A stretch of 64,000 nucleotides of DNA from Vicingus serpentipes (GTDB lineage Bacteria; Bacteroidota; Bacteroidia; Flavobacteriales_E; Vicingaceae), in contig NZ_VOOS01000002.1 of NCBI RefSeq assembly GCF_007993035.1, positions 310,001 through 374,000 on the forward strand, in the 5' to 3' direction. The notes beneath the pieces are model-generated. The model did not search any database. It had not been told where the DNA came from and worked only from the letters and a program-made list of their open reading frames with translations. The translations under genes and the position numbers were made by a program. Of the stretch, positions 1 to 64,000 are shown piece after piece (positions within the stretch are counted from its first letter, which is position 1; every line of letters starts with the position of its first letter).

Positions 1-157
1 GAATGGATTCTTTTTGAGCAGCAATTTTATTAGCTTCTATTAGTTTTTCTTTTAGTTCTTTTTCTGAAAAATCATCTATACGGTTAATATTATTCTTGTC
101 AGATTGACATGAAATCATAAAAAAAACCAATAGAATTAAAACCCAATTTTTTTTCAC
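1..157 (-). CDS. Lipoprotein, probably FKBP-type peptidyl-prolyl isomerase (GldI-like), 5' part only
   Basis: The first 52 codons of a minus-strand gene that runs off the left edge. It starts with GTG; the only nearby ATG overlaps it and hits TGA at once. The N-terminus is KKNWVLILLVFFMISC, a signal peptide with a lipobox ending at Cys, so the product should be a lipoprotein. The next residues are acidic and helical, with a stretch reading LIEANKIAAQKES. That resembles the region before the FKBP domain in GldI-type isomerases, which in Flavobacteria often lie just downstream of NrnA, as here. The gap to the nrnA stop is 5 nt, so the two are probably co-transcribed. The lipoprotein call is solid. 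The isomerase call is inference from context because the catalytic domain is outside the window. Confidence 0.5.
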   Translation of the reverse strand, partial: MKKNWVLILLVFFMISCQSDKNNINRIDDFSEKELKEKLIEANKIAAQKESI

Positions 158-162
158 ATTAA

Positions 163-1158
163 TTAATTTTTAAAGTTTTTTAATAACTCTTCGAATTTAG
201 CTATAGTATCCTCTAGCGATAAATCCGATTTTCCTCCTGCGGCATAAATGTGTCCACCACCTTGAAAATGAGTATTTGCAAATTCATTCACAAAAACATC
301 ATCTTTTGATCTAAAAGACATACTTATATCTTGTTCTTTTTCTGTTATTAATGCTGAAAATTTAATTCCATTAATAGATAATGGATAATTAACCAATCCT
401 TCCGTGTCTCCTTTTTGAAAATTAAATTCTTTAAGTTCCTTTTGTGATAAAGATATATATGCCGCATTATATTCTGGAAAAACCTTCATTTTTTCAGTTA
501 ACGCATAGCCTAACAATCTTAATCGCTTTTCAGAATATGTATCATAAACTTTTTCGTGAATTTTAGACCCATTAGCTCCTAATTCTAAAAAATGTGCAAT
601 AATTTGATGAGTTTTAGCAGTTGTTGAGGGGAATCTAAAAGAACCTGTATCTGTCATAATTCCACAATACAAACATTCTGAGATATCTTTTGTTAATGAA
701 TCAAGCTCACCTAATTGATCAATAAATTCATAAACCAACTGAGCTGTTGAACAGCAATTTGTATCAACGTAATAATGATTAGCAAATTCTTGAGGATTTT
801 GATGATGATCAATTACAATCTTACTAGCTTTTGAATCTCCAATGACCTCTCCTAATTCACCTATTCTACCTAAAGCATTATAATCTAGAGAAAATATTAA
901 ATCGGAATTATCGATATGATTAAAACCAATTTCTCTGTCTTTATCAAAATAAACTATCTCATCCGATAAAGACATCCATTTTAAAAAATCAGGAAAAGCA
1001 TCAGGAACAATTACAACCACTTTTTTTCCTTTATTTTTTAAAAAATGATATAGCCCTAAAGATGAACCTATCGCATCACCATCAGGAGATTTATGTGTTG
1101 TAATTACAATATAATTTGCTTGCTCTACCTCTTTCTTAATTTCTTCAAAATTCATCAT
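163..1158 (-). CDS. nrnA: DHH-family phosphoesterase, NrnA-like oligoribonuclease / PAP phosphatase
   Basis: 331 residues, the normal length for NrnA. The DHH domain shows SPDGDAIGSS near residue 25 and IVIDHHQNP near residue 117, the metal-ligand motifs of the family. The C-terminal DHHA1 domain ends with GGGHIYAAGG, the substrate-binding glycine motif. Family members degrade nano-RNAs and dephosphorylate 3'-phosphoadenosine 5'-phosphate in the cytoplasm. The start is the first of two adjacent ATG codons. Upstream lies a strong terminator for the preceding minus-strand operon, so this gene needs its own promoter in the short gap; none was obvious. The FKBP-like lipoprotein gene follows after 5 nt. 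Confidence 0.9.
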   Translation of the reverse strand: MMNFEEIKKEVEQANYIVITTHKSPDGDAIGSSLGLYHFLKNKGKKVVVIVPDAFPDFLKWMSLSDEIVYFDKDREIGFNHIDNSDLIFSLDYNALGRIGELGEVIGDSKASKIVIDHHQNPQEFANHYYVDTNCCSTAQLVYEFIDQLGELDSLTKDISECLYCGIMTDTGSFRFPSTTAKTHQIIAHFLELGANGSKIHEKVYDTYSEKRLRLLGYALTEKMKVFPEYNAAYISLSQKELKEFNFQKGDTEGLVNYPLSINGIKFSALITEKEQDISMSFRSKDDVFVNEFANTHFQGGGHIYAAGGKSDLSLEDTIAKFEELLKNFKN

Positions 1159-1175
1159 CTTATTCTTTTATAAGC

Positions 1176-1203
1176 AAAAAACCCCGCTAATTGCGGGGCT
1201 AAA
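1176..1203 (-). terminator. Rho-independent terminator of the 2849-1223 operon
   Basis: Perfect 6-bp GC stem CCCCGC/GCGGGG (1182-1187 with 1193-1198) around a 5-nt loop. On the minus strand it is followed by six T (1181-1176). It lies 20 nt after the stop of the secreted zinc-finger-like protein and before nrnA. Being one-sided in its T tract, it is directed at minus-strand transcription. Confidence 0.85.
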
Positions 1204-1222
1204 TTTAATATTTATTGTTGGA

Positions 1223-1927
1223 TTAAAATCCAGTACCGTAGAATCCTGTCTTAGGTGTAGTCATATGCTCAATTAAAATACCTACACAACCCATATCGCT
1301 TGATTTAACTAGTTTCCCTTTCCCTTTAGAAACACTAGACTTTCCAGAACCTCCTTCGTTAGGAATAGAAATTTCAAAAATTAGTCTTTGAGTAGTTTCA
1401 ACTGAAAATTCTAATTCAGTTGCTAAATTATCTTGAGTATTATCATACAATAAAGATTTTTGTTTTTCATAAACAATAGAAGTTTGTTTACTCGTAACTT
1501 CTTTCTGCTCTCCAGTTGCTACTTGACCAGAGCCATTACAATCATAACATACATCTCCATCACTAGTTCCTGAACCAGAACAAGCATCACAAGAAGCTAA
1601 AACATCTTCCATTTCCTTAGTCTCTGTTACTTTTTCTACCTTTACTTTTTTATTTTCATATACCTTAAATTCTAAACCTGAACCCAAATTTTCGTCCATA
1701 CATAAAGATATTCTATAATCCTGTCCTTTGTAAACAATTACACTCAACTCTGAAGTTTGCCCTTTTCCAAATAGAGCACTTTTTGATTGTCCATTTGGTT
1801 TATACATATCATTTTCAGAAGGCTCACAATAGCTATCGTGAAAATTATTACAATACTGGGCAAAAGACAATGACGGCAATGCTAAAATTGCTAAACCTAA
1901 AATTATTTTTTTATAAAAATGCTTCAT
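1223..1927 (-). CDS. Secreted protein with two DnaJ-like CxxCxGxG zinc-finger motifs
   Basis: 234 residues. The N-terminus is a signal peptide ending ALPSLSFAQ around residue 24, so the protein is exported. Residues 113-134 hold two CxxCxGxG motifs (C113/C116 and C127/C130), as in the DnaJ cysteine-rich domain, embedded in a charged, probably beta-rich sequence. Further Cys residues occur at about 26, 34 and 76. The rest has no family I recognise. The gene follows a lipoprotein gene with a 25-nt gap and ends at a strong terminator, so the two form an operon. The motif could bind zinc or form disulfides in the oxidising periplasm; the sequence does not decide. Function unknown. Confidence 0.75.
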   Translation of the reverse strand: MKHFYKKIILGLAILALPSLSFAQYCNNFHDSYCEPSENDMYKPNGQSKSALFGKGQTSELSVIVYKGQDYRISLCMDENLGSGLEFKVYENKKVKVEKVTETKEMEDVLASCDACSGSGTSDGDVCYDCNGSGQVATGEQKEVTSKQTSIVYEKQKSLLYDNTQDNLATELEFSVETTQRLIFEISIPNEGGSGKSSVSKGKGKLVKSSDMGCVGILIEHMTTPKTGFYGTGF

Positions 1928-1952
1928 CTTAATTTTATTTTTTTTAGCTTTC

Positions 1953-2849
1953 TTAAGCTTCTGTTTTAACTATATTGTTTCTTACTTCACTAATTTTTGC
2001 TTTAAGCATTTCAAACTGCTCTTTAGTTATTTTTATCGAGCTTCCTCCACCTAAAACCATTTTACCACCTTCTTTTTTCTTTAAAGAAATTCCAGCACCA
2101 GAATCTACCTCGTCTAATTTAGCAAAAGCTTCCTCTAACTCCATAAAAGTACCTAAGACTTCTTTAACATCAGCATTTGAAGAATATTTATCTAAATAAG
2201 CGATTAAATTATCTAAAGTTAATTTTTGATCAGCCAATCTTTCTACTGCAGCTTTATCTTTATCGTAATTAATTGAATTAGCAGCAATATAAACAGTTTC
2301 TAACCACCCTGCAGAAGCAACTAAACCTAACTTATCTCCTTGTTCATTTTGCTCTAAATAATCAACAACTGAAAAGTAAGATGTATTAGTAATTGCAACT
2401 AGTGAATCAGCATTATCTAAATTGTTTTGAATTCTTTCAACTAAAGCTTTATCAAAAGCTGAAGACAATCCAATTTGATCTCCTAATTTTTGGATACTAC
2501 CAAAATATTTAATTGATTCTTGATATTCTTCAAAAGCAGCAGTATAAGCTAAATCAGCTGAATAAATACCAAAGTTTAAAGCTTGACTTTTCGGATCATT
2601 ATAACTAGTTGCGTTTTGTATTGGGTTTAACGAAGCTGAATTATATTTTAATCCACTTTCTTTAATAAACGCAAACATCTCATCTGGAGAAGGAATTTGA
2701 TAATAACTTTTATTTTGTTCTTCCTCAACTACTTCTTCAACAACTTCAACAACTTCTTCAGTTGGTTTCGGATCATCTGAACATGAAGTTAGAAGTGATA
2801 CAGGAAAGCCTATTATTAAAGCTAATACTAGTTTTGTTTGTTTCTTCAT
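1953..2849 (-). CDS. Lipoprotein of unknown function
   Basis: 298 residues. The signal peptide ends in SLLTSC with Cys23 as the lipid-attachment site. A low-complexity acidic linker rich in E and V (about residues 30-46) follows. The body is mostly alpha-helical: a first part around YYQIPSPDEMFAFIKESG and a long set of amphipathic helices to the end. The last third carries a glycine-rich turn, GGKMVLGGGS. I do not recognise a family; related-looking lipoproteins are common in Bacteroidota. It is the first gene of a two-gene operon and has a consensus promoter 23 nt upstream. Confidence 0.75.
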   Translation of the reverse strand: MKKQTKLVLALIIGFPVSLLTSCSDDPKPTEEVVEVVEEVVEEEQNKSYYQIPSPDEMFAFIKESGLKYNSASLNPIQNATSYNDPKSQALNFGIYSADLAYTAAFEEYQESIKYFGSIQKLGDQIGLSSAFDKALVERIQNNLDNADSLVAITNTSYFSVVDYLEQNEQGDKLGLVASAGWLETVYIAANSINYDKDKAAVERLADQKLTLDNLIAYLDKYSSNADVKEVLGTFMELEEAFAKLDEVDSGAGISLKKKEGGKMVLGGGSSIKITKEQFEMLKAKISEVRNNIVKTEA

Positions 2850-2871
2850 TATTTTAAAAATTTTCTTTAGC

Positions 2872-2902
2872 CAAAAATATAAATATTTTATATTAAACTC
2901 AA
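2872..2902 (-). promoter_or_regulatory. Bacteroidota-type promoter for the lipoprotein operon
   Basis: On the minus strand, TTG (2902-2900) is followed after 20 nt by TATTTTTG (2879-2872), matching the TTG-N19/20-TAnnTTTG consensus of the primary sigma factor in this phylum. The start codon at 2849 lies 22 nt beyond the -7 element, leaving a short leader. Confidence 0.65.
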
Positions 2903-2970
2903 TTATAATTCAATTAATTCAGCAAGATAATAAAAGTATTTTTATTCCTAAAGAATAACTCTAATCATCT

Positions 2971-4410
2971 TTACTTTTTAGAAATTAAAAATAGTCCTGC
3001 AAATGTAATTAGTCCATTCACAATTAATATTTCAAAATTAAATTGATATCCATTAAACAACTCAACACTATAGATGTTTAATAAATAACTGATAATTGGA
3101 GATAAAAGACAAACAATTGGAACAAACTTATCTTTAACGCTTTTTTTGGTAAATAAACCAAAAGCATAAAGCCCTAACAATGGACCATAAGTATAACCTG
3201 CAGCTTTAAAAAGCGAACTAATTACACTCTCATCACTAATTAAGTTAAACAACAATATAACCAAAAACAACACAAACGAAATAGTAAGGTGTGTCTGCTT
3301 TCTAAGTTTAATCCTAGTCTTTTCTTCTTTATTTTCAATATCTAAAAAATCTACACAAACAGAAGTAGTCAAGGAAGTTAACGCAGAATCAGCACTTGAA
3401 TAAGCTGCAGCAATTAACCCTAGAATAAAAAAGATACTTGCAACTAAGTTCAAATGTTCGGATGCTATTAAAGGAAATAAATTATCTGTTCTTTCTGGCA
3501 CAGCAATGCCCAATTTATTTGCATAAATAAATAAAAGTGCACCTAGAACTAAAAAGGCAAGATTTACAAAAATTAAAACAACACTAAAAGAATACATATT
3601 CTTCTTTGCTTCTCCAATGTTTTTACAAGTTAAGTTTTTTTGCATCATATCTTGATCTAGCCCTGTCATTACAATAGTAATAAACATTCCACTCAAAAAC
3701 TGTTTTATAAAATGTCGTTTATCATTCCAATCATCAAAAAAGAAAATCTGAGAATAATCGCTGTTTTCAACTTCAGAAATTAATTCCGAAAAACCTAAGC
3801 CCAACCTACTACTAATAATATAAATAGTTATTCCAACAGCTATTAACATAAATAGTGTTTGAAGCGTATCGGTCCATACAATTGTTTTAATTCCTCCTTT
3901 AAAAGTGTACAACCAAATCAATAAAATTGTAAAAGCAACTGTTACAAAAAAAGGCACTCCCCACTGATTAAAAACCAACAGCTGAAGCACATTTGCTACT
4001 AAAAACAAACGAAAAGATGCTCCTATAACTCTAGAAAGCAGAAAAAATGAAGCTCCTGTTTTGTATGAATACTGACCAAAGCGAGAACCCAAATATGAAT
4101 ATATTGAGACCAAGTTTAATCGATAATACAAAGGCATTAAAACTTGAGCAATAACTATATAACCAAAAAAGTAGCCCAACACCACTTGCATATATGAAAA
4201 TTGACTAGCTCCTACCCAACCAGGAACTGAAATAAATGTAACCCCAGATAATGAAGCCCCTATCATACCGAAAGCAACCAAATACCATGGCGATTGATTT
4301 TTGCCACTAAAAAAATCAGCGTTATCTGCTTTTTTTGATGTAAAGTGAGAAACCACCATTAACATCAAAAAATAGATTAAAATTAACCCAACAATTAAAT
4401 AAGGATTCAT
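2971..4410 (-). CDS. Sodium:solute symporter (SSS family)
   Basis: 479 residues with about 13 hydrophobic helices. The N-terminal part has the SSS pattern: a first helix, a SKKADNADFFSGKN linker, then WYLVAFGMIGASLSGVTFISVPGWV. Further on, KGGIKTIVWTDTLQTLFML matches the SSS helix-5/6 region and GLIAAAYSSADSALTSLTTS matches the Na2-site helix. It should import an organic solute with Na+ across the inner membrane; the substrate cannot be read. It is divergent from recR with 95 nt between them. Bacteroidota SSS proteins of this branch are often annotated only as symporters, and I see nothing more specific. Confidence 0.88.
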   Translation of the reverse strand: MNPYLIVGLILIYFLMLMVVSHFTSKKADNADFFSGKNQSPWYLVAFGMIGASLSGVTFISVPGWVGASQFSYMQVVLGYFFGYIVIAQVLMPLYYRLNLVSIYSYLGSRFGQYSYKTGASFFLLSRVIGASFRLFLVANVLQLLVFNQWGVPFFVTVAFTILLIWLYTFKGGIKTIVWTDTLQTLFMLIAVGITIYIISSRLGLGFSELISEVENSDYSQIFFFDDWNDKRHFIKQFLSGMFITIVMTGLDQDMMQKNLTCKNIGEAKKNMYSFSVVLIFVNLAFLVLGALLFIYANKLGIAVPERTDNLFPLIASEHLNLVASIFFILGLIAAAYSSADSALTSLTTSVCVDFLDIENKEEKTRIKLRKQTHLTISFVLFLVILLFNLISDESVISSLFKAAGYTYGPLLGLYAFGLFTKKSVKDKFVPIVCLLSPIISYLLNIYSVELFNGYQFNFEILIVNGLITFAGLFLISKK

Positions 4411-4505
4411 AGTTTGTTTATAAATTGTATAACAAAAATGCCCTCTTTTTCTTTATTTTGAGTTCTAAGATTGTATTTTTGATAACATTAAATTGTTGAC
4501 AGCAA

Positions 4506-5123
4506 ATGCAAATTTCATCTTCTTCTTTTCATAATGCAGTAGATCAGCTATCATCCTTACCCGGAATTGGCAAAAAAACTGCTTTACGTCTTGTTTTACA
4601 CCTACTTAATAAAAACGGAAAAGAAATTCATGATTTTGGAGCTGCATTTACTGATTTAGCAGAGCACATTAATTATTGTAAAAATTGTTTCTACATTTCA
4701 GAAACTGAAACTTGCTCCATTTGCAGCAATGAAAATCGTTCGGAAAATATTATTTGCGTTGTAGAAACTGCTTTAGATGTAATTGCAATAGAAAACACAA
4801 ATCAATATAAAGGCAAATATCATGTTTTAGGAGGAATAATTTCTCCAATGGAAGGAATTGGACCTAGTGACATTAAGGTGAATGAGTTAATTGAACGTGT
4901 TAAATCTCAAGGTACTGAAGAATTAATAATGGCATTAAGCACAACTATGGAGGGGGACGCCACTAATTTTTACATCTATAAAAAATTAAAAGATTTAAAC
5001 ATAAAAGTTTCTACTATAGCTCGAGGAATTGGTATTGGAGATGAACTTGAATATACTGACGAATTAACTCTTGGCCGTTCTATTTTAAATCGTATTCCAT
5101 TCGAGAACACTTTAACATTATAA
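4506..5123 (+). CDS. recR: Recombination mediator protein RecR
   Basis: 205 residues, standard length. The order is typical: an N-terminal helix-hairpin-helix with LPGIGKKTALRLVLHLL (18-34), a four-Cys zinc finger (C58, C61, C70, C73), then a Toprim domain beginning IICVVETALDVIAIE. Next comes the YHVLGGIISPMEGIGP segment conserved in RecR, and the C-terminal GDELEYTDELTLGRSI. RecR acts with RecO and RecF to load RecA on gapped DNA. The glycosyltransferase gene starts 3 nt after its stop. A TAnnTTTG-like element (TATTTTTG, 4474-4481) lies 25 nt upstream of the ATG, but no well-spaced TTG accompanies it. Confidence 0.95.
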   Translation: MQISSSSFHNAVDQLSSLPGIGKKTALRLVLHLLNKNGKEIHDFGAAFTDLAEHINYCKNCFYISETETCSICSNENRSENIICVVETALDVIAIENTNQYKGKYHVLGGIISPMEGIGPSDIKVNELIERVKSQGTEELIMALSTTMEGDATNFYIYKKLKDLNIKVSTIARGIGIGDELEYTDELTLGRSILNRIPFENTLTL

Positions 5124-5126
5124 ATC

Positions 5127-6692
5127 TTGAAACTATCCATCATCATAGTAAATTATAATGTAAAAAACTTTTTAGATCAATGCCTTAACTCTGTTTTTAA
5201 AGGCATTACAAAAATTGAAGCCGAAGTCTTTGTTGTAGATAATATTTCAACTGACGGTTCAGTTGAAATGGTTCAAAAGAAATACCCTTCAGTCAAGTTA
5301 ATTGCCAATGAAAAAAATGTAGGATTTTCTATTGCTAATAACCAAGCAATAAAAATAGCTAAAGGAGAATATATTTTATTACTTAACCCCGACACTGTTG
5401 TAGAAGAAGATACATTTGAAAAATGCATTCAGTTTTCTGACAACCAAACAGAACTTGGAGGGCTAGGCGTTAAAATGATTGATGGAAATGGTATTTTCTT
5501 ACCCGAATCAAAAAGAGGACTTCCTACACCTAGTGTTTCTTTTTATAAAATATTTGGATTGTCGAGCTTATTTCCTAAATCTAAAAAATTTGCAAAATAT
5601 CATTTAGGCTATTTAAATGAAGATGAAACCAACGAAATAGAAATACTGTCTGGAGCATATATGTGGATGAGAAAAAGTGTCTTAGATGAAATTGGGTATT
5701 TAGATGAAGGCTTTTTTATGTACGGAGAAGACATTGATCTATCCTACAGAATAATTCAAGCCGGCTATAAAAATTATTATTTTCCTAAGACTAAAATCAT
5801 ACACTACAAAGGCGAAAGCACGAAAAAAGGAAGTATCAACTATGTTTTTGTGTTTTACAACGCTATGATTATATTCTCAAAAAAACACTTTACAAAAAAT
5901 GCAAAAGCTTTTTCATTTTTTATAAATATTGCCATATACCTCAGGGCTGCTCTTGCTTTAATTGTTCGTTTTATAAATTATTTTAAGTTGCCACTTATTG
6001 ATACTGGTTTTATATTATTAATTCTAGTCTTATTAAATTTTTTAAAACCTTATTTAGGCTTTCCAAATCAAATTGAAATAAATAATGAATATGGTTTACT
6101 AAACGTTCTACTTGTTGTTATGTCTTTTATTACGGGACAGGCAATTTTAAAAGGTTACACACAAACCGTTAGAATAAACAGAACTTTATGGGGAATGGTT
6201 TTAGGAACCGTGCTTTTAGTTGGAGTAAATGCTATTTTTCCAAAAGAATATTCATTTTCTAATAAATTCTTAATCAGCATCTTATCTGGTATAATATTCA
6301 TCATTCCTTCAACTCGATTCACACTAAATTATTTTAACAAATTAAAACTTAGAAAAAATAATAACAAGAGTATAATAGTTACTGGAGATAAACCCTTTAT
6401 TGAAAAAATAAGCAATTTAGTAGAAAAACAACAGACTATTTCTGAGTTATTAAAAATTAACCCCTCAAATAATTGCTCTACAGAAGATGAAGATTTTTTT
6501 ATTGGAAAAAAATATCAACTAAAAGATATTGCTCAAATTTACAACACTAGCGAAGTGATATTTTCTTCAAACAACATGACTTACAAGGATATAATTGAAG
6601 AAATGTCTCAACCTAAAAACAAATACATAGACTATAAAATATCACTTAGAAACGAACTCTTAATTGGAGGAAGTACAGTTGAAAAAATATAA
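5127..6692 (+). CDS. Family 2 glycosyltransferase with membrane and C-terminal Rossmann-like parts
   Basis: 521 residues from a TTG start that gives the usual MKLSIIIVNYN opening. The GT-A domain spans about 1-260, with LLLNPDTVVEE as the DxD-like region and FFMYGEDIDLSYRI as the acceptor-side motif. Three to five hydrophobic helices follow (about 265-410). The last 110 residues (KSIIVTGDKPFIEKI onward) look like a Rossmann-type fold. The enzyme probably adds sugars to a lipid-linked or cell-wall glycan at the inner membrane. It sits 3 nt behind recR and 4 nt before a beta-barrel gene. GT2 membership is clear; substrate and the role of the tail are unknown. Confidence 0.85.
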   Translation: MKLSIIIVNYNVKNFLDQCLNSVFKGITKIEAEVFVVDNISTDGSVEMVQKKYPSVKLIANEKNVGFSIANNQAIKIAKGEYILLLNPDTVVEEDTFEKCIQFSDNQTELGGLGVKMIDGNGIFLPESKRGLPTPSVSFYKIFGLSSLFPKSKKFAKYHLGYLNEDETNEIEILSGAYMWMRKSVLDEIGYLDEGFFMYGEDIDLSYRIIQAGYKNYYFPKTKIIHYKGESTKKGSINYVFVFYNAMIIFSKKHFTKNAKAFSFFINIAIYLRAALALIVRFINYFKLPLIDTGFILLILVLLNFLKPYLGFPNQIEINNEYGLLNVLLVVMSFITGQAILKGYTQTVRINRTLWGMVLGTVLLVGVNAIFPKEYSFSNKFLISILSGIIFIIPSTRFTLNYFNKLKLRKNNNKSIIVTGDKPFIEKISNLVEKQQTISELLKINPSNNCSTEDEDFFIGKKYQLKDIAQIYNTSEVIFSSNNMTYKDIIEEMSQPKNKYIDYKISLRNELLIGGSTVEKI

Positions 6693-6696
6693 ACTC

Positions 6697-7512
6697 ATGA
6701 AAAACTTAAAACTAATACTAACAACCACAATTCTTATTCTAACAAACAATTTTTTTGCACAAAAAATTTCTTTAGGACCAGAAGTTGGAATAAATTTAAT
6801 CCCAACTGAAAAAACAGATATTGGAAGCAACTACCAATTAGGTTTTCATCTTGGCGCTCAAATAAAATATCACTTTTCAGAAAGTTTTAGCTTAAGTTCT
6901 GGATTGTATGCTACTCAAAAAAAGAAACTTTACTCTTCAATTGATACCACAACTACACCCGACCCACTTGGAGGACTAATAGGTGGACTTGGCGGACTAG
7001 GTGGTGGAACTACAAACAATGAAGCTAATGTTTACACTACTACTACAGGAATTGTTACCGAATTATATCTTCAAATACCAATTTTAGCTAATTATGAAAT
7101 TGCTAATATTAATTTTTATGCTGGACCTTATGCTGGTCTTTTATTAAGTGCTACACGAAAAGAAAAATACAATGTTGAATCAACTGCTACAGATGTATCA
7201 TCATTTCTTCCTTCTGGCTTTGGTGCTTTAGGTAACTTATTACAACCTTCAAATAATGAACCTGAACCATCAACTACTAAGTCAAAAGAAGGCTTAGCGA
7301 CAATTGATTTTGGCGCAACAGCTGGAATTGGATATAGAGTTGACAAACTAAACTTCAACCTTTTTTATTCAATGGGTTTTTTAGATTATAGAAAAGATAA
7401 AGGCAATGAAAGTATTGATACACATAATTCAGTTCAATTTTCCATTGCTTATTTATTCAACATTGGAGGAAGTAAAGGTCTCAAAAACAGGTATGATTTA
7501 GATATTGAATAA
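6697..7512 (+). CDS. PorT-like outer-membrane beta-barrel protein
   Basis: 271 residues when started at the ATG at 6697, which gives a clean signal peptide, MKNLKLILTTTILILTNNFFAQ. An upstream in-frame ATG at 6664 would overlap the glycosyltransferase and spoil the signal peptide. The mature part alternates polar and hydrophobic residues as in an 8- to 10-strand barrel (PorT/OMP_b-brl_2 type): GPEVGINL near the start, then LSSGLYATQKKK, and a final strand VQFSIAYLFNIGG. Two glycine- or proline-rich insertions (GGLIGGLGGLGGG, about residue 92; and about 175-200) look like loops. Probable outer-membrane protein; its specific role is not visible. Confidence 0.8.
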   Translation: MKNLKLILTTTILILTNNFFAQKISLGPEVGINLIPTEKTDIGSNYQLGFHLGAQIKYHFSESFSLSSGLYATQKKKLYSSIDTTTTPDPLGGLIGGLGGLGGGTTNNEANVYTTTTGIVTELYLQIPILANYEIANINFYAGPYAGLLLSATRKEKYNVESTATDVSSFLPSGFGALGNLLQPSNNEPEPSTTKSKEGLATIDFGATAGIGYRVDKLNFNLFYSMGFLDYRKDKGNESIDTHNSVQFSIAYLFNIGGSKGLKNRYDLDIE

Positions 7513-7549
7513 TTCCAGCTATTATTTTTTATCAACCTAATATTTGTGC

Positions 7550-7557
7550 TACATTTG
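7550..7557 (+). promoter_or_regulatory. -7 element of the serine operon promoter
   Basis: TACATTTG matches TAnnTTTG exactly and lies 32 nt before the serC ATG in the 77-nt gap after the beta-barrel gene. The expected -33 region is T-rich but has no clear TTG, so this is a partial match. Confidence 0.45.
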
Positions 7558-7589
7558 TACTCTAATTTTAATCTTTAAAGTGTACAAAC

Positions 7590-8663
7590 ATGTCAAAAGT
7601 TCACAATTTTAGTGCTGGTCCTTGCATCTTACCTCAAGAGGTGTTAAAACAAGCTTCAGAAGCTGTAATTAATTTCAACAATTTAAATCTTTCACTATTA
7701 GAAATTTCTCATAGAAGTAAAGATTTTATTGAAGTAATGGAAAATGCAAGAAACTTAGTAAGAGAGTTATTAAATGTTCCTGACAATTATGAAGTATTAT
7801 TTTTACAAGGTGGAGCAAGTTTAGGTTTTTTAACTGCTGCTTACAATTTTATGAAAATTGATGGTTCTGCTGCTTATTTAAATACTGGAACTTGGGCTAA
7901 CAAAGCTTTAAAAGAAGCTAAATTATTAGGCGGAGTATTAGAGGTTGCTTCTTCTAAAGATAAAAACTACAATTACATACCTAAAAACTATCAAATACCA
8001 GGTAATGCTGATTATCTTCACATTACTACAAATAATACCATTTTTGGAACTCAACTTAAAAAAACACCAATCAGCCGTATTCCAATTATTGCTGATATGT
8101 CTTCTGATATTTTTAGCAAAAAAATAAATGTAAGTGATTATGATTTAATTTATGCTGGAGCTCAAAAAAATATGGGACCAGCTGGAACAACACTTTATAT
8201 TGTTAAGAAAAGTGCTTTAGGAAAAACTGGTAGAACAATACCTTCTATGTTAGATTTAGAAGTTCACATCAGTAAAGACTCTATGTTCAACACCCCTCCT
8301 GTTTATCCAATTTATGTTTCAATGCTAACCTTACAATGGTTAAAAAATAATGGTGGTGTTGAATGGATTGAAGGTATTAACCAACAAAAAGCAGACTTAT
8401 TGTACAATGAAATCGACAACAACCCTTTATTTAAAGGTACTGCAGAAGTTGATAGTAGAAGTAACATGAATGCTACTTTTGTTTTAACGAACGACGATTT
8501 AAAAGATGAATTTGATAGCATGTGGCAAGCTGCTAATATTAGTGGAATAAAAGGTCATAGAGATGTAGGAGGCTACAGAGCATCAATGTACAATGCTTTA
8601 CCATTAGAAAGTGTTCAAGCACTTGTTGACGTAATGAAAGAATTAGCAAAAAAACATTCTTAA
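7590..8663 (+). CDS. serC: Phosphoserine aminotransferase
   Basis: 357 residues, standard SerC length. The opening MSKVHNFSAGPCILP is diagnostic. The PLP lysine is K193 in YAGAQKNMGPAG. Other landmarks are FLQGGASLGF in the cofactor-phosphate region and GHRDVGGYRASMYNA near the end, which contacts the substrate phosphate. It converts 3-phosphohydroxypyruvate and glutamate to phosphoserine, the second step of serine synthesis; in many bacteria it also serves pyridoxal phosphate synthesis. It heads a tight four-gene operon: serA follows after 12 nt, then the DUF1015 gene (1-nt overlap) and a YggS-type gene. Confidence 0.97.
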   Translation: MSKVHNFSAGPCILPQEVLKQASEAVINFNNLNLSLLEISHRSKDFIEVMENARNLVRELLNVPDNYEVLFLQGGASLGFLTAAYNFMKIDGSAAYLNTGTWANKALKEAKLLGGVLEVASSKDKNYNYIPKNYQIPGNADYLHITTNNTIFGTQLKKTPISRIPIIADMSSDIFSKKINVSDYDLIYAGAQKNMGPAGTTLYIVKKSALGKTGRTIPSMLDLEVHISKDSMFNTPPVYPIYVSMLTLQWLKNNGGVEWIEGINQQKADLLYNEIDNNPLFKGTAEVDSRSNMNATFVLTNDDLKDEFDSMWQAANISGIKGHRDVGGYRASMYNALPLESVQALVDVMKELAKKHS

Positions 8664-8675
8664 AAAAGATATTAA

Positions 8676-9629
8676 ATGAAAATTTTAGCAAACGACGGAA
8701 TTGCACCGATTGGTAAAACTCAATTAGAAGCAGCAGGATTTGAAGTAATTACAGAGACTGTGCCTCAAAACGAATTAGCAAATGCAATTAATGAAAATAA
8801 TTATGTTGCCGTATTAGTTAGAAGTGCTACAACCGTTAGAAAAGAAGTAATAGATGCTTGTCCTAATTTAAAATTAATTGGACGTGGAGGTGTTGGTATG
8901 GATAATATTGATGTTGCATATGCTCGTGAAAAAGGATTACATGTTATTAATACTCCGGCAGCCTCGTCTCAATCTGTTGCAGAACAAGTTATGGCTCATT
9001 TATTTGGGTTAGCTAGAGGATTGTATGATTCGAACAGACAAATGCCAAATGGAGGTAATTCTGACTTTAAAGCATTAAAAAAGAAATATGGTAAAGGAAT
9101 AGAATTAAGAGGCAAAACACTTGGTGTTTTAGGTATTGGAAGAATTGGACAAGCTACTGCTAAATATGCTTTAGGTTGTGGAATGAACGTTATTGCTTTT
9201 GATCCATTTATTGACAAAGTAACTATTGATGTTCAGGTTGCAAACCAAACTGTAAGTGTTGATATTAAAACTATTTCTAAAGATGAATTATTAACGCAAG
9301 CTGATTTTATTACTCTTCACATTCCTGCACAAGCAGATGGTAAGCCAGTAATTGGAAATGATGAATTTGCAAAAATGAAAGATGGAGTTATGATTGCAAA
9401 TGCTGCTCGTGGTGGAGTTATTGATGAAGACGCATTAATTGCAAATCTTAACTCTGGTAAAGTTGCAGCTGCTGCTCTTGATGTTTTTGTAAACGAACCT
9501 ACACCAAGAGAAGACTTAATGAAACATCCTAAACTATCTTTAACACCACACACTGGAGCAGCTACTTTAGAAGCTCAAGATAGAATTGGAGAAGAATTAG
9601 CTAGTCAGATTAAAGAATTATTGGGATAG
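8676..9629 (+). CDS. serA: D-3-phosphoglycerate dehydrogenase (short form)
   Basis: 317 residues, the short form without a C-terminal ACT domain. The substrate-binding N-terminal part has LIGRGGVGMDNIDV. The NAD-binding Rossmann motif is GVLGIGRIGQATA. The catalytic Arg lies in NAARGGVIDEDAL, the Glu near NEPTPREDL, and the His in LTPHTGAAT. It oxidises 3-phosphoglycerate to 3-phosphohydroxypyruvate, feeding serC just upstream. Lack of the ACT domain means no serine feedback inhibition through that module. 2-hydroxyacid dehydrogenases overlap in sequence, but the operon makes SerA the best reading. The last base of its TAG stop is the first base of the next gene's GTG. Confidence 0.92.
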   Translation: MKILANDGIAPIGKTQLEAAGFEVITETVPQNELANAINENNYVAVLVRSATTVRKEVIDACPNLKLIGRGGVGMDNIDVAYAREKGLHVINTPAASSQSVAEQVMAHLFGLARGLYDSNRQMPNGGNSDFKALKKKYGKGIELRGKTLGVLGIGRIGQATAKYALGCGMNVIAFDPFIDKVTIDVQVANQTVSVDIKTISKDELLTQADFITLHIPAQADGKPVIGNDEFAKMKDGVMIANAARGGVIDEDALIANLNSGKVAAAALDVFVNEPTPREDLMKHPKLSLTPHTGAATLEAQDRIGEELASQIKELLG

Positions 9630-10873
9630 TGGCTAAAATTATTCCTTTTAAAGCAATTAGACCTACAAGAGATAAAGCCTATTTGGTTTCATCAATGCCT
9701 GCGTATATTTATCCAAAGCATTTGCTTGAAGCCAAACTAGAAAGTAATCCTTATACCTTTTTACATGTTATAAATCCTGAATTTAGAGCTGATAATAAAA
9801 CGCAACCTAATTCAGTAGAACGATTTGAAAATGTAAAAGAAAAGTTTGATGAATTCTGTAACAATAAAATTTTTCTTCAAGACGAAAAAGAGAGTTTTTA
9901 CATCTATCGACAAATAACTAAAACCAACACTTACATTGGTTTAATTACTGGTATTTCGGTTGATGATTATTTGAATGGGAATATTAAAATACATGAACAT
10001 ACGCTAACTCAGCGAGAAGAAACATTTAAGCTTTATTTAGACGTGTGTCAATTTAATGCAGAGCCTGTTTTACTTACCTATAAAGATAATCCAATTGTTG
10101 ACGCTATAATTAATAAGTATATGAAAACGCGTTCAGAATATGAATTCTGTACAACTCATCATATAAAACAAGATTTATGGTTAGTTAACGATAGCGAAGA
10201 CATTAAAACATTAACCGATGCTTTTGAAAACATCAACGATATTTATGTAGCTGACGGACATCATCGTTCGGCTTCTTCTGTGCTTTATGCTCAAAGTAAA
10301 AGAGAAGAAAACCCAGAACATAAACCAGAAGATAAGTTCAACTATTTTTTATCTTATTTAATACCAGAAAGCAAATTAAATATTATTGAATATAACAGAA
10401 CTGTTAGTAGCTTAAATGAATTAAGTATTGAAGACTTTTTAGAAAAAATTAAAATTCAATTTGAACTAGAAGAAAAAGAAACATTATACTCCCCTACTCA
10501 TAGACACAACTTTTCAATGTACATTGGTGGAAAATGGTATTCGCTAACTGCAAAAAAAGGAACCTATAATGAGAATGATAATGTAGGGAATTTAGATGCT
10601 CGAATACTTACACAAAACATTTTAACTCCTATTTTAGATATTGTTGATTTAAAAACTGACAATAGAATTTCTTTTATGGAAGGAACTAAAGGAGCTGAAG
10701 GTTTACAACAAAAAGTAGATAGTGAAGAAGCTATTGTTGCTTTTGGTTTATACCCTGTATCTATAGAGCAATTAAAAGCTGTAGCTGATGCAAATGATAT
10801 TATGCCACCTAAAAGCACTTGGATTGAACCTAAAATGCGTAGTGGTTTAACTATTTACAGCTTGGAAGATTAA
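9629..10873 (+). CDS. DUF1015 family protein of the serine operon
   Basis: 414 residues from a GTG start overlapping the serA stop by 1 nt (TAGTG). The typical DUF1015 opening AKIIPFKAIRPTRDKAYLVSS is present, as is the conserved VADGHHRSASS motif near residue 210, whose Asp-His-His suggests a metal or phosphate site. The protein looks cytoplasmic. DUF1015 genes are often linked to serA and serC, so a role in serine metabolism is likely. No phosphoserine phosphatase gene is seen in this operon, and DUF1015 could fill or regulate that step; this is inference only. The YggS gene follows after 2 nt. Confidence 0.88.
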   Translation: MAKIIPFKAIRPTRDKAYLVSSMPAYIYPKHLLEAKLESNPYTFLHVINPEFRADNKTQPNSVERFENVKEKFDEFCNNKIFLQDEKESFYIYRQITKTNTYIGLITGISVDDYLNGNIKIHEHTLTQREETFKLYLDVCQFNAEPVLLTYKDNPIVDAIINKYMKTRSEYEFCTTHHIKQDLWLVNDSEDIKTLTDAFENINDIYVADGHHRSASSVLYAQSKREENPEHKPEDKFNYFLSYLIPESKLNIIEYNRTVSSLNELSIEDFLEKIKIQFELEEKETLYSPTHRHNFSMYIGGKWYSLTAKKGTYNENDNVGNLDARILTQNILTPILDIVDLKTDNRISFMEGTKGAEGLQQKVDSEEAIVAFGLYPVSIEQLKAVADANDIMPPKSTWIEPKMRSGLTIYSLED

Positions 10874-10875
10874 TT

Positions 10876-11529
10876 ATGTCGATTACCACCAACCTAAAAC
10901 AAATACAATTAGCCATACCAGAAAACGTAACCCTTGTTGCGGTTTCTAAAACAAAACCTAACGAAGCTATTTTAGAAGCTTACCAAACTGGTCAACGTAT
11001 TTTTGGTGAAAACAAAGTACAAGAACTTACTGACAAATTTGAAAGCCTACCTAAAGATATTGAATGGCACATGATTGGCCACCTACAAAGTAACAAAGTA
11101 AAATACATTGCTCCTTTTGTAAGTTTAATACATGGGGTTGATAGTTTTAAATTACTGAAAGAGATTAATAAAAGAGCTGCTCAAAACAATAGAACAATTA
11201 ATTGCTTATTGCAGATACATATTGCTGAAGAAGAAACAAAGTTTGGGTTTGATTCTACTGAAGTAACTGAATTAATTGAAAGTGAAAAATTCAAGGGATT
11301 ACAAAATGTAAATGTGATAGGTTTAATGGGAATGGCAACATTTACAGATAATGAAGCTCAAATAAAAAAAGAGTTTAGCTCACTTCAAACACTATTTACG
11401 AAACTAAAAAACCAACACCCAAAACTTAACACATTAAGCATGGGTATGAGTGGCGACTACCAATTAGCTATTGAATGTGGAAGCACTATGATTAGGGTTG
11501 GTAGTTCAATTTTTGGAAACAGAAATTAG
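10876..11529 (+). CDS. PLP homeostasis protein, YggS/PROSC family
   Basis: 217 residues, slightly short but complete. The PLP lysine lies in VAVSKTKPNEAI near residue 26. FGENKVQEL, WHMIGHLQSNKVKYI and the C-terminal LSMGMSGDYQLAIECGSTMIRVGSSIFG are the hallmark motifs. The family binds PLP as a fold-type III single-domain protein and buffers the cofactor; loss disturbs amino-acid pools. It is the last gene of the serine operon, 2 nt after the DUF1015 gene, which fits with SerC being PLP-dependent. The integron-like cassette begins shortly after it. Confidence 0.95.
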   Translation: MSITTNLKQIQLAIPENVTLVAVSKTKPNEAILEAYQTGQRIFGENKVQELTDKFESLPKDIEWHMIGHLQSNKVKYIAPFVSLIHGVDSFKLLKEINKRAAQNNRTINCLLQIHIAEEETKFGFDSTEVTELIESEKFKGLQNVNVIGLMGMATFTDNEAQIKKEFSSLQTLFTKLKNQHPKLNTLSMGMSGDYQLAIECGSTMIRVGSSIFGNRN

Positions 11530-11582
11530 TTATTGTTTTTAATTAACAACCCTTGATTTAAACCCAAAAATACTCGAACTTC

Positions 11583-11658
11583 GTTTAACAAAAGTTTTAA
11601 GATGAATTTATCCTGAGCTTGTCGAAGGATTGAAACGTTTCCAAGAACTGCGTTAGGC
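11583..11658 (+). other. attC-like recombination site, left boundary of a gene cassette
   Basis: Begins with GTTTAAC (11583-11589), fitting the R'' consensus RYYYAAC, and ends with GTTAGGC (11652-11658), fitting R' GTTRRRY. Total length is 76 bp, within the attC range. The flanks are weakly complementary (AAAAGTTTTAAGA against the reverse of CCAAGAACTGC), and the centre holds a palindromic 21-mer. The two R boxes do not match each other, but each is the exact complement of the opposite box in the right-hand site. That is expected if a cassette was inserted between G and TT. The recombination point would be 11652/11653. Confidence 0.6.
11610..11630. repeat. Dispersed palindromic element inside the left attC-like site
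   Basis: The core TCCTGAGCTTGTCGAAGGA with flanking A/T can fold as a small hairpin. This sequence is a common dispersed intergenic repeat in Bacteroidota and other bacteria. Only one copy was seen in this window. Confidence 0.5.
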
Positions 11659-12424
11659 ATTATTAATTTGAATAATCCAAACCGATTACATAAAACTTAA
11701 CAAGAATCAACAAGACATTCTAATATCTAGGATTTCAGAGATAAAAAAGATTCTTGACATCAAATTTAGCAAGTATACAGTTTTGCTATTGTTATTCATT
11801 GAGTTTGGAATATTGTATCTAATTTATTTATACGAAGATTACGGATTTTCAATTGTCTTAAAACTATTGATTGTGATACCCCTTTGGTTAATTATTTCCA
11901 TAACATACTTGTACTTAAAAAAAAGAATTCCTGCTTGGCGACTTCATAAGTTTTATAATAGAATTTTAAAAGAAGGTAAATATCCAGTTACTAGAATTAT
12001 AACAAACCAATGTATTAGTTACTCGGAAAATAACATTGACTACAATATCTTTGATATTGGACAAAATAAAATTGCAATTATTAGACAACAGGACTTTAGT
12101 ATTGATTTTGGAGATTTTCCGAATAATGACTTTTTAATTCCACAAAAAAACTTATTTGAAATTGTTGGGAATAAAATAGTGACAAAAGGAATTAAAATAA
12201 ACTCAACACGGACAAATAATAGTTCAATATTAAAATATATTAATGCAATGTATATGACTGAAGAAGGAAAGATATTAATCTTGAAGAAGAATAACAATGC
12301 CTAACAGCAAATCATAGCCCATAGCCGCATTAGTTCTTTCAAGACAAATGAGAAGAAACATAAACATATAAGTAATCAATAAACAAATTGCAATTGAACG
12401 GCTACGGGCCATATTTGCAACACG
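11653..12424 (+). mobile_element. Single integron-type gene cassette
   Basis: 772 bp between two G/TT recombination points, carrying one small open frame whose TAA stop lies inside the R'' box of the right-hand attC, as is usual in cassettes. It sits in the convergent gap between the YggS gene and an SSS symporter gene. No integrase gene is present in the window, so it would be a SALIN/CALIN-type isolated cassette. The R-box arrangement at both ends fits an attC x attC insertion. The call rests on motif reading by eye. Confidence 0.65.
11783..12304 (+). CDS. Cassette-borne membrane protein of unknown function
   Basis: 173 residues from a TTG at 11783. The frame stays open upstream to 11672 and would add 37 charged, helical residues (including NKNQQDILISRISEIKKILD), but that part has no standard start codon. 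Two hydrophobic helices (about residues 1-17 and 22-45) are followed by a cytoplasmic domain of about 125 residues, probably beta-rich. I recognise no family. The TAA stop lies within the R'' box of the cassette attC. Removing one C at 11677-11678 would join the upstream part to a TTG at 11668, just inside the cassette end, so the 5' end may be frameshifted. Function unknown; cassette genes are often accessory. Confidence 0.6.
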   Translation: MLLLFIEFGILYLIYLYEDYGFSIVLKLLIVIPLWLIISITYLYLKKRIPAWRLHKFYNRILKEGKYPVTRIITNQCISYSENNIDYNIFDIGQNKIAIIRQQDFSIDFGDFPNNDFLIPQKNLFEIVGNKIVTKGIKINSTRTNNSSILKYINAMYMTEEGKILILKKNNNA

Positions 12425-12430
12425 TTAAAC
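12299..12430 (+). other. attC-like recombination site, right boundary of the cassette
   Basis: 132-bp imperfect inverted repeat. R'' is GCCTAAC (12299-12305) and R' is GTTAAAC (12424-12430). Inside, GCAAAT (12307-12312) pairs with ATTTGC (12413-12418), and GCCCATAGCCG (12317-12327) pairs with CGGCTACGGGC (12399-12409) with one mismatch. About 70 nt of AT-rich sequence forms the variable loop. Size, R boxes and folded arms all fit an integron attC. The predicted crossover is 12424/12425. Confidence 0.75.
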
Positions 12431-12437
12431 GAAACAC

Positions 12438-14147
12438 TTATTTCTTTATTATAGCTTGTATTATATACCCAAAAATTACAACTAACAAACAACCCACAAC
12501 ATTATACCACAAATACCCCATTTGCAACCAGTTCGGTGCCATTTCATAACGGTTCAACAAATCTATTGTTATTACAGAAATTTCAGCCAATAAAGCTGCT
12601 ACAAACACAGCATTTCCTTTTATTTTTTTTGCATAAAAAGCCACAACAAATATTCCTAAAATGGTTCCATAAAATATAGAGCCTAAATAGTTTACTGCCT
12701 GTATTAAGTTCTCAAACAACGATGCTGTAGTTGCAAAAAGTATTGCCAAAGCTCCCCACAAAAAAGTAAACCATTTACTCGATTTTAGGTAATGTGTTTC
12801 ATCTGCTTTTTTATTTATCGAACGCTTATACAAATCGATAGTTGTTGTACTAGCTAAAGCATTTAACTCACTTGCTGTACTACTCATTGCTGCAGAGAAC
12901 ATTACAGCAAACAGCAAGCCTATCATTCCTATTGGTAAATAATCCATTACATAGGTCATAAAAATATAATCCTTATCGTTGGTTTCTGCTTTAGGGTCAA
13001 CTCGCAACACTAATGCCTTGGTTTCTTCTCGCAATTCATTTACTCTAGTTTGTAAATTCATTGCTTTGGTTTTGTTTTCATCTACACCTTTTTCATCTTC
13101 TGAGTTTACAGCCGCAACCATTAACTTTAACGCTTCTTTCTTTTGTTCAAAAACAGCTGTATACTCCTCTTCTATTGCTTTAAAATCATCAGCATAAACA
13201 GATTGTTCTACATTTTGCTTTTGCACTTTATTAAAAAATATAGGTGGTTGGTTAAATTGATAAAACACAAAAACCATTACTCCTATAAATAAAATAATAA
13301 ATTGCATAGGTACTTTTAACAAACCATTCATCATTAGCCCTAACCTACTTTCTCTAATCGATTTACCAGTTAAATAGCGCTGCACCTGAGATTGATCAGT
13401 ACCAAAATAACTCATAAACAAAAACAAGGCTGCTGTTATACCACTCCAAAAATTGTAACGGTCGTTAAAGTCGAAATTAAAATTAACTACATTCAATTTT
13501 TCCATTTTACCTGCAACATGCAAAGCATCGCTAAAACGAATATCTTGAGGCAACATCGATATCACCATAATACCGGCCAAAATCATTCCTCCCATCATTA
13601 CAGCCATTTGCTGTTTTTGGGTTTGTGTAACCGCTTTTGTTCCTCCAGATACGGTATAAGCAATTACCAAAACTCCTATAAAAACATTAGTTAAGCCTAA
13701 ATTCCATCCCAACAAAGTTGATAGTATAATTGCCGGCGCATAAATGGTTATTCCTGCTGCCAAACCTCTTTGTACCAAAAATAAAATTGCTGCCAAAGAG
13801 CGAGTTTTTAAATCAAATCTACTCTCTAAAAACTCATAAGCAGTAAACACTTTTAGCTTATAAAAAATAGGTATAAAGGTTACCGAAAGAATTATCATTG
13901 CAATTGGCAAACCAAAATAGAACTGCAAAAATTGCATTCCATCGGTATAAGCTTGCCCTGGAGTAGATAAAAAAGTAATGGCACTCGCCTGAGTTGCCAT
14001 TATAGAAATACCTATTCCCCACCATTTTGCATCATTATCCCCCTTTAAATAGCTTTCTAAATTTTTACTACCACGTGTTTTCCAAACACCATAAATTACA
14101 ATAAAAGCGAGTGTTCCTAATAATACTATCCAATCTATCGTACTCAT
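12438..14147 (-). CDS. Sodium:solute symporter (SSS family) with a large extramembrane insert
   Basis: 569 residues. SSS motifs include ISIMATQASAITFLSTPGQAY near residue 50, AYTVSGGTKAVTQTQKQQM, and LLFAVMFSAAMSSTASELNALAST at the Na2 site. Between two late helices sits a hydrophilic, largely helical insert of about 100 residues (roughly 305-405, acidic and lysine-rich), longer than in most family members. Predicted inner-membrane Na+-driven importer, substrate unknown. Its ATG overlaps the stop of the 33-residue peptide gene (ATGA), and the PIG-L gene lies upstream, so the three are translationally coupled. That suggests import of a sugar or amino-sugar product. The right end of the attC site lies 8 nt beyond its stop. 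Confidence 0.88.
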   Translation of the reverse strand: MSTIDWIVLLGTLAFIVIYGVWKTRGSKNLESYLKGDNDAKWWGIGISIMATQASAITFLSTPGQAYTDGMQFLQFYFGLPIAMIILSVTFIPIFYKLKVFTAYEFLESRFDLKTRSLAAILFLVQRGLAAGITIYAPAIILSTLLGWNLGLTNVFIGVLVIAYTVSGGTKAVTQTQKQQMAVMMGGMILAGIMVISMLPQDIRFSDALHVAGKMEKLNVVNFNFDFNDRYNFWSGITAALFLFMSYFGTDQSQVQRYLTGKSIRESRLGLMMNGLLKVPMQFIILFIGVMVFVFYQFNQPPIFFNKVQKQNVEQSVYADDFKAIEEEYTAVFEQKKEALKLMVAAVNSEDEKGVDENKTKAMNLQTRVNELREETKALVLRVDPKAETNDKDYIFMTYVMDYLPIGMIGLLFAVMFSAAMSSTASELNALASTTTIDLYKRSINKKADETHYLKSSKWFTFLWGALAILFATTASLFENLIQAVNYLGSIFYGTILGIFVVAFYAKKIKGNAVFVAALLAEISVITIDLLNRYEMAPNWLQMGYLWYNVVGCLLVVIFGYIIQAIIKK

Positions 14148-14245
14148 GAAAAATGCTTAGTAAAAAGATAAAACAATACAATCAAAACGGTTAAAGTGCC
14201 TATTAAAGCAAAATACCATTTATTCCAATTTATTTCATTACTCAT
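14144..14245 (-). CDS. 33-residue single-helix membrane peptide between deacetylase and symporter
   Basis: ATG at 14245, TGA ending at 14144. The product begins MSNEINWNKWYFALIGT and has one hydrophobic helix (about residues 11-29) followed by a short basic tail, TKHFS. It starts inside the last codons of the PIG-L gene (8-nt overlap) and its TGA overlaps the symporter ATG (ATGA), so translational coupling is built in on both sides. The position and the Trp-rich amphipathic start suggest a small accessory subunit of the SSS transporter; small accessory proteins are known for other symporters. Too short for similarity by eye. The coding call rests on overlap architecture and composition. Confidence 0.65.
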   Translation of the reverse strand: MSNEINWNKWYFALIGTLTVLIVLFYLFTKHFS

Positions 14246-16709
14246 TACCTAAACTTATTAAGTTAACAAATAAACGGTAAGCACCCGGAACTGCTGCTGG
14301 CAATTCTCTAAAGAAAGATATTCCAGTATAAACATAATGTCCCTTTCCATATTTAGCTACCAACAAACTACCATTTTTAGCAGGTTCATTTTTATCGTGC
14401 CAACTCAAAACGGCATCGTATTTCTCATCCCATTCATTCGGAAAATACAAGCCTCTTTCCTGCACCCAACCTTCAAAATCAGCTTTTGTAATTTTATTTG
14501 GCGCATTTAAAACTGGGTGCTCTGGCTTTAAAAAAGTAACCTCTGCATCTTCTTCTGTAACTCTATCTCTCGAAAGTTTTAAATTGTAAGGAGCAAAAGC
14601 ATCTGTTTTTAAACGATGACTTGTATTGTATTGCATTATTAAAGTACCGCCATTTTCAGCATAAGCTAATAATTTTGGCATAATAAACTCCATTCTATCG
14701 TTAACATTTACTGCTCTTATTCCAACTACTATTGCATTGTACTGTTTTAAATTATCTAATGCTAAATCCGACTCTAAAATCTCATCAACATTATATCCGA
14801 TACTTGTTAAAGCTTCTGGAATTTTATCTCCAGCACCATTAAAATAACCAATCTTATTTCCTTTTGTTTTTAAATCAACAAAAACCAACTTTGACTTAGC
14901 TTTTGGCATATAAATTTGTGTAGGGATATGATCATAAATAATTTCATTTATAGACTTATCATAAGTTTTTTCATTAACGGTAAGCATAGCTTTTAAATCA
15001 CCTATTTCAGCTTCTACGGAAGGAGTTAACATCACTTTCATTTTCTGCTCTTCTCCTTTTTTTGCTAACTTAATATCAAAGCTATTCTGCGACAATTCCC
15101 ACCCTTTAGGTGTATCTAACTTTAGCTTAGTATTAACGTTTGTTGAGTTTGATTTGATTGTTAATTCTATCTCCCTAGAATTTAAATTTGAAAACAACTG
15201 TAATTGCTCTGAGAAGTTTACAAAAACAGGAGGTACAATTACAAATGGACGATATGACTCACCTTTTACCGGATCGTTCCATTTATAAATTAATGGTATT
15301 TGATAAGTAATTTCTACACCATCTAACTCGCAAACTAACTTAAAGTTAATTGCTGAATCATTTTCTGGTTTACCTATATTTAATTGATCATCTACCTTAT
15401 AAGTACCTAAAGTACCTTCTTCTTTTAACCAGTAAGGTTGAGATATTTCAATATTTCTTGGAACAAAAAATGTATGGTTGTAATCAATCTTTTTGTTTTG
15501 ACTTAAAACAGAGTCCATTTTCATTTCAAGATTTAATTCTTTTGAAAAAATCTTTTTTATTTTAAAATTTGAATAAGTTCTTGTAATAAATTCAAAATCA
15601 ACTTTTATTGAATCACCAGGTACAGTTAAATAATCTTGAGCTCTTGCTTCAAAATAAATTCCCATACAGTTACGAATCAATTCATCAATTTCTTTCAACT
15701 TAATTTCTTTCCAAAATTTATCGTTTATTTGATTGATTTCCTTTTTTAAATTGATTAATTGAGGTACTGATAAATGAGGTTGTTCAACATTATAATTAGA
15801 AACAAGCTCATTAATTAACGATTCTATTTTTTCAGATCCTTTAACTCTAGTCCAATCAGTTTTATAACCTTCAAAAAGAGAATGTTTAGCTTCTTCACCT
15901 TTTAAATGCTCAAAATACTCAATCAATTCTCCTCTACTACCTGTTGAACCAAAACCTTGACTTTTGTGCATTGTTCTACTTTTCGCAGCCAGTTCGTTAT
16001 ATGAAATTCCTAATGTGTTATTATATAAACCAATATCTTCTGCAACAACACCTGGATCATTTACCGATATTTTATCATTCCACCAACGACCAGTATTAAC
16101 AACAATTCTCTTGGGTTGCCATACATCAACATATTTTAATTGCTCTGGATATTTTGTTTTGTCAGCAGCTAAATCAAAAGCCTCAACACCTAATAATGCA
16201 GATGAAGTATGATGACCATGACCACCACCACCATCAGTTGGGAAACGACAAACAATTACATCCGGTCTGAATTTTCTAATTACCCAAACTACATCAGCTA
16301 ATATTTTATCTTTATCCCAAATTTCAAGCGTTTCTTCAGGGTTTTTAGAATATCCAAAATCATTTGCTCTACTAAAAAATTGTTGTCCACCATCTGTTCT
16401 TCGAGCTGCCAATAGCTCTTGTGTTCTTATAATACCAAGCTCTTCACGAATTTCTGTTCCAATTAAATTTTGACCTCCATCACCTCTCGTTAAAGATAAG
16501 TAAGCTGTATTGTATAATTTTTCGTTTGCCGAATATGCAATAAAACGAGTATTCTCATCATCTGGATGAGCAGCTAAATACAATACATTTCCTAATACAT
16601 TTAACTTTTGAATTTTTTGATAAATCTCTGATGATGATAGTTGTTTTGGTTGCTGAGCAAAGCCAACTAAAACAACAAAAAGAGAAACAATTAAACCTAT
16701 TTTTTTCAT
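14238..16709 (-). CDS. PIG-L family deacetylase, large secreted form
   Basis: 823 residues. A signal peptide ends near VLVGFAQQ (about 20). The PIG-L/LmbE N-terminal domain follows, with the zinc motif AHPDDENTRF (H48, D50, D51) and the third ligand in GGGGHGHHTSSA near residue 165. A middle part of about 400 residues is beta-rich, and the C-terminal part is probably a glutamine-amidotransferase-like ThuA-type fold (YNAIVVGIRAVNVND; GTLIMQYNTS). PIG-L enzymes remove acetyl groups from GlcNAc-type sugars using zinc. Export plus coupling to an SSS transporter suggests extracytoplasmic processing of an amino-sugar conjugate before uptake. TAGTTTTG at 16722-16715 lies only 5 nt from the ATG. Confidence 0.85.
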   Translation of the reverse strand: MKKIGLIVSLFVVLVGFAQQPKQLSSSEIYQKIQKLNVLGNVLYLAAHPDDENTRFIAYSANEKLYNTAYLSLTRGDGGQNLIGTEIREELGIIRTQELLAARRTDGGQQFFSRANDFGYSKNPEETLEIWDKDKILADVVWVIRKFRPDVIVCRFPTDGGGGHGHHTSSALLGVEAFDLAADKTKYPEQLKYVDVWQPKRIVVNTGRWWNDKISVNDPGVVAEDIGLYNNTLGISYNELAAKSRTMHKSQGFGSTGSRGELIEYFEHLKGEEAKHSLFEGYKTDWTRVKGSEKIESLINELVSNYNVEQPHLSVPQLINLKKEINQINDKFWKEIKLKEIDELIRNCMGIYFEARAQDYLTVPGDSIKVDFEFITRTYSNFKIKKIFSKELNLEMKMDSVLSQNKKIDYNHTFFVPRNIEISQPYWLKEEGTLGTYKVDDQLNIGKPENDSAINFKLVCELDGVEITYQIPLIYKWNDPVKGESYRPFVIVPPVFVNFSEQLQLFSNLNSREIELTIKSNSTNVNTKLKLDTPKGWELSQNSFDIKLAKKGEEQKMKVMLTPSVEAEIGDLKAMLTVNEKTYDKSINEIIYDHIPTQIYMPKAKSKLVFVDLKTKGNKIGYFNGAGDKIPEALTSIGYNVDEILESDLALDNLKQYNAIVVGIRAVNVNDRMEFIMPKLLAYAENGGTLIMQYNTSHRLKTDAFAPYNLKLSRDRVTEEDAEVTFLKPEHPVLNAPNKITKADFEGWVQERGLYFPNEWDEKYDAVLSWHDKNEPAKNGSLLVAKYGKGHYVYTGISFFRELPAAVPGAYRLFVNLISLGNE

Positions 16710-16714
16710 AGTTT

Positions 16715-16722
16715 CAAAACTA
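16715..16722 (-). promoter_or_regulatory. -7 element close to the PIG-L gene start
   Basis: TAGTTTTG on the minus strand matches TAnnTTTG exactly. It ends 5 nt before the ATG at 16709, so a transcript from it would be nearly leaderless. No TTG at the usual distance was found, so support is partial. Confidence 0.4.
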
Positions 16723-16772
16723 CTTAAAACATGAGAATTTTTTAATATAAAATCAACTAATGAATTGGTGTC

Positions 16773-19220
16773 TTATATTTTAAATTGTATAGTAAAATAA
16801 AAATTTCTGATTGCAGAAGGAATAATTCCTGGTCCAGGATATCCTGTTGCTCTTCTTGTAAAATAAACTTCGTTAGTTAAATTATTAACTCCTAACTCAA
16901 ATTTTAATTGACCTAAATCATACTTACCTGATAAGTCCATAACATGATAAGATGGAATAACTCCAATTATTGCATTTGGAACAAACACTAGGTAGCCTTC
17001 AGAATCTTTTCCTGCATTTGTTGCATCACTATATTGTTCATCTACAAATGAATATTGATATGATAGTCCAAATTTTTTGTAAGAAATATTTAGTCCTGTT
17101 TTAAAGTTTAAAGCTGGTACAAATTCCACATTTTTATCTTTAAAAGCAGAGCTTTGAGACTCAGTATATCTAGCATCTGTAAATGCTACATTGACAAAAG
17201 TTCTAAATGAAAAATCACTGGAGTCTGAAACAAATATTTTCCATAAATCTACTTCAACCATAGATTCTACACCTCTTATTAATGCTTTTGAAACATTAGT
17301 ACGATATCTATAAGGAATAAAAGTTTGCTCATCTACTTGATCTATTTCACCAATACGATTATCATATAACAACATAAATCCTGATATATCATAATTTAAC
17401 TTGTTTTGAATAACGCCTCTAAAGCCTAAATCAAAATTGAATCCTGTTTCATCTCTTAAATTTGGATCGATTTTAAAGTTTTTGTTCTGAATTTGCATAT
17501 CAGAAAAATTGATGCTTTTATAATTCTGAGAAAAATTGGTGTAAATATCTAGCTTATTTGAAGCTTTAAAATTCAATCCTATCCCTCCAATTACAAATGA
17601 TCGTTTACTAGTTTTTTCTTCAAAAAAAGTAGTATCAAAAACAATATTTCCAGCTAAATCATAAACAATATCATTATAACTTCCATCAGCATTAGTTATG
17701 ATATTTTCATATCTTACCCCAGGAGTAATACTGAACTTTTGACCTATTCTAAAAATATGTTCAGCAAAAAAAGCAATATTTTGACTAGGAAACTCATAAT
17801 CAGACCCCTGAGTTTGCTTTTCATTAAAAGTGAAATTAGGTAGATCTGTAGAATCAGCATCCCCTTGTCTGCTTCTATTGTATCCTTTGTAAATTCTAGC
17901 TCCTAATAAAATTGCCCAGGAATTTTTACCAACATCATACAACTGCAAAAAGCGCGTCTCATTTCCAATATTTTTAAACTCACCAGTAATTAAATTACGA
18001 TTTTCATAAGTCCTATCTGGACGACTTATATTACCTAAAGTACCAAGAGCTTTTCGAGATGCACTTAGACCAAAAAATTGAGTTTTTATTTTTGTTTTAC
18101 TTGAAAATTCGTGAGTAATATTAAATGCAAACAAATTCCAATCTACTTCAAACCAATTCCTCCCTCTTTTTGATTGATATGGGTCTGTATAAAATTCTTT
18201 ATCTGTTAATCCTCCAGGTTGACGAGCTAAATAATACATTTTGGTAAGCTCAATATTTACAAATGTTTTTTCAGATAAATATTTCCCAACATTAACCGCT
18301 CCAGAAAAAACCTCGAAATTTGAATTAGGACGCCAATCATTCCCTTTTTTATGTTGAAAATAACTATACCCCTTCCAGTTACTCGAATTAAAACCAACAC
18401 TCAAAAAAGTATTATTTAAATCAAACGAACCTATTGTTTGACGAGCAGTAACTTCAAAAGCTTTACCAGAAGTTGTAGGTTCATCATGCAAAACAAAATT
18501 GAGTAAACCTCCAAATTGAGTTCCAAATTGCAACGAAGCAGCACCTCTAATCAGTTGAATTTCTTTTATAGCTTCTGTTGGTGGGGTATAATAACTTTCT
18601 GGATAACCAAGTGCATCGGCACTAATATCATATCCATTTTGTCTAGTATTAAAATTAGAAGTTCTGCTTGGATTCAAACCTCTTCCTCCAATACCTAATT
18701 GAATTCCAGCACCATCACTTTCCCATATATTTAAACCAGGTACTCTTGAGTAAATCTGACGACCTTGATTAGTTGCTTTATTCGCATTTATTTCGGATAA
18801 ATTAATTACTTCATTTTTCTTACCTTGACTTATAGTTAAGCCTTCAATAGACCTCATACGTTGAACATCTCCTACACCTTCTTTTTCTCCTTCCAATTGA
18901 AAAGATTTAAGCTGTTCTGATTTAACTTCTAACTTAACTTTAATGATTTTTAATGATTCGTTAAGTTCAATTTTATTTTGAACTTTATGATAACCTAACA
19001 AAAAATAGGAAATTGTATAATTTCCATACTCAACATTTTCAAAAGAAAACTCTCCTTTCTCATTTGTTTGTGTAGATTTATTTAATTCAGAAAGGTAAAT
19101 ACTACAATAAGGCAAAGCTTCATTAGAAGTTGATTTTACGCTACCAGCAATACGACCTTTATTTTGAGAAAAAGCTATACTAAAAAAGAAAATAAAAAAA
19201 ATAAATGTCAAAAACCTCAT
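16773..19220 (-). CDS. TonB-dependent outer-membrane receptor, FecA-like
   Basis: 815 residues. A signal peptide ends FFFSIAFSQ (about 19). An N-terminal carboxypeptidase-regulatory-like domain (22-105, GRIAGSVKSTSNEALPYCSI) precedes the plug (about 125-245; GRQIYSRVPGLNIWE, IQLGIGGRGLNPSR, IKEIQLIRGAASLQFGTQFGG) and a 22-strand-type barrel ending in an aromatic C-terminus. The plug and barrel resemble FecA and other ferric-chelate receptors. It is the last gene of the DUF4856-imelysin-receptor operon, 8 nt after imelysin. With the Fur-like operator upstream, ferric-chelate or other metal uptake is the best inference; the ligand is unknown. Confidence 0.88.
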   Translation of the reverse strand: MRFLTFIFFIFFFSIAFSQNKGRIAGSVKSTSNEALPYCSIYLSELNKSTQTNEKGEFSFENVEYGNYTISYFLLGYHKVQNKIELNESLKIIKVKLEVKSEQLKSFQLEGEKEGVGDVQRMRSIEGLTISQGKKNEVINLSEINANKATNQGRQIYSRVPGLNIWESDGAGIQLGIGGRGLNPSRTSNFNTRQNGYDISADALGYPESYYTPPTEAIKEIQLIRGAASLQFGTQFGGLLNFVLHDEPTTSGKAFEVTARQTIGSFDLNNTFLSVGFNSSNWKGYSYFQHKKGNDWRPNSNFEVFSGAVNVGKYLSEKTFVNIELTKMYYLARQPGGLTDKEFYTDPYQSKRGRNWFEVDWNLFAFNITHEFSSKTKIKTQFFGLSASRKALGTLGNISRPDRTYENRNLITGEFKNIGNETRFLQLYDVGKNSWAILLGARIYKGYNRSRQGDADSTDLPNFTFNEKQTQGSDYEFPSQNIAFFAEHIFRIGQKFSITPGVRYENIITNADGSYNDIVYDLAGNIVFDTTFFEEKTSKRSFVIGGIGLNFKASNKLDIYTNFSQNYKSINFSDMQIQNKNFKIDPNLRDETGFNFDLGFRGVIQNKLNYDISGFMLLYDNRIGEIDQVDEQTFIPYRYRTNVSKALIRGVESMVEVDLWKIFVSDSSDFSFRTFVNVAFTDARYTESQSSAFKDKNVEFVPALNFKTGLNISYKKFGLSYQYSFVDEQYSDATNAGKDSEGYLVFVPNAIIGVIPSYHVMDLSGKYDLGQLKFELGVNNLTNEVYFTRRATGYPGPGIIPSAIRNFYFTIQFKI

Positions 19221-19228
19221 TTACACTA

Positions 19229-20374
19229 TCAATCTCCGTCGTTATCTTGATAAGTAATTAAAACACCTAAAGCATCAGTTAATTCTATTTTCATCTTAGG
19301 AACCAACATTTGCATTTGCTGATAAACATCTTTAACTGCTTGATTATTTGTCAATACTTCATTACTTAATGGATCATTAATTAAATTAAGTTTATCATTT
19401 ATTGAACTAATTTGATTATTTATAGCCGTTTCCAATCCTATTCCACTTGATGTTGCATTTATAAATATTAAATAATCATCAAAGCCTTCACCTGCCATAT
19501 TTGTTATATAACTATTACCATTAATAAATTTATGAAAAGAACTTAGAGAACGATAAACGTATGGTAAAGATTCTTGAATATACATAGCTTCAACATGATT
19601 AGGCATCGGTGTTTGAGTAAAGCCATTAAAAACACCAGATGGTAATCCAATTTTACCTTTTCGAATATAAGTTTCAAAATGCAAATTTAAAGCATTAACC
19701 AAATCACTTACAGAACTACCTTGCGCATTGCTTGAGCTATTACCTATAAATGTTGAAGCATAACTATTTGACCATTCAGAATAAACATAGTCAGCATTAG
19801 TTTTTAATTCATTTACCACATCTTTTAAATATGTTTTTGCATTTGTGTTAGAAGTAAAATAATCAACTATTTCTTGATCATTTCCACCAATTCCATTTAT
19901 TAAGTAGTCAACACTTTGAAAACCTTTAGCTGAATAATTAGAAGCTGATTGTAAATTATAAGACCCAACATTAATATTATTCAAAATCAAGGATGTATCA
20001 GCAGGGTAAACATTGGTTTGACTTCTTAATGCAATATATTCAGCTGGACCAAATTCTAAAAAAGCTACATCTTGCCATACAAGTAGCGCGTCTTTCCATT
20101 TAACTCTTAATTGTTGTAAATTAGATAAAGTTGGAGTTGCTGTAAAAGTTTGTGTTTCATTATACAACTCTAGCAAATCAGTTTTATAAACACTATAGGC
20201 TGGTAAAATATAAGAATTGGTATAATTCGTTAACATCAATTGACGATTATAATCATCAACACTAATAGTTTCATCATCAAACTTTACTTTATTCTCTTTT
20301 TTACATGCAAAAAGAGAAACTAATATTAGCGCTAAAAAAACATATACAATATTTATTAATAGATTATTTTTCAT
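19229..20374 (-). CDS. Imelysin family lipoprotein
   Basis: 381 residues. The signal peptide ends in LVSLFAC, with Cys24 as lipid site. The all-helical imelysin domain follows (about 45-375). Landmarks are VKWKDALLVWQDVAFLEFGP in the first bundle and GFQSVDYLINGIGG where the family has its GxHxxE signature. Here the His and Glu positions read Gln and Asp, as in a subgroup of Bacteroidota imelysins, so metal binding may differ from EfeO or IrpA. Imelysins take part in iron uptake. It lies 69 nt after the DUF4856 gene and 8 nt before the TonB receptor. Probably surface- or periplasm-exposed partner of the receptor. Confidence 0.87.
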   Translation of the reverse strand: MKNNLLINIVYVFLALILVSLFACKKENKVKFDDETISVDDYNRQLMLTNYTNSYILPAYSVYKTDLLELYNETQTFTATPTLSNLQQLRVKWKDALLVWQDVAFLEFGPAEYIALRSQTNVYPADTSLILNNINVGSYNLQSASNYSAKGFQSVDYLINGIGGNDQEIVDYFTSNTNAKTYLKDVVNELKTNADYVYSEWSNSYASTFIGNSSSNAQGSSVSDLVNALNLHFETYIRKGKIGLPSGVFNGFTQTPMPNHVEAMYIQESLPYVYRSLSSFHKFINGNSYITNMAGEGFDDYLIFINATSSGIGLETAINNQISSINDKLNLINDPLSNEVLTNNQAVKDVYQQMQMLVPKMKIELTDALGVLITYQDNDGD

Positions 20375-20443
20375 ATCGTTTTTATCGAGTAAATATTTAA
20401 TGAGAATAAAAATATATTTATAAATTCTTTTCCTTATGGCAAC

Positions 20444-21613
20444 TTACAAACTTGTCTTAACAGAAGTTAATCCAGTTTTTGAAGCAACTAAATCTATTAG
20501 AGTATTAATATCTGAAACAGTAATATTTTCAAAATCGTTTAGATAAACTAAAGCTGTGTCAATTTCAGTTGAAGTCATGCCATTTCCTGAAACTGAATTA
20601 TAACCATACCTTAACCCATCAATTAACCCCTTGGCTTCAGAAAGCTGATGATTTTTTAAAACAGAGTTTGTAAGGTTCGATTTAGCTTGATTTAAATAAT
20701 TAATTGCTGTTCCGGCACAAATTTTTTCCATTTCATTTCTAATTATTGCTATTTGAACATCTCTTGTTAAATAATCTTTATTATCTATAGCTGCCCTTCC
20801 TGTTCTAAAAGCTTGAGAAATTGTCGTTGCAGACCCTAAAACAGCTTCTCTTGCAAAAGTATACTTACCCCAAAACCTATCAGTACCTTCAGTTGGATAA
20901 TTAATTTCAGAAGTAAAATATCCATATGCTTCATCCCAGTGATGTTGCATTTCAGTGTAAGTTTTTCCTGAAAGGATATTATCATTATCATCATTAGCAA
21001 TTGACCCTAAATAATTAATTGTCATTTGATTCATAAACACAGCACAGATCAACACTTTCTCAACCATTTCTTTATATTCTATTCCTGAACCCGCTTGTAA
21101 ATAACTTTTAACACCATTATCCCAAACACCACCAAATCCGTATGTACCAGCACTATTATCATAATTAAGATTACTTAATACCTCTAGAGAGTCAAAGTAA
21201 TTTTCAACCATATTTTGAACACCAACATCACCTTCCGCTGTTTTATCTTTTAATTGCTTAGTTGAACCCGTTAACCCTAAAGCAGGAACATCTAACCAAG
21301 TGTACCCAGTATTAGCATACATATTATTAAGAGTTGAAGCGCTAATACTTACTCCTAATGTATTTGCAGTTTTTATATAATCTATCAATTCCATTGCCAT
21401 TTCTAAACGCTGCTTCTGACCATTAAAATCGACAGTGCTAGCTCCAGAAGCGTTTACAAAATTGTATGTAGAGGGAACACTATAACTTGGCTCTATTGGG
21501 TTTGGTATTTCAACCACAGGTATAGGTGACTCATCATCTTTAGAGCAACCAATTGAAAAAATTACAATTGAAATTATAAATAAAGCTTTAACTAATTTTA
21601 AATTAACCATCAT
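20444..21613 (-). CDS. DUF4856 domain lipoprotein
   Basis: 389 residues from the first of two adjacent ATG codons. The lipobox is IVIFSIGC (Cys23), followed by an acidic-proline linker. The rest fits DUF4856: SYSVPSTYNFVNASGASTVDF, GQKQRLEMAMELIDYIK, MQHHWDEAYGYFT and RNEMEKICAGTAINYLNQAK. DUF4856 proteins are regularly encoded with imelysin and a TonB receptor in Bacteroidota, and are thought to act in the same metal-uptake system. The protein is helical, like imelysin, and HHWDEAYGYF may be functionally important. First gene of the operon, with a consensus promoter and an overlapping 21-bp palindrome upstream. Confidence 0.87.
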   Translation of the reverse strand: MMVNLKLVKALFIISIVIFSIGCSKDDESPIPVVEIPNPIEPSYSVPSTYNFVNASGASTVDFNGQKQRLEMAMELIDYIKTANTLGVSISASTLNNMYANTGYTWLDVPALGLTGSTKQLKDKTAEGDVGVQNMVENYFDSLEVLSNLNYDNSAGTYGFGGVWDNGVKSYLQAGSGIEYKEMVEKVLICAVFMNQMTINYLGSIANDDNDNILSGKTYTEMQHHWDEAYGYFTSEINYPTEGTDRFWGKYTFAREAVLGSATTISQAFRTGRAAIDNKDYLTRDVQIAIIRNEMEKICAGTAINYLNQAKSNLTNSVLKNHQLSEAKGLIDGLRYGYNSVSGNGMTSTEIDTALVYLNDFENITVSDINTLIDLVASKTGLTSVKTSL

Positions 21614-21649
21614 GTCTTTTTTAAATAATTAATATACTTATACTGTTTT

Positions 21650-21670
21650 TATTTAGACTTATTCTAAATA
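21650..21670. promoter_or_regulatory. Fur-like operator of the DUF4856-imelysin-receptor operon
   Basis: 21-bp palindrome with perfect 8-nt arms TATTTAGA and TCTAAATA around CTTAT. It can also be read as 10-1-10, or as a 7-1-7 core TTAGACT-T-ATTCTAA like PerR/Fur boxes. It lies 6 nt downstream of the -7 element and covers the expected transcription start, so a bound repressor would block initiation. The same palindrome occurs at 23320-23340. Fur is the favoured regulator because of the genes; DtxR-type regulators are an alternative. Confidence 0.75.
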
Positions 21671-21676
21671 GCAAAG

Positions 21677-21707
21677 CAAAAGTATAACACATAGGATAAT
21701 AGAACAA
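21677..21707 (-). promoter_or_regulatory. Promoter of the DUF4856-imelysin-receptor operon
   Basis: Minus-strand TTG (21707-21705), 20-nt spacer, TACTTTTG (21684-21677): a full consensus match. The palindromic operator begins 6 nt downstream and the start codon is at 21613. Spacing and -7 sequence equal those of the regulator promoter at 23346-23376. Confidence 0.75.
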
Positions 21708-21711
21708 TACC

Positions 21712-22659
21712 TCATTTAAGGTATTTTAAAAAATTAATAAAAGGATTAATTAAATTTTTGAGAAAGGAATCGTAGTTATTATCTTCACTTTTTCCCAAAC
21801 CAAAGCGCAATTGAACAACCTTCTCGGATCGAACTAAAGTACCAAAAATCCAATCCCAAATAGCAAACCTAGACCCCATATTCTTATCATAATGCTCTTT
21901 TTTATTACTATGATGTATTTGATGTTGGAAGGGACTAATAAAAATATATTCCAAAAAATTATAATACTTGAATTGAACATGAGAATGACGGAGGTTTGAG
22001 CCAAAAGCTAAAAAAATAAAATTAAAGATATTAATTCCTAAAAAAGTAATTAAAGAAACTTGTCCATTTGCCAAATAAATAAAAATTCCCGTTAAACATC
22101 CTTTTACAAAAATCCCCCTAACATTATTAATAATTAACTCAACAGGATGTATTCTATATTGCGTAAATGGATTTAAAACTGTTGCAGAATGATGGATTTT
22201 ATGAAACTGCCATAAAAAAGGAATTTTGTGCATTAGATAATGTACAATAAAACTCATAAAATCGTTAACAACAATAATAGTTAGCGTATAAGTTGCCAAC
22301 AATGTAGTTACGGACCAATTTAATTTGCTAATTCCAAATTGACTTGTTAAGTATTCACTTATAAAAAGAGTTAGATATAGTGCGTACACCAACATAGGTG
22401 CAATAAAAAAAACCTTGATTAAACTATTAAAAAATATAAACCCATAATCAATGATAGCTGACTTTCCAATCCAGATTTGTTTTTTAAACAAATACCCTAA
22501 AAAAGACTTTTTTAAACCGGACTTTACATAAACAATATATGCTAAAAGTAAAGAGGTAAATAGATAAAGAATAAAAACTCTTTTATCAGGGCTTAATAAA
22601 TAGCTAAATGGCATTTTAACTATTTCGTTGAACTGATTAAATAATTCATTAATAGTCAT
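21712..22659 (-). CDS. Fatty acid hydroxylase / sterol desaturase family membrane enzyme
   Basis: 315 residues with several hydrophobic helices and the three histidine clusters of the family: HYLMH, HKIHH about 13 residues later, and HQIHH near residue 250, plus RHSH between them. These bind a di-iron centre that hydroxylates or desaturates lipid chains at the membrane. The end carries the usual WDWIFGTL motif. It follows the regulator gene by 22 nt and so shares the Fur-like promoter at 23.35 kb. An iron-dependent enzyme under an iron-type operator is a sensible pairing, but the lipid substrate is unknown. Confidence 0.87.
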   Translation of the reverse strand: MTINELFNQFNEIVKMPFSYLLSPDKRVFILYLFTSLLLAYIVYVKSGLKKSFLGYLFKKQIWIGKSAIIDYGFIFFNSLIKVFFIAPMLVYALYLTLFISEYLTSQFGISKLNWSVTTLLATYTLTIIVVNDFMSFIVHYLMHKIPFLWQFHKIHHSATVLNPFTQYRIHPVELIINNVRGIFVKGCLTGIFIYLANGQVSLITFLGINIFNFIFLAFGSNLRHSHVQFKYYNFLEYIFISPFQHQIHHSNKKEHYDKNMGSRFAIWDWIFGTLVRSEKVVQLRFGLGKSEDNNYDSFLKNLINPFINFLKYLK

Positions 22660-22681
22660 TAATAACGAAATAAATACAAAA

Positions 22682-23311
22682 TTATGTATTGATTATATTT
22701 TCTTTAATCGCATAAATAACAATGCCAGCGGTATTTTTTATACCTAGCTTAGCCATGATATTTTTACGATGAGTGTTAACGGTGTGCGTACTTAAACACA
22801 GAGTATCGGCAATCTCTTTGTTTGTTTGTCCTTCTGAAATTAAACGAATAACCTCTAGTTCCCTATCAGATAACGAAATACCATCACAGCCAATTTTCTG
22901 GTCATCTTTATCTGATAAAATATCAATCACATGCCCACAATAAAATTGCTTGCCATTACAAGTATCTTCAATGGCTTCAAGAATCTCTGGTTTTTGACAA
23001 TCATCTAACAAATAACTATCAACACCAGTTTTTAACGCCTTTATAATTGTTTGCTTAGGCTGAACATTAGTTATTGCTAGAATCTTAGTGTTTTTGTATA
23101 TTTTTTTTATTTCAGCAATAAAATCAACACCAAACTTCTCATTGGAATAATCAATAACTATCAAATCAGGAAAATACTTTTTGCTAGATTTTATTAATGC
23201 TTGTTTAGAATCAACAACACCTAACACCCTATTCCTAAGACGGCTCTGCAGGATGGTTTTCAGACCTTCTCCAACAATTAGGTTGTTATTTGCTATTAAT
23301 ATATCAATCAT
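22682..23311 (-). CDS. LuxR/NarL-type response regulator with degenerate receiver pocket
   Basis: 209 residues. The receiver (about 1-120) keeps the phosphoacceptor position D54 in DLIVIDYSN and T81, but the acidic pair is Asn (N8, N9 in ILIANNN) and the conserved Lys is Asp (YLLDD, D103). Normal Mg2+-dependent phosphorylation is therefore doubtful. The C-terminal LuxR helix-turn-helix (about 143-205) is intact: LSDRELEVIRLISEGQTNKEIA and LSTHTVNTHRKNIMAKLGIKN. No histidine kinase gene is adjacent. It is first in an operon with the hydroxylase gene and carries the same operator-promoter as the metal-uptake operon, so it is probably made under the same (iron-limited) condition. Confidence 0.87.
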   Translation of the reverse strand: MIDILIANNNLIVGEGLKTILQSRLRNRVLGVVDSKQALIKSSKKYFPDLIVIDYSNEKFGVDFIAEIKKIYKNTKILAITNVQPKQTIIKALKTGVDSYLLDDCQKPEILEAIEDTCNGKQFYCGHVIDILSDKDDQKIGCDGISLSDRELEVIRLISEGQTNKEIADTLCLSTHTVNTHRKNIMAKLGIKNTAGIVIYAIKENIINT

Positions 23312-23319
23312 TGTAATTT

Positions 23320-23340
23320 TATTTAGACTGATTCTAAATA
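23320..23340. promoter_or_regulatory. Fur-like operator of the regulator-hydroxylase operon
   Basis: 21-bp palindrome with arms TATTTAGA and TCTAAATA around CTGAT, identical to the site at 21650-21670 except for one spacer base. It starts 8 nt upstream of the regulator ATG and ends 5 nt from the -7 element, again covering the start of transcription. Confidence 0.75.
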
Positions 23341-23345
23341 ATTAA

Positions 23346-23376
23346 CAAAAGTAGTTATAGAATTCTTATATTACAA
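23346..23376 (-). promoter_or_regulatory. Promoter of the regulator-hydroxylase operon
   Basis: Minus-strand TTG (23376-23374), 20-nt spacer, TACTTTTG (23353-23346). Identical in both boxes and spacer length to the promoter at 21677-21707, and followed by the same palindrome. Confidence 0.75.
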
Positions 23377-23450
23377 GTTATTTTTGTTTTTGTTTAAACC
23401 AGTTTTGTTTGCTTTTTTATATTCTTTAAATTTACTTGATTGAGAACTTT

Positions 23451-26400
23451 ATGACTAAACGAATTTTATATCTTCTAATTGTTTTCATCCTCTGTTACAA
23501 TAATGTTAGAGGAGGTGATGATGGAATTAGATTTATAGAAAATAAAGGACAATGGGAAAATCAAGTTTTATTTAAAGCTAATTTAGGAAACGGAGCTCTC
23601 TTTGTTGAAAAAGATCGATTTACATTTAACCTATACAATGCTGAGGAGTATTCAAAAAATCATTTTTCTGCTACTCAAGAATTTACTCCTTTAAAACAAC
23701 ATGCTTACCAAGTTGAATTTATTAATGCACAATCTCCAGCTATTAGTAGCAAATCAAAATTTAGTGAGTATTATAATTTTATTCTTGGAAAAGATAAAAA
23801 TAAATGGAAATCAAATATTACTGCATATCAAATAGTTAAATATAACAACCTATATAAAAATATTAACTTAAACCTTTATTCTTCGGGCAACTTTTTAAAG
23901 TATGATTTCATCTTAAACCCTAACAGCAATATTGAAGATATTATATTAAACTATAAAGGTGTTGATGAATTAAAAATTGATAACGCTGGAAATTTAATTG
24001 TAAAAACATCAGTTGGTGATGTTATTGAACAACAACCTTACTCCTACCAATTAATTGATGGTAAAAAAGTAGAAATAAAAAGTAAATATGTGCTAAAGGA
24101 TAATTTAGTTTCATTTAAAGTTTCTGGAAATTACAATAAATCTCTTCCTTTAATAATAGACCCTATATTAATATTTGCAAGTTATTCTGGTTCTACTGCT
24201 GATAACTTTGGCATGACAGCAACTTATGGTTATGATGGAAGTTTATTTGCAGGAGGAACCGTATTTAATAATGGTTACCCTACTACACTTGGTGCTTACG
24301 ATTCTTCATTTAATGGTTCTACAGGTAGCGGAATAACTGATGTATGTATTACAAGATATGATTCAACGGGAACAAATTTAATTTACTCAACATACATAGG
24401 TGGAACTGCTACAGAAACTGTTCATAGTCTAATAGCAAATGAAGACAACGAACTTTATCTATATGGTGCTACTAGTTCTCTTGACTTTCCTACAACACTT
24501 AACTCTTATGTAGATACTTTTTCAGGAGGAACTAGTGTTTATTACGTAAGTAATGGCTCCAACTTTACAAATGGAACAGATATTTACATCGCTAAATTAA
24601 GTGCTAATGGCTCAAACCTTCTTGGATCTACTTATTTAGGAGGCTCACAAAACGATGGAGTAAACTCAACAGCTAATTTAAGTTATGATAGTTTGATGAA
24701 TAATTATAGTGACCAATATAGAGGCGAGATTATGTTAGACCAACAAGGTAATTGTTATTTAACTTCATCAACTAAATCACCCGACTTTCCAATTTTAAAT
24801 GGCTTTGATAATACTTTAAATGGAAACCAAGATGCGGTTATAATTAAGCTTAATTCCGATTTATCTGAGTTAAAATGGAGTACATATTTAGGTGGAGACA
24901 ACAAAGATGCTGGATATTCTATAAAAGTAGACACCAATAACTTTGTTTATGTGTGTGGTGGAACAGCTTCTAATAACTTCCCTACAACACTAGGAACAAT
25001 AAATACAGGATACTTGGGCGGGAAAGCTGATGGGTATATAACAAAGATTGATACAAATGGTTCTCAAATATTATCTTCAACATTATTGGGTACAGATAAT
25101 TATGATCAATGTTATTTTATAGAAATAGATAGACATGGAAGTATATACACAGTAGGTCAAACTAGAGGTGTTTTTCCATTAGTAAATGCTACTTACATCA
25201 ACCCAAACAGTAGCAGCTTTATCGTTAAACTTAATAATGATTTAAACACAATCTATTATTCAACTGTTTTTGGTAATGGAAACATTAACGCAAAATTTTG
25301 CCCCTCAGCATTTTTAGTAGATAGATGTGAAAATGTATATGTTTCTGGATGGGGAGGAGACATCTTAACTGGTGCTAGCTTATTCAATATGCCAACTACT
25401 TCTAATGCTGTTTTTCCAAATTCTCCAAATGGATTTGATTTCTACTTAATTGTGTTAGAAAGAAACCTAGCCTCTCAACTCTACGGAACATATTTTGGTG
25501 GTCCCACCTCCAGAGAACATGTAGATGGAGGAACAAGTCGATTTGACAAAAATGGAATAGTCTATCAATCGGTTTGCGCAGGTTGCGGAAGTAATGATGA
25601 CTTCCCTACTTATCCAAACCCAGGAGTATGGTCAAACACTAACAATAGTAATAATTGTAACAACGGTACTTTTAAATTTGATTTTGAGATTATTCCAAAA
25701 GCACAATTTACAGTAGACAATTTTGAAGGCTGCTCTCCATTAACAGTTACTTTTAACAATACAAGCAATAGTAGCGACTCTTATTTATGGGATTTTGGTA
25801 ATGGAGATACCACTTCTCTAGTTTTTAATCCAATAAGAACTTACAACACTCCTGGAACTTACACAATCTCACTTTTAATAAAAGATTCCATCTGCAACAC
25901 CATTGATACAGCCTATCAAGTTATAACTGTAAACCCACCAATAAATATTACAGCAATAACAAACGATTCTACTTCATGCGAACCCGTTTTGCTAAATCTT
26001 TCAGCTACTGGTGCCACTTCTTTTATTTGGTCTAGCAATAATCAATTTACTGACACTCTAAATCCTAGCTTAAGCGATACTTTAACTGTGTATGGAGGAA
26101 ACACAATAACTTATTACGTAATGGCAACCAATGGAGAGTGTAGTGATATCGATAGCGTAACTATTACATATCATATCCCTTCAAATTCCAACTTTTTACT
26201 TGATAATATTCAAGGTTGTGCGCCATTAACTGTTAATTTCACAAATACAAGTGGGCCAAATGATTTCTATTTATGGGATTTTGGAAACGGAAATACTTCT
26301 TCTACAGTCTTAAACCCTAGCATAACTTATAATACTCCAGGAACTTATACAGTATCATTAACCATTACAGATTCTATTTGTGGAACAACAGATGTAAAAT

Positions 26401-27437
26401 CAGCAACTATTACTGTGGCTTCTCCTGTAAATTTATCTATTCCTAACAACCCTATTAATACTTGTGATACAGCATTATTATTTTCAAATAGCACAGGAGC
26501 TACAACTTATATTTGGTCAACTAATCCAAGTTTTACTGATACGTTAAACACTAACTTACAAACAGATAGTTTAATAGTTATCGTTTCTGACACAACAACT
26601 TATTATCTTTTAGCAACTAATGGCATCTGCTCAAATAATTCAAGTATAACTATTAATCATATTGGAGTTATTATTGATGTGCCAAATGGAGCAGTATGTA
26701 GTGGTCAATCAGATACATTATCTGTTATTAACCTAACAAGTCAACCGCTAACCTATAACTGGCAACCTATTTCAGAAATTATCTCCGGAGAAACAACTGC
26801 GAATCCAATTGTTAACCCTGTAATTACAACTACCTATTTTGTAACTGCTCAAAATGCATTAGGCTGTTCTATGACTGATTCTTCAATTGTTTCAGTTTCT
26901 GGAATTAGCGTAAACGATATTAGCATTACTGCCGATAAGGATACATTATATAATGGCGAAGGAACTTTTTTACATGCTATACCTGACAATAATTTCACAT
27001 ACGTTTGGAATCCATCTAACACATTAAACAATAACACAATTGCAAATCCATTTGCAACGCCAACAACAGAAACTACTTACATTGCTTTATTTACTGAATT
27101 AGTTACTGGATGTCAGTTTTATAAAACCTATACCTTATATGCATGGGAAATTAATTGTGCAGATCCAGATGTTTTCATTCCAAATGCTTTTACACCTAAC
27201 GATGATTTAGAAAATGATGTTTTATATGTTAGAGGAAGATATGTAGAAGAAATGGAATTGAAAATTTATGACAGATGGGGAGAATTGCTATTTGAAACTA
27301 CAAAACAAGATGTTGGCTGGGATGGTACTTATAAAGGTAATAAAGTTGATCCTGCTGTTTATGTTTATCATTTATCTGTAAAATGTATTGATGGTCAAGA
27401 ATATTTTAAAAAAGGGAATGTAACAGTAATTAGATAA
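23451..27437 (+). CDS. T9SS type B secreted protein with SBBP repeats and two PKD modules
   Basis: 1328 residues from ATG 23451; an in-frame TTG 15 nt upstream is less likely because the ATG gives a good signal peptide (MTKRILYLLIVFILCYNN). The N-terminal domain begins GIRFIENKGQWENQV, as in SBBP-repeat proteins. A beta-propeller-like region follows (about 245-735) with repeats such as YSTYIGGTATETVHSL and STYLGGDNKDAGYSI. Two PKD plus Ig-like modules start near 750 and 913 (YLWDFGNGDTTS, YLWDFGNGNTSS). The end (about 1237-1328) is the gliding-motility-associated type B sorting domain: FIPNAFTPNDD, LKIYDRWGELLFET, VGWDGTYKG. It should cross the outer membrane by type IX secretion and attach to the surface. 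The PorP/SprF gene follows with an overlap (TAATGA). Confidence 0.9.
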   Translation: MTKRILYLLIVFILCYNNVRGGDDGIRFIENKGQWENQVLFKANLGNGALFVEKDRFTFNLYNAEEYSKNHFSATQEFTPLKQHAYQVEFINAQSPAISSKSKFSEYYNFILGKDKNKWKSNITAYQIVKYNNLYKNINLNLYSSGNFLKYDFILNPNSNIEDIILNYKGVDELKIDNAGNLIVKTSVGDVIEQQPYSYQLIDGKKVEIKSKYVLKDNLVSFKVSGNYNKSLPLIIDPILIFASYSGSTADNFGMTATYGYDGSLFAGGTVFNNGYPTTLGAYDSSFNGSTGSGITDVCITRYDSTGTNLIYSTYIGGTATETVHSLIANEDNELYLYGATSSLDFPTTLNSYVDTFSGGTSVYYVSNGSNFTNGTDIYIAKLSANGSNLLGSTYLGGSQNDGVNSTANLSYDSLMNNYSDQYRGEIMLDQQGNCYLTSSTKSPDFPILNGFDNTLNGNQDAVIIKLNSDLSELKWSTYLGGDNKDAGYSIKVDTNNFVYVCGGTASNNFPTTLGTINTGYLGGKADGYITKIDTNGSQILSSTLLGTDNYDQCYFIEIDRHGSIYTVGQTRGVFPLVNATYINPNSSSFIVKLNNDLNTIYYSTVFGNGNINAKFCPSAFLVDRCENVYVSGWGGDILTGASLFNMPTTSNAVFPNSPNGFDFYLIVLERNLASQLYGTYFGGPTSREHVDGGTSRFDKNGIVYQSVCAGCGSNDDFPTYPNPGVWSNTNNSNNCNNGTFKFDFEIIPKAQFTVDNFEGCSPLTVTFNNTSNSSDSYLWDFGNGDTTSLVFNPIRTYNTPGTYTISLLIKDSICNTIDTAYQVITVNPPINITAITNDSTSCEPVLLNLSATGATSFIWSSNNQFTDTLNPSLSDTLTVYGGNTITYYVMATNGECSDIDSVTITYHIPSNSNFLLDNIQGCAPLTVNFTNTSGPNDFYLWDFGNGNTSSTVLNPSITYNTPGTYTVSLTITDSICGTTDVKSATITVASPVNLSIPNNPINTCDTALLFSNSTGATTYIWSTNPSFTDTLNTNLQTDSLIVIVSDTTTYYLLATNGICSNNSSITINHIGVIIDVPNGAVCSGQSDTLSVINLTSQPLTYNWQPISEIISGETTANPIVNPVITTTYFVTAQNALGCSMTDSSIVSVSGISVNDISITADKDTLYNGEGTFLHAIPDNNFTYVWNPSNTLNNNTIANPFATPTTETTYIALFTELVTGCQFYKTYTLYAWEINCADPDVFIPNAFTPNDDLENDVLYVRGRYVEEMELKIYDRWGELLFETTKQDVGWDGTYKGNKVDPAVYVYHLSVKCIDGQEYFKKGNVTVIR

Positions 27438-28444
27438 TGAAATCCTTTTTTATTAAAATATTAACACTGAGCAGTATTCTTTTAATTTTTACAAGTTTAA
27501 GAGGACAAGATATCCATTTTTCACAATTCAACAACTCTCCTTTAAACTTAAACCCTGGTCTTACAGGTAGTTTTGTTGGTGACGTTAGATTGGTTGCAAA
27601 TTTAAGAAACCAGTGGAGTTCGGTAACTACTCCCTACTCTACTTATGGTTTAACTATTGAAGGCAATACGATTTTAAACACTCCTTTTAATGTTGGTCTA
27701 GGTTTTTACAACGACAAAGCTGGTGATTCTGAATTTAGCACGTTACAAATTGCTCCTAGCTTAAGTTATACTATATTTTTAGGAGATTCATCTCAAACCA
27801 TTACCATTGGAGGACAACCAACATTTACTCAAAGAAAAATTAACTACGATAAGTTACAATTTGACAACCAGTATAATGGATTAATTTACGACCCAAACTT
27901 AGATAACAACGAAACATTTAGTAATGAAGGAAGAAACTACTTAAATGTTCATAGTGGAATTAGTTGGAATTACAACATCGCTTCAAGAAAATCAATAGCT
28001 GCTGGTATCGCTTTTCACAATATTTTTACGCCAAAGCAAAGTTTTTTTAATGACGATAATATACAATTACACAAACGCTTTACATTCCATACGAATGGAT
28101 TATTTAGGGTAAGTGACAAATTAGATGCTGTTCCGAGTATTTCATTTATGACTCAACATAAGTTTAAAGAATTAATCATTGGTGGTTCAGCTAAATACCA
28201 TTTAAATAACGGAAATTATAAAGCAGCTTATTTAGGAATTTGGTATAGAAATTCAGACGCAGCTTATTTTACTGCTGAGTTAGATTATGGAAACTTTCAT
28301 TTTGGAGCGAGTTACGATTTAAACTTATCTTCTTTAAAAGTAGCTAGTAATAGACGTGGTGGTTTTGAATTTTCTGTGATATACATCTTTGAAAAATATA
28401 GACCTACAATTAAACGTTATAAAGCTTGCCCTAATTATATTTAA
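27437..28444 (+). CDS. PorP/SprF family outer-membrane protein
   Basis: 335 residues with a signal peptide (about 1-23, ending SLRGQ). The mature start DIHFSQFNNSPLNLNPGLTG is the PorP/SprF signature, followed by a 14-strand-type barrel ending YIFEKYRPT. Family members are outer-membrane partners of T9SS type B substrates; SprF is needed for SprB. Its ATG overlaps the stop of the large type B substrate by 1 nt, so this is probably the dedicated surface anchor or export partner of that protein. The TPR/OmpA protein gene follows after 2 nt. Confidence 0.92.
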   Translation: MKSFFIKILTLSSILLIFTSLRGQDIHFSQFNNSPLNLNPGLTGSFVGDVRLVANLRNQWSSVTTPYSTYGLTIEGNTILNTPFNVGLGFYNDKAGDSEFSTLQIAPSLSYTIFLGDSSQTITIGGQPTFTQRKINYDKLQFDNQYNGLIYDPNLDNNETFSNEGRNYLNVHSGISWNYNIASRKSIAAGIAFHNIFTPKQSFFNDDNIQLHKRFTFHTNGLFRVSDKLDAVPSISFMTQHKFKELIIGGSAKYHLNNGNYKAAYLGIWYRNSDAAYFTAELDYGNFHFGASYDLNLSSLKVASNRRGGFEFSVIYIFEKYRPTIKRYKACPNYI

Positions 28445-28446
28445 AA

Positions 28447-30717
28447 TTGAAACTGCTGAGTAAACTAAATATAATTAAGGCTTTTTTAAGTGCTGTTTTT
28501 ACAGTGCTTTTAATGTTAACAGCTACCCTTTCCTATTCTCAATCTCAAAAACAATTAATAAAAGTTGGTGATCAACTATTTGCTGAAGGCGATTATTATG
28601 GAGCAAGCAAATGGTATAACGATGCATTACAGATAGATTCAGTATATCTTGAGTTGAAATATAAATATGCCGAATCTCTTCGTTTATATAACGACTATGC
28701 AAAGGCAGAAAGCCAATACTACTATATCTATAAAAAAGATAATGGAAGAAACTTTCCATTAGCTCCTTTTTGGTACTCTACAATGCTTAAATACAATGGA
28801 GAGTATAATGAAGCGAAAAAATATTTCAAACGTTCTAAACGCCTGTTTACAAAAGATAAAAAAGGGTATCATTATCAGAAAGTAATGCAAGAAATAAACT
28901 CTTGTGAAGAAGCCATTAAGCTAATGAAAGACTCTCTTCCGCTTGACATAAAAAATATTGGGAACAGCATAAATACTTACAACAGTGAATTAGGCGCAAC
29001 ATTAATTAATGACACCATGTTGATTTACTCTTCTTTAAGAGATGAGAAAATGAAAGATGACAACGAAGTATCTGATACTTCTCAATATTTAGTACGCCTA
29101 TTTAAAGCAACTAAAAATGGAGAGTTATGGCAACAAGATTCAAAATTGGAAGAAAAAATAAATGAACAAGGTTTTCATATAGCTAACGGAAGCATTGACA
29201 AAAAAGGGACTACATTTTACTACAATAAATGTGACAATTCGTTTAACTGTAAGATTTATTCCATTTTATTTGAAAATAACACTTGGGGAGAGCCAACAGA
29301 AGTCCCTAACGTAAATCAAGAAAATTCTACAGCTACCCAACCTTTTATTGCTGAAATAAATAACCAAGAAGTATTATTTTTTAGTTCTAACCGTGAAGGT
29401 GGTAAAGGTGAAATGGACATTTGGTACAGTAGAAAAATTAACGGAAATTTTCAAACTCCTGCAAATATTGGTTCAACAATAAATACAATAGAAGATGAAA
29501 TCACTCCTTTTTACGACAACAAAGATTCATCTTTATATTTCAGTTCTAACTGGCATTACGGATTGGGTGGCTTTGATATTTTTAAAGTAAAAACAGATTT
29601 AATTAAAACGCAAGAAATAGAAAATCTAGGCTATCCAATAAACACAAGTACCAACGACTTTTATTACAGCATAAAAAACAATACAGCCTTAATTACTTCT
29701 AACAGAAAAGGCTCTTACACTAAAAAAGGTGAAACTTGTTGTAACGATATTTATTATTATGAAATACCTGACACCATCAAAACCGTTTTCACTACACTTG
29801 AAGAGTTAAACAAATACTTACCAGTTCGTTTATATTTTCATAACGACCACCCTAACCCTAGAACACGAGATACTTTAACTGATTTAAACTACCTAACTAC
29901 TTACAAAGGTTATACTCGCTTATACAATGAATACAAAAGAGAATATGCAGTAGGATTGAAAGGAGAAGTAAAAGAAGATGCCTTTGTTGATATTGAAGAT
30001 TTATTTAGCAGCTACATTGATAAGGGTGCAAGTGATTTAGAAATGTTTACGCCGCTATTAATTAAAGAATTAGAAAAAGGCAAAGAAATTACTTTAACCA
30101 TTAAAGGATTTGCTAGTCCGTTATCTAAAAGCGATTACAATGTAAACTTAACTTTACGTAGAGTTTCAAGCTTAATTAATTACTTAAGCGAATACGAAAA
30201 TGGAATGCTCCTACCCTATATAAATGGAACTGCCAAAAACGGTGGTAAACTAAATTTTGTAAAAGTTCCTTTTGGGGAATACCAATCAGTAAAAACAATT
30301 AGTGATGATATAGACGACAAAAGAAACTCTGTTTATAGTCCTGGAGCTGCGTTAGAACGAAAAATAGAAATTATTGCTATATCGGTTAACGATAGTAATA
30401 ATGTTGCCTTAGATGGTAGCGAAATAGAAAAATTGCCTTTACTAACTTTTAAAGACACTATTCTTACTTTTAGTGAAAACCAATTAGAAAAACGATTTAA
30501 AATAATAAACAACGGTGAGGCTCCTTTACAAATTTTCTCTGCTGAGTTTTGTTCTGATGGTTTTGAAATAATTTACCCTACTGGTGAAATACCAGTTTTA
30601 ACTCCGCTTTACATTACCATAAAACGTACAGCAACTTCTCAACATTATTGTGAGTTAACCCTACTGACCAACACTATACCCAATGTAATTAAGAAAAGAA
30701 TTATAGTTTTTGAGTAA
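28447..30717 (+). CDS. TPR-PD40-OmpA-like envelope protein (PorE-like layout)
   Basis: 756 residues from a TTG start, which gives a signal peptide ending LTATLSYSQS (about 33). Then come TPR-type helices (about 35-150; DQLFAEGDYYGASKWYNDAL), PD40/WD40-like blades (about 195-430; LFFSSNREGGKGEMDIWYSRK, LYFSSNWHYGLGGFDIFK), and an OmpA-like peptidoglycan-binding domain (about 540-650; ITLTIKGFASPLSKSDYNVNLTLRR). A final beta domain (about 665-756, FKDTILTFSENQLEKRFKIINNGEAPLQIF) resembles DUF1573. The layout recalls PorE, which ties the T9SS outer-membrane complex to peptidoglycan. Third gene of the type B substrate-PorP/SprF operon. OmpA residues are divergent, so the domain call is moderate. 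Confidence 0.8.
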   Translation: MKLLSKLNIIKAFLSAVFTVLLMLTATLSYSQSQKQLIKVGDQLFAEGDYYGASKWYNDALQIDSVYLELKYKYAESLRLYNDYAKAESQYYYIYKKDNGRNFPLAPFWYSTMLKYNGEYNEAKKYFKRSKRLFTKDKKGYHYQKVMQEINSCEEAIKLMKDSLPLDIKNIGNSINTYNSELGATLINDTMLIYSSLRDEKMKDDNEVSDTSQYLVRLFKATKNGELWQQDSKLEEKINEQGFHIANGSIDKKGTTFYYNKCDNSFNCKIYSILFENNTWGEPTEVPNVNQENSTATQPFIAEINNQEVLFFSSNREGGKGEMDIWYSRKINGNFQTPANIGSTINTIEDEITPFYDNKDSSLYFSSNWHYGLGGFDIFKVKTDLIKTQEIENLGYPINTSTNDFYYSIKNNTALITSNRKGSYTKKGETCCNDIYYYEIPDTIKTVFTTLEELNKYLPVRLYFHNDHPNPRTRDTLTDLNYLTTYKGYTRLYNEYKREYAVGLKGEVKEDAFVDIEDLFSSYIDKGASDLEMFTPLLIKELEKGKEITLTIKGFASPLSKSDYNVNLTLRRVSSLINYLSEYENGMLLPYINGTAKNGGKLNFVKVPFGEYQSVKTISDDIDDKRNSVYSPGAALERKIEIIAISVNDSNNVALDGSEIEKLPLLTFKDTILTFSENQLEKRFKIINNGEAPLQIFSAEFCSDGFEIIYPTGEIPVLTPLYITIKRTATSQHYCELTLLTNTIPNVIKKRIIVFE

Positions 30718-30734
30718 TCATCTGTACTCCTTTA

Positions 30735-31265
30735 TTATAAATTCACAAACGGGCGCTTGAAAGAGAATGGGGAAAAACACCCAATGAGAATATTAAGAAT
30801 AGTAAATTTTTCATGTTTTTTTTGTATTAGACTTTTAAAAAAACTTTTCAACCAAGCGCCAAAGATAATTAAGAAAATGAAAAGCAAAATTGAACCAAAA
30901 TCATAGAGTAGCACCCATTTCCCCTTATATTTACGCTCTTCTTTACTTTCGCTTATAAATTCCTCCTCAATTGTTTTATATTTACCATTAAACATAAACA
31001 TAAACATAAAATAATGCCCCCCTAATACAACAACAAGTGGCAATATAATATCTTTTTTTGGAAGTCCTAAGGGAATTAGTTGAACATCGAGTATCAGATC
31101 TATTAGCACAGCTAATGAACCAATATTACAAATAAAACTCAAAGACATTATGGTTACAGCGCTAAACTCAGGGACATCCTGTTTCCCAAAAAGCTTCTTT
31201 TGCCAAGTATACAACCAATAATAAGTGTACTTATAAATTTGCCATATTTGCTTTAACCTTATCAT
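30735..31265 (-). CDS. Membrane protein of unknown function
   Basis: 176 residues. Three hydrophobic helices (about 41-62, 73-92, 119-140) lie between a basic, aromatic N-terminus (MIRLKQIWQIYKYTYYWLYT) and a basic C-terminus. I recognise no family. Its ATG overlaps the stop of a broken upstream frame (TAATG), so it was once the second gene of a coupled pair. It converges with the OmpA-like gene, with 17 nt between their ends and no terminator visible. Its intact frame suggests it is still expressed, possibly from the AI-2E operon upstream. Confidence 0.6.
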   Translation of the reverse strand: MIRLKQIWQIYKYTYYWLYTWQKKLFGKQDVPEFSAVTIMSLSFICNIGSLAVLIDLILDVQLIPLGLPKKDIILPLVVVLGGHYFMFMFMFNGKYKTIEEEFISESKEERKYKGKWVLLYDFGSILLFIFLIIFGAWLKSFFKSLIQKKHEKFTILNILIGCFSPFSFKRPFVNL

Positions 31266-31480
31266 TATTCTTCATAGCTTTTATTCTCAGATGATTCTAA
31301 ACTTTCAGATTGAGGATTGGATTTCAATTTAAGCCTTTCTTCATAAAATATTTTTCTAAATCATTTTTAAAATCTATCCCCCAATTGATCGTAAGAGTTT
31401 AGCGCAGTGTAACTCGTTCCATTTAACAAATCAAAACAAGTTAAAAACTCGTGGTTGTCTGAAAGGACGATCGCTAAACT
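31265..31480 (-). pseudogene. 3' remnant of a broken gene upstream of the small membrane protein
   Basis: Three short minus-strand frames read like one protein interrupted by shifts: SLAIVLSDNHEFLTCFDLLN and on through SYTALNSYDQLGDRF, then KNDLEKYF, then YEERLKLKSNPQSESLE to the TAA at 31267-31265. Deleting one T in the run near 31365 and adding one in the run near 31350 would join them. There is no start codon or 5' part; the AI-2E gene end lies 24 nt further upstream. The original protein is not recognised. Composition looks coding, not random, but this is judged by eye. Confidence 0.4.
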
Positions 31481-31503
31481 TTATTTATAACTACGTTTTT
31501 TTA

Positions 31504-32523
31504 TCAATCAATATTCCCTTTATCAGAAAGTAAAATGGCAATTGGTCGGGTTTTATCAAAATTTGAGAAGATGATAACCATAACCACTGTAATAGGCACA
31601 CTAATTATCATACCTGTAACTCCCCAAAGTACTCCCCAAAAAGAAAGAGCAAAAATTGCTACCAGCGAACTTATATTTAAAGAGTTCCCCATTAGTTTTG
31701 GCTCTAATAAATTACCTACCAATACTTGTATTGCCCCAACAAAAACCAAAACCATTAATGCTTGATTAAACTCTCCAAATTGTAACAAACAAAATATGGC
31801 AGGAAATAAAGTGGCTATTAACGAGCCTATTGTTGGTATAAAATTTAATGCAAATATTAAAAAACTCCAAAACAAAGGAGCGTCTATTCCTATTATGGCT
31901 AAAACAATATAACTTAAAGTTCCTGTTATTAAACTTAACAAGGTTTTAAGACCTATATATTTTGTAATAGATCTTTCTATTTTATTTAAAATTTCCGAAA
32001 GTTTAGTGTATTCATTTTTAAACATACCTCTTAACTTAGAATCAAAATTAGCTTCTTCTAAAAAGATAAATAATGCATAAATAATAATAATAAAAGTATT
32101 GCTTAATAAATCGGTAAGCGAATTGAATATTTTCTTTAGAATTAAACCATAATCAAAATCTCCAGAATGTCCTTTTAATATAGAAATTAAGTCAATATTA
32201 AATAAATTGTTAGCCTTAGAAATAACCAACTCAATATTAGCCTCATATACTAAATAAGAGTGTGCTAACTGATTAATATTTGACAATAATAACTTAGAAA
32301 CAAAACCTAGAGTTAATATTAAAACTAAAGATGTAAATAGATTTTTAAACCAGTAAGGAAGGTACTTTTTAATAAATTTTATTTTGTCTAAACTCTGCCT
32401 AATTTTCCGAACTAAAAACCATAACAACAAAGCAAACACAAAAGGAATCAATAAGGTTTTGCCATAAATTAATGTGACAACAATAGCTATTGAGGTGATA
32501 AAAAAATAGGCAGCGCTTTTCAT
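31504..32523 (-). CDS. AI-2E family transporter
   Basis: 339 residues, standard for the AI-2E exporter-like family (TqsA, YdiK). It has eight hydrophobic segments arranged in pairs. The C-terminal half has the family's conserved stretch: IDAPLFWSFLIFALNFIPTI, GSLIATLFP, VLVGNLLEPKLMGNSLNIS and WGVLWGVTGMIISVPITVVM. The family includes exporters of small signals and Na+/H+ antiporter-like proteins, and the substrate cannot be inferred. It follows the M48 gene by 9 nt and is the last clear gene of the giant-clpS-M48 operon. Confidence 0.88.
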   Translation of the reverse strand: MKSAAYFFITSIAIVVTLIYGKTLLIPFVFALLLWFLVRKIRQSLDKIKFIKKYLPYWFKNLFTSLVLILTLGFVSKLLLSNINQLAHSYLVYEANIELVISKANNLFNIDLISILKGHSGDFDYGLILKKIFNSLTDLLSNTFIIIIYALFIFLEEANFDSKLRGMFKNEYTKLSEILNKIERSITKYIGLKTLLSLITGTLSYIVLAIIGIDAPLFWSFLIFALNFIPTIGSLIATLFPAIFCLLQFGEFNQALMVLVFVGAIQVLVGNLLEPKLMGNSLNISSLVAIFALSFWGVLWGVTGMIISVPITVVMVIIFSNFDKTRPIAILLSDKGNID

Positions 32524-32532
32524 TTAAGTTTT

Positions 32533-33345
32533 TTAGTTTCCTGCTTTAGCATAATACGATTCCGCTACAGGTAACCATTCAGTAATTCTAGCAATACGTG
32601 TATCATGATTTGGGTGTGTACTCAAAAATTCGGGTACTCCACTACCTCCACCTGAAGCAGCTTTCATTCTTTCCCAAAAAGGGATCGCTTCTTTAGGTTG
32701 ATAACCTGCCATTGCCATAAATACCATTCCTAATTTATCAGCTTCACTTTCGTGGTTTCTACCAAAAGCCAAAATACTTGTACTGGATGCTGCACCATAA
32801 GCTCCTAAAAATAAAGCTTGTGTTTCTGCTGGTTTTTCTTTTAACGCAACAGCTAAACCTGCTGCACCAGCAGCAGCAACTAACCCTTGGCTCATTCGCT
32901 CATTTCCATGTCGTGCAATAGCATGAGCTATTTCATGCCCCATAACTACTGCCAAACCTTCATCAGTTTGAGCTACAGGCATAATCCCCGTATAAACAAC
33001 AACTTTACCCCCAGGCATACACCATGCGTTTATTGCATTGTCGTTTACCAAGTTAAACTCCCATTTGTAATTTTTAATCTTATTACCCATTCCCTCATCA
33101 TTCATATATTTTTCAACAGCTGCAGCAATTCGTTCACCAACTCGTTTTACACGTTTAGTATCTTCGTTTGTATCAGACATTGGAGGATTTTCTTGTAAAA
33201 AAGCTCCATATTGAGTTAAACTCATGCTCATCAATTGACTTTCTGGCAATAAGTTCATTTGTCTTCTACCAGAAATTGGCACTTTAGAACAAGCAACCAA
33301 ACCAATAACTATAGCTGTTAAAACAGCAGGTTTTAAAAATCTCAT
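32533..33345 (-). CDS. M48 family metalloprotease lipoprotein
   Basis: 270 residues. The lipobox IGLVAC (Cys19) marks a lipoprotein. The catalytic HExxH is in VVMGHEIAHAIARHGNERMS near residue 140, and the third zinc ligand Glu is in NHESEADKLGMVFMAMAGY. The family includes BepA and LoiP, periplasmic proteases that check outer-membrane protein assembly. Here it is likely a periplasm-facing lipoprotein doing envelope quality control. It follows clpS by 16 nt, so two proteolysis-related genes are co-transcribed behind the giant envelope protein. Confidence 0.92.
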   Translation of the reverse strand: MRFLKPAVLTAIVIGLVACSKVPISGRRQMNLLPESQLMSMSLTQYGAFLQENPPMSDTNEDTKRVKRVGERIAAAVEKYMNDEGMGNKIKNYKWEFNLVNDNAINAWCMPGGKVVVYTGIMPVAQTDEGLAVVMGHEIAHAIARHGNERMSQGLVAAAGAAGLAVALKEKPAETQALFLGAYGAASSTSILAFGRNHESEADKLGMVFMAMAGYQPKEAIPFWERMKAASGGGSGVPEFLSTHPNHDTRIARITEWLPVAESYYAKAGN

Positions 33346-33361
33346 TTTGTGTTTTTTGGTC

Positions 33362-33631
33362 TTAATTTATTTCAACTGTTAAACCATTATCTGCCAATAT
33401 TTCAGCGATAATACTTAACTCTTCTATTACTCCACTTTTAACCGTACACTTTCCTTTGTGGTGTACCAAAAAAGCACATTGTTCAGCTTGTATAGCATCA
33501 TGCTTACAAACTTTTACCAATAAATTAATTACATGATCAAATGTATTGTCGTTATCATTAAACAATACAAGGTGTTTCTTTTCGGTTTTTACCGATTTCG
33601 TTTCTTTTTTCTCTAAAACTTCTGTATTCAT
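33362..33631 (-). CDS. clpS: ATP-dependent Clp protease adaptor ClpS
   Basis: 89 residues. The core HLVLFNDNDNTFDHVINLLVKV is the ClpS N-degron-binding region, followed by EQCAFLVHHKGKCTVKSG. A lysine- and glutamate-rich N-terminal tail (1-22) precedes it. ClpS delivers substrates with N-degrons to ClpAP/ClpCP in the cytoplasm. Its ATG overlaps the TAA of the 2307-residue protein (TAATG), so its translation is coupled to that gene. Confidence 0.94.
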   Translation of the reverse strand: MNTEVLEKKETKSVKTEKKHLVLFNDNDNTFDHVINLLVKVCKHDAIQAEQCAFLVHHKGKCTVKSGVIEELSIIAEILADNGLTVEIN

Positions 33632-36600
33632 TAATTGTTATTTTTAACTAATTCTAAAGCTTCTTCAACCTCAATTTTCATACCATCTTTAAAGGCAATA
33701 ACTTGTGGTTTTCTAATGCCTTCTTCTTTCATCTCTAATTGCATATCTAATGCAGAAGGATAATCCGGATAAGCACCAATTGTGTATCTAGATTTACCAT
33801 CAACTTCTTTAATTTCCATTCCTTTACCAGATAGCTTTAAATAAACTGCAGCTTCATCTACAGGAATATCATCTTCATACTCTCCCAATAAAACTTTAAA
33901 CTCAATATTTAATTCCTTACCTACTTTTACTTGGTCTATTGGCTCTTTAACAACTGGAACAGTTGTGTTATTAGAAGTAGATTCTTCATTAGGACTATTT
34001 GTCACATTATTTGCTTCAGCTGAAGTTGACGAATTTTCATCTTCAATATTAGTTGTTGAATTATTAACTTCAGGTAAATTTTCAGATGAATTTGTAATCG
34101 TATTGTTCCCAACAGAACTTGTAGCGTTATTTTCAATTTCTTCATTTGAAGTTGATGAATTGTTCTCAGGTGTTTTTAAGTATTCTAATGCTTCACTAAC
34201 TTTAACTCTATTTCCATTTGCATAAGCAATTACAAAAGCATCGGTTATACCTAAACCTCTAATTCTATCTTTAGCTACATTAGCGTCATCTAAGTTTTTA
34301 TATACTCCAGAAGTATAACGTATTAATCCGTTAGCCGTTTTTTCACTATTAAGAGGTGTTACATTGCTTAATTGGTCAGCAGTAACTGGTTTAGAGTAAA
34401 CTCCAACTTGAATTGTAAAGAAAGTCCCCTCAATTTTATGCACATCAGTAGAAACACCATCTTTAACTTCTTCATAATTAGTAGCTACTTCTGGAGCTTT
34501 AGTTGTTGTTAATGGAAGTGTATTATTATTAGTTTGGTTATTGTTTGTATTGTTATTATTTACATTATTTTGAGGAGTATTATTTGTTGATGCAACAGTA
34601 TTCTCTTCACTTACTGTTTCCCCTAATTTAGCTTTAGCTTCATTTATTGAAATTCTTTTACCATTATAGAAAGCAACAACAAAAGCATCTTCATACCCAA
34701 TTGATTTAATTGAATTTTTAGCTTCAACAGCCATATTAATTGTTTTAAAGAAACCAGCTGTATATCGCTTAATTCCATTACCTGCATCTTCAACCATAAT
34801 TGGTGCAAATCCTTTAAATTGATCTTGTGGAATCGGGTTTCTAAATGCTCCAATTTGAACTTTAAACACTAATCCTTCAGGTAATATTTCAACTCCTGGT
34901 ATTGGGTTACTATTACTGTATTCAGATTTATTATTACCATTAAACACAAATATCGGAGAAGTTAATATTTTAGGTATTTCATTAATATTTACATTAGTTT
35001 GTTTAGTAGCGTTATTGCTAACAGAACTATTTCCTTGACTATTTACAACTGCTTCTTCTGATTCAATTTCATTAACTACTTCATTATTACCAACAGATTT
35101 AGTTGTATTATTTTCAACTACTTCTTCACTCTCATTAGTCGCTATTTCTTCTGATTCAACTTCGTTAAATACTTCATTATTACCAACTGTTTCAGTTGTA
35201 TTATTTTCAACTACTTCTTCACTCTCATTAGTCGCTATTTCTTCTGATTCAACTTCGTTAACTACTTCATTATTACCAACTGTTTCAGTTATATTATTTT
35301 CAACTACTTCTTCACTCTCATTAGTTGCTAATTCTTCAGATTCAATTTCGTTAACTACTTCATTATTAACAACTGATTCAGTAGTATTATTTGCTAGAAC
35401 CTCTTCACTCTCATTAGTTGCTAATTCTTCTGATTCAACTTCATTAACTACTTCACTATTACCAACTGTTTCAGTTATATTATTTTCAACTACTTCTTCA
35501 CTCTCATTAGTCACTAATTCTTCTGATTCAACTTCGTTACTTGTTCTTACGTTAGATCCAACATTTGCTAATAAATTAGCATCATAAGCTTTAGCTTTTT
35601 CTATTGCTACTAGCTTATTCGCATTTTGATTATTACTAACTAAAATAACTTCCGCTTCTTTAGTTTTACGAAGAGCTATTTGTTCTTTTTCAGTAGCAGA
35701 TTTTCTAGCTTCATTAGCCTTCGCTTCGTTTTCAGCAATCATTGCTTCTAACTTTTTCAACTGTCCTTCTAGTTTAATTTTAGCATCCCCTTGAGCTCCT
35801 GCAGCCAATGCATTTAAACTAATACCTAAAGTTTTTTCGTCTTCAGCTTCTTGCTGAAACTTATCTGCTTGTATATAATCTACTTCAGCAGCTTTTATTA
35901 ATCTTCTTGATGATTGCTTCGCTTCTGAGTATTTTTTAAAGTCAGGAGAATTTGTTATTGTTGCTAACTCATCACTAGAAATACTAGCAATAATCGCTTC
36001 ATCTTCCTTAGTAATTTTCTCAATACTTAAACTATTTCTATTTTCATTTAATTCATCAACCAACTCAACTTCTGTTGTTTCCATTTCAGTAGCTTTTGCA
36101 TAAAAAACATCTGCTTCAGTACGTTTTTTATTTGCTTCATCAGTTAAATCATTTGCTTGACTTACTAAATCTTCTTGCTCTTTTTTATTCGTTACTATTG
36201 TTGCACTATCATTTAATACCTTGGCATTCGCTTCTAATTCATCTGCTTCCTTATTTAAAACATCTCCTTTTATTCTTTCTTGATGAGAAGGCAAACTAAT
36301 CGCTAAAGGCTGATAAATTGGTGTTGTACTAATCTTACTTGCAGAACTTGAAGTAGAAGAAACATTTTCTGAATTATCTACAATATTTATATTCGAATTA
36401 TTATTGTTAGAATTATTAGTTGAACCAATAGTATTATTCTCAATAGGTTTAGACGAAGGATTTTCATTTACTTCTGCGTAAACATTATCAATATTTTTAT
36501 TTTCAGAATAAGCAATTATTGCATTAGTTTGTTTTGCCAAAGCTTGTAATTCTAGATTATATGCTTTTTGTAAAGATGATTCTTTTGAAGTAAAACTAGA

Positions 36601-39600
36601 AGCATTTTCTGCTTTAGCTCTTTCATTAATTGCTTGTTCAAAATAAGTATTCGATTCGTCCACTAACATTTCTGCAATAGTAGCATTATCTGAATTTTTA
36701 ATGCTATTTGCTCTAACTTTAGATAATACCTCTTGGTTATTATAAAATTCAGCTTTATTGGTTCTAGCATAAACATTAGCTACCTTAACTTCTTTAGCTT
36801 GAGCTTCCTCTTTGATTTGATTTATTTCAGTAATAACAGCTTCCCTTTCAGCAATATCTTTAATTGAAACTAATGAAATTGTTTTTTCATCTGCTTGAGC
36901 ATATAAGTTAATAGCTTCATCTTTTAATTTATCAACAGTCGCTAACTCTCTATTCGACTGAGTTGAATTATAATTGTACTCAGCATTATAATTTACATTT
37001 AGTTTTTCATCTTTTGGAGAAGAACTATAAACAGTTAGATTTGTTACTGGAGTAATAACTGGTTTCGTTGGATTAGTTAAAAGCGTATTTGTTTCATCTT
37101 GTGTATTGGAAGTATTATTTGCAGCTAACTGATAATCAACTAAAGCTTCTTGCTTTTCATTTTTCAAAGCATTTAACTCATTAATTCTTAAAGCAAAAAC
37201 GGCTTTTTCATCATCATCAGTTGTAGCAGCTATTTGATCTTTTCTATAGTTAATTTCTTCATCAATTGCTTTAATCCAATTTTGAGTTACTAATTCTTTA
37301 TTATCTGTAGAATTTAATTCATTTTCATAAGTTGATGAATAATCTAATACTTCTCCATTTTCAGCTACAACTTCTTTTGAATATTTAGCTGGGTTTGCTA
37401 TTGTTGAAGTATTAGTTAAATTTTCTTCATCTACTGTTGCTATAGAACTTTCGATTTCTAATTGAGCTATAGAATCTTCATTAGCTTGAAGTTTAGCTTC
37501 CAATTCAGCTATTTTCTGTTCTATCTCTAATTTTTCATCTTCATTAGCATTTTCTAATGCAACTTTTTCAAGTAAAACTTGTTGCTCTATAGCATTCGAC
37601 CAATTTTTGTAAACGGCTACCTTTTTTGCTTTGTTTTCAGCACTAAAATCTTCATTATCTATAGAAGCTAACTCTTCTGTAAAATCTTTCTCATAATCAG
37701 TTACATTACCTTCATCATCAATTACATTAACTTCAGAATCAGAATTTACTTCAGCTACTTCATTTTCATCCGAAGAATTGTTAAGCGTTTCAGCAATTAA
37801 AAGTTGAACCTCCGCTTGTTTTTGCTTCTCCTCTTTTAAATTATTTAGTTTTTCAATTTTACTCTTAAGCTTTACTTTTTCGTTTAAATCGGGTGATATT
37901 TCAGCTTGTTTTTTACTTATAGTAATCTCTTCATCAATAGCATTAACCCAATCTTGATTTACTTTTGCTAACAGCAAACTTTTTTGACGTTCATTAGTTT
38001 CATTTTCAGCATCAACTAACGCAGAACTAAATTCAGTGTTATAATCTTTTATAACACCTTCTTCATTTACTATTGAATACTCATCTTTATGCTCAACTAA
38101 ATTGTAATCAGTTTCGTTATTTACTATTTCTTCCTCATTTGTATTTACTGTTGTATCAATCTCTTCTTCTGGATACAAACCAACTAATCCTTCTTTTTCA
38201 AAAAAGGCCACATCATTTGATAAAGCTAATTTATCAACTGTACCAACGTTATTTTTTGGATTGGAAGCAGAAACTGTTTCTAAAACCTTTTCAGCTGCAG
38301 CTGTATTGTTTTTTATAGTAGTATATTCAGTTTTAAGTTTTGATTCATTTGTTTTAGCAACACCTAAATCATATTTAACATCTTCCAAATCAATTTTTAA
38401 TGCACTTAACTGACTTTCCAAATCAGCTTTATCATTTTTCTTTGTTGTTGATACAATTTTACTTTCTATACTTTCTATACTTCCGTTTAATTCAATTTCT
38501 CTGTTTGTAAGTTCTATTACCTCATTTCTTGCTTTATTATATGCGATTTCTTTTTCGGTAAATTTATTTTCTACAAGTTCTTTTTCAGTATTTATAACTG
38601 ATTGGTTTTGATATGCTGCTTCAGTAATTTCTTCCAGTTTTGCATATTTTTCTTCTGCTCCAATTCTATTTCCAGCATCTATTGAAGAACTAATTTCAGC
38701 TTTTAATGCTTTAACATTTTCTACATCACTCTCTCTTTCTACTGCCTCACTTTCAAGAGCTTTTGCTAAATTAAGCGCTGCTAATGTCTCGTTAACAAAA
38801 CCTGCTGCTTTGTTTTTGGCTTTTTTAGCTTCATTTAATTTTTGTTGTTTTATTCCTTCATCTGATTCATTTTCAGCCTCTTTTTCTAAATTTCTTGATT
38901 GAGCAAATAACTCTTTTGCTTTAATACTTTTTTGATTTGCTAATTGATAACTGTAATTAGCTTGATTTCTAGAAGTTTTAGCTTTTTCGATAATTTTGTC
39001 TGCCTGTTTTACTGATGTTGACTTCAATTCTTCGTTAGATAAATCGGCATAATCACTAGCTGAAGCAATATTTTTATTGTTTGCTTTAGCTAATAATTCT
39101 TCTTCGGTAATATTTACATCCATTTTTGCTTTAATCTTCAGTAAATTTTCAACAATTAATGGGTCTGTAATATCAAATTCATCAGATTCATCAAATAAAT
39201 TTTTAACTACTAACTTTTCATCATCACCTTCTCCTACCAATCTAAGCTCTTGTTTTAATGCTCGAAAACCTTCTAAAACAGGTAATTCAATGACTGCAGA
39301 ATGAATAGGTGCATTATCAGTAGTTTCAACCAAGATTTTATATTTACCTCCGTTACTAGGGAATACTAATAAATAATCACCACTTTTATCGTCAGTTTTA
39401 TAAACTCCATAAGTACGTTCTTTTTCCACATCAACAATAGAAATAGTTGCTGCTTTTAAATTTGGATTAGATTCTGCAATAAAAATTCCTTTTACAATAG
39501 AATTTTCAGATGGTTGAGCATCTACTTGAACTTTATAAACTGTAAGTTCACCTTGCATACTTGCTCTTGAAGAAGCAAAAAAGGCTAACTCGTTATCAAT

Positions 39601-40554
39601 ATCCGATATAAACAATATATCATCATCGGGAGTATTTATAGGAAAATCTAAATTTTCAGGAAATGACCATTGACCAGTTTCTTGATTTAATTCGGATTTA
39701 AAAATATCATACCCCCCCATACTATTATAACCTTTTGAACTAAAATATAATGTTTTACCGTCAGGATGTAAAAAAGGATAATCTTCATCAAAAATGGTAT
39801 TTATGCCCTCTCCTATACTTGCTGGCTTACTCCACTCTCCATTAGGCAGCTTTATTACTCTATAAATATCTTTACCTGTTTTCCCATCACTTCCATAAGA
39901 AGAAAAAATAACCATTTTAGGTTGGTCTCCTAAGTGAATTAAAGAGGTTTCATTTTTCTTAATATCAAGTTTAGTTTTAAACTCATCTGGTTTTACAATA
40001 ATTTTACCACCAATACCTTTTAAATCATAACTTCTAAAAAACTCTGTTGCTTTTATTTCTTTTTTATAAAGTACACCTATATCAGTCATACTTTTTAATA
40101 AACGTAACCCATTTTTACACATTTCAATATTTCGATCTACACCTAATTCAGCAACATCTTTAGAATTACCCTTTTCTTTAAATTTTTTATAATTTATTTC
40201 TGCAGCAGAAAATTGGTAATTATGATGGTAAACCAATCCTAAATAAAAATAAGCCTTAGGATCAACAGTTGCTTTAGATGTTGCAAACTTTAAAAATTTA
40301 AGGGCATCATCTTTTTCTCTTTTTGCAAAAAAGAATGAGGTACCATACTTATAGTTATAGTTAACGTCTTTAGGGTATAAACTTAATAATTGAGAAAATA
40401 AAGGCAATGCCTTAATATAATCTTGCTCAACAAAATAATTGTCGGCAGCTTTTTTAAGTTCATCCTCTGATGCATATTGTGCATTTGTATTTATACAAAC
40501 AAACAATAAGGCAAAAGTTAAAAGTATTATTTTATATGCTCTATTATATACCAT
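33631..40554 (-). CDS. Giant TPR-PD40-coiled-coil-SPOR-like envelope protein
   Basis: 2307 residues. A signal peptide ends FVCINTNAQ (about 25). Then: TPR helices (about 30-165), PD40-type blades (about 210-345; TLYFSSKGYNSMGGYDIFK), and a carboxypeptidase-regulatory-like beta domain (about 355-440). A very long charged coiled-coil region (about 500-1640) contains three degenerate modules near 835, 953 and 1070. Five 31-residue acidic repeats occupy 1673-1827. Three SPOR-like domains end the protein (about 1885-1960, 2040-2115, 2218-2300; FKVQIGAF, FTIQVGVYSK, FKVLLGEYED). The N-terminal half resembles T9SS/gliding TPR-PD40 proteins; SPOR domains bind denuded peptidoglycan. Likely periplasmic, linking outer membrane and wall. 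Own promoter; TAATG overlap with clpS. Confidence 0.82.
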   Translation of the reverse strand: MVYNRAYKIILLTFALLFVCINTNAQYASEDELKKAADNYFVEQDYIKALPLFSQLLSLYPKDVNYNYKYGTSFFFAKREKDDALKFLKFATSKATVDPKAYFYLGLVYHHNYQFSAAEINYKKFKEKGNSKDVAELGVDRNIEMCKNGLRLLKSMTDIGVLYKKEIKATEFFRSYDLKGIGGKIIVKPDEFKTKLDIKKNETSLIHLGDQPKMVIFSSYGSDGKTGKDIYRVIKLPNGEWSKPASIGEGINTIFDEDYPFLHPDGKTLYFSSKGYNSMGGYDIFKSELNQETGQWSFPENLDFPINTPDDDILFISDIDNELAFFASSRASMQGELTVYKVQVDAQPSENSIVKGIFIAESNPNLKAATISIVDVEKERTYGVYKTDDKSGDYLLVFPSNGGKYKILVETTDNAPIHSAVIELPVLEGFRALKQELRLVGEGDDEKLVVKNLFDESDEFDITDPLIVENLLKIKAKMDVNITEEELLAKANNKNIASASDYADLSNEELKSTSVKQADKIIEKAKTSRNQANYSYQLANQKSIKAKELFAQSRNLEKEAENESDEGIKQQKLNEAKKAKNKAAGFVNETLAALNLAKALESEAVERESDVENVKALKAEISSSIDAGNRIGAEEKYAKLEEITEAAYQNQSVINTEKELVENKFTEKEIAYNKARNEVIELTNREIELNGSIESIESKIVSTTKKNDKADLESQLSALKIDLEDVKYDLGVAKTNESKLKTEYTTIKNNTAAAEKVLETVSASNPKNNVGTVDKLALSNDVAFFEKEGLVGLYPEEEIDTTVNTNEEEIVNNETDYNLVEHKDEYSIVNEEGVIKDYNTEFSSALVDAENETNERQKSLLLAKVNQDWVNAIDEEITISKKQAEISPDLNEKVKLKSKIEKLNNLKEEKQKQAEVQLLIAETLNNSSDENEVAEVNSDSEVNVIDDEGNVTDYEKDFTEELASIDNEDFSAENKAKKVAVYKNWSNAIEQQVLLEKVALENANEDEKLEIEQKIAELEAKLQANEDSIAQLEIESSIATVDEENLTNTSTIANPAKYSKEVVAENGEVLDYSSTYENELNSTDNKELVTQNWIKAIDEEINYRKDQIAATTDDDEKAVFALRINELNALKNEKQEALVDYQLAANNTSNTQDETNTLLTNPTKPVITPVTNLTVYSSSPKDEKLNVNYNAEYNYNSTQSNRELATVDKLKDEAINLYAQADEKTISLVSIKDIAEREAVITEINQIKEEAQAKEVKVANVYARTNKAEFYNNQEVLSKVRANSIKNSDNATIAEMLVDESNTYFEQAINERAKAENASSFTSKESSLQKAYNLELQALAKQTNAIIAYSENKNIDNVYAEVNENPSSKPIENNTIGSTNNSNNNNSNINIVDNSENVSSTSSSASKISTTPIYQPLAISLPSHQERIKGDVLNKEADELEANAKVLNDSATIVTNKKEQEDLVSQANDLTDEANKKRTEADVFYAKATEMETTEVELVDELNENRNSLSIEKITKEDEAIIASISSDELATITNSPDFKKYSEAKQSSRRLIKAAEVDYIQADKFQQEAEDEKTLGISLNALAAGAQGDAKIKLEGQLKKLEAMIAENEAKANEARKSATEKEQIALRKTKEAEVILVSNNQNANKLVAIEKAKAYDANLLANVGSNVRTSNEVESEELVTNESEEVVENNITETVGNSEVVNEVESEELATNESEEVLANNTTESVVNNEVVNEIESEELATNESEEVVENNITETVGNNEVVNEVESEEIATNESEEVVENNTTETVGNNEVFNEVESEEIATNESEEVVENNTTKSVGNNEVVNEIESEEAVVNSQGNSSVSNNATKQTNVNINEIPKILTSPIFVFNGNNKSEYSNSNPIPGVEILPEGLVFKVQIGAFRNPIPQDQFKGFAPIMVEDAGNGIKRYTAGFFKTINMAVEAKNSIKSIGYEDAFVVAFYNGKRISINEAKAKLGETVSEENTVASTNNTPQNNVNNNNTNNNQTNNNTLPLTTTKAPEVATNYEEVKDGVSTDVHKIEGTFFTIQVGVYSKPVTADQLSNVTPLNSEKTANGLIRYTSGVYKNLDDANVAKDRIRGLGITDAFVIAYANGNRVKVSEALEYLKTPENNSSTSNEEIENNATSSVGNNTITNSSENLPEVNNSTTNIEDENSSTSAEANNVTNSPNEESTSNNTTVPVVKEPIDQVKVGKELNIEFKVLLGEYEDDIPVDEAAVYLKLSGKGMEIKEVDGKSRYTIGAYPDYPSALDMQLEMKEEGIRKPQVIAFKDGMKIEVEEALELVKNNN
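35074..35538 (-). repeat. Five tandem 93-bp repeats encoding 31-residue acidic units
   Basis: Exactly five in-register copies inside the giant gene, with a partial sixth from 35073. Each unit begins NEVESEE or NEIESEE, continues xTNESEEV and ends VxNxEV. Copies are near-identical in DNA, differing at a few codons, which implies recent slippage or unequal crossing-over. No Cys, Pro or aromatic residue except one Phe, so the segment is a disordered, strongly acidic spacer before the SPOR-like domains. Confidence 0.9.
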
Positions 40555-40567
40555 TTAAGGTTTTCTA

Positions 40568-40597
40568 CAAAAGTAATAATATATTATATGGATGCAA
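40568..40597 (-). promoter_or_regulatory. Promoter of the giant protein-clpS operon
   Basis: Minus-strand TTG (40597-40595), 19-nt spacer, TACTTTTG (40575-40568), a full consensus match. The ATG at 40554 is 13 nt beyond the -7 element, so the leader is only a few nucleotides long. It sits in the 64-nt gap after the 1481-residue gene. Confidence 0.7.
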
Positions 40598-40618
40598 AAA
40601 TCTAAATATTATCCAAAA

Positions 40619-43600
40619 TTAATCGTCAAATTTCCTTAAAAAATCAACTTTCTTTCTTTCTGTTGAATACATAAACTGATATGGCTCTTGACCTTTTTCA
40701 GCTTTAGATTTTCTTTTATCTGGTTTTGTTTCTTGTATTGCAGTATTAAAATCAACATCTGAAGATATGGCCTGCATCATTCCTCTAGTATAAGTAAAGA
40801 AATACCAGTTATTTTTATCAATCTCAATATAAATATTTAAAATATCACCACTTCTCTTTTTAATTATTTCAACTTTACCATCAACATATTTATTAATTTG
40901 TTCTTTATCAATATTACTTATACCAAGTTTACCAAAAGACTTATATCTCCTTCCATTATCATCCCATTTAAATTTAAGATCATTAAAAACTAATGTCTTT
41001 CTCAGTTCATCAGGTATTTTCTTAAACTCGCCATATAAATTTGCTTGAGCAATTAATTTATCTGCTTCTGTTTTTCCAATTACTTCTCTTAACCCTTTTT
41101 CAAAAGTTGGTCTATCTAATTTAACTGGATCTAAAGAGCTTGCTTCTTGTAATCGTTTCGACATTTTCTTTAATGCTTCTTCACTAAAGAAAAAATCTAC
41201 TATAGAAACTAAATCAAAGATAGCTTCATTATCTAATTGATTATGTTGAACAGCCCCTGCGGAGTTAATTGTTACCTGCCCAGTATTTGCTCCTAAATTT
41301 ATTTTACCCTCACCATAAGCTTTACAATTTTTAGTATTTAAACTCAAGTAATTTCCATTAAAAGACATTTCTTGTAACTTATCTTTATTAGATATTCTAT
41401 ATTCTGTTGTTTCTTTATCATAATATAGATAACCTTGGGCTCTAATTACTTCTTCATGACTATATTTCTTTTTACTATTTAAATATATTGTATAAACACC
41501 TAATGAATCTGAACTTAACATAACTCCAGCCAATAAAGGATTCCCATCAGCACTCTTAGTTGTACTATCTATCGGAATATAAATATCATTAGGATTAATT
41601 TTTGTTTCAAATGTGAACCAGTTTCTAGTTAACAAATCACAATCATGTAAAATTCTCCCTAATCCTTTAAAGGTTAAAAATTCATTATTTGCAAATAAAT
41701 TTACTTTCCCTTTATATTCATAGAATGGACTTAACTTAAAGTTTGCATCTTCTGCAATTTGACCTGTAGCATAAGTTTGTCCAGTTGTATCTACTCCTAA
41801 GTTTTCTAAATAAATAGTTTGGGTAGTACTTAACTCGTCTATATAATCTATATAACCCGTACCTGAATAATTTCTTTTCCCATATACATTCAACGTTGAA
41901 TTATAAATACTATGGTTTTGTGTAATATAACTTGCTACAACTTTTGCATTATTTAAAGTTCTCATCTTAGCTTTCTTTTCTACCACAACCCTTCCACTAT
42001 CAGGATAAAGCATTGCATCTGCAATATTCATAAACTTAACCCCATCTGCATTAATTATTTTATTTTTTAAATCATATCGAGCTTTAGATGAGAAAAAACT
42101 TAACGAATCTTGGTCTGGATGTATAGAAATAAATTGAGCACCATCTAACTTAACACCAGTTGCATCTGTAGATTTTTGTTCTCCAGCAGTTAATTCTATT
42201 TCATCATTATCCATATACCATTTAAACTCTTCCATATAGCATATGTACTGATTTTGAGGAAAATCAATATACGATCCACCTCCATTAGATTTAAATTGAC
42301 CATACCTTTCAGCAAAAGTTACGTAAGCATTAACGTTATTTGTTGCAAACGACAAAGCCCCATCTTCACCACCTTCAAAATCTTTCAATCTAAAATCAGC
42401 GGTATCGGATTGAAAATCTTTAAACTTAAAATTGATTTTATTTGATTCCATTTCAGCTCTTTCAAACTCAAAAATTCCTTTACCAAACAAACCATCAGGT
42501 TGAATTCGTGTTTGACCATGCATAACAGACTTCATATCATACATTCTAATTGGTGCCGATATTTGTTTATGTATCATATAATCCTCTTTAGGATGCCAAA
42601 CTGTCTTAATATTTTCACCTTCTACAGGAGGAAACTCTACAGCTACAGGACTCTCTTCAACACTAAAGCTTTGAGCTATCGCATGCATCGAATCTGGAAG
42701 AAATATAAACTCATTAGAATAAGTTGTTGATGTTACGTACTCTAATTTACCATCTCCTTTTAAGCCTTCATGACTCATTTTTATATCATTTGTAAATTTT
42801 CCTTTATCACCATACATAGGGAAACCATCTGGAGGTGTTTTACGAACAAAACCCAATGAGTGATCTGGTTGCAATTTTAAAACCTCGTCAAAATCTGGAA
42901 AAATTCCTGCTGACATAAAGGTCCCTTCAAATTTTAAAGAGTTATTATTAAAGTTATCTAAACTGTCAATAGTAAAAGGGTTTACATGGAAATAGAAATC
43001 ATCTTTTTGATATTGTCCACCTTGAATTTCAGGCCTATCATAAAAGACATACGAATCTTTAAAGCTATTTAAAATTGGATAGTTTGGTGAAGGCTTTACT
43101 CCAGATTTATTATTTGGTCTATCAATAATTAAATCACCTTGTATCTTATTAATTAATGTTTTTACTGGCCTTATTACTGGGTTTCCTAAATCATCAACTT
43201 GACCCGTTTCTGCATAAATTCTCAATGAATCTACATTTGGCATTTCTATTTTAAACTCATCGTATTTGAACGAAAAATCACTTCCCATAATATCAAAACG
43301 ACCTGCTTGTACAACTCCTCCAAAATCAAAATCTCTATTTTTCTTTAAAATAAGTTCTCTATTTTTTGGGAAAATTGTTACCTGCTGAGAATCACTAACG
43401 TGTACACTATTTACTCCTCTTAAAGTTAAATCAAAATTTAGTAAACTTAATGTTCCATTACTTGCACCTTTAATCTTTGAGTAAAATCCTATCACATCAT
43501 AATCTAGCTTTCCTGCACTATTTTTAACCCAATTAATTAACTTATCTTGGACAATTAATTCTTCATTATCATAATCATATAAAACAAATCCTCGGTATGA

Positions 43601-45064
43601 TAAATTAAGCATTAATGATATTGCTTGCTCTTTTGACAACCTCATAAAATTTGCTACTTGCTCCAAGGTTAAAAAATTGGTATCTAATTTTAATGTGATT
43701 GTTTTTAATTGATAAAGTGGATTAACATCAGATAAACCAGCCATATCTATATATGCATCTTGGCTAAAATAGTTCGTAGATGTAAATATTGCATCAATTT
43801 TTGTTCCTCCAATTAAATTAGTAAACTCAATCATTGGATCATCAATATTCCAGTATAGAGACTCAAAATCCATATCAATTTGATGATAAGAATTATAATA
43901 AGGGGCATTTTTTATCCCTTGTTTATCACGAATTAAAGCAACTTTTCTATCTGCTATAAAAAACTTAAAAGATAAACCTGGATGATAAATTGAATCGGAC
44001 TTCATATAAATAGTTACTGAAGCAATATCTGAACTAATTTTTTCAGGTCGAATACTAAAGCCTTTTGATGCCATTTTAACAAAAGGTAAATCATTTTTAT
44101 AAAAAATTAGAACCGCATCCTGTTCTTCATCACCTTTTCCAATAACTTTTCTTCCATGTAACGCATACCCGCCAATATAATCAACCCCCTTTGCTATATC
44201 TTTAATTTGTAATCTTTTATTATAAGAATCAAATCTAGGGTAAGAAGCTTTTTCAATAGTAACTCCTGCTAATACTTTTTCTTCAAAACTTCCTTTTAAT
44301 GGTTTATCAAAATGGAGTAAATCGTAAAAAATAACATTCTCAATTTTATAAGTAGGTGATTTAACTGCGATAATATATTCTCCAATTTCAGCATAAACAG
44401 AATCAGCTGAATAACCAGCTCTTTCCCAGTCAATTTTACCCCCTTGACCTACCCACTTTTCTTCTGTAGGATAATAAACACCTTTAGTATTATAAATTAC
44501 AGAACTATCTCCTTTTGAATAACAAGTTAATGTTAAAGCGTCAAACTCTATTGTGGGTAAACTATCATAACCAAACTTATAATTATTATTATTTGCCTTC
44601 CATTCATTAGCAGCAGATTTATACAATGCATTATCTTCAAATAATGTATTACAAGCATCTAAATAATCACTAAAATTATTTTTACTGTTACTATTAATTA
44701 ATCTAATCAAAATTGCTTGCCAACTATCAAAAGTTTGAGGTGTTTGATATTTACTATTTACAAATTTTGATACTGATATTAAATAATTTCTAAAATCAGG
44801 GAAGGCTCTTTTTCTTTTAGCTAACATTAAATTAGCTACTTTATAAACACCTTTTTTCTGGTCTTCTGTAAATTTACCTCCATACCAATCCCATGAAAAT
44901 TCATCCATTACTAACTTACCATCTTCCTTTCTAGATGCAGTTAAAAACTCTTCCATCTCTTGAAAGAATATTGTAGAATCAGAAGTGAAGTTCTTAATTT
45001 TTACTTGAGAATAACCAGAGAAGGTTAATAATAAGAATAAAGTATAGAGTACTATTTTTTTCAT
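40619..45064 (-). CDS. Very large secreted protein of unknown function
   Basis: 1481 residues with a signal peptide (1-19, ending FSGYSQ). After an N-terminal helical part (20-170; EEFLTASRKEDGKLVMDEFSWDWYGGKF), the protein is mostly beta-strand. Recurrent patterns such as ILKKNRDFDFGGVVQAGRFD, ARYDLKNKIINADGVKFMNI and DSGRVVVEKKAKMRTLNNAKV recall OstA/LptA-like beta-jellyroll repeats. Near the C-terminus is a helical part (VDFFFSEEALKKMSKRLQEA). I know similar giant proteins only as uncharacterised conserved proteins of Bacteroidota. It starts directly after the prmA stop (TAA then ATG) and has no lipobox or T9SS sorting domain. Probably periplasmic or surface-attached; function unknown. Confidence 0.75.
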   Translation of the reverse strand: MKKIVLYTLFLLLTFSGYSQVKIKNFTSDSTIFFQEMEEFLTASRKEDGKLVMDEFSWDWYGGKFTEDQKKGVYKVANLMLAKRKRAFPDFRNYLISVSKFVNSKYQTPQTFDSWQAILIRLINSNSKNNFSDYLDACNTLFEDNALYKSAANEWKANNNNYKFGYDSLPTIEFDALTLTCYSKGDSSVIYNTKGVYYPTEEKWVGQGGKIDWERAGYSADSVYAEIGEYIIAVKSPTYKIENVIFYDLLHFDKPLKGSFEEKVLAGVTIEKASYPRFDSYNKRLQIKDIAKGVDYIGGYALHGRKVIGKGDEEQDAVLIFYKNDLPFVKMASKGFSIRPEKISSDIASVTIYMKSDSIYHPGLSFKFFIADRKVALIRDKQGIKNAPYYNSYHQIDMDFESLYWNIDDPMIEFTNLIGGTKIDAIFTSTNYFSQDAYIDMAGLSDVNPLYQLKTITLKLDTNFLTLEQVANFMRLSKEQAISLMLNLSYRGFVLYDYDNEELIVQDKLINWVKNSAGKLDYDVIGFYSKIKGASNGTLSLLNFDLTLRGVNSVHVSDSQQVTIFPKNRELILKKNRDFDFGGVVQAGRFDIMGSDFSFKYDEFKIEMPNVDSLRIYAETGQVDDLGNPVIRPVKTLINKIQGDLIIDRPNNKSGVKPSPNYPILNSFKDSYVFYDRPEIQGGQYQKDDFYFHVNPFTIDSLDNFNNNSLKFEGTFMSAGIFPDFDEVLKLQPDHSLGFVRKTPPDGFPMYGDKGKFTNDIKMSHEGLKGDGKLEYVTSTTYSNEFIFLPDSMHAIAQSFSVEESPVAVEFPPVEGENIKTVWHPKEDYMIHKQISAPIRMYDMKSVMHGQTRIQPDGLFGKGIFEFERAEMESNKINFKFKDFQSDTADFRLKDFEGGEDGALSFATNNVNAYVTFAERYGQFKSNGGGSYIDFPQNQYICYMEEFKWYMDNDEIELTAGEQKSTDATGVKLDGAQFISIHPDQDSLSFFSSKARYDLKNKIINADGVKFMNIADAMLYPDSGRVVVEKKAKMRTLNNAKVVASYITQNHSIYNSTLNVYGKRNYSGTGYIDYIDELSTTQTIYLENLGVDTTGQTYATGQIAEDANFKLSPFYEYKGKVNLFANNEFLTFKGLGRILHDCDLLTRNWFTFETKINPNDIYIPIDSTTKSADGNPLLAGVMLSSDSLGVYTIYLNSKKKYSHEEVIRAQGYLYYDKETTEYRISNKDKLQEMSFNGNYLSLNTKNCKAYGEGKINLGANTGQVTINSAGAVQHNQLDNEAIFDLVSIVDFFFSEEALKKMSKRLQEASSLDPVKLDRPTFEKGLREVIGKTEADKLIAQANLYGEFKKIPDELRKTLVFNDLKFKWDDNGRRYKSFGKLGISNIDKEQINKYVDGKVEIIKKRSGDILNIYIEIDKNNWYFFTYTRGMMQAISSDVDFNTAIQETKPDKRKSKAEKGQEPYQFMYSTERKKVDFLRKFDD

Positions 45065-45898
45065 TTAATTCCTTTTTAAGTGCAAAAGAGTCCAATCATT
45101 TTTATTATTTTCATTACTTAAATATGCGTCATATTTCTTTGCTTCATCAAGTAAAATTTCTTTATCTGAGCTAAAAAAACCACTCAATAATAAATCACCA
45201 TTTTCTTTCAAACAAGATAAATAAGTTTCCATATCATTTAATAAAATATTACGATTTATATTCGCTATAATAATATCAAATTTTTTATTATTAAGTAATT
45301 CAGCTCCACCTTTTAAAGCTTCAATTTTCTTACAGTTGTTTCTGCTAATATTTTCAATAGTATTTTCATAAGCCCATTCATCAATATCAATAGCACAGAT
45401 ATTTTTTGCATTTTTAAACTCCGCTAAAATTGCTAAGACACCAGTTCCACACCCCATATCTAACACATTTTTACCGTCCATTTCCATTTCTAATAATTCT
45501 TCTATCATTAAATGGGTAGTTTCATGATGACCGGTACCAAAAGACATTTTTGGTTCTATTTCAATATTGAATTGAATATCATTTCTAACCTCATGAAAAG
45601 GAGCTCTAATAAAACATTGATTATTTACATTAATTGGTTCAAAACTTAGCTCCCAAACTTCATTCCAATTTTTATCTTCTATTAAATTAATTGTATAATT
45701 TACTTTAAATTCTTCGTTTTTAAAAATTGAAATTTCTTTTACTGCCTCCTTGCTAAACTCATCTTCTTGAATATAAGCTTTAACCCCTTTATCAAAGTCA
45801 TCAAAACTTTCAAAACCTAATTCAGCTAATTCAGCTACAGTAATTTCACGACCAATTTCTAGTGGAGATATCTCAACACTTAACTCTATATAATTCAT
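45065..45898 (-). CDS. prmA: Ribosomal protein L11 methyltransferase
   Basis: 277 residues. The N-terminal substrate-binding part begins MNYIELSVEISPLE. The SAM-binding motif is NVLDMGCGTGVLAILAE, preceded by the PrmA signature KMSFGTGHHETTHLMIEELL. IIIANINRNILL is the motif-IV equivalent. It methylates ribosomal protein L11 in the cytoplasm. The stop directly abuts the ATG of the 1481-residue gene. prmA and clpS are often neighbours in Flavobacteria; here two giant genes lie between them. Confidence 0.94.
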   Translation of the reverse strand: MNYIELSVEISPLEIGREITVAELAELGFESFDDFDKGVKAYIQEDEFSKEAVKEISIFKNEEFKVNYTINLIEDKNWNEVWELSFEPINVNNQCFIRAPFHEVRNDIQFNIEIEPKMSFGTGHHETTHLMIEELLEMEMDGKNVLDMGCGTGVLAILAEFKNAKNICAIDIDEWAYENTIENISRNNCKKIEALKGGAELLNNKKFDIIIANINRNILLNDMETYLSCLKENGDLLLSGFFSSDKEILLDEAKKYDAYLSNENNKNDWTLLHLKRN

Positions 45899-46021
45899 AT
45901 TCTAATATAATACTTATAAAAAAACTAAAAATAATCATGATGTACTAATTTATTGCTAATTGATTTAACATTTTTTAGGTTTTAGATGTATAATTATAAT
46001 CTAATTTTATAATAAAAAACA

Positions 46022-46621
46022 TTGAAGCAAAACATCCTATTTATAACTCTATTTACTCTTTGTCATTTCATTGCTTCAGCACAAATTGATACAACATATA
46101 TTCTTAGCGGAACAATTGTCAACGGAAACAAAAATACACCCTTAATTGGCGCTCATATAACTAGCTCTTCTAATCTTGGAACTAAAACAGATCAACAAGG
46201 CTCTTTTGAATTAATTGTTACAGAAAATGATACTTTGATAATATCTTATATAGGATATAAAACGTTAGCATATATCATTCCAAAAAATACTTTTGGTAAA
46301 TATTTGACCAAATTCAATCTGTATAGAGACTCTATTAGCTTGCAGGAGGTTGAAATATTTCCTTGGCCATCTTATGCTGATTTCAAAAAAGCTTTTGAAG
46401 AACTAAATTTTAAAGATCAAGAAATTAAAATGAAAGGTGTAAAAATGTACCAAGATCGTAATATAGAACCTTTTGAATTTAATACTTTACACATATTAAC
46501 TAATCCACTATCTTTTATGTATGACAAGCTACTAGATAAGGAAGCAAAGTTAAGACGCAGAATTGATAGAAGAAGAGAAATAATTGAGAAAGCTGCTCAA
46601 AAACAAACTATAGAATACTAA
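46022..46621 (+). CDS. Carboxypeptidase-regulatory-like domain protein, secreted
   Basis: 199 residues from a TTG start that gives a good signal peptide (MKQNILFITLFTLCHFIASAQ). Residues about 27-110 form a CarboxypepD_reg-like beta domain: YILSGTIVNGNKNTPLIGAH, GTKTDQQGSFELIV, LIISYIGYKTL. The rest is helical and ends strongly basic (RRRIDRRREIIEKAAQK). This fold serves as the N-terminal domain of TonB receptors, but here it stands alone with a helical tail. Likely periplasmic. The ACT-domain gene follows after 90 AT-rich nucleotides. Confidence 0.75.
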   Translation: MKQNILFITLFTLCHFIASAQIDTTYILSGTIVNGNKNTPLIGAHITSSSNLGTKTDQQGSFELIVTENDTLIISYIGYKTLAYIIPKNTFGKYLTKFNLYRDSISLQEVEIFPWPSYADFKKAFEELNFKDQEIKMKGVKMYQDRNIEPFEFNTLHILTNPLSFMYDKLLDKEAKLRRRIDRRREIIEKAAQKQTIEY

Positions 46622-46711
46622 TTATTTAAATTAATATTTAAACTAATTGTTAAATATTTAACTTTATTTACTATTTTTAGCACATTCAAACTAATATTTA
46701 ATAAATAAGTT

Positions 46712-47374
46712 ATGAAAGCTACGCATGTTATTGTTGAGGAAATAATTAAAAAATCGCCATTTTTAGAAGAAGCACTGGCTGAAGGAATTATTAATTTATC
46801 TTCACTTTCTCGTCAAATAAAACCAGAAATAGATGAATTAACAAACAAAGATGTTCAAATTGGAGCAATTGTAATGGCTCTAAAAAGATTGTCACCTAAA
46901 TTTGATCCTAACTTAAAAATTAAAGTGAAAAAAGTTATCGGTAAGCTAGGTGATATAACTGTTCGTTCAAAAATAACTTATTATACTTTTAATAATTCTG
47001 AAACTCTAATCGAGAGACAAGCAGTCCTTTTAAATACAATTAAAAGTAAAAAAGATATATTCTTCGCTTTTTCTCAAGGAGTTTATGAAACCTCTATTAT
47101 ATTAAGTGACTCAGATTTTGATGGATTTGACGATATTTTTAAACATGAAACTTTAGTTCAAAAAACAAATGGTCTATCCTCCCTTACAATAAAACTACCA
47201 AGTGAAAATGCTGATGTATCAGGAATATATTATTTCATTTTAAAGAAAATTGCTTGGGAAGGAATAAACATTTTAGACATTATTTCAACGATGCATGAAT
47301 TTACAATTATAGTTGATGATGAAAGTATAGATAGAGCTTTTACAATCCTTAAAAACTTAAATAAAAACAACTAA
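46712..47374 (+). CDS. ACT-domain protein of unknown role
   Basis: 220 residues. The N-terminal half is helical with a winged-helix look (VIVEEIIKKSPFLEEALAEG, LSSLSRQIKPEIDEL). The C-terminal half fits an ACT fold: SSLTIKLPSENADVSGIYYF followed by LKKIAWEGINILDIISTMHE and FTIIVDDESIDRAFTILKNL. Such proteins are often named aspartate-kinase-like because of the ACT part, but there is no kinase domain. The domain pair suggests a ligand-sensing, perhaps DNA-binding, regulator. Its 3' end overlaps the convergent flavoprotein gene by 4 nt. Confidence 0.7.
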   Translation: MKATHVIVEEIIKKSPFLEEALAEGIINLSSLSRQIKPEIDELTNKDVQIGAIVMALKRLSPKFDPNLKIKVKKVIGKLGDITVRSKITYYTFNNSETLIERQAVLLNTIKSKKDIFFAFSQGVYETSIILSDSDFDGFDDIFKHETLVQKTNGLSSLTIKLPSENADVSGIYYFILKKIAWEGINILDIISTMHEFTIIVDDESIDRAFTILKNLNKNN

Positions 47375-48924
47375 TCTTCTTTTCCTTCATGAAAGTGCCT
47401 AGCTACTTCTTCAAACTTGATGTGTTTAGATTCATCTATGATGTTTAAAGGCTTACAAACTCCCTCTCTACAACTATAGCATTTTAGTTTATCTCTAAAT
47501 ACAGCTGATTTATATATCGATTTACCTAATAACATCCTTGCTGCTTCCTGCACACCTTCAACAATAGATGGATGAGGATGAATCATATGAGCTAGCTCGT
47601 CAATACCTTTATCCATATACATCAACAATGCTATACTTTGTATTGCAGATGAAGCATGATAACCTGCAGCTCTCATTCCTAATATTTTCATTTCATCATC
47701 ATCTGAAACGATAAGTTTAAAGAACCCTTCTGTTTGCCTCATTGTTATTGCTCTTGCGATTGTTGAGTAATCAACCTTTGCAACTCTATAAGGTATATTT
47801 TTTTCCCTTAATATCTTTTCATTTGCACCAACTGAAGCTACAACAGGGTTTAAAAACATTATTGTAGATACATTTTCGTAATTAATTGGTTTAACTGGAA
47901 AGTCGGCAAACATTTTAACTACAGCATGCCTTGCTTCTCTTTCTCCAACATTAACTAAAGGTATACGACCAGAAATATCTCCTACAGCATAAATATTAGG
48001 TATATTAGTTTGGGTATCTACATCCCCAATATGCACTCCTCTTTTACTCATTTTAACACCTGCATTCTCAATATGCAGACTTTCAACATTTGGAACACGA
48101 CCTATAGATAATAGCGCTTTTTCAACTCTAATAACTTCAGAACCATTTACTCCATCTATTTCATACTCAACCATTCCATCTATAACCTCAATTCTTTTAA
48201 GATTAGCTTTTCTATGAATAGTTACACCTTTTTCTTCTAAATTTTTTGAAATAAGCTCAGAAACATCATCATCTTCAAATGGTAATATTCGATCAGCTCT
48301 ATCAATAATATAAACTTTAGTTTGACCAAAATTAGAATACATTGTCGCATACTCACAACCAATAACTCCAGCGCCAATAATTACCATACTTTTAGGGAAA
48401 TCATCTAATTCCAAAAGTCCATCGCTAGTAAGTATTATTTTTTCATCTACTTCAATATTAGGAAGATGACGAGGACGACTACCTGCTGCAATTATAGTGT
48501 TTTCAGCATATACTACTTGCTCTGAACCATCTTGCTTTGAAATTTTTATCTCATGGTTATTAATAAAACTAGCCGTTCCTTTTTCATAAGTAATCAAACC
48601 AGTTTCTGCATGAATAATCCTTAAATGACAAGTCAATTGAAATTTACGATCAAAAATTGCTTCATCAATCGTCCTCTTAACTTCATCATAAGTAATATCT
48701 AAATTCCTATCAGCTCTATCTTTACCTAGTTCATCATAGACTTTTCTATATCTAGATGATAATTCCCACATAGTTTTAGAAGCCAATGCCCCATTATAAA
48801 TACCTCCACCTCCAAGCTTATCTTTCTCTATTAAAATAACTTTTTTATCAAAGTCTATAGCCCTCATCGCCGCTGCATATCCTGCTGGGCCTCCACCTAT
48901 AACACATAAATCATATTTTTCCAT
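47371..48924 (-). CDS. Dihydrolipoamide-dehydrogenase-like flavoprotein lacking the redox disulfide
   Basis: 517 residues, somewhat longer than Lpd. FAD motif VIGGGPAGYAAAMRA is at 8-22, NAD motif VIIGAGVIGCEYATMY in the middle, and a second FAD motif NIYAVGDISGRIPLV follows. At the place of the redox motif GGTCxxxGCxPSK the sequence is GGGGIYNGALASK (38-50), so both cysteines are missing. The C-terminal base region HPHPSIVE (449-456) is kept, and a Cys-rich tail with C482, C485 and C490 follows. It binds FAD and NAD(P)H by family rules but cannot use the usual disulfide. It may act as a transhydrogenase-like enzyme or through its tail cysteines. It lies 59 nt after the tryptophan dioxygenase gene. 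Confidence 0.85.
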   Translation of the reverse strand: MEKYDLCVIGGGPAGYAAAMRAIDFDKKVILIEKDKLGGGGIYNGALASKTMWELSSRYRKVYDELGKDRADRNLDITYDEVKRTIDEAIFDRKFQLTCHLRIIHAETGLITYEKGTASFINNHEIKISKQDGSEQVVYAENTIIAAGSRPRHLPNIEVDEKIILTSDGLLELDDFPKSMVIIGAGVIGCEYATMYSNFGQTKVYIIDRADRILPFEDDDVSELISKNLEEKGVTIHRKANLKRIEVIDGMVEYEIDGVNGSEVIRVEKALLSIGRVPNVESLHIENAGVKMSKRGVHIGDVDTQTNIPNIYAVGDISGRIPLVNVGEREARHAVVKMFADFPVKPINYENVSTIMFLNPVVASVGANEKILREKNIPYRVAKVDYSTIARAITMRQTEGFFKLIVSDDDEMKILGMRAAGYHASSAIQSIALLMYMDKGIDELAHMIHPHPSIVEGVQEAARMLLGKSIYKSAVFRDKLKCYSCREGVCKPLNIIDESKHIKFEEVARHFHEGKED

Positions 48925-48983
48925 AAATATTGGATAATGTTTCCACTCTAAAATTAGTTAATTCTAAACTTACAAATAGATTT

Positions 48984-49907
48984 TTAGTAATCTTTTGCCC
49001 AATTTTCTAATTCATCTTCCGACCAAATTCCTGGAAAGAAAATTCTACGTTGATACATAGGGTGTAAATATTTTTGCCAATCACTACCTCCTGTTGCTTC
49101 TGTTGCATCATCTCCTCCTCCTAAATATTTTCTAGCGGCATTTAAATGAACTATAGGCCACTTAATATTAAATTCAATATCTAAATCCTTCATTGCTTGT
49201 ATTAACTCTGGATTATTTTTCTCCGATTCAGGAAGTGCAACATATTTTTGCCACAAGTTTTTCCCTTTATACTCTTCAGCCATCTCAATAAAATGACCTA
49301 GATACTTATCTTCAAAAGCTTTTAAAAGTAATGACTTTTCTCCCGATTTAAAATCAGTTCCAGCTGCTTGCCAATATATCTTACCAAACAATTCTTTAAA
49401 ATCAGACTCATTTTTAATCCCTTTCTTAAATCTAGGGTCAACTAAATTTTTAACGTCTGTGCTGAAAATTTCGGCTTCTCTAAATGAAGCACATTGGAAT
49501 CCACTAGCTGGAGTTAAAGTAAACCTAAACTCGTTATACTGCTCTGGGTCCATTCCTAATCTCATTACATCAAATGAATTTGCTAACATTTGAATGTATC
49601 GATTCATTCTCCCTAATTTATTAATAAAATAACTTGCCGTAAGATTTTCATGATTACAAACTTGCTTCATCTCATGAGTCATCATATTTAATAACAACTC
49701 TGTTACTTGATGATACATTACAAAAACTGTTTCATCTGGGAAATCAGTTCTAGTTTTTTGTAAAGACAACAATGTATCAACTTGAATGTAATCCCAGTAA
49801 TTAATTGGTTTTGCATGCAATAAGCCTTTAAAATAAGCTTCAGGATCTTGTCCTAATTTTTTGTATTTGTTTTCTATTTTAGAAATTAATTCAGAATAAT
49901 CACTCAT
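48984..49907 (-). CDS. kynA: Tryptophan 2,3-dioxygenase
   Basis: 307 residues, all-helical. The active-site region FVMYHQVTELL gives H66, Q67 and E70. Substrate-contact motifs are FRFTLTPASGFQCASFREAE and, near the end, the haem-side HLNAARKYLGGGDDATEATG, GSDWQKYLHPMYQRRIFFPG. It opens the tryptophan ring to N-formylkynurenine using haem and O2, the first step of the kynurenine route. No other kynurenine gene is in the window. The FAD oxidoreductase lies downstream, but no functional link is established. Confidence 0.9.
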   Translation of the reverse strand: MSDYSELISKIENKYKKLGQDPEAYFKGLLHAKPINYWDYIQVDTLLSLQKTRTDFPDETVFVMYHQVTELLLNMMTHEMKQVCNHENLTASYFINKLGRMNRYIQMLANSFDVMRLGMDPEQYNEFRFTLTPASGFQCASFREAEIFSTDVKNLVDPRFKKGIKNESDFKELFGKIYWQAAGTDFKSGEKSLLLKAFEDKYLGHFIEMAEEYKGKNLWQKYVALPESEKNNPELIQAMKDLDIEFNIKWPIVHLNAARKYLGGGDDATEATGGSDWQKYLHPMYQRRIFFPGIWSEDELENWAKDY

Positions 49908-49973
49908 AATTTATTTTTTATCAATGCTAATATAATATTCTTAAAAAAAAGATGACGTTTCTCATGCTAATTT

Positions 49974-51407
49974 TTAGTACAAAAATTCAATATTTATTTT
50001 GGTACCACTTTTACTTTCCATGCTGTAATCTCCATCTAACTGAAGTACTAACGCATCAATCAACTCTAAACCAAGAGAATTTAAATTATTTGGATCAAAA
50101 TCATCAGGAAGACCTACCCCATTATCAGACACAATCATTCTACATATAGAGCCATCAATTTCTAATGAAATATCAATTTTACCTTTTAATATTTTATCAA
50201 AAGCATGTTTATAAGCATTAGAAACAACTTCATTAACTATTAATCCGCAAGGAATAGCTTTTTCAATATCAAATTTATCAAACAACTCATCATCAATATT
50301 AATTGAAACATCAATATATTCTTTGTTGTATGAATAACTTAATAAGTCTACAATTGATTGAATATAATTCTTAATATTTACATACTCTACATCCTCAGAT
50401 TTATATAGCTTTTCATGTACTAAAGCCAACGTTTTAATTCTATTTTTCGTTTCTTGAAAAAGTTCTATAGATTCGGAATCATTTAAATAATTAGTTTGAA
50501 GATTTAAAAGACTTGATATAATTTGAAGGTTGTTTTTAACACGATGATGTACTTCCTTTAGTAAAGTTTCTTTTTCTTTTAAAGAGGTTTTTATTTTTTC
50601 TTCAGCCTTTTTTCGTTCAAAAAATAATGGCACATCATAATTATCATTTACAGTATTTATATCTTGTCCTTTAGGTAAGTAACTGTGTATTCTATCAGGT
50701 GGAGCCATTATAAAAGTACAATTATCATCTCCTTTTGCTCTACAAGTAATTTCTACTGCTGTTAATGGTATTCCAAAACTTTCTTCACACCAACCTGAAG
50801 AATAACCAGCATTCATAACACATACTGGATATTCAGATTTGACTCCAGCTCTTAACCATGAGTCTGCTTCAAAAGAATAAGGGTGGTGATACTTCAAGAA
50901 GAAATTTTCATCTGGACTTGGATTACTTTCTTCTAGAATATCTACATATGCCCAGCCTGTATAAGCGAAATGAATTGGCCCTGCAGATAATTTTGAAATA
51001 GGATCATTTAAATCCATTTTAAAATGAAAACTTTTAGCATCTTCTAAGCCTAAAACATGAGCTATATCAAACAAAAAATTTCTACCAATTAAATAGGCTT
51101 CTTTTTCTCCTTTATCTGAATATAAATCCTTTATTTTATTTAAAAATCCAAATGAGAGAGATGAAGCTCGAAGTAAGACATAACGCTCATCATTTATTTC
51201 TATCCTTCCTTTAGATGGAGATGCTTTTAATTTTGTAAAATAATCCCTTACAGTCGTCTCTGCTTTATCAAAAATCGGTTTGAATTGTGAAGGTGTATTT
51301 ACAGTAGGTCCTGTTGCTAAAAAACTTGTTATTCCACTTCGTAAAAGTTCATTTTCTTTTTGAAGTTCTTTAACTTTTAATTTTAGCTGCTCTATTTCCT
51401 TTGACAC
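49974..51407 (-). CDS. Sensor histidine kinase with XylR_N/V4R-type input domain
   Basis: 477 residues, no membrane segment. A coiled coil (1-22) is followed by an XylR_N-like and V4R small-molecule-binding region (about 45-240). The V4R part shows GYSSGWCEESFGIPLTAVEI and RAKGDDNCTF, with Cys residues placed as in V4R proteins. The kinase is of the HisKA_2 type: LLKEVHHRVKNNLQIISSLL has the phosphoacceptor His, and the HATPase has NEVVSNAYKHAF and MIVSDNGVGLPDDF. Such cytoplasmic kinases sense a small organic ligand and pass phosphate to a regulator; no response regulator gene is adjacent. Confidence 0.88.
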   Translation of the reverse strand: MSKEIEQLKLKVKELQKENELLRSGITSFLATGPTVNTPSQFKPIFDKAETTVRDYFTKLKASPSKGRIEINDERYVLLRASSLSFGFLNKIKDLYSDKGEKEAYLIGRNFLFDIAHVLGLEDAKSFHFKMDLNDPISKLSAGPIHFAYTGWAYVDILEESNPSPDENFFLKYHHPYSFEADSWLRAGVKSEYPVCVMNAGYSSGWCEESFGIPLTAVEITCRAKGDDNCTFIMAPPDRIHSYLPKGQDINTVNDNYDVPLFFERKKAEEKIKTSLKEKETLLKEVHHRVKNNLQIISSLLNLQTNYLNDSESIELFQETKNRIKTLALVHEKLYKSEDVEYVNIKNYIQSIVDLLSYSYNKEYIDVSINIDDELFDKFDIEKAIPCGLIVNEVVSNAYKHAFDKILKGKIDISLEIDGSICRMIVSDNGVGLPDDFDPNNLNSLGLELIDALVLQLDGDYSMESKSGTKINIEFLY

Positions 51408-51461
51408 TTTAATTTCTTTAGATTAAATAAATTTAGTCTTTTAAAGTGAGAAATAAAAAAA

Positions 51462-52415
51462 TTAATTACAGGGAATAATATTGTTACAATTATGATAAAT
51501 TATCTCATCTAATTCAAGCATACTTGCTAATGCTAATTGAGAATAATTTTGAGAAGCATTTCTAAAACCAGCAGCCTCTGTCTGCCATAAAGTTGTTATT
51601 AAATTTATGTCTCCTTTTTTAGGATCTATAGCGTTTATAGCATGCTTTACATTTCCTGCTCCTGCATGGTAGACATGTAAAACTAATAAACGATACCAAA
51701 TATCTGTTGGCTGGTATTCAATACATCGGGCATCTAAAATTTTATTTAACTCAGGAATACAGATTGTTTTAATCAATTTTGCTGCACCCCAAGCACTTTT
51801 ATCAAAATCTTCACGTTCATCAATCGTTTTATTCACTATTAGACCTAAGTTAATTGCAACATTTTTCATGATTTGAAATGAACCATAAGCACCTACTTGA
51901 GATTTTTGTAATTTATTTGGACTTTCAATTAATAATATTGCTTGAGCATAAAAAGGATCTACTCCATTTTCTTTAAAAACAGCTATACCTCTTCCTATGC
52001 TTGGTATTACTTTTTCAAAATCATAGAAATCTCTTTTACCTGATGTCATAAACACTTTAGCTTCTGAAGCTAAATTATAATGAGTTCTAACGCTATCTCG
52101 AAATAAATCTTTTTGAGCATCAGTTTGGTCATTCCAATCTTTTACTGCAATTCTCTTTATAATTTGGCGTGTGCTTGCAATATTAATAACAGCAGAATCG
52201 TCACCCATTTGCATTAATGTCCTCCAAAAATTTGGTTGTGGCAAAACATTCCATCTCTCAGCATATAATTGTTCTGAAGAAACAAAATTATAATTAATTG
52301 AATCATTTAATCCAACAACTTCAACAACATCCGTTTTTTCAACAAAAGGTTCAGAAAACGAAATACAAAAAGTAGCTGAAACAATTAAGATAAATATAAA
52401 TGGTATTTTTTTCAT
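51462..52415 (-). CDS. Secreted lytic transglycosylase-like (SLT) protein
   Basis: 317 residues with a signal peptide (about 1-21). The SLT-type lysozyme-like domain occupies about 135-300. It shows ILLIESPNK with the catalytic Glu, then VGAYGSFQIMKNVAINLGL, and YHAGAGNVKHAI in place of the usual YNAGxGxV. The N-terminal 130 residues are helical and unassigned. The enzyme would cleave peptidoglycan glycan strands in the periplasm. The match is less close than in MltD or Slt70, so activity is likely but not certain. Single gene between the kinase and YihY genes. Confidence 0.8.
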   Translation of the reverse strand: MKKIPFIFILIVSATFCISFSEPFVEKTDVVEVVGLNDSINYNFVSSEQLYAERWNVLPQPNFWRTLMQMGDDSAVINIASTRQIIKRIAVKDWNDQTDAQKDLFRDSVRTHYNLASEAKVFMTSGKRDFYDFEKVIPSIGRGIAVFKENGVDPFYAQAILLIESPNKLQKSQVGAYGSFQIMKNVAINLGLIVNKTIDEREDFDKSAWGAAKLIKTICIPELNKILDARCIEYQPTDIWYRLLVLHVYHAGAGNVKHAINAIDPKKGDINLITTLWQTEAAGFRNASQNYSQLALASMLELDEIIYHNCNNIIPCN

Positions 52416-52487
52416 ACTACTAAGTAAACGACTTTAAATGGTTATTGTTTCACTAGTTATCTGTCTTTATCAACACTATATTATTAA

Positions 52488-53393
52488 TTACTTTAAATGA
52501 ACCTCTTTAGTTATAATTTTAACAGATTGAGAACTTGGTGCAATAATTCTGTTGTTTTTTCTTGTATAAACTTCTATAAATTCAGCACCAAACAACAAAA
52601 TCATTGCTGAATAATAAACCCAAATCAACAACAACACCAATGAACCAGCTGCACCATAAGCTGTTCCAAAACTACTATTACCTAAATAAAAACTAATTAA
52701 ATATTTACCAATCATAAAAAGAATGGTCGCTAATAATGCTCCTCTTAATACATCTTTTATGCCAACTTTAGCATCTGGCAAAAATTTATAAACTGTAGTA
52801 AAAACGACAAAAACAATAATAGAAAAACTAACAGATTCTAACGCAAGAACAACTGTTGCACTTTTTTCATCTAAAATCTCAACTAAAAAATCGTTAAAAA
52901 CAACAACCAAAGTATCAACAGAAAGAGATACTAACATTAAAAAACCGATAGTAACAATCATTGCTATTGACAACAATCTATTTAAAATAAATTTTAAAGC
53001 TATTCTTTTTGGTTTGGGGCGTAATCCCCAAATTACATTTATTCCATCTTGTATGGATGCAAAAACAGAAGTCGAACCATATAATAAAGTTGAAACAGCA
53101 ATTGCAAATGCTACATAATTAAAATCAGCATTTTCAAGGTTTTGTATTATATCTTGAATTTGATTAGCAGATGATTCACCAACCAAAGTTTTGATTTGCT
53201 CATATAACTCCCCCTTCACCGTATTTTCTCCAAAAACAGAACCTGCAATTAAGATTACTCCAATTAAAATACCAGGTAATGAAAATATAGTAAAAAAAGC
53301 AATTGACCCACTATAATTTAATGAATTATCTACCACAAACTTAACAATCAACTCTTCGACAAAACTGTAAAATTGTTTTAACTTAGTTCTCAT
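52488..53393 (-). CDS. YihY/BrkB family membrane protein
   Basis: 301 residues with six hydrophobic helices. Family motifs are SGSIAFFTIFSLPGILIG near the start, YGSTSVFASIQDGINVIWG, and the C-terminal FGTAYGAAGSLVLLLIWVYYSAMILLFGAEF. The family was once called RNase BN in error and is now regarded as an uncharacterised inner-membrane protein. The gene stands alone between the transglycosylase and the zinc-ribbon gene. Confidence 0.92.
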   Translation of the reverse strand: MRTKLKQFYSFVEELIVKFVVDNSLNYSGSIAFFTIFSLPGILIGVILIAGSVFGENTVKGELYEQIKTLVGESSANQIQDIIQNLENADFNYVAFAIAVSTLLYGSTSVFASIQDGINVIWGLRPKPKRIALKFILNRLLSIAMIVTIGFLMLVSLSVDTLVVVFNDFLVEILDEKSATVVLALESVSFSIIVFVVFTTVYKFLPDAKVGIKDVLRGALLATILFMIGKYLISFYLGNSSFGTAYGAAGSLVLLLIWVYYSAMILLFGAEFIEVYTRKNNRIIAPSSQSVKIITKEVHLK

Positions 53394-53441
53394 ATTCCAA
53401 GATTAACGAAAGGGTTTATTTAAAAAAAGGACAATTATCAT

Positions 53442-53792
53442 TTAATCCTTTTTAACCAACATGTATTTATCATTTTCTAAAATTCGATACCCTTGATTAT
53501 AACAGAAATAATAAACATCATTGGTTTTTGTTTTGTAAACACTAGTTATCAACCCAAAATCGAACCCTTTGGAATCAAGCTGGTTTTTAGAAACTGTTCC
53601 TTTTTTATTTGGGTTTAACTCCTCTAATATTCGCCAGTTTTTTCTTAATTTATTATTAGTATTTCTAATTAAGTTTTTACTGTCTTTATTTATTTTATTG
53701 TTGTATGCATTACGACAATAGTCAGAACAAAACTTTTTATCAGCTCTTCCTACAAAAGATTCACCGCATTCTAAACAAGTTGGTTTACTCAT
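53442..53792 (-). CDS. Small protein with N-terminal zinc ribbon
   Basis: 116 residues from ATG 53792, chosen because it puts the zinc ribbon at the very start (MSKPTCLECGESFVGRADKK, then FCSDYCRNAY); an earlier in-frame codon at 53816 adds eight unlikely residues. The two Cys pairs (about C6/C9 and C22/C26) form a treble-clef or zinc-ribbon like those of DUF2116-type proteins. The rest is basic and Asn-rich with a beta-rich end. It may bind nucleic acid. It is divergent from ssb across 181 nt; TATATTTG (53821-53814) lies 21 nt upstream of its ATG. Confidence 0.75.
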   Translation of the reverse strand: MSKPTCLECGESFVGRADKKFCSDYCRNAYNNKINKDSKNLIRNTNNKLRKNWRILEELNPNKKGTVSKNQLDSKGFDFGLITSVYKTKTNDVYYFCYNQGYRILENDKYMLVKKD

Positions 53793-53813
53793 ATTTTTAA
53801 ATTTACATCTCAA

Positions 53814-53840
53814 CAAATATAAATAATTATTCGTTTACAA
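53814..53840 (-). promoter_or_regulatory. Likely promoter of the zinc-ribbon gene
   Basis: TATATTTG (53821-53814) matches TAnnTTTG exactly. A TTG (53840-53838) lies 16 nt further upstream, a little closer than the usual 19-20. It sits beside a run of ACAAA-type direct repeats (53837-53885). Confidence 0.4.
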
Positions 53841-53973
53841 ACGACTACAAATAATTACAAACAACAACAAACGAAAGCAAATAATTAATAACCGAATATT
53901 TTTTTGCATCTCTCTTTACTTTGCTTCATTAAATCTGAACAAATCAGGTTTACAAAACTAAAACTTATATACA

Positions 53974-54312
53974 ATGAGTACATTAAGAAACAAAGTACAA
54001 TTGATTGGTAACTTAGGAAACACACCTGAAATTATTAATTTAGAAAGTGGAAAAAAATTAGCTAAAATCTCACTAGCTACCAACGAAAGTTATAAAAACA
54101 ATAAAGGTGAATTAATTAAAGAAACACAATGGCACAACCTTTTAGCATGGGGAAAAACTGCTGATATTATTGAGAAACACTTACAAAAAGGAAATGAAAT
54201 TGCTATTGAAGGGAAATTAGTAAATAGAAGCTATGAAGATAAAAATGGAGAAAAGAAATACATCACTGAAATTGTAATTAATGAATTGTTGATGTTAGGT
54301 GGAAAAAATTAA
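53974..54312 (+). CDS. ssb: Single-stranded DNA-binding protein, short form
   Basis: 112 residues made only of the OB fold: LRNKVQLIGNLGNTPEII at the start, then KISLATNESYKN, TQWHNLLAWGKTADIIEKHL, and GKLVNRSYEDKNGEKKYITE. The flexible linker and acidic C-terminal tip that recruit partner proteins in housekeeping SSB are missing; the protein ends LLMLGGKN. It is probably a second SSB, as found in competence or other accessory roles, rather than the replication SSB. A strong bidirectional terminator follows. Divergent from the zinc-ribbon gene. Confidence 0.9.
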   Translation: MSTLRNKVQLIGNLGNTPEIINLESGKKLAKISLATNESYKNNKGELIKETQWHNLLAWGKTADIIEKHLQKGNEIAIEGKLVNRSYEDKNGEKKYITEIVINELLMLGGKN

Positions 54313-54324
54313 AAAATAAGGTTT

Positions 54325-54366
54325 TAAAAAAAATAGCTCTGATAATTATCAGAGCTATTTTTTTTA
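54325..54366. terminator. Bidirectional terminator between ssb and the Pmp3-like lipoprotein gene
   Basis: Perfect 24-nt palindrome (54334-54357) that begins TAGCTCTGATAA, flanked by an A run on the left and a T run on the right. It can end transcripts from both convergent genes, ssb (stop 54312) and the lipoprotein gene (stop 54381). Confidence 0.9.
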
Positions 54367-54380
54367 AAGTAAAAGTTTAT

Positions 54381-54971
54381 TTAAACTGAAACATCTGCAA
54401 ACATAACTAACATTGCAAATATAATTCCTGGAATCCAAAACAATAGAGTTAGCAATAAATCTACCCAAAAGTTAGCTGTAATAGCATCTTCATATAAATA
54501 AACTGCTAATGGTGGAATAAAAATTCCTAAAATAATAAGAACCACATCATCTACCTGCTTAGAATTTAAACTTATTTTATTAAAAGCATCATGCATGTCT
54601 CCTGCTTCATTATTATAAACCAAGAAGTTTTCTTCAATATTCCTATTATATTTATTCCAATTGCGCATTTCTTTAATCGCTGATTTAAGAGCCGACTTCT
54701 GAACTGATTTAGTTAAAGCTATTGGTGCATTAGCAGTTAAAGCTTGAGGTTGAACTATTGTATTTACTATTAAGTCTTCAGTCTTAAGTTGTTTTGTTGA
54801 AGCCAATTCTAATTCCTCTACTTTATCTTCATACTTCACTTTCTTTTCTTTAAAGTTCTTCAGGTATTTTCTTTTAGAAAAAGAACCCAAAACATCACTC
54901 TCTGAGCTACACGAAACTAAAAATAAACTGGCAACAAAAATTGCTACAGTTGCTAAAATCATTTTTTTCAT
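54381..54971 (-). CDS. Lipoprotein with C-terminal Pmp3/YqaE-like membrane domain
   Basis: 196 residues. A signal peptide with lipobox LFLVSC (Cys21) is followed by a charged helical part (30-140; KNFKEKKVKYEDKVEELELA). The last 55 residues fit the Pmp3/YqaE (UPF0057) family: ILGIFIPPLAVYLYEDA and FWVDLLLTLLFWIPGIIFAM, two hydrophobic helices. Pmp3 proteins are normally about 50 residues and linked to membrane potential and stress. Fusion to a lipoprotein-type N-terminus is common in Bacteroidota but functionally unclear. Topology is odd: a lipid anchor at one end and two helices at the other. Convergent with ssb across the shared terminator. Confidence 0.82.
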   Translation of the reverse strand: MKKMILATVAIFVASLFLVSCSSESDVLGSFSKRKYLKNFKEKKVKYEDKVEELELASTKQLKTEDLIVNTIVQPQALTANAPIALTKSVQKSALKSAIKEMRNWNKYNRNIEENFLVYNNEAGDMHDAFNKISLNSKQVDDVVLIILGIFIPPLAVYLYEDAITANFWVDLLLTLLFWIPGIIFAMLVMFADVSV

Positions 54972-55072
54972 ATTTAATATGGTTTTATAAGTTTATCCAA
55001 ACTTAATCCTCTTTCTATCAAAAAATATAGACACTTCTTTTATCTTATCAACAAAAACAACTTAAAAAAATT

Positions 55073-55080
55073 TACTTTTG
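55073..55080 (+). promoter_or_regulatory. -7 element directly before prfC
   Basis: TACTTTTG, an exact TAnnTTTG match, ends 7 nt before the prfC ATG at 55088. Transcription from it would begin at or next to the start codon, giving a leaderless or nearly leaderless mRNA. No TTG stands at the usual upstream distance. Confidence 0.5.
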
Positions 55081-55087
55081 CGGCATT

Positions 55088-56683
55088 ATGAGTTTAACAG
55101 AAGAAATAAACAAGAGAAGAACCTTTGGCATCATTTCTCACCCTGATGCAGGTAAAACAACTTTAACTGAAAAACTGCTACTTTTTGGTGGTGCAATTCA
55201 GTCAGCAGGTGCTGTAAAATCTAATAAGATTAAAAAAACAGCTACTTCTGATTTTATGGAAATTGAAAAGCAAAGAGGTATTTCTGTTGCAACCTCTGTT
55301 ATGGCTTTTAATTACAAAGGCACTAAAATAAATATATTAGATACTCCTGGACATAAAGATTTTGCTGAAGATACCTATAGGACTCTAACTGCTGTAGATA
55401 GTGTAATATTAGTAATTGATTGTGCTAATGGTGTTGAAGCTCAAACAAAAAAATTAATGGAAGTTTGTAGAATGCGTAACACTCCTGTTATTGTATTCAT
55501 TAACAAAATGGACCGTGAAGGACAAGACCCATTTGATTTGCTTGACGAAATTGAAGATATTCTAAAAATAAAAGTACGTCCACTAAGTTGGCCAATAGGA
55601 ATTGGAGCAACTTTTAAAGGGGTTTACAATATGTTTGAAAAACACCTAAACCTTTTTGATGCAAGCAAAACTAAACTAGCTCGTGATATTGTATCAATAT
55701 CAGATTTAAATGATAGCGCTCTAGACACACAAATCGGAGAAACTCCAGCTAATAAACTTAGAGAAGATATTGAATTAATTGAAGGTGTTTATGAAGAGTT
55801 TAATGAACAACAATACCTAGACGGAACATTAGCTCCTGTATTCTTTGGTAGTGCTTTAAATAATTTTGGTGTACAAGAATTGTTGGATGCATTTATAAAA
55901 ATTGCTCCTTTTCCAAGAAGTAGAACTACAGATGTTAGAGAAATAGCTCCAACAGAAGATAACTTTTCAGGTTTTGTATTTAAAATACATGCTAACTTAG
56001 ACCCTAATCACAGAGATAGAATTGCATTCTTACGTATTTGCTCTGGAAAATTTGAGCGAAATAAATTTTATCAGCACATTAGAAATAATAAAAAACTAAA
56101 GTTCAGTAACCCAACCAGCTTTATGGCTCAAGACAAAAGTGTAATTGACGAAGCTTTTCCTGGAGATGTTATTGGACTTTATGATTCTGGTAACTTTAAA
56201 ATCGGTGATACGCTAACTGAAGGTGAAATAATGAATTTTCAAGGAATACCTAGTTTTTCTCCTGAAATTTTCAAAGAATTGATTAATAAAGACCCTATGA
56301 AATCTAAGCAATTAGAGAAAGGGATTAACCAATTAACAGATGAAGGTGTTGCTCAATTATTTACTCAACAGCCTGGTAATCGTAAAATTATAGGAACAGT
56401 TGGCGAACTTCAGTTTGAAGTAATTCAATACCGCCTTAAGCATGAATATGGTGCTTCTGCCGATTTTATGGCCAAAAACTTTTACAAAGCTTGCTGGATG
56501 ACATCTGATGATGATTCAAAAATTGAGGATTTTGTAAAACGAAAAGCACAGTACATTGCTGAAGATAAAGATGGGAATTTGGTTTTCTTAGCTCAAACAC
56601 AATTTTTATTACAAAGTGCTCAAGCAGATTACCCTGAAATTACGTTCCATACTACATCAGAGTTTAAAAGAGAAACTGTTTAA
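55088..56683 (+). CDS. prfC: Peptide chain release factor 3
   Basis: 531 residues, the normal RF3 length. GTPase motifs are [15 protein letters not shown] (G1), the switch region [28 protein letters not shown] (G3) and [15 protein letters not shown] (G4). Domains II and III follow, with [16 protein letters not shown] and the RF3-specific [19 protein letters not shown]. It promotes release of RF1/RF2 from the ribosome after termination. Its stop overlaps the convergent hydrolase gene by 4 nt. Confidence 0.97.
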
Positions 56684-57477
56684 TCTAAAATCTCATCCAT
56701 TTTTTCGTGATAATAATGGAAGGTATTTAAATCGTTATGCGAACCATTTTCTATTGTAAATAACTTTATATTTTCTGATAGTTTTTCTAACCTTAAACTA
56801 GAATTATAAGGTACAGTTTTGTCTTCAGTTCCATGAAATAAATATATTGGTTGGCTTAATTCAGGCAGCAATTTATCATTCTTAAATTGATAATGTAATA
56901 AAATAGAATTAGGTAAATAAGGGTAGTGAAACTTAGAAACATCGTAAAAATTATAATATGGTGTTTCTAAAATTAACAGTTGAGGATTATTTTCATGAGC
57001 TAATTTTGTTGCGATGCCAGTTCCCAATGAGATTCCAAAAATGATAATGTTTTTTTCAGCATAATCGTGTAATAACTTTTTGTAAATCATTACAGCATCG
57101 TTATACAACATTTTCTCATTTTTAATTTTCCCTGTACTTTTACCAAACCCTCTATAATCATACATCAGAACATCATACCCCCTACTTGTAAAATCAATAG
57201 CTTTAGTTCCCCATAGCTCCAAATTACCAGCATTACCGTGATGATAATAAATAACACCCTTTGAATTTTCAACTTCAAATAATAGTGCATTTAGTTTTTC
57301 TCCATCTTCGGTTGTATAGGTTAATTCAGAGAAAGGAACATCAAATTTAAATTGACACTTGTCTGATAATTTTTCTGGGTAAAAAATTAACCTTTCTTGA
57401 AAAATATATAAAGCAATTCCCAAACCAATTAACACTGCTGGCAAAATAATTGCTATATATATTAAAAAATTAGGCAC
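56680..57477 (-). CDS. Alpha/beta hydrolase, membrane-anchored
   Basis: 265 residues from a GTG start. One N-terminal helix (2-26) anchors it, followed by [12 protein letters not shown] as in the BEM46/YfhR group. The oxyanion region is [14 protein letters not shown], the nucleophile elbow [11 protein letters not shown] (Ser), the Asp lies in [13 protein letters not shown] and the His in [11 protein letters not shown]. The triad is complete, so it is probably an active esterase or lipase of unknown substrate. Divergent from the thioredoxin-fold gene. Confidence 0.88.
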
Positions 57478-57529
57478 GTTAAAAGAATGTTAAAATCAAC
57501 TCGATGTCAGTAAACATAGAATATAATAT

Positions 57530-57537
57530 TAAATTTG
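57530..57537 (+). promoter_or_regulatory. -7 element before the thioredoxin-fold gene
   Basis: TAAATTTG, an exact TAnnTTTG match, 23 nt upstream of the ATG at 57561. Because it lies inside the alternative upstream reading, it supports 57561 as the true start. The -33 region is poor. Confidence 0.4.
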
Positions 57538-57560
57538 AATATCAATTTTTTTCTAAAATT

Positions 57561-59021
57561 ATGAAGAAACTCTTAGCTATACTATTCATTTTCAGTTTTT
57601 GTTCTGCAACTTTTGCAGGAAATGAAGGATACAAAATTAAAATAAAAATTAATGGGCTTAAAGATACCACTTGCTACTTAGGTAATTATTATGGAAACAA
57701 ACAGTATTACAAAGATACAGCAAGAGTTGATGGAAATGGAGTTTGTGTTTTTGAAGGTGAAGAATCTCTTCCAGGAGGTATTTACACTTTGATTTATAAC
57801 AATACAATGCTGTTTGAAATCATAGTTAATGAGCCTGTAATAGAATTAGAAACTGATACAACGAATTATGTAAAAAAATTGGTTGTAAAAAAATCAGCTG
57901 AAAACAAGTTATTTTATGAGCATTTGTTTTTTATAACTGAAAAGCAACGATCAATTCAGTTGTTACAAGGTAAAATGGAAAAAGCTGATGAAGATGGTAA
58001 AAAGAAATTAAGGGAAGATATAACTGCAATAAGTAATGAAATCAAAGATTTTAGATTAGGAATAATAGAAAAAAATCCAAACACACTTGTTGCCTCAATC
58101 TTCAATGCTATGAAAGAGCCTGAAGTTCCAAATTTTGAAACAGAAAAAAATGACTCTATTGTTCGTTATCTTCAATACAAATACATAAAAGATAATTACT
58201 GGGATGGTTTTGATTTTAGTGATGAAAGATTAATTAGAACACCTATTTATCATAACAAATTAGATAGGTATTTAAATAAAATTGTTTTTCAACGTCCGGA
58301 TTCTATCAACAAAGAAGCTGATTGGATTTTAAAACAAACAAAGCCAGAAACTGAACTTTTTAAGTACACTGTACATTATGTTACAAATACTTTTGAGAAG
58401 TCAAAAATAATGGGAATGGATGCTGTTTTTGTTCATATGGCTCAAAATTACTACACCCATGAACTTGCTTTTTGGGTTGATTCTGCTCAAGTTGAAAAAA
58501 TACAAGATAGAGCTAAAGCTTTGGCTCCTCTATTAGTTGGAAAAGTAACTCCAAATCTAAAATTATTGGATACAGCATCTGTTAATTGGGTAAACCTTCA
58601 CAAACTTGAAGCTGATTATACAATATTAGTTTTTTGGGATCCTGAGTGTGGACATTGTAAAAAAGAACTTCCTAAAATGGCTGAATATTATGAAACCATT
58701 AGAGATCAAAACATATTAGTTTATGCTGTTAGCTCTGACCATAATGATGCATGGAAAAAATTTATTAGAGATAATAAAATGGATTTTATAAATGTTGCTG
58801 TTCCTCAAGAAGTTTATAAAGATCAACAAAAAGTGAATGAATATGTACTTACAGGAAAAACAGATGTGGCTAGTTTAAACTATAGCGCAACATATGACAT
58901 TTATAGCACACCTCAAGTATACTTATTAGATAAGGATAAAAAAATAATTGGTAAAAAATTAGATACAGATTTACTTAAACAAGTATTTGAAAATCAATAC
59001 AACATTAAAGGTAAAGAATGA
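57561..59021 (+). CDS. Thioredoxin-fold redox protein with DUF4369/DUF5106-like N-terminal part
   Basis: 486 residues from ATG 57561, which gives a signal peptide MKKLLAILFIFSFCSATFAG; an in-frame ATG at 57504 adds 19 residues that spoil it. The N-terminal beta domain (about 22-110) resembles DUF4369. A helical middle (about 120-320) resembles DUF5106. The C-terminal thioredoxin domain has the active site FWDPECGHCKKELP (C363, C366) and the cis-Pro in YSTPQVYLLDKD. Periplasmic thiol-disulfide exchange, as in TlpA/ResA relatives, is likely. The SCO gene overlaps its stop (ATGA), suggesting joint work on cytochrome oxidase or copper-thiol chemistry. Confidence 0.87.
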   Translation: MKKLLAILFIFSFCSATFAGNEGYKIKIKINGLKDTTCYLGNYYGNKQYYKDTARVDGNGVCVFEGEESLPGGIYTLIYNNTMLFEIIVNEPVIELETDTTNYVKKLVVKKSAENKLFYEHLFFITEKQRSIQLLQGKMEKADEDGKKKLREDITAISNEIKDFRLGIIEKNPNTLVASIFNAMKEPEVPNFETEKNDSIVRYLQYKYIKDNYWDGFDFSDERLIRTPIYHNKLDRYLNKIVFQRPDSINKEADWILKQTKPETELFKYTVHYVTNTFEKSKIMGMDAVFVHMAQNYYTHELAFWVDSAQVEKIQDRAKALAPLLVGKVTPNLKLLDTASVNWVNLHKLEADYTILVFWDPECGHCKKELPKMAEYYETIRDQNILVYAVSSDHNDAWKKFIRDNKMDFINVAVPQEVYKDQQKVNEYVLTGKTDVASLNYSATYDIYSTPQVYLLDKDKKIIGKKLDTDLLKQVFENQYNIKGKE

Positions 59022-59665
59022 AAAGATTAATACCAGCTCTAATTATAACAGTTATCGGAATTGGAGTTGCTTATTTTATGATAACAGATAACAAGTCTTT
59101 ACCAATTTACAATCCTTCTGATATTAACCCGAAATTAGTTGATGAATCTGTTCAAGGTGTTACTCAATTACATCGTGTTGGTAATTTTAACTTAATTGAC
59201 CAAGAAGGAAAATCTCTTACCGAAAAACAGTTTCAAAATAAAATATATGTTACTGATTTCTTTTTTGTTACCTGCCCTACCATTTGCCCTAAAATGGCAA
59301 CACAAATGAACAGAGTTTATGATGAATTTGTTAAAAATCCAGATATTCTTTTTCTATCGCATACAGTAATGCCTGAAAAAGATTCTGTTCCCGTTTTATT
59401 AGAATATGCTCAAAAATTAAAAGTTGATAACACTAAATGGAAATTTGTTACCGGAGATAAAAAAGACATTTACAATCTTGCCAGAAAAACATATTTTGCA
59501 GCAATTACAGAAGGAGACGGTGGTATCGATGACTTTATTCATACTGAGAATTTTATTCTTGTAGATAAAGAAAAACGATTAAGAGGTTTTTATGATGGAA
59601 CATCTGAAAAAGACATCGACAGACTAATTGCTGATATTTATACGTTATTAAGAGAATATGAATAA
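59018..59665 (+). CDS. SCO family copper/redox protein
   Basis: 215 residues. One N-terminal helix (about 5-22) anchors it. The copper motif FFFVTCPTICPKM gives C86 and C90, and the third ligand His is in DDFIHTENFILVD. The fold is thioredoxin-like (GNFNLIDQEGKSLTEKQFQN). SCO proteins deliver copper to the CuA site of cytochrome c oxidase or reduce its thiols. Its ATG lies in the stop of the thioredoxin-fold gene (4-nt overlap), so the two are coupled. Confidence 0.94.
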   Translation: MKRLIPALIITVIGIGVAYFMITDNKSLPIYNPSDINPKLVDESVQGVTQLHRVGNFNLIDQEGKSLTEKQFQNKIYVTDFFFVTCPTICPKMATQMNRVYDEFVKNPDILFLSHTVMPEKDSVPVLLEYAQKLKVDNTKWKFVTGDKKDIYNLARKTYFAAITEGDGGIDDFIHTENFILVDKEKRLRGFYDGTSEKDIDRLIADIYTLLREYE

Positions 59666-59694
59666 ATAATTTTACTTTCGTTTGTCTTAAAATA

Positions 59695-60048
59695 ATGTTT
59701 ATGCGTTTAATCAAAATACTCTTTATACCAGCACTTTTCTTTATTCTATTTTCATGTAACCCTAAAATAGACCAAAGTTCAATGTTTAATGGTAGAGCCC
59801 ATAAAACAAAGAAAAAAGGGATCTATGATGCTGGATTAAACAGAAGAGTACCTATTAGCATTCAAACTGCAAAAGATATTGATAAGCTAAGTAAGCATGA
59901 CGATAATCCTAAAAAGGCAGCAAAATTAGCTGAGAAAGAAATAGAAAAAAAGAAACGAGCTTCACAAAAAGCCAGAGAAAAGCACAATAGAAAAAGAAGA
60001 GTAAAAGTTAAAACCACAAAAGGCAGACCTAGTGGTGGTGGATCATAA
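59695..60048 (+). CDS. Small basic lipoprotein of unknown function
   Basis: 117 residues; a second ATG two codons on is also possible. The lipobox is FFILFSC (Cys21). The remaining part is very basic and helical with no recognised domain (EKEIEKKKRASQKAREKHNR). TACTTTCG (59673-59680), a near match to TAnnTTTG, lies 14 nt before the ATG, so it may have its own promoter despite the short gap to the SCO gene. It could interact with anionic cell-wall or membrane surfaces, but this is a guess from charge. Converges with the HD hydrolase gene, 3 nt apart. Confidence 0.65.
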   Translation: MFMRLIKILFIPALFFILFSCNPKIDQSSMFNGRAHKTKKKGIYDAGLNRRVPISIQTAKDIDKLSKHDDNPKKAAKLAEKEIEKKKRASQKAREKHNRKRRVKVKTTKGRPSGGGS

Positions 60049-60051
60049 TCC

Positions 60052-62112
60052 TTATTTTGGATATTCTATCCTTACATGATAAATATTCATTAGCTTTTTG
60101 ACAAACATTTTCTTGATTAATGAAATATCTCTGAAAGTAATATTTGTATTTTCAAATTGATTTTCTTTTACTTGATAATCTATTATTCCATTAACAAGAT
60201 TAGAAATAGTTTCGTTATTGTAGACCTTTAAGCTCCTTGATGCAGCTTCTACAGAGTCAGCCATCATTAATGCAGCAGTTTCCTTAGAGTAAGGAATTGG
60301 TCCTGGATATTGAAACATCACTTCATCAATGTCTTCATCTAGGTTTTCTGACAAATACATTCTTAAAAAATATTGTGTCTTGGTTGTACCATGATGAGTT
60401 CGAATAAAATCAATAATTTGCTCTGGTAGTTTATGTTTTTTTGCAAGCTCTATTCCATTAATTACATGGTTTATAATTATAGATGCTGATTCTTCATAGC
60501 CTAACTCATCATGAGGATTTACTCCTGATTGATTTTCAATAAAATACGCTGGAGCAACCATTTTACCTATGTCATGATAAAGTGCTCCTGCTCTAACTAA
60601 AAGTGGGTTCCCTCCTATTTCTCTAATTGCTTCTTCTGCTAAATTAGAAACTTGGAGTGAATGTTGAAATGTGCCAGGTGCTTTTAAATTTAATTCTCTA
60701 AGTAAATCATTATTTGTATCAGATAACTCTAGCAAGGTTACATCAGAAATATATCCAAATACCTTTTCAAATAAATAAATTAATGGATAAGTTAATAATG
60801 TAAAACCTGCTCCTATAGCAAACCAAGATAATTTGTTGAATGAAATTTTTGAAATACTTCCTTCTTGTAAAAGAGACAAACCAAAGTATAGTATTGAAAA
60901 AGTAAAAAATACAATTAGTGAAGTATAAAAAAGCTCAGATCGTTTATTTACATTTAATACCGTAAATAGAGTTATAATACCGGTTATTGATTCAAGAAAT
61001 ACAAACTCAAAAGAATTAGGCACAATAAAACTAATTAAGAGTATGCTTATGATATAAATAAATAAAGCTAACCTATTCCCAAAAAAAGTTCGAATTAGTA
61101 ACGGTATAACACAAAAAGGAATAGAGTAAATACTTACATTTTCTATTTTTAAAACTAATTGTGTAACACTAACAAAAGCAATAATTAACAATAAGAAAAA
61201 AACAATATTCATATTATCATTAAAGACATCTGGCGCAACATTTTTTATGAAAATATAGATTGAATAAAAAAGTATGCACACCAATAAAATTTGACCTAAC
61301 AAAACCCACGCAAACTGATTAGTTGAACCAAGTTTAAACTCATAATCTTGTTTTAGTGACTGAAGTATTTGATACTTATCAGCACTTATTACCTCACCAG
61401 TAGAAATAATTTTTTCATTTTTTAAAACTCCTCCCCTAGTTAAAGAAAGTGATGATAACTGATTTTCTAAATCTTTTTTTGTTAAATCTTCATTAAAAAT
61501 AATATTGTGTACAAGAACATTTTCAAGTCCTAACAATAAAAAACTATCATTAACAGAACTTAGATTTTCGACTTCCTTTTCAATAAAATGATAAGCTTGT
61601 TTAATCGTAAGTAAATCTTTTAGTTCAACATCTTCTGCTATGTTATTTTCTGATAAAACAATTACAGAAAAATCATCTTTCTTAGTCTCTAAAACATCGG
61701 TTAATTGTATAATTCCTATTTCAAATATTTCTTTTAAATACTTATTGCCTTTTTCTATGTAATCCTCTTTATTTCCATTTGCAGCAATAGTATCACTCCA
61801 ATTTTGGTCAACCCAATTTTTATATTGGTCTAAAGATATTTGCTCAGCATTTTCATCTCTGTTAAAATATAATGCATAGGTATTTTTTAATTGGTTTTTT
61901 TCAGCTTCAATTTCTTCATTCGTTTTATTTATAGCAAAATCATAAGGAGCAAATAAATCTTCATGTACCCATGGCTTATTTTTCTGAAACTCATATTTAA
62001 ACTTCCCTTCTTTAGGTAATAAAAAAATGATAAAAACTGCAGCTATTAAGAACAGTAATATTTTAAAAATAAATTCTTGTTGGTGTCTTATATTATTTAT
62101 AATTCTACTCAC
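60052..62112 (-). CDS. 7TM-7TMR-HDED / PgpH-type HD hydrolase
   Basis: Starts at GTG 62112 (686 residues) in my reading; a TTG at 62175 in the same frame would add 21 hydrophobic residues. One N-terminal helix is followed by an extracytoplasmic HDED-type domain (about 50-275), seven helices (about 285-460), and a cytoplasmic HD domain with RAGALYHDIGKMVAP, HVINGIELAKKHKLP and IRTHHGTTKTQYF. This is the PgpH layout, and PgpH hydrolyses cyclic di-AMP. It is the likely c-di-AMP phosphodiesterase of this organism, linked to osmotic and wall control. Divergent from the thiolase gene. Confidence 0.87.
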   Translation of the reverse strand: MSRIINNIRHQQEFIFKILLFLIAAVFIIFLLPKEGKFKYEFQKNKPWVHEDLFAPYDFAINKTNEEIEAEKNQLKNTYALYFNRDENAEQISLDQYKNWVDQNWSDTIAANGNKEDYIEKGNKYLKEIFEIGIIQLTDVLETKKDDFSVIVLSENNIAEDVELKDLLTIKQAYHFIEKEVENLSSVNDSFLLLGLENVLVHNIIFNEDLTKKDLENQLSSLSLTRGGVLKNEKIISTGEVISADKYQILQSLKQDYEFKLGSTNQFAWVLLGQILLVCILFYSIYIFIKNVAPDVFNDNMNIVFFLLLIIAFVSVTQLVLKIENVSIYSIPFCVIPLLIRTFFGNRLALFIYIISILLISFIVPNSFEFVFLESITGIITLFTVLNVNKRSELFYTSLIVFFTFSILYFGLSLLQEGSISKISFNKLSWFAIGAGFTLLTYPLIYLFEKVFGYISDVTLLELSDTNNDLLRELNLKAPGTFQHSLQVSNLAEEAIREIGGNPLLVRAGALYHDIGKMVAPAYFIENQSGVNPHDELGYEESASIIINHVINGIELAKKHKLPEQIIDFIRTHHGTTKTQYFLRMYLSENLDEDIDEVMFQYPGPIPYSKETAALMMADSVEAASRSLKVYNNETISNLVNGIIDYQVKENQFENTNITFRDISLIKKMFVKKLMNIYHVRIEYPK

Positions 62113-62261
62113 TAAATTTAGTTTAATAAAATATAAAAGTAATTGTAATATTTTTATCAAAATATCAAATACCAATAAAACAGTCGTTTATTACTCTTTT
62201 TTAATCTTAAATAATTAACTTCGCGTGAATGAAAACCAGTATAAAATCAAGTTAATTTATT

Positions 62262-63440
62262 ATGAAAGAAGTATATATAGTATCGGCTGTTAGAACGCCA
62301 ATAGGAAGTTTTATGGGTAGCTTATCGACTGTAGAGGCACCAAAACTAGGGGCTGCTGCCATTAAAGGAGCATTAGCAAAAGCAAATGTTTCTGCTGACC
62401 AAATTGAAGAAGTTTTTATGGGTAACGTTTTACAAGCTAATGTTGGTCAAGCTCCTGCTCGTCAGGCTGCAATATTTGCAGGTATTAATGAAAATGTACC
62501 TTGTACAACAATAAACAAAGTTTGTGCTTCTGGTATGAAAGCAATCTCATTAGGCGCTCAATCAATTATGACTGGTGACAACAATTGTGTAGTTGTTGGA
62601 GGAATGGAGAATATGAGTTTAGTTCCTCATTATTACAATGCTAGAACAGCTGTAAAATTAGGAGATATTAAAATGATAGACGGAATGGTTAAAGATGGTT
62701 TAACTGACGTTTATAATAGAGTTCATATGGGAGTTTGTGCTGAAAAGTGTGCAACTGAAAAAAATATTTCTAGAGAAGAACAAGATGCATTTGCAGTTGA
62801 ATCCTATAACAGAAGTGCAGCAGCATGGAATGCTGGAAAATTTGACAATGAAATTGTACCAGTAGAAATTCCTCAACGCAAAGGAGATCCTATTGTTTTT
62901 AGTAAAGATGAAGAATACTCAAACGTAAAAATGGATAAAATTCCAGCTTTACGTCCTGTATTTGATAAAGAAGGTAGTGTTACAGCTGCTAACGCATCTA
63001 CATTAAATGATGGTGCTTCTGCATTAATTTTAATGAGTAAAGAAAAGATGGAAGAGTTAGGTGTAAAACCTATTGCAAAAATTGTTAGCTATGCTGATGC
63101 TGCTCAAGCACCAGAATGGTTTACTACAGCTCCTTCATTAGCTATACCAAAAGCATTAAAAAAAGCAAATTTATCTACTAGCGATATTGATTTCTGGGAA
63201 TTAAATCAAGCTTTTGCTGTTGTTGGTATTGCAAACACTAAAGAATTAGGATTAAATCCTGCAAAAGTTGATGTAAACGGTGGTGCTGTTTCATTAGGTC
63301 ATCCACTTGGAAACTCTGGTTCTAGAATTATTGTTACCCTTATTAATGTTTTAAAGCAAAATGGTGGTAAACTTGGTGGTGCTGGAATCTGTAATGGAGG
63401 TGGTGGTGCTTCTGCTATGATTATTGAAAATATAGATTAA
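62262..63440 (+). CDS. Acetyl-CoA C-acyltransferase (thiolase)
   Basis: 392 residues, typical length. The nucleophile is C88 in TINKVCASGMKAI. The other catalytic residues are H347 (GGAVSLGHPLGNSG) and C377 (GAGICNGGGGAS). The opening VYIVSAVRTPIGSFMGSL is conserved. It joins or cleaves acyl-CoA chains in acetoacetyl-CoA formation or beta-oxidation; sequence alone does not separate the two. A near-consensus -7 element TAACTTCG lies 35 nt upstream of the ATG. The NlpC/P60 gene follows after 4 nt. Confidence 0.93.
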   Translation: MKEVYIVSAVRTPIGSFMGSLSTVEAPKLGAAAIKGALAKANVSADQIEEVFMGNVLQANVGQAPARQAAIFAGINENVPCTTINKVCASGMKAISLGAQSIMTGDNNCVVVGGMENMSLVPHYYNARTAVKLGDIKMIDGMVKDGLTDVYNRVHMGVCAEKCATEKNISREEQDAFAVESYNRSAAAWNAGKFDNEIVPVEIPQRKGDPIVFSKDEEYSNVKMDKIPALRPVFDKEGSVTAANASTLNDGASALILMSKEKMEELGVKPIAKIVSYADAAQAPEWFTTAPSLAIPKALKKANLSTSDIDFWELNQAFAVVGIANTKELGLNPAKVDVNGGAVSLGHPLGNSGSRIIVTLINVLKQNGGKLGGAGICNGGGGASAMIIENID

Positions 63441-63444
63441 TTGA

Positions 63445-64000
63445 ATGAAATACGGTATTTGCCATTTAAGTGTTGTTCCTTGCCGACTAGAACCTTCTGA
63501 TTCTAGCGAAATGGTTACGCAGCTATTATTTGGTGAAACTGTAAAGATTTACGAAGAAAAAAGAGCTGATTGGCGAAAAATTAAAACAGCTCATGACAAT
63601 TATGAATGCTGGGTTGATAAAAAACAAATTATAGAAATAACTGAAGAAGAGTTTTCATCCTTAAACTCTTCTTCTTTTGTTTCAACCGATCTAGTTCATG
63701 TTGTAAAAAATGATGACTTAGTTATTCCGATTGTAATTGGAAGTTCATTACCTAATTTTGGTAACGATTATATTAGCATTAATGAGGTTAAATATAATTA
63801 TGATGGCAATTCAACTCAAGCATCTTCTTCTCCAGATAAAAATAAGTTAATTGAAAATGCATTCATGTATTTAAATTCTCCTTATTTATGGGGAGGTCGT
63901 TCTCCATTTGGGATTGATTGCTCGGGATTTAGTCAAATAGTTTATAAGCTGGTTGGTTTTAGTTTACCCAGAGATGCCTCTCAACAAGCAAAAATAGGTC
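63445..64000 (+). CDS. NlpC/P60 family cell-wall hydrolase with SH3-like domains (3' end cut off)
   Basis: The first 185 codons of a gene running past the right edge. It starts MKYGICHLSVVPCRLEPSD, a bacterial SH3-type domain (1-65; VTQLLFGETVKIYEE), then a second SH3-like part. The NlpC/P60 catalytic Cys comes in WGGRSPFGIDCSGFSQIVYK. No signal peptide is visible. Family members cleave peptide links in peptidoglycan (gamma-D-Glu-diaminopimelate). This form, with SH3 domains and no signal peptide, is common in Bacteroidota and may act in muropeptide recycling in the cytoplasm. It starts 4 nt after the thiolase stop. Confidence 0.88.
   Translation, partial: MKYGICHLSVVPCRLEPSDSSEMVTQLLFGETVKIYEEKRADWRKIKTAHDNYECWVDKKQIIEITEEEFSSLNSSSFVSTDLVHVVKNDDLVIPIVIGSSLPNFGNDYISINEVKYNYDGNSTQASSSPDKNKLIENAFMYLNSPYLWGGRSPFGIDCSGFSQIVYKLVGFSLPRDASQQAKIG

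Follow-up and report, generated by a model that had tools for sequence, protein, structure and literature searches.

In Vicingus serpentipes, an orphan response regulator of the NarL/FixJ type and an imelysin-TonB receptor operon likely form a two-tier iron-starvation switch, in which Fur would repress both the regulator gene and the uptake genes and, upon iron loss, the regulator would accumulate and activate the uptake promoters. We draw this reading from comparative sequence analysis of the Fur boxes, the association of such boxes with the regulator across Bacteroidia, a triad of cysteines in the regulator, and a second palindrome, TACC-N8-GGTA, with its gene associations. Both operons lie within a 64,000-nucleotide stretch of the genome, here referred to as the window (Table 1).

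Two operons, two promoters and a shared palindrome

Table 1. Features of the uptake and regulator operons, in window coordinates
Feature	Position	Strand	Remarks
TonB-dependent receptor	16773..19220	-	Weakly FecA-like (under NCBIfam cut-off); domain match 9e-30
Imelysin / M75 lipoprotein (PF09375)	19229..20374	-	Domain match 9e-25
DUF4856 lipoprotein (PF16148)	20444..21613	-	First gene of uptake operon; domain match 2e-52
Fur box 1, TATTTAGAATAAGTCTAAATA	21650..21670	-	Just 3′ of the -7 box in the promoter of the DUF4856-imelysin-TonB operon; agrees with the Fur box published for R. anatipestifer
Uptake promoter -7 element, TACTTTTG	21677..21684	-	Pattern position in window
Uptake promoter -33 element, TTG	21705..21707	-	N20 spacer to -7
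TACC-N8-GGTA (NarL-like 7-2-7)	21708..21723	-	Candidate activator site of the cysteine regulator; abuts the -33 TTG and overlaps the 3′ end of the hydroxylase gene
FA_hydroxylase-family membrane di-iron enzyme	21712..22659	-	Domain match 9e-23; 23 nt after regulator
NarL/FixJ-type orphan response regulator, Cys105/Cys125/Cys142	22682..23311	-	Response_reg and GerE domains
Fur box 2, TATTTAGAATCAGTCTAAATA	23320..23340	-	5′ of the regulator gene
Regulator promoter, TTG-N20-TACTTTTG	23346..23376	-	Pattern position in window

A previous interpretation made from the DNA letters, here called the sequence-only reading, had named the genes as DUF4856, imelysin, TonB receptor, LuxR-type regulator, and hydroxylase, with which the domain matches agree. 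A gene for a PIG-L-type deacetylase (window 14238-16709, same strand) lies 63 nt past the TonB receptor, possibly within the same operon. The hydroxylase had also been assigned to the candidate iron regulon, but the arrangement does not centre on it: of 30 family loci, a homology search detected a hydroxylase homologue after the regulator in only 5, which rules out a conserved partner of the regulator, and because of this low count the enzyme is probably a lineage-specific local passenger of the regulon.

Both promoters take the form TTG-N20-TACTTTTG and are followed by the same palindrome, at a distance of 6 nt from the -7 element in the uptake promoter and 5 nt in the regulator promoter. The two copies, TATTTAGACTTATTCTAAATA and TATTTAGACTGATTCTAAATA, have exact arms (TATTTAGA-N5-TCTAAATA) and 5-nt centres, CTTAT and CTGAT, that are one base apart; this arrangement had been described in the sequence-only reading and is confirmed by the positions. 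A more fitting description of the repeat, absent from that reading, is a Fur-type box of 21 bp in 10-1-10 form. Since -33/-7 promoters in Bacteroidota usually read TTG-N20-TANNTTTG, the common promoter form is ordinary; the common palindrome is not. The -7 and -33 elements are also named in PMC5609570. When up to three mismatches are allowed, the window contains 4 palindrome matches against 3.6 expected, and the two boxes are the only matches with zero mismatches. An Rfam search of window positions 19000-24500 returned no match.

Across the V. serpentipes genome searched (2,918,678 bp, 2.92 Mb), the palindrome occurs with at most one mismatch in 7 places, all intergenic, adjoining imelysin-TonB, regulator-hydroxylase, sdhC, feoAB, sufA-sufB, nfu, and a cytochrome c operon, nearly all of which are iron genes. 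The sequence-only reading had proposed this search and had held that a scatter at unrelated genes would speak against a regulon; no such scatter was found. With the fuller consensus TATTTAGAATNATTCTAAATA and up to two mismatches, the whole genome yields 8 places and the reversed control 0, and these genome-wide counts rule out a chance repeat. The feoAB and suf boxes lie directly 3′ of the -7 element, in the same layout as in the window; the sdhC box lies 5′ of the likely promoter, and some sites may therefore not act in repression. At sdhC (L003), the cytochrome c operon (L005), and nfu (L006), the box seemingly lies 5′ of or overlaps the likely -33 element, not the start, and Fur might act differently there. 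Boxes also precede a U32-peptidase-like gene in two relatives (L199, L200).

The 21-bp boxes of the window match ATTTAGAATTATTCTAAAT, the Fur box of R. anatipestifer and thus a box bound by Fur within the same phylum; gel shifts on four promoters showed that Fur of that species recognises this box, and its imelysin-TonB genes are upregulated both on iron loss and in a fur mutant (PMC5609570). V. serpentipes carries a Fur gene (L014) two genes before purA, which is also named as a neighbour of F. psychrophilum fur. The palindrome might instead be an autoregulatory operator of the cysteine regulator, or an operator of a DtxR/MntR protein, as could be argued from its nearly constant presence at the regulator promoter and from the occurrence in the genome of one DtxR-type gene and of a second, PerR-like member of the Fur family (L015, beside ahpC and sod). 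However, six genomes in which every NarL-type regulator is without the cysteine triad keep the box at feoAB, sufB, sufS, hemA, haem oxygenase, DUF4856, and TonB genes, and R. anatipestifer Fur gel-shifts promoters that contain the box (PMC5609570). This alternative is largely refuted and very improbable, and its autoregulatory form is ruled out by the triad-less genomes. Because these genomes keep the box at iron genes, the palindrome is most likely read by Fur and not by the cysteine regulator. The Fur-box half of the system, namely the box and the repression of imelysin-TonB genes, is already known biology.

The regulator and its three cysteines

With a receiver, a GerE helix-turn-helix (HTH), and a NarL fold, the protein is a NarL/FixJ response regulator; its predicted structure (mean pLDDT 91) shows the NarL/FixJ fold and comes closest to VraR, LiaR, and RcsB. 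No NCBIfam equivalog was reached, the best being MctR at 126 bits against a cut-off of 300. By sequence comparison, the regulator is a member of a Bacteroidia-wide NarL/FixJ-type subfamily. A Fur box precedes the start codon in all 30 orthologous loci first examined, which belong to the window's own family. A further 105 loci (L047-L151) came from a class-wide sample and from 80 named genome contigs, which include Vicingus serpentipes, Crocinitomix, and Cryomorpha ignava and in part repeat species of the first set. Of these loci, 96 have a box scoring at least 16/20 at the regulator start or within a few tens of nucleotides before it; the background is 13 of 2824 chunks, and several of those 13 are real boxes nearby. 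More distant orthologues, chosen down to E about 1e-46, also have the box in 18 of 20 cases. The 96 further loci and 18 distant orthologues support the earlier suggestion that the regulator belongs to a candidate iron regulon. In one relative, a second regulator paralogue (L198, G005:C12) is likewise equipped with a Fur box, together with a promoter that nearly matches the TACC-N8-GGTA form. No earlier report of the cysteine regulator was found in the open-access literature and, judged against that literature, the new part is the regulator, not the Fur-box half.

The boxed orthologues are nearly uniform in three cysteines: Cys105 and Cys125 are each present in 107/107 and Cys142 in 106/107. 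In 20 NarL-type paralogues from the same genomes, Cys125 and Cys142 are absent throughout and Cys105 is found in two; these paralogues lack the box and retain an intact acidic pair, and they show that the cysteines do not characterise the NarL-type regulators of these bacteria in general. The window regulator has Asn8-Asn9 (ANNN) in place of the acidic pair, keeps Asp54, and has Asp instead of Lys103, and it therefore lacks the full set of acidic pair, phospho-Asp, and Lys that defines a canonical phosphorelay receiver. The loss of Lys103 and the Asn residues at both 8 and 9 are seen in the window's own branch, whereas most relatives retain Asp8 and Lys103; Asp54 is generally retained. At position 9, where an acidic residue is the norm, the 107 boxed orthologues mostly have Ser, Asn, Lys, or Gly. 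Asp54 is lost in one boxed orthologue with all three cysteines (L232), and also in the f28 lineage, where Cys105 and Cys125 are kept. The regulator probably does not rely on an ordinary phosphorelay, but given the retained Asp54 and, in most relatives, Asp8 and Lys103, it may still be phosphorylated.

Situated near the receiver end and in the linker, the three cysteines would probably tune the activity of the regulator, either by binding iron, an Fe-S cluster, or another metal or by sensing redox state, with iron, an Fe-S cluster, zinc, or thiol redox as candidate ligand chemistry. Alternatively, the cysteines could be structural or only redox-active, as in a RitR-like thiol switch, and bind neither iron nor an Fe-S cluster, with the cascade otherwise as proposed. 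This is possible, if not quite probable: a lone cysteine in the linker serves as the peroxide sensor of RitR, an orphan response regulator that controls iron uptake (PMC5965902), and Cys142 falls within a linker that is predicted with low confidence, whereas the regulator considered here is iron-controlled and has three invariant cysteines, not one.

TACC-N8-GGTA at the uptake promoters

The second palindrome at the uptake promoter, TACC-N8-GGTA, had not been mentioned in the sequence-only reading. Its 7-2-7 geometry suits a NarL-type protein and, together with the position of the site, suggests a class II activator of the NarL type, for which the regulator would be the obvious candidate. The composite TACC-N8-GGTATTG-N20-TANNTTTG is present in many relatives, usually with a Fur box 6 nt past the -7 element. 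In a class-wide set of 296 genomes, the pattern TACCN8GGTATTGN20TANNTTTG was found at 104 places in 84 genomes; the reversed pattern gave 1 place and a version with a scrambled palindrome 2. Sixteen of the 104 sites, from seven families, lie within 5 kb of a regulator gene, where 0.26 would be expected (P about 1e-23, with shared ancestry ignored), although these 16 are only a minority of the sites, which tells against the switch. The composite occurs in 67 of 139 genomes with the regulator, compared with 17 of 157 without a strong regulator match, so a related NarL-type regulator may read the same site in some genomes. Nine of the composite sites in genomes of the latter kind belong to one family, f32, in which five genomes (G076, G113, G171, G196, G219) between them have several TACC-N8-GGTATTG promoters and no strong regulator match.

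Within the home family, 28 of the 31 examined promoters with TACC-N8-GGTA also have a Fur box, either past the -7 element or within the -33/-7 spacer. Composite promoters precede genes for DUF4856 lipoproteins, TonB receptors, and proteins of HmuY-like and porin-like kinds; where the Fur box lies in the spacer, the product is a Lys/Cys-rich peptide of 48-53 aa. This peptide (...KKKKK..CCEKFKKKGK.CCKSCPLNWA) is represented by L012 (G000:C5 about 24471-24670) and, in relatives, by L286-L291, L300, and L303, and it matches no Pfam family above cut-off. In the V. serpentipes genome, TACC-N8-GGTA is absent at the regulator's own promoter and at the feoAB, suf, nfu, and sdh boxes; the second tier would therefore reach only part of the regulon.

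These distributions bear on a plain Fur regulon, in which the regulator would be one more Fur target with a role outside iron uptake and TACC-N8-GGTA would belong to another activator. The identity of the Fur box, the feo, suf, nfu, and sdh boxes that lack the second palindrome, and the composite sites in certain genomes that gave no strong match to the regulator are all compatible with it. Nevertheless, such a regulon is unlikely, given that, in seven families, the site adjoins the regulator gene at about 60 times the frequency predicted for random placement, that it is far commoner in regulator-bearing genomes, and that its geometry is of the kind expected for a NarL-type protein.

In the two-tier switch that we favour, iron-loaded Fur would cover the transcription start at each of the two promoters, so repressing the uptake operon and the regulator gene; falling iron would cause Fur to leave and allow the regulator to be made; and a regulator dimer would then bind TACC-N8-GGTA just 5′ of the -33 element, the class II activator position, and boost the uptake promoters. 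We infer both the binding of Fur and of the regulator in V. serpentipes and the direction in which the latter regulates. The earlier claim that a Fur-like repressor silences both promoters agrees with the Fur-box match and the iron-gene targets, but simple co-repression does not hold, since the regulator probably activates the uptake promoter. A broader proposal, which we put forward tentatively as a good possibility still short of probable, is that a second sensor of iron is widespread in Bacteroidota, namely an orphan protein of the NarL type whose three invariant cysteines form a site for iron, Fe-S, or thiol chemistry. Fur would set its amount and iron or redox state its activity, and by way of TACC-N8-GGTA it would activate uptake genes as well as a tiny Cys/Lys-rich peptide, so that it and Fur would combine in AND-type logic on a single promoter.

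Relation to known iron regulators

Apart from Fur, little of the iron control in Bacteroidota has been mapped. The proposed switch offers a conserved second tier with a defined regulator, a candidate binding site, and a target list, and suggests a route by which a receiver domain could become a metal or redox sensor. The regulator occurs in environmental groups, ranging from Vicingus to relatives of Crocinitomix and Cryomorpha.

The R. anatipestifer Fur regulon shares with the present system the box ATTTAGAATTATTCTAAAT and an operon for imelysin and a TonB receptor under iron- and Fur-dependent repression, which is proposed for the window; in contrast, the portion of PMC5609570 cited here describes neither a response regulator nor a TACC-N8-GGTA element. 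SsoR of Shewanella oneidensis (PMC11045786) is an orphan response regulator repressed by Fur through a Fur site over the -10 element and start and, as in the proposed switch, activates iron-uptake genes that are also directly repressed by Fur. It differs in being of the OmpR/PhoB type with an intact phosphorylation pocket, and the portion of PMC11045786 cited here describes no cysteine triad, whereas the window regulator is of the NarL/FixJ type, carries a triad of invariant cysteines, and occurs throughout Bacteroidia. The SsoR group is defined by an OmpR/PhoB-type HTH; with its GerE HTH, the window regulator is SsoR-like in its proposed action and not a member of that group.

RitR of Streptococcus pneumoniae has an HTH of the OmpR type, from a family other than that of the window regulator, and to our knowledge RitR is under no Fur control. 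It resembles the window regulator, as proposed here, in being a response-regulator-derived, phosphate-independent, and cysteine-based control of iron uptake, but it has a receiver without Asp and a single cysteine, and it represses uptake (PMC5965902). The RitR family is delimited by an OmpR-type HTH, an Asp-less receiver, and linker Cys128; the window regulator, a NarL-type protein with Asp54, falls outside it. NarL, VraR, LiaR, and RcsB, all of the NarL/FixJ type, share with it the fold, the HTH, and an inverted site of the 7-2-7 type, and the window regulator is set apart from these regulators by its cysteine triad and by the loss of the acidic pair.
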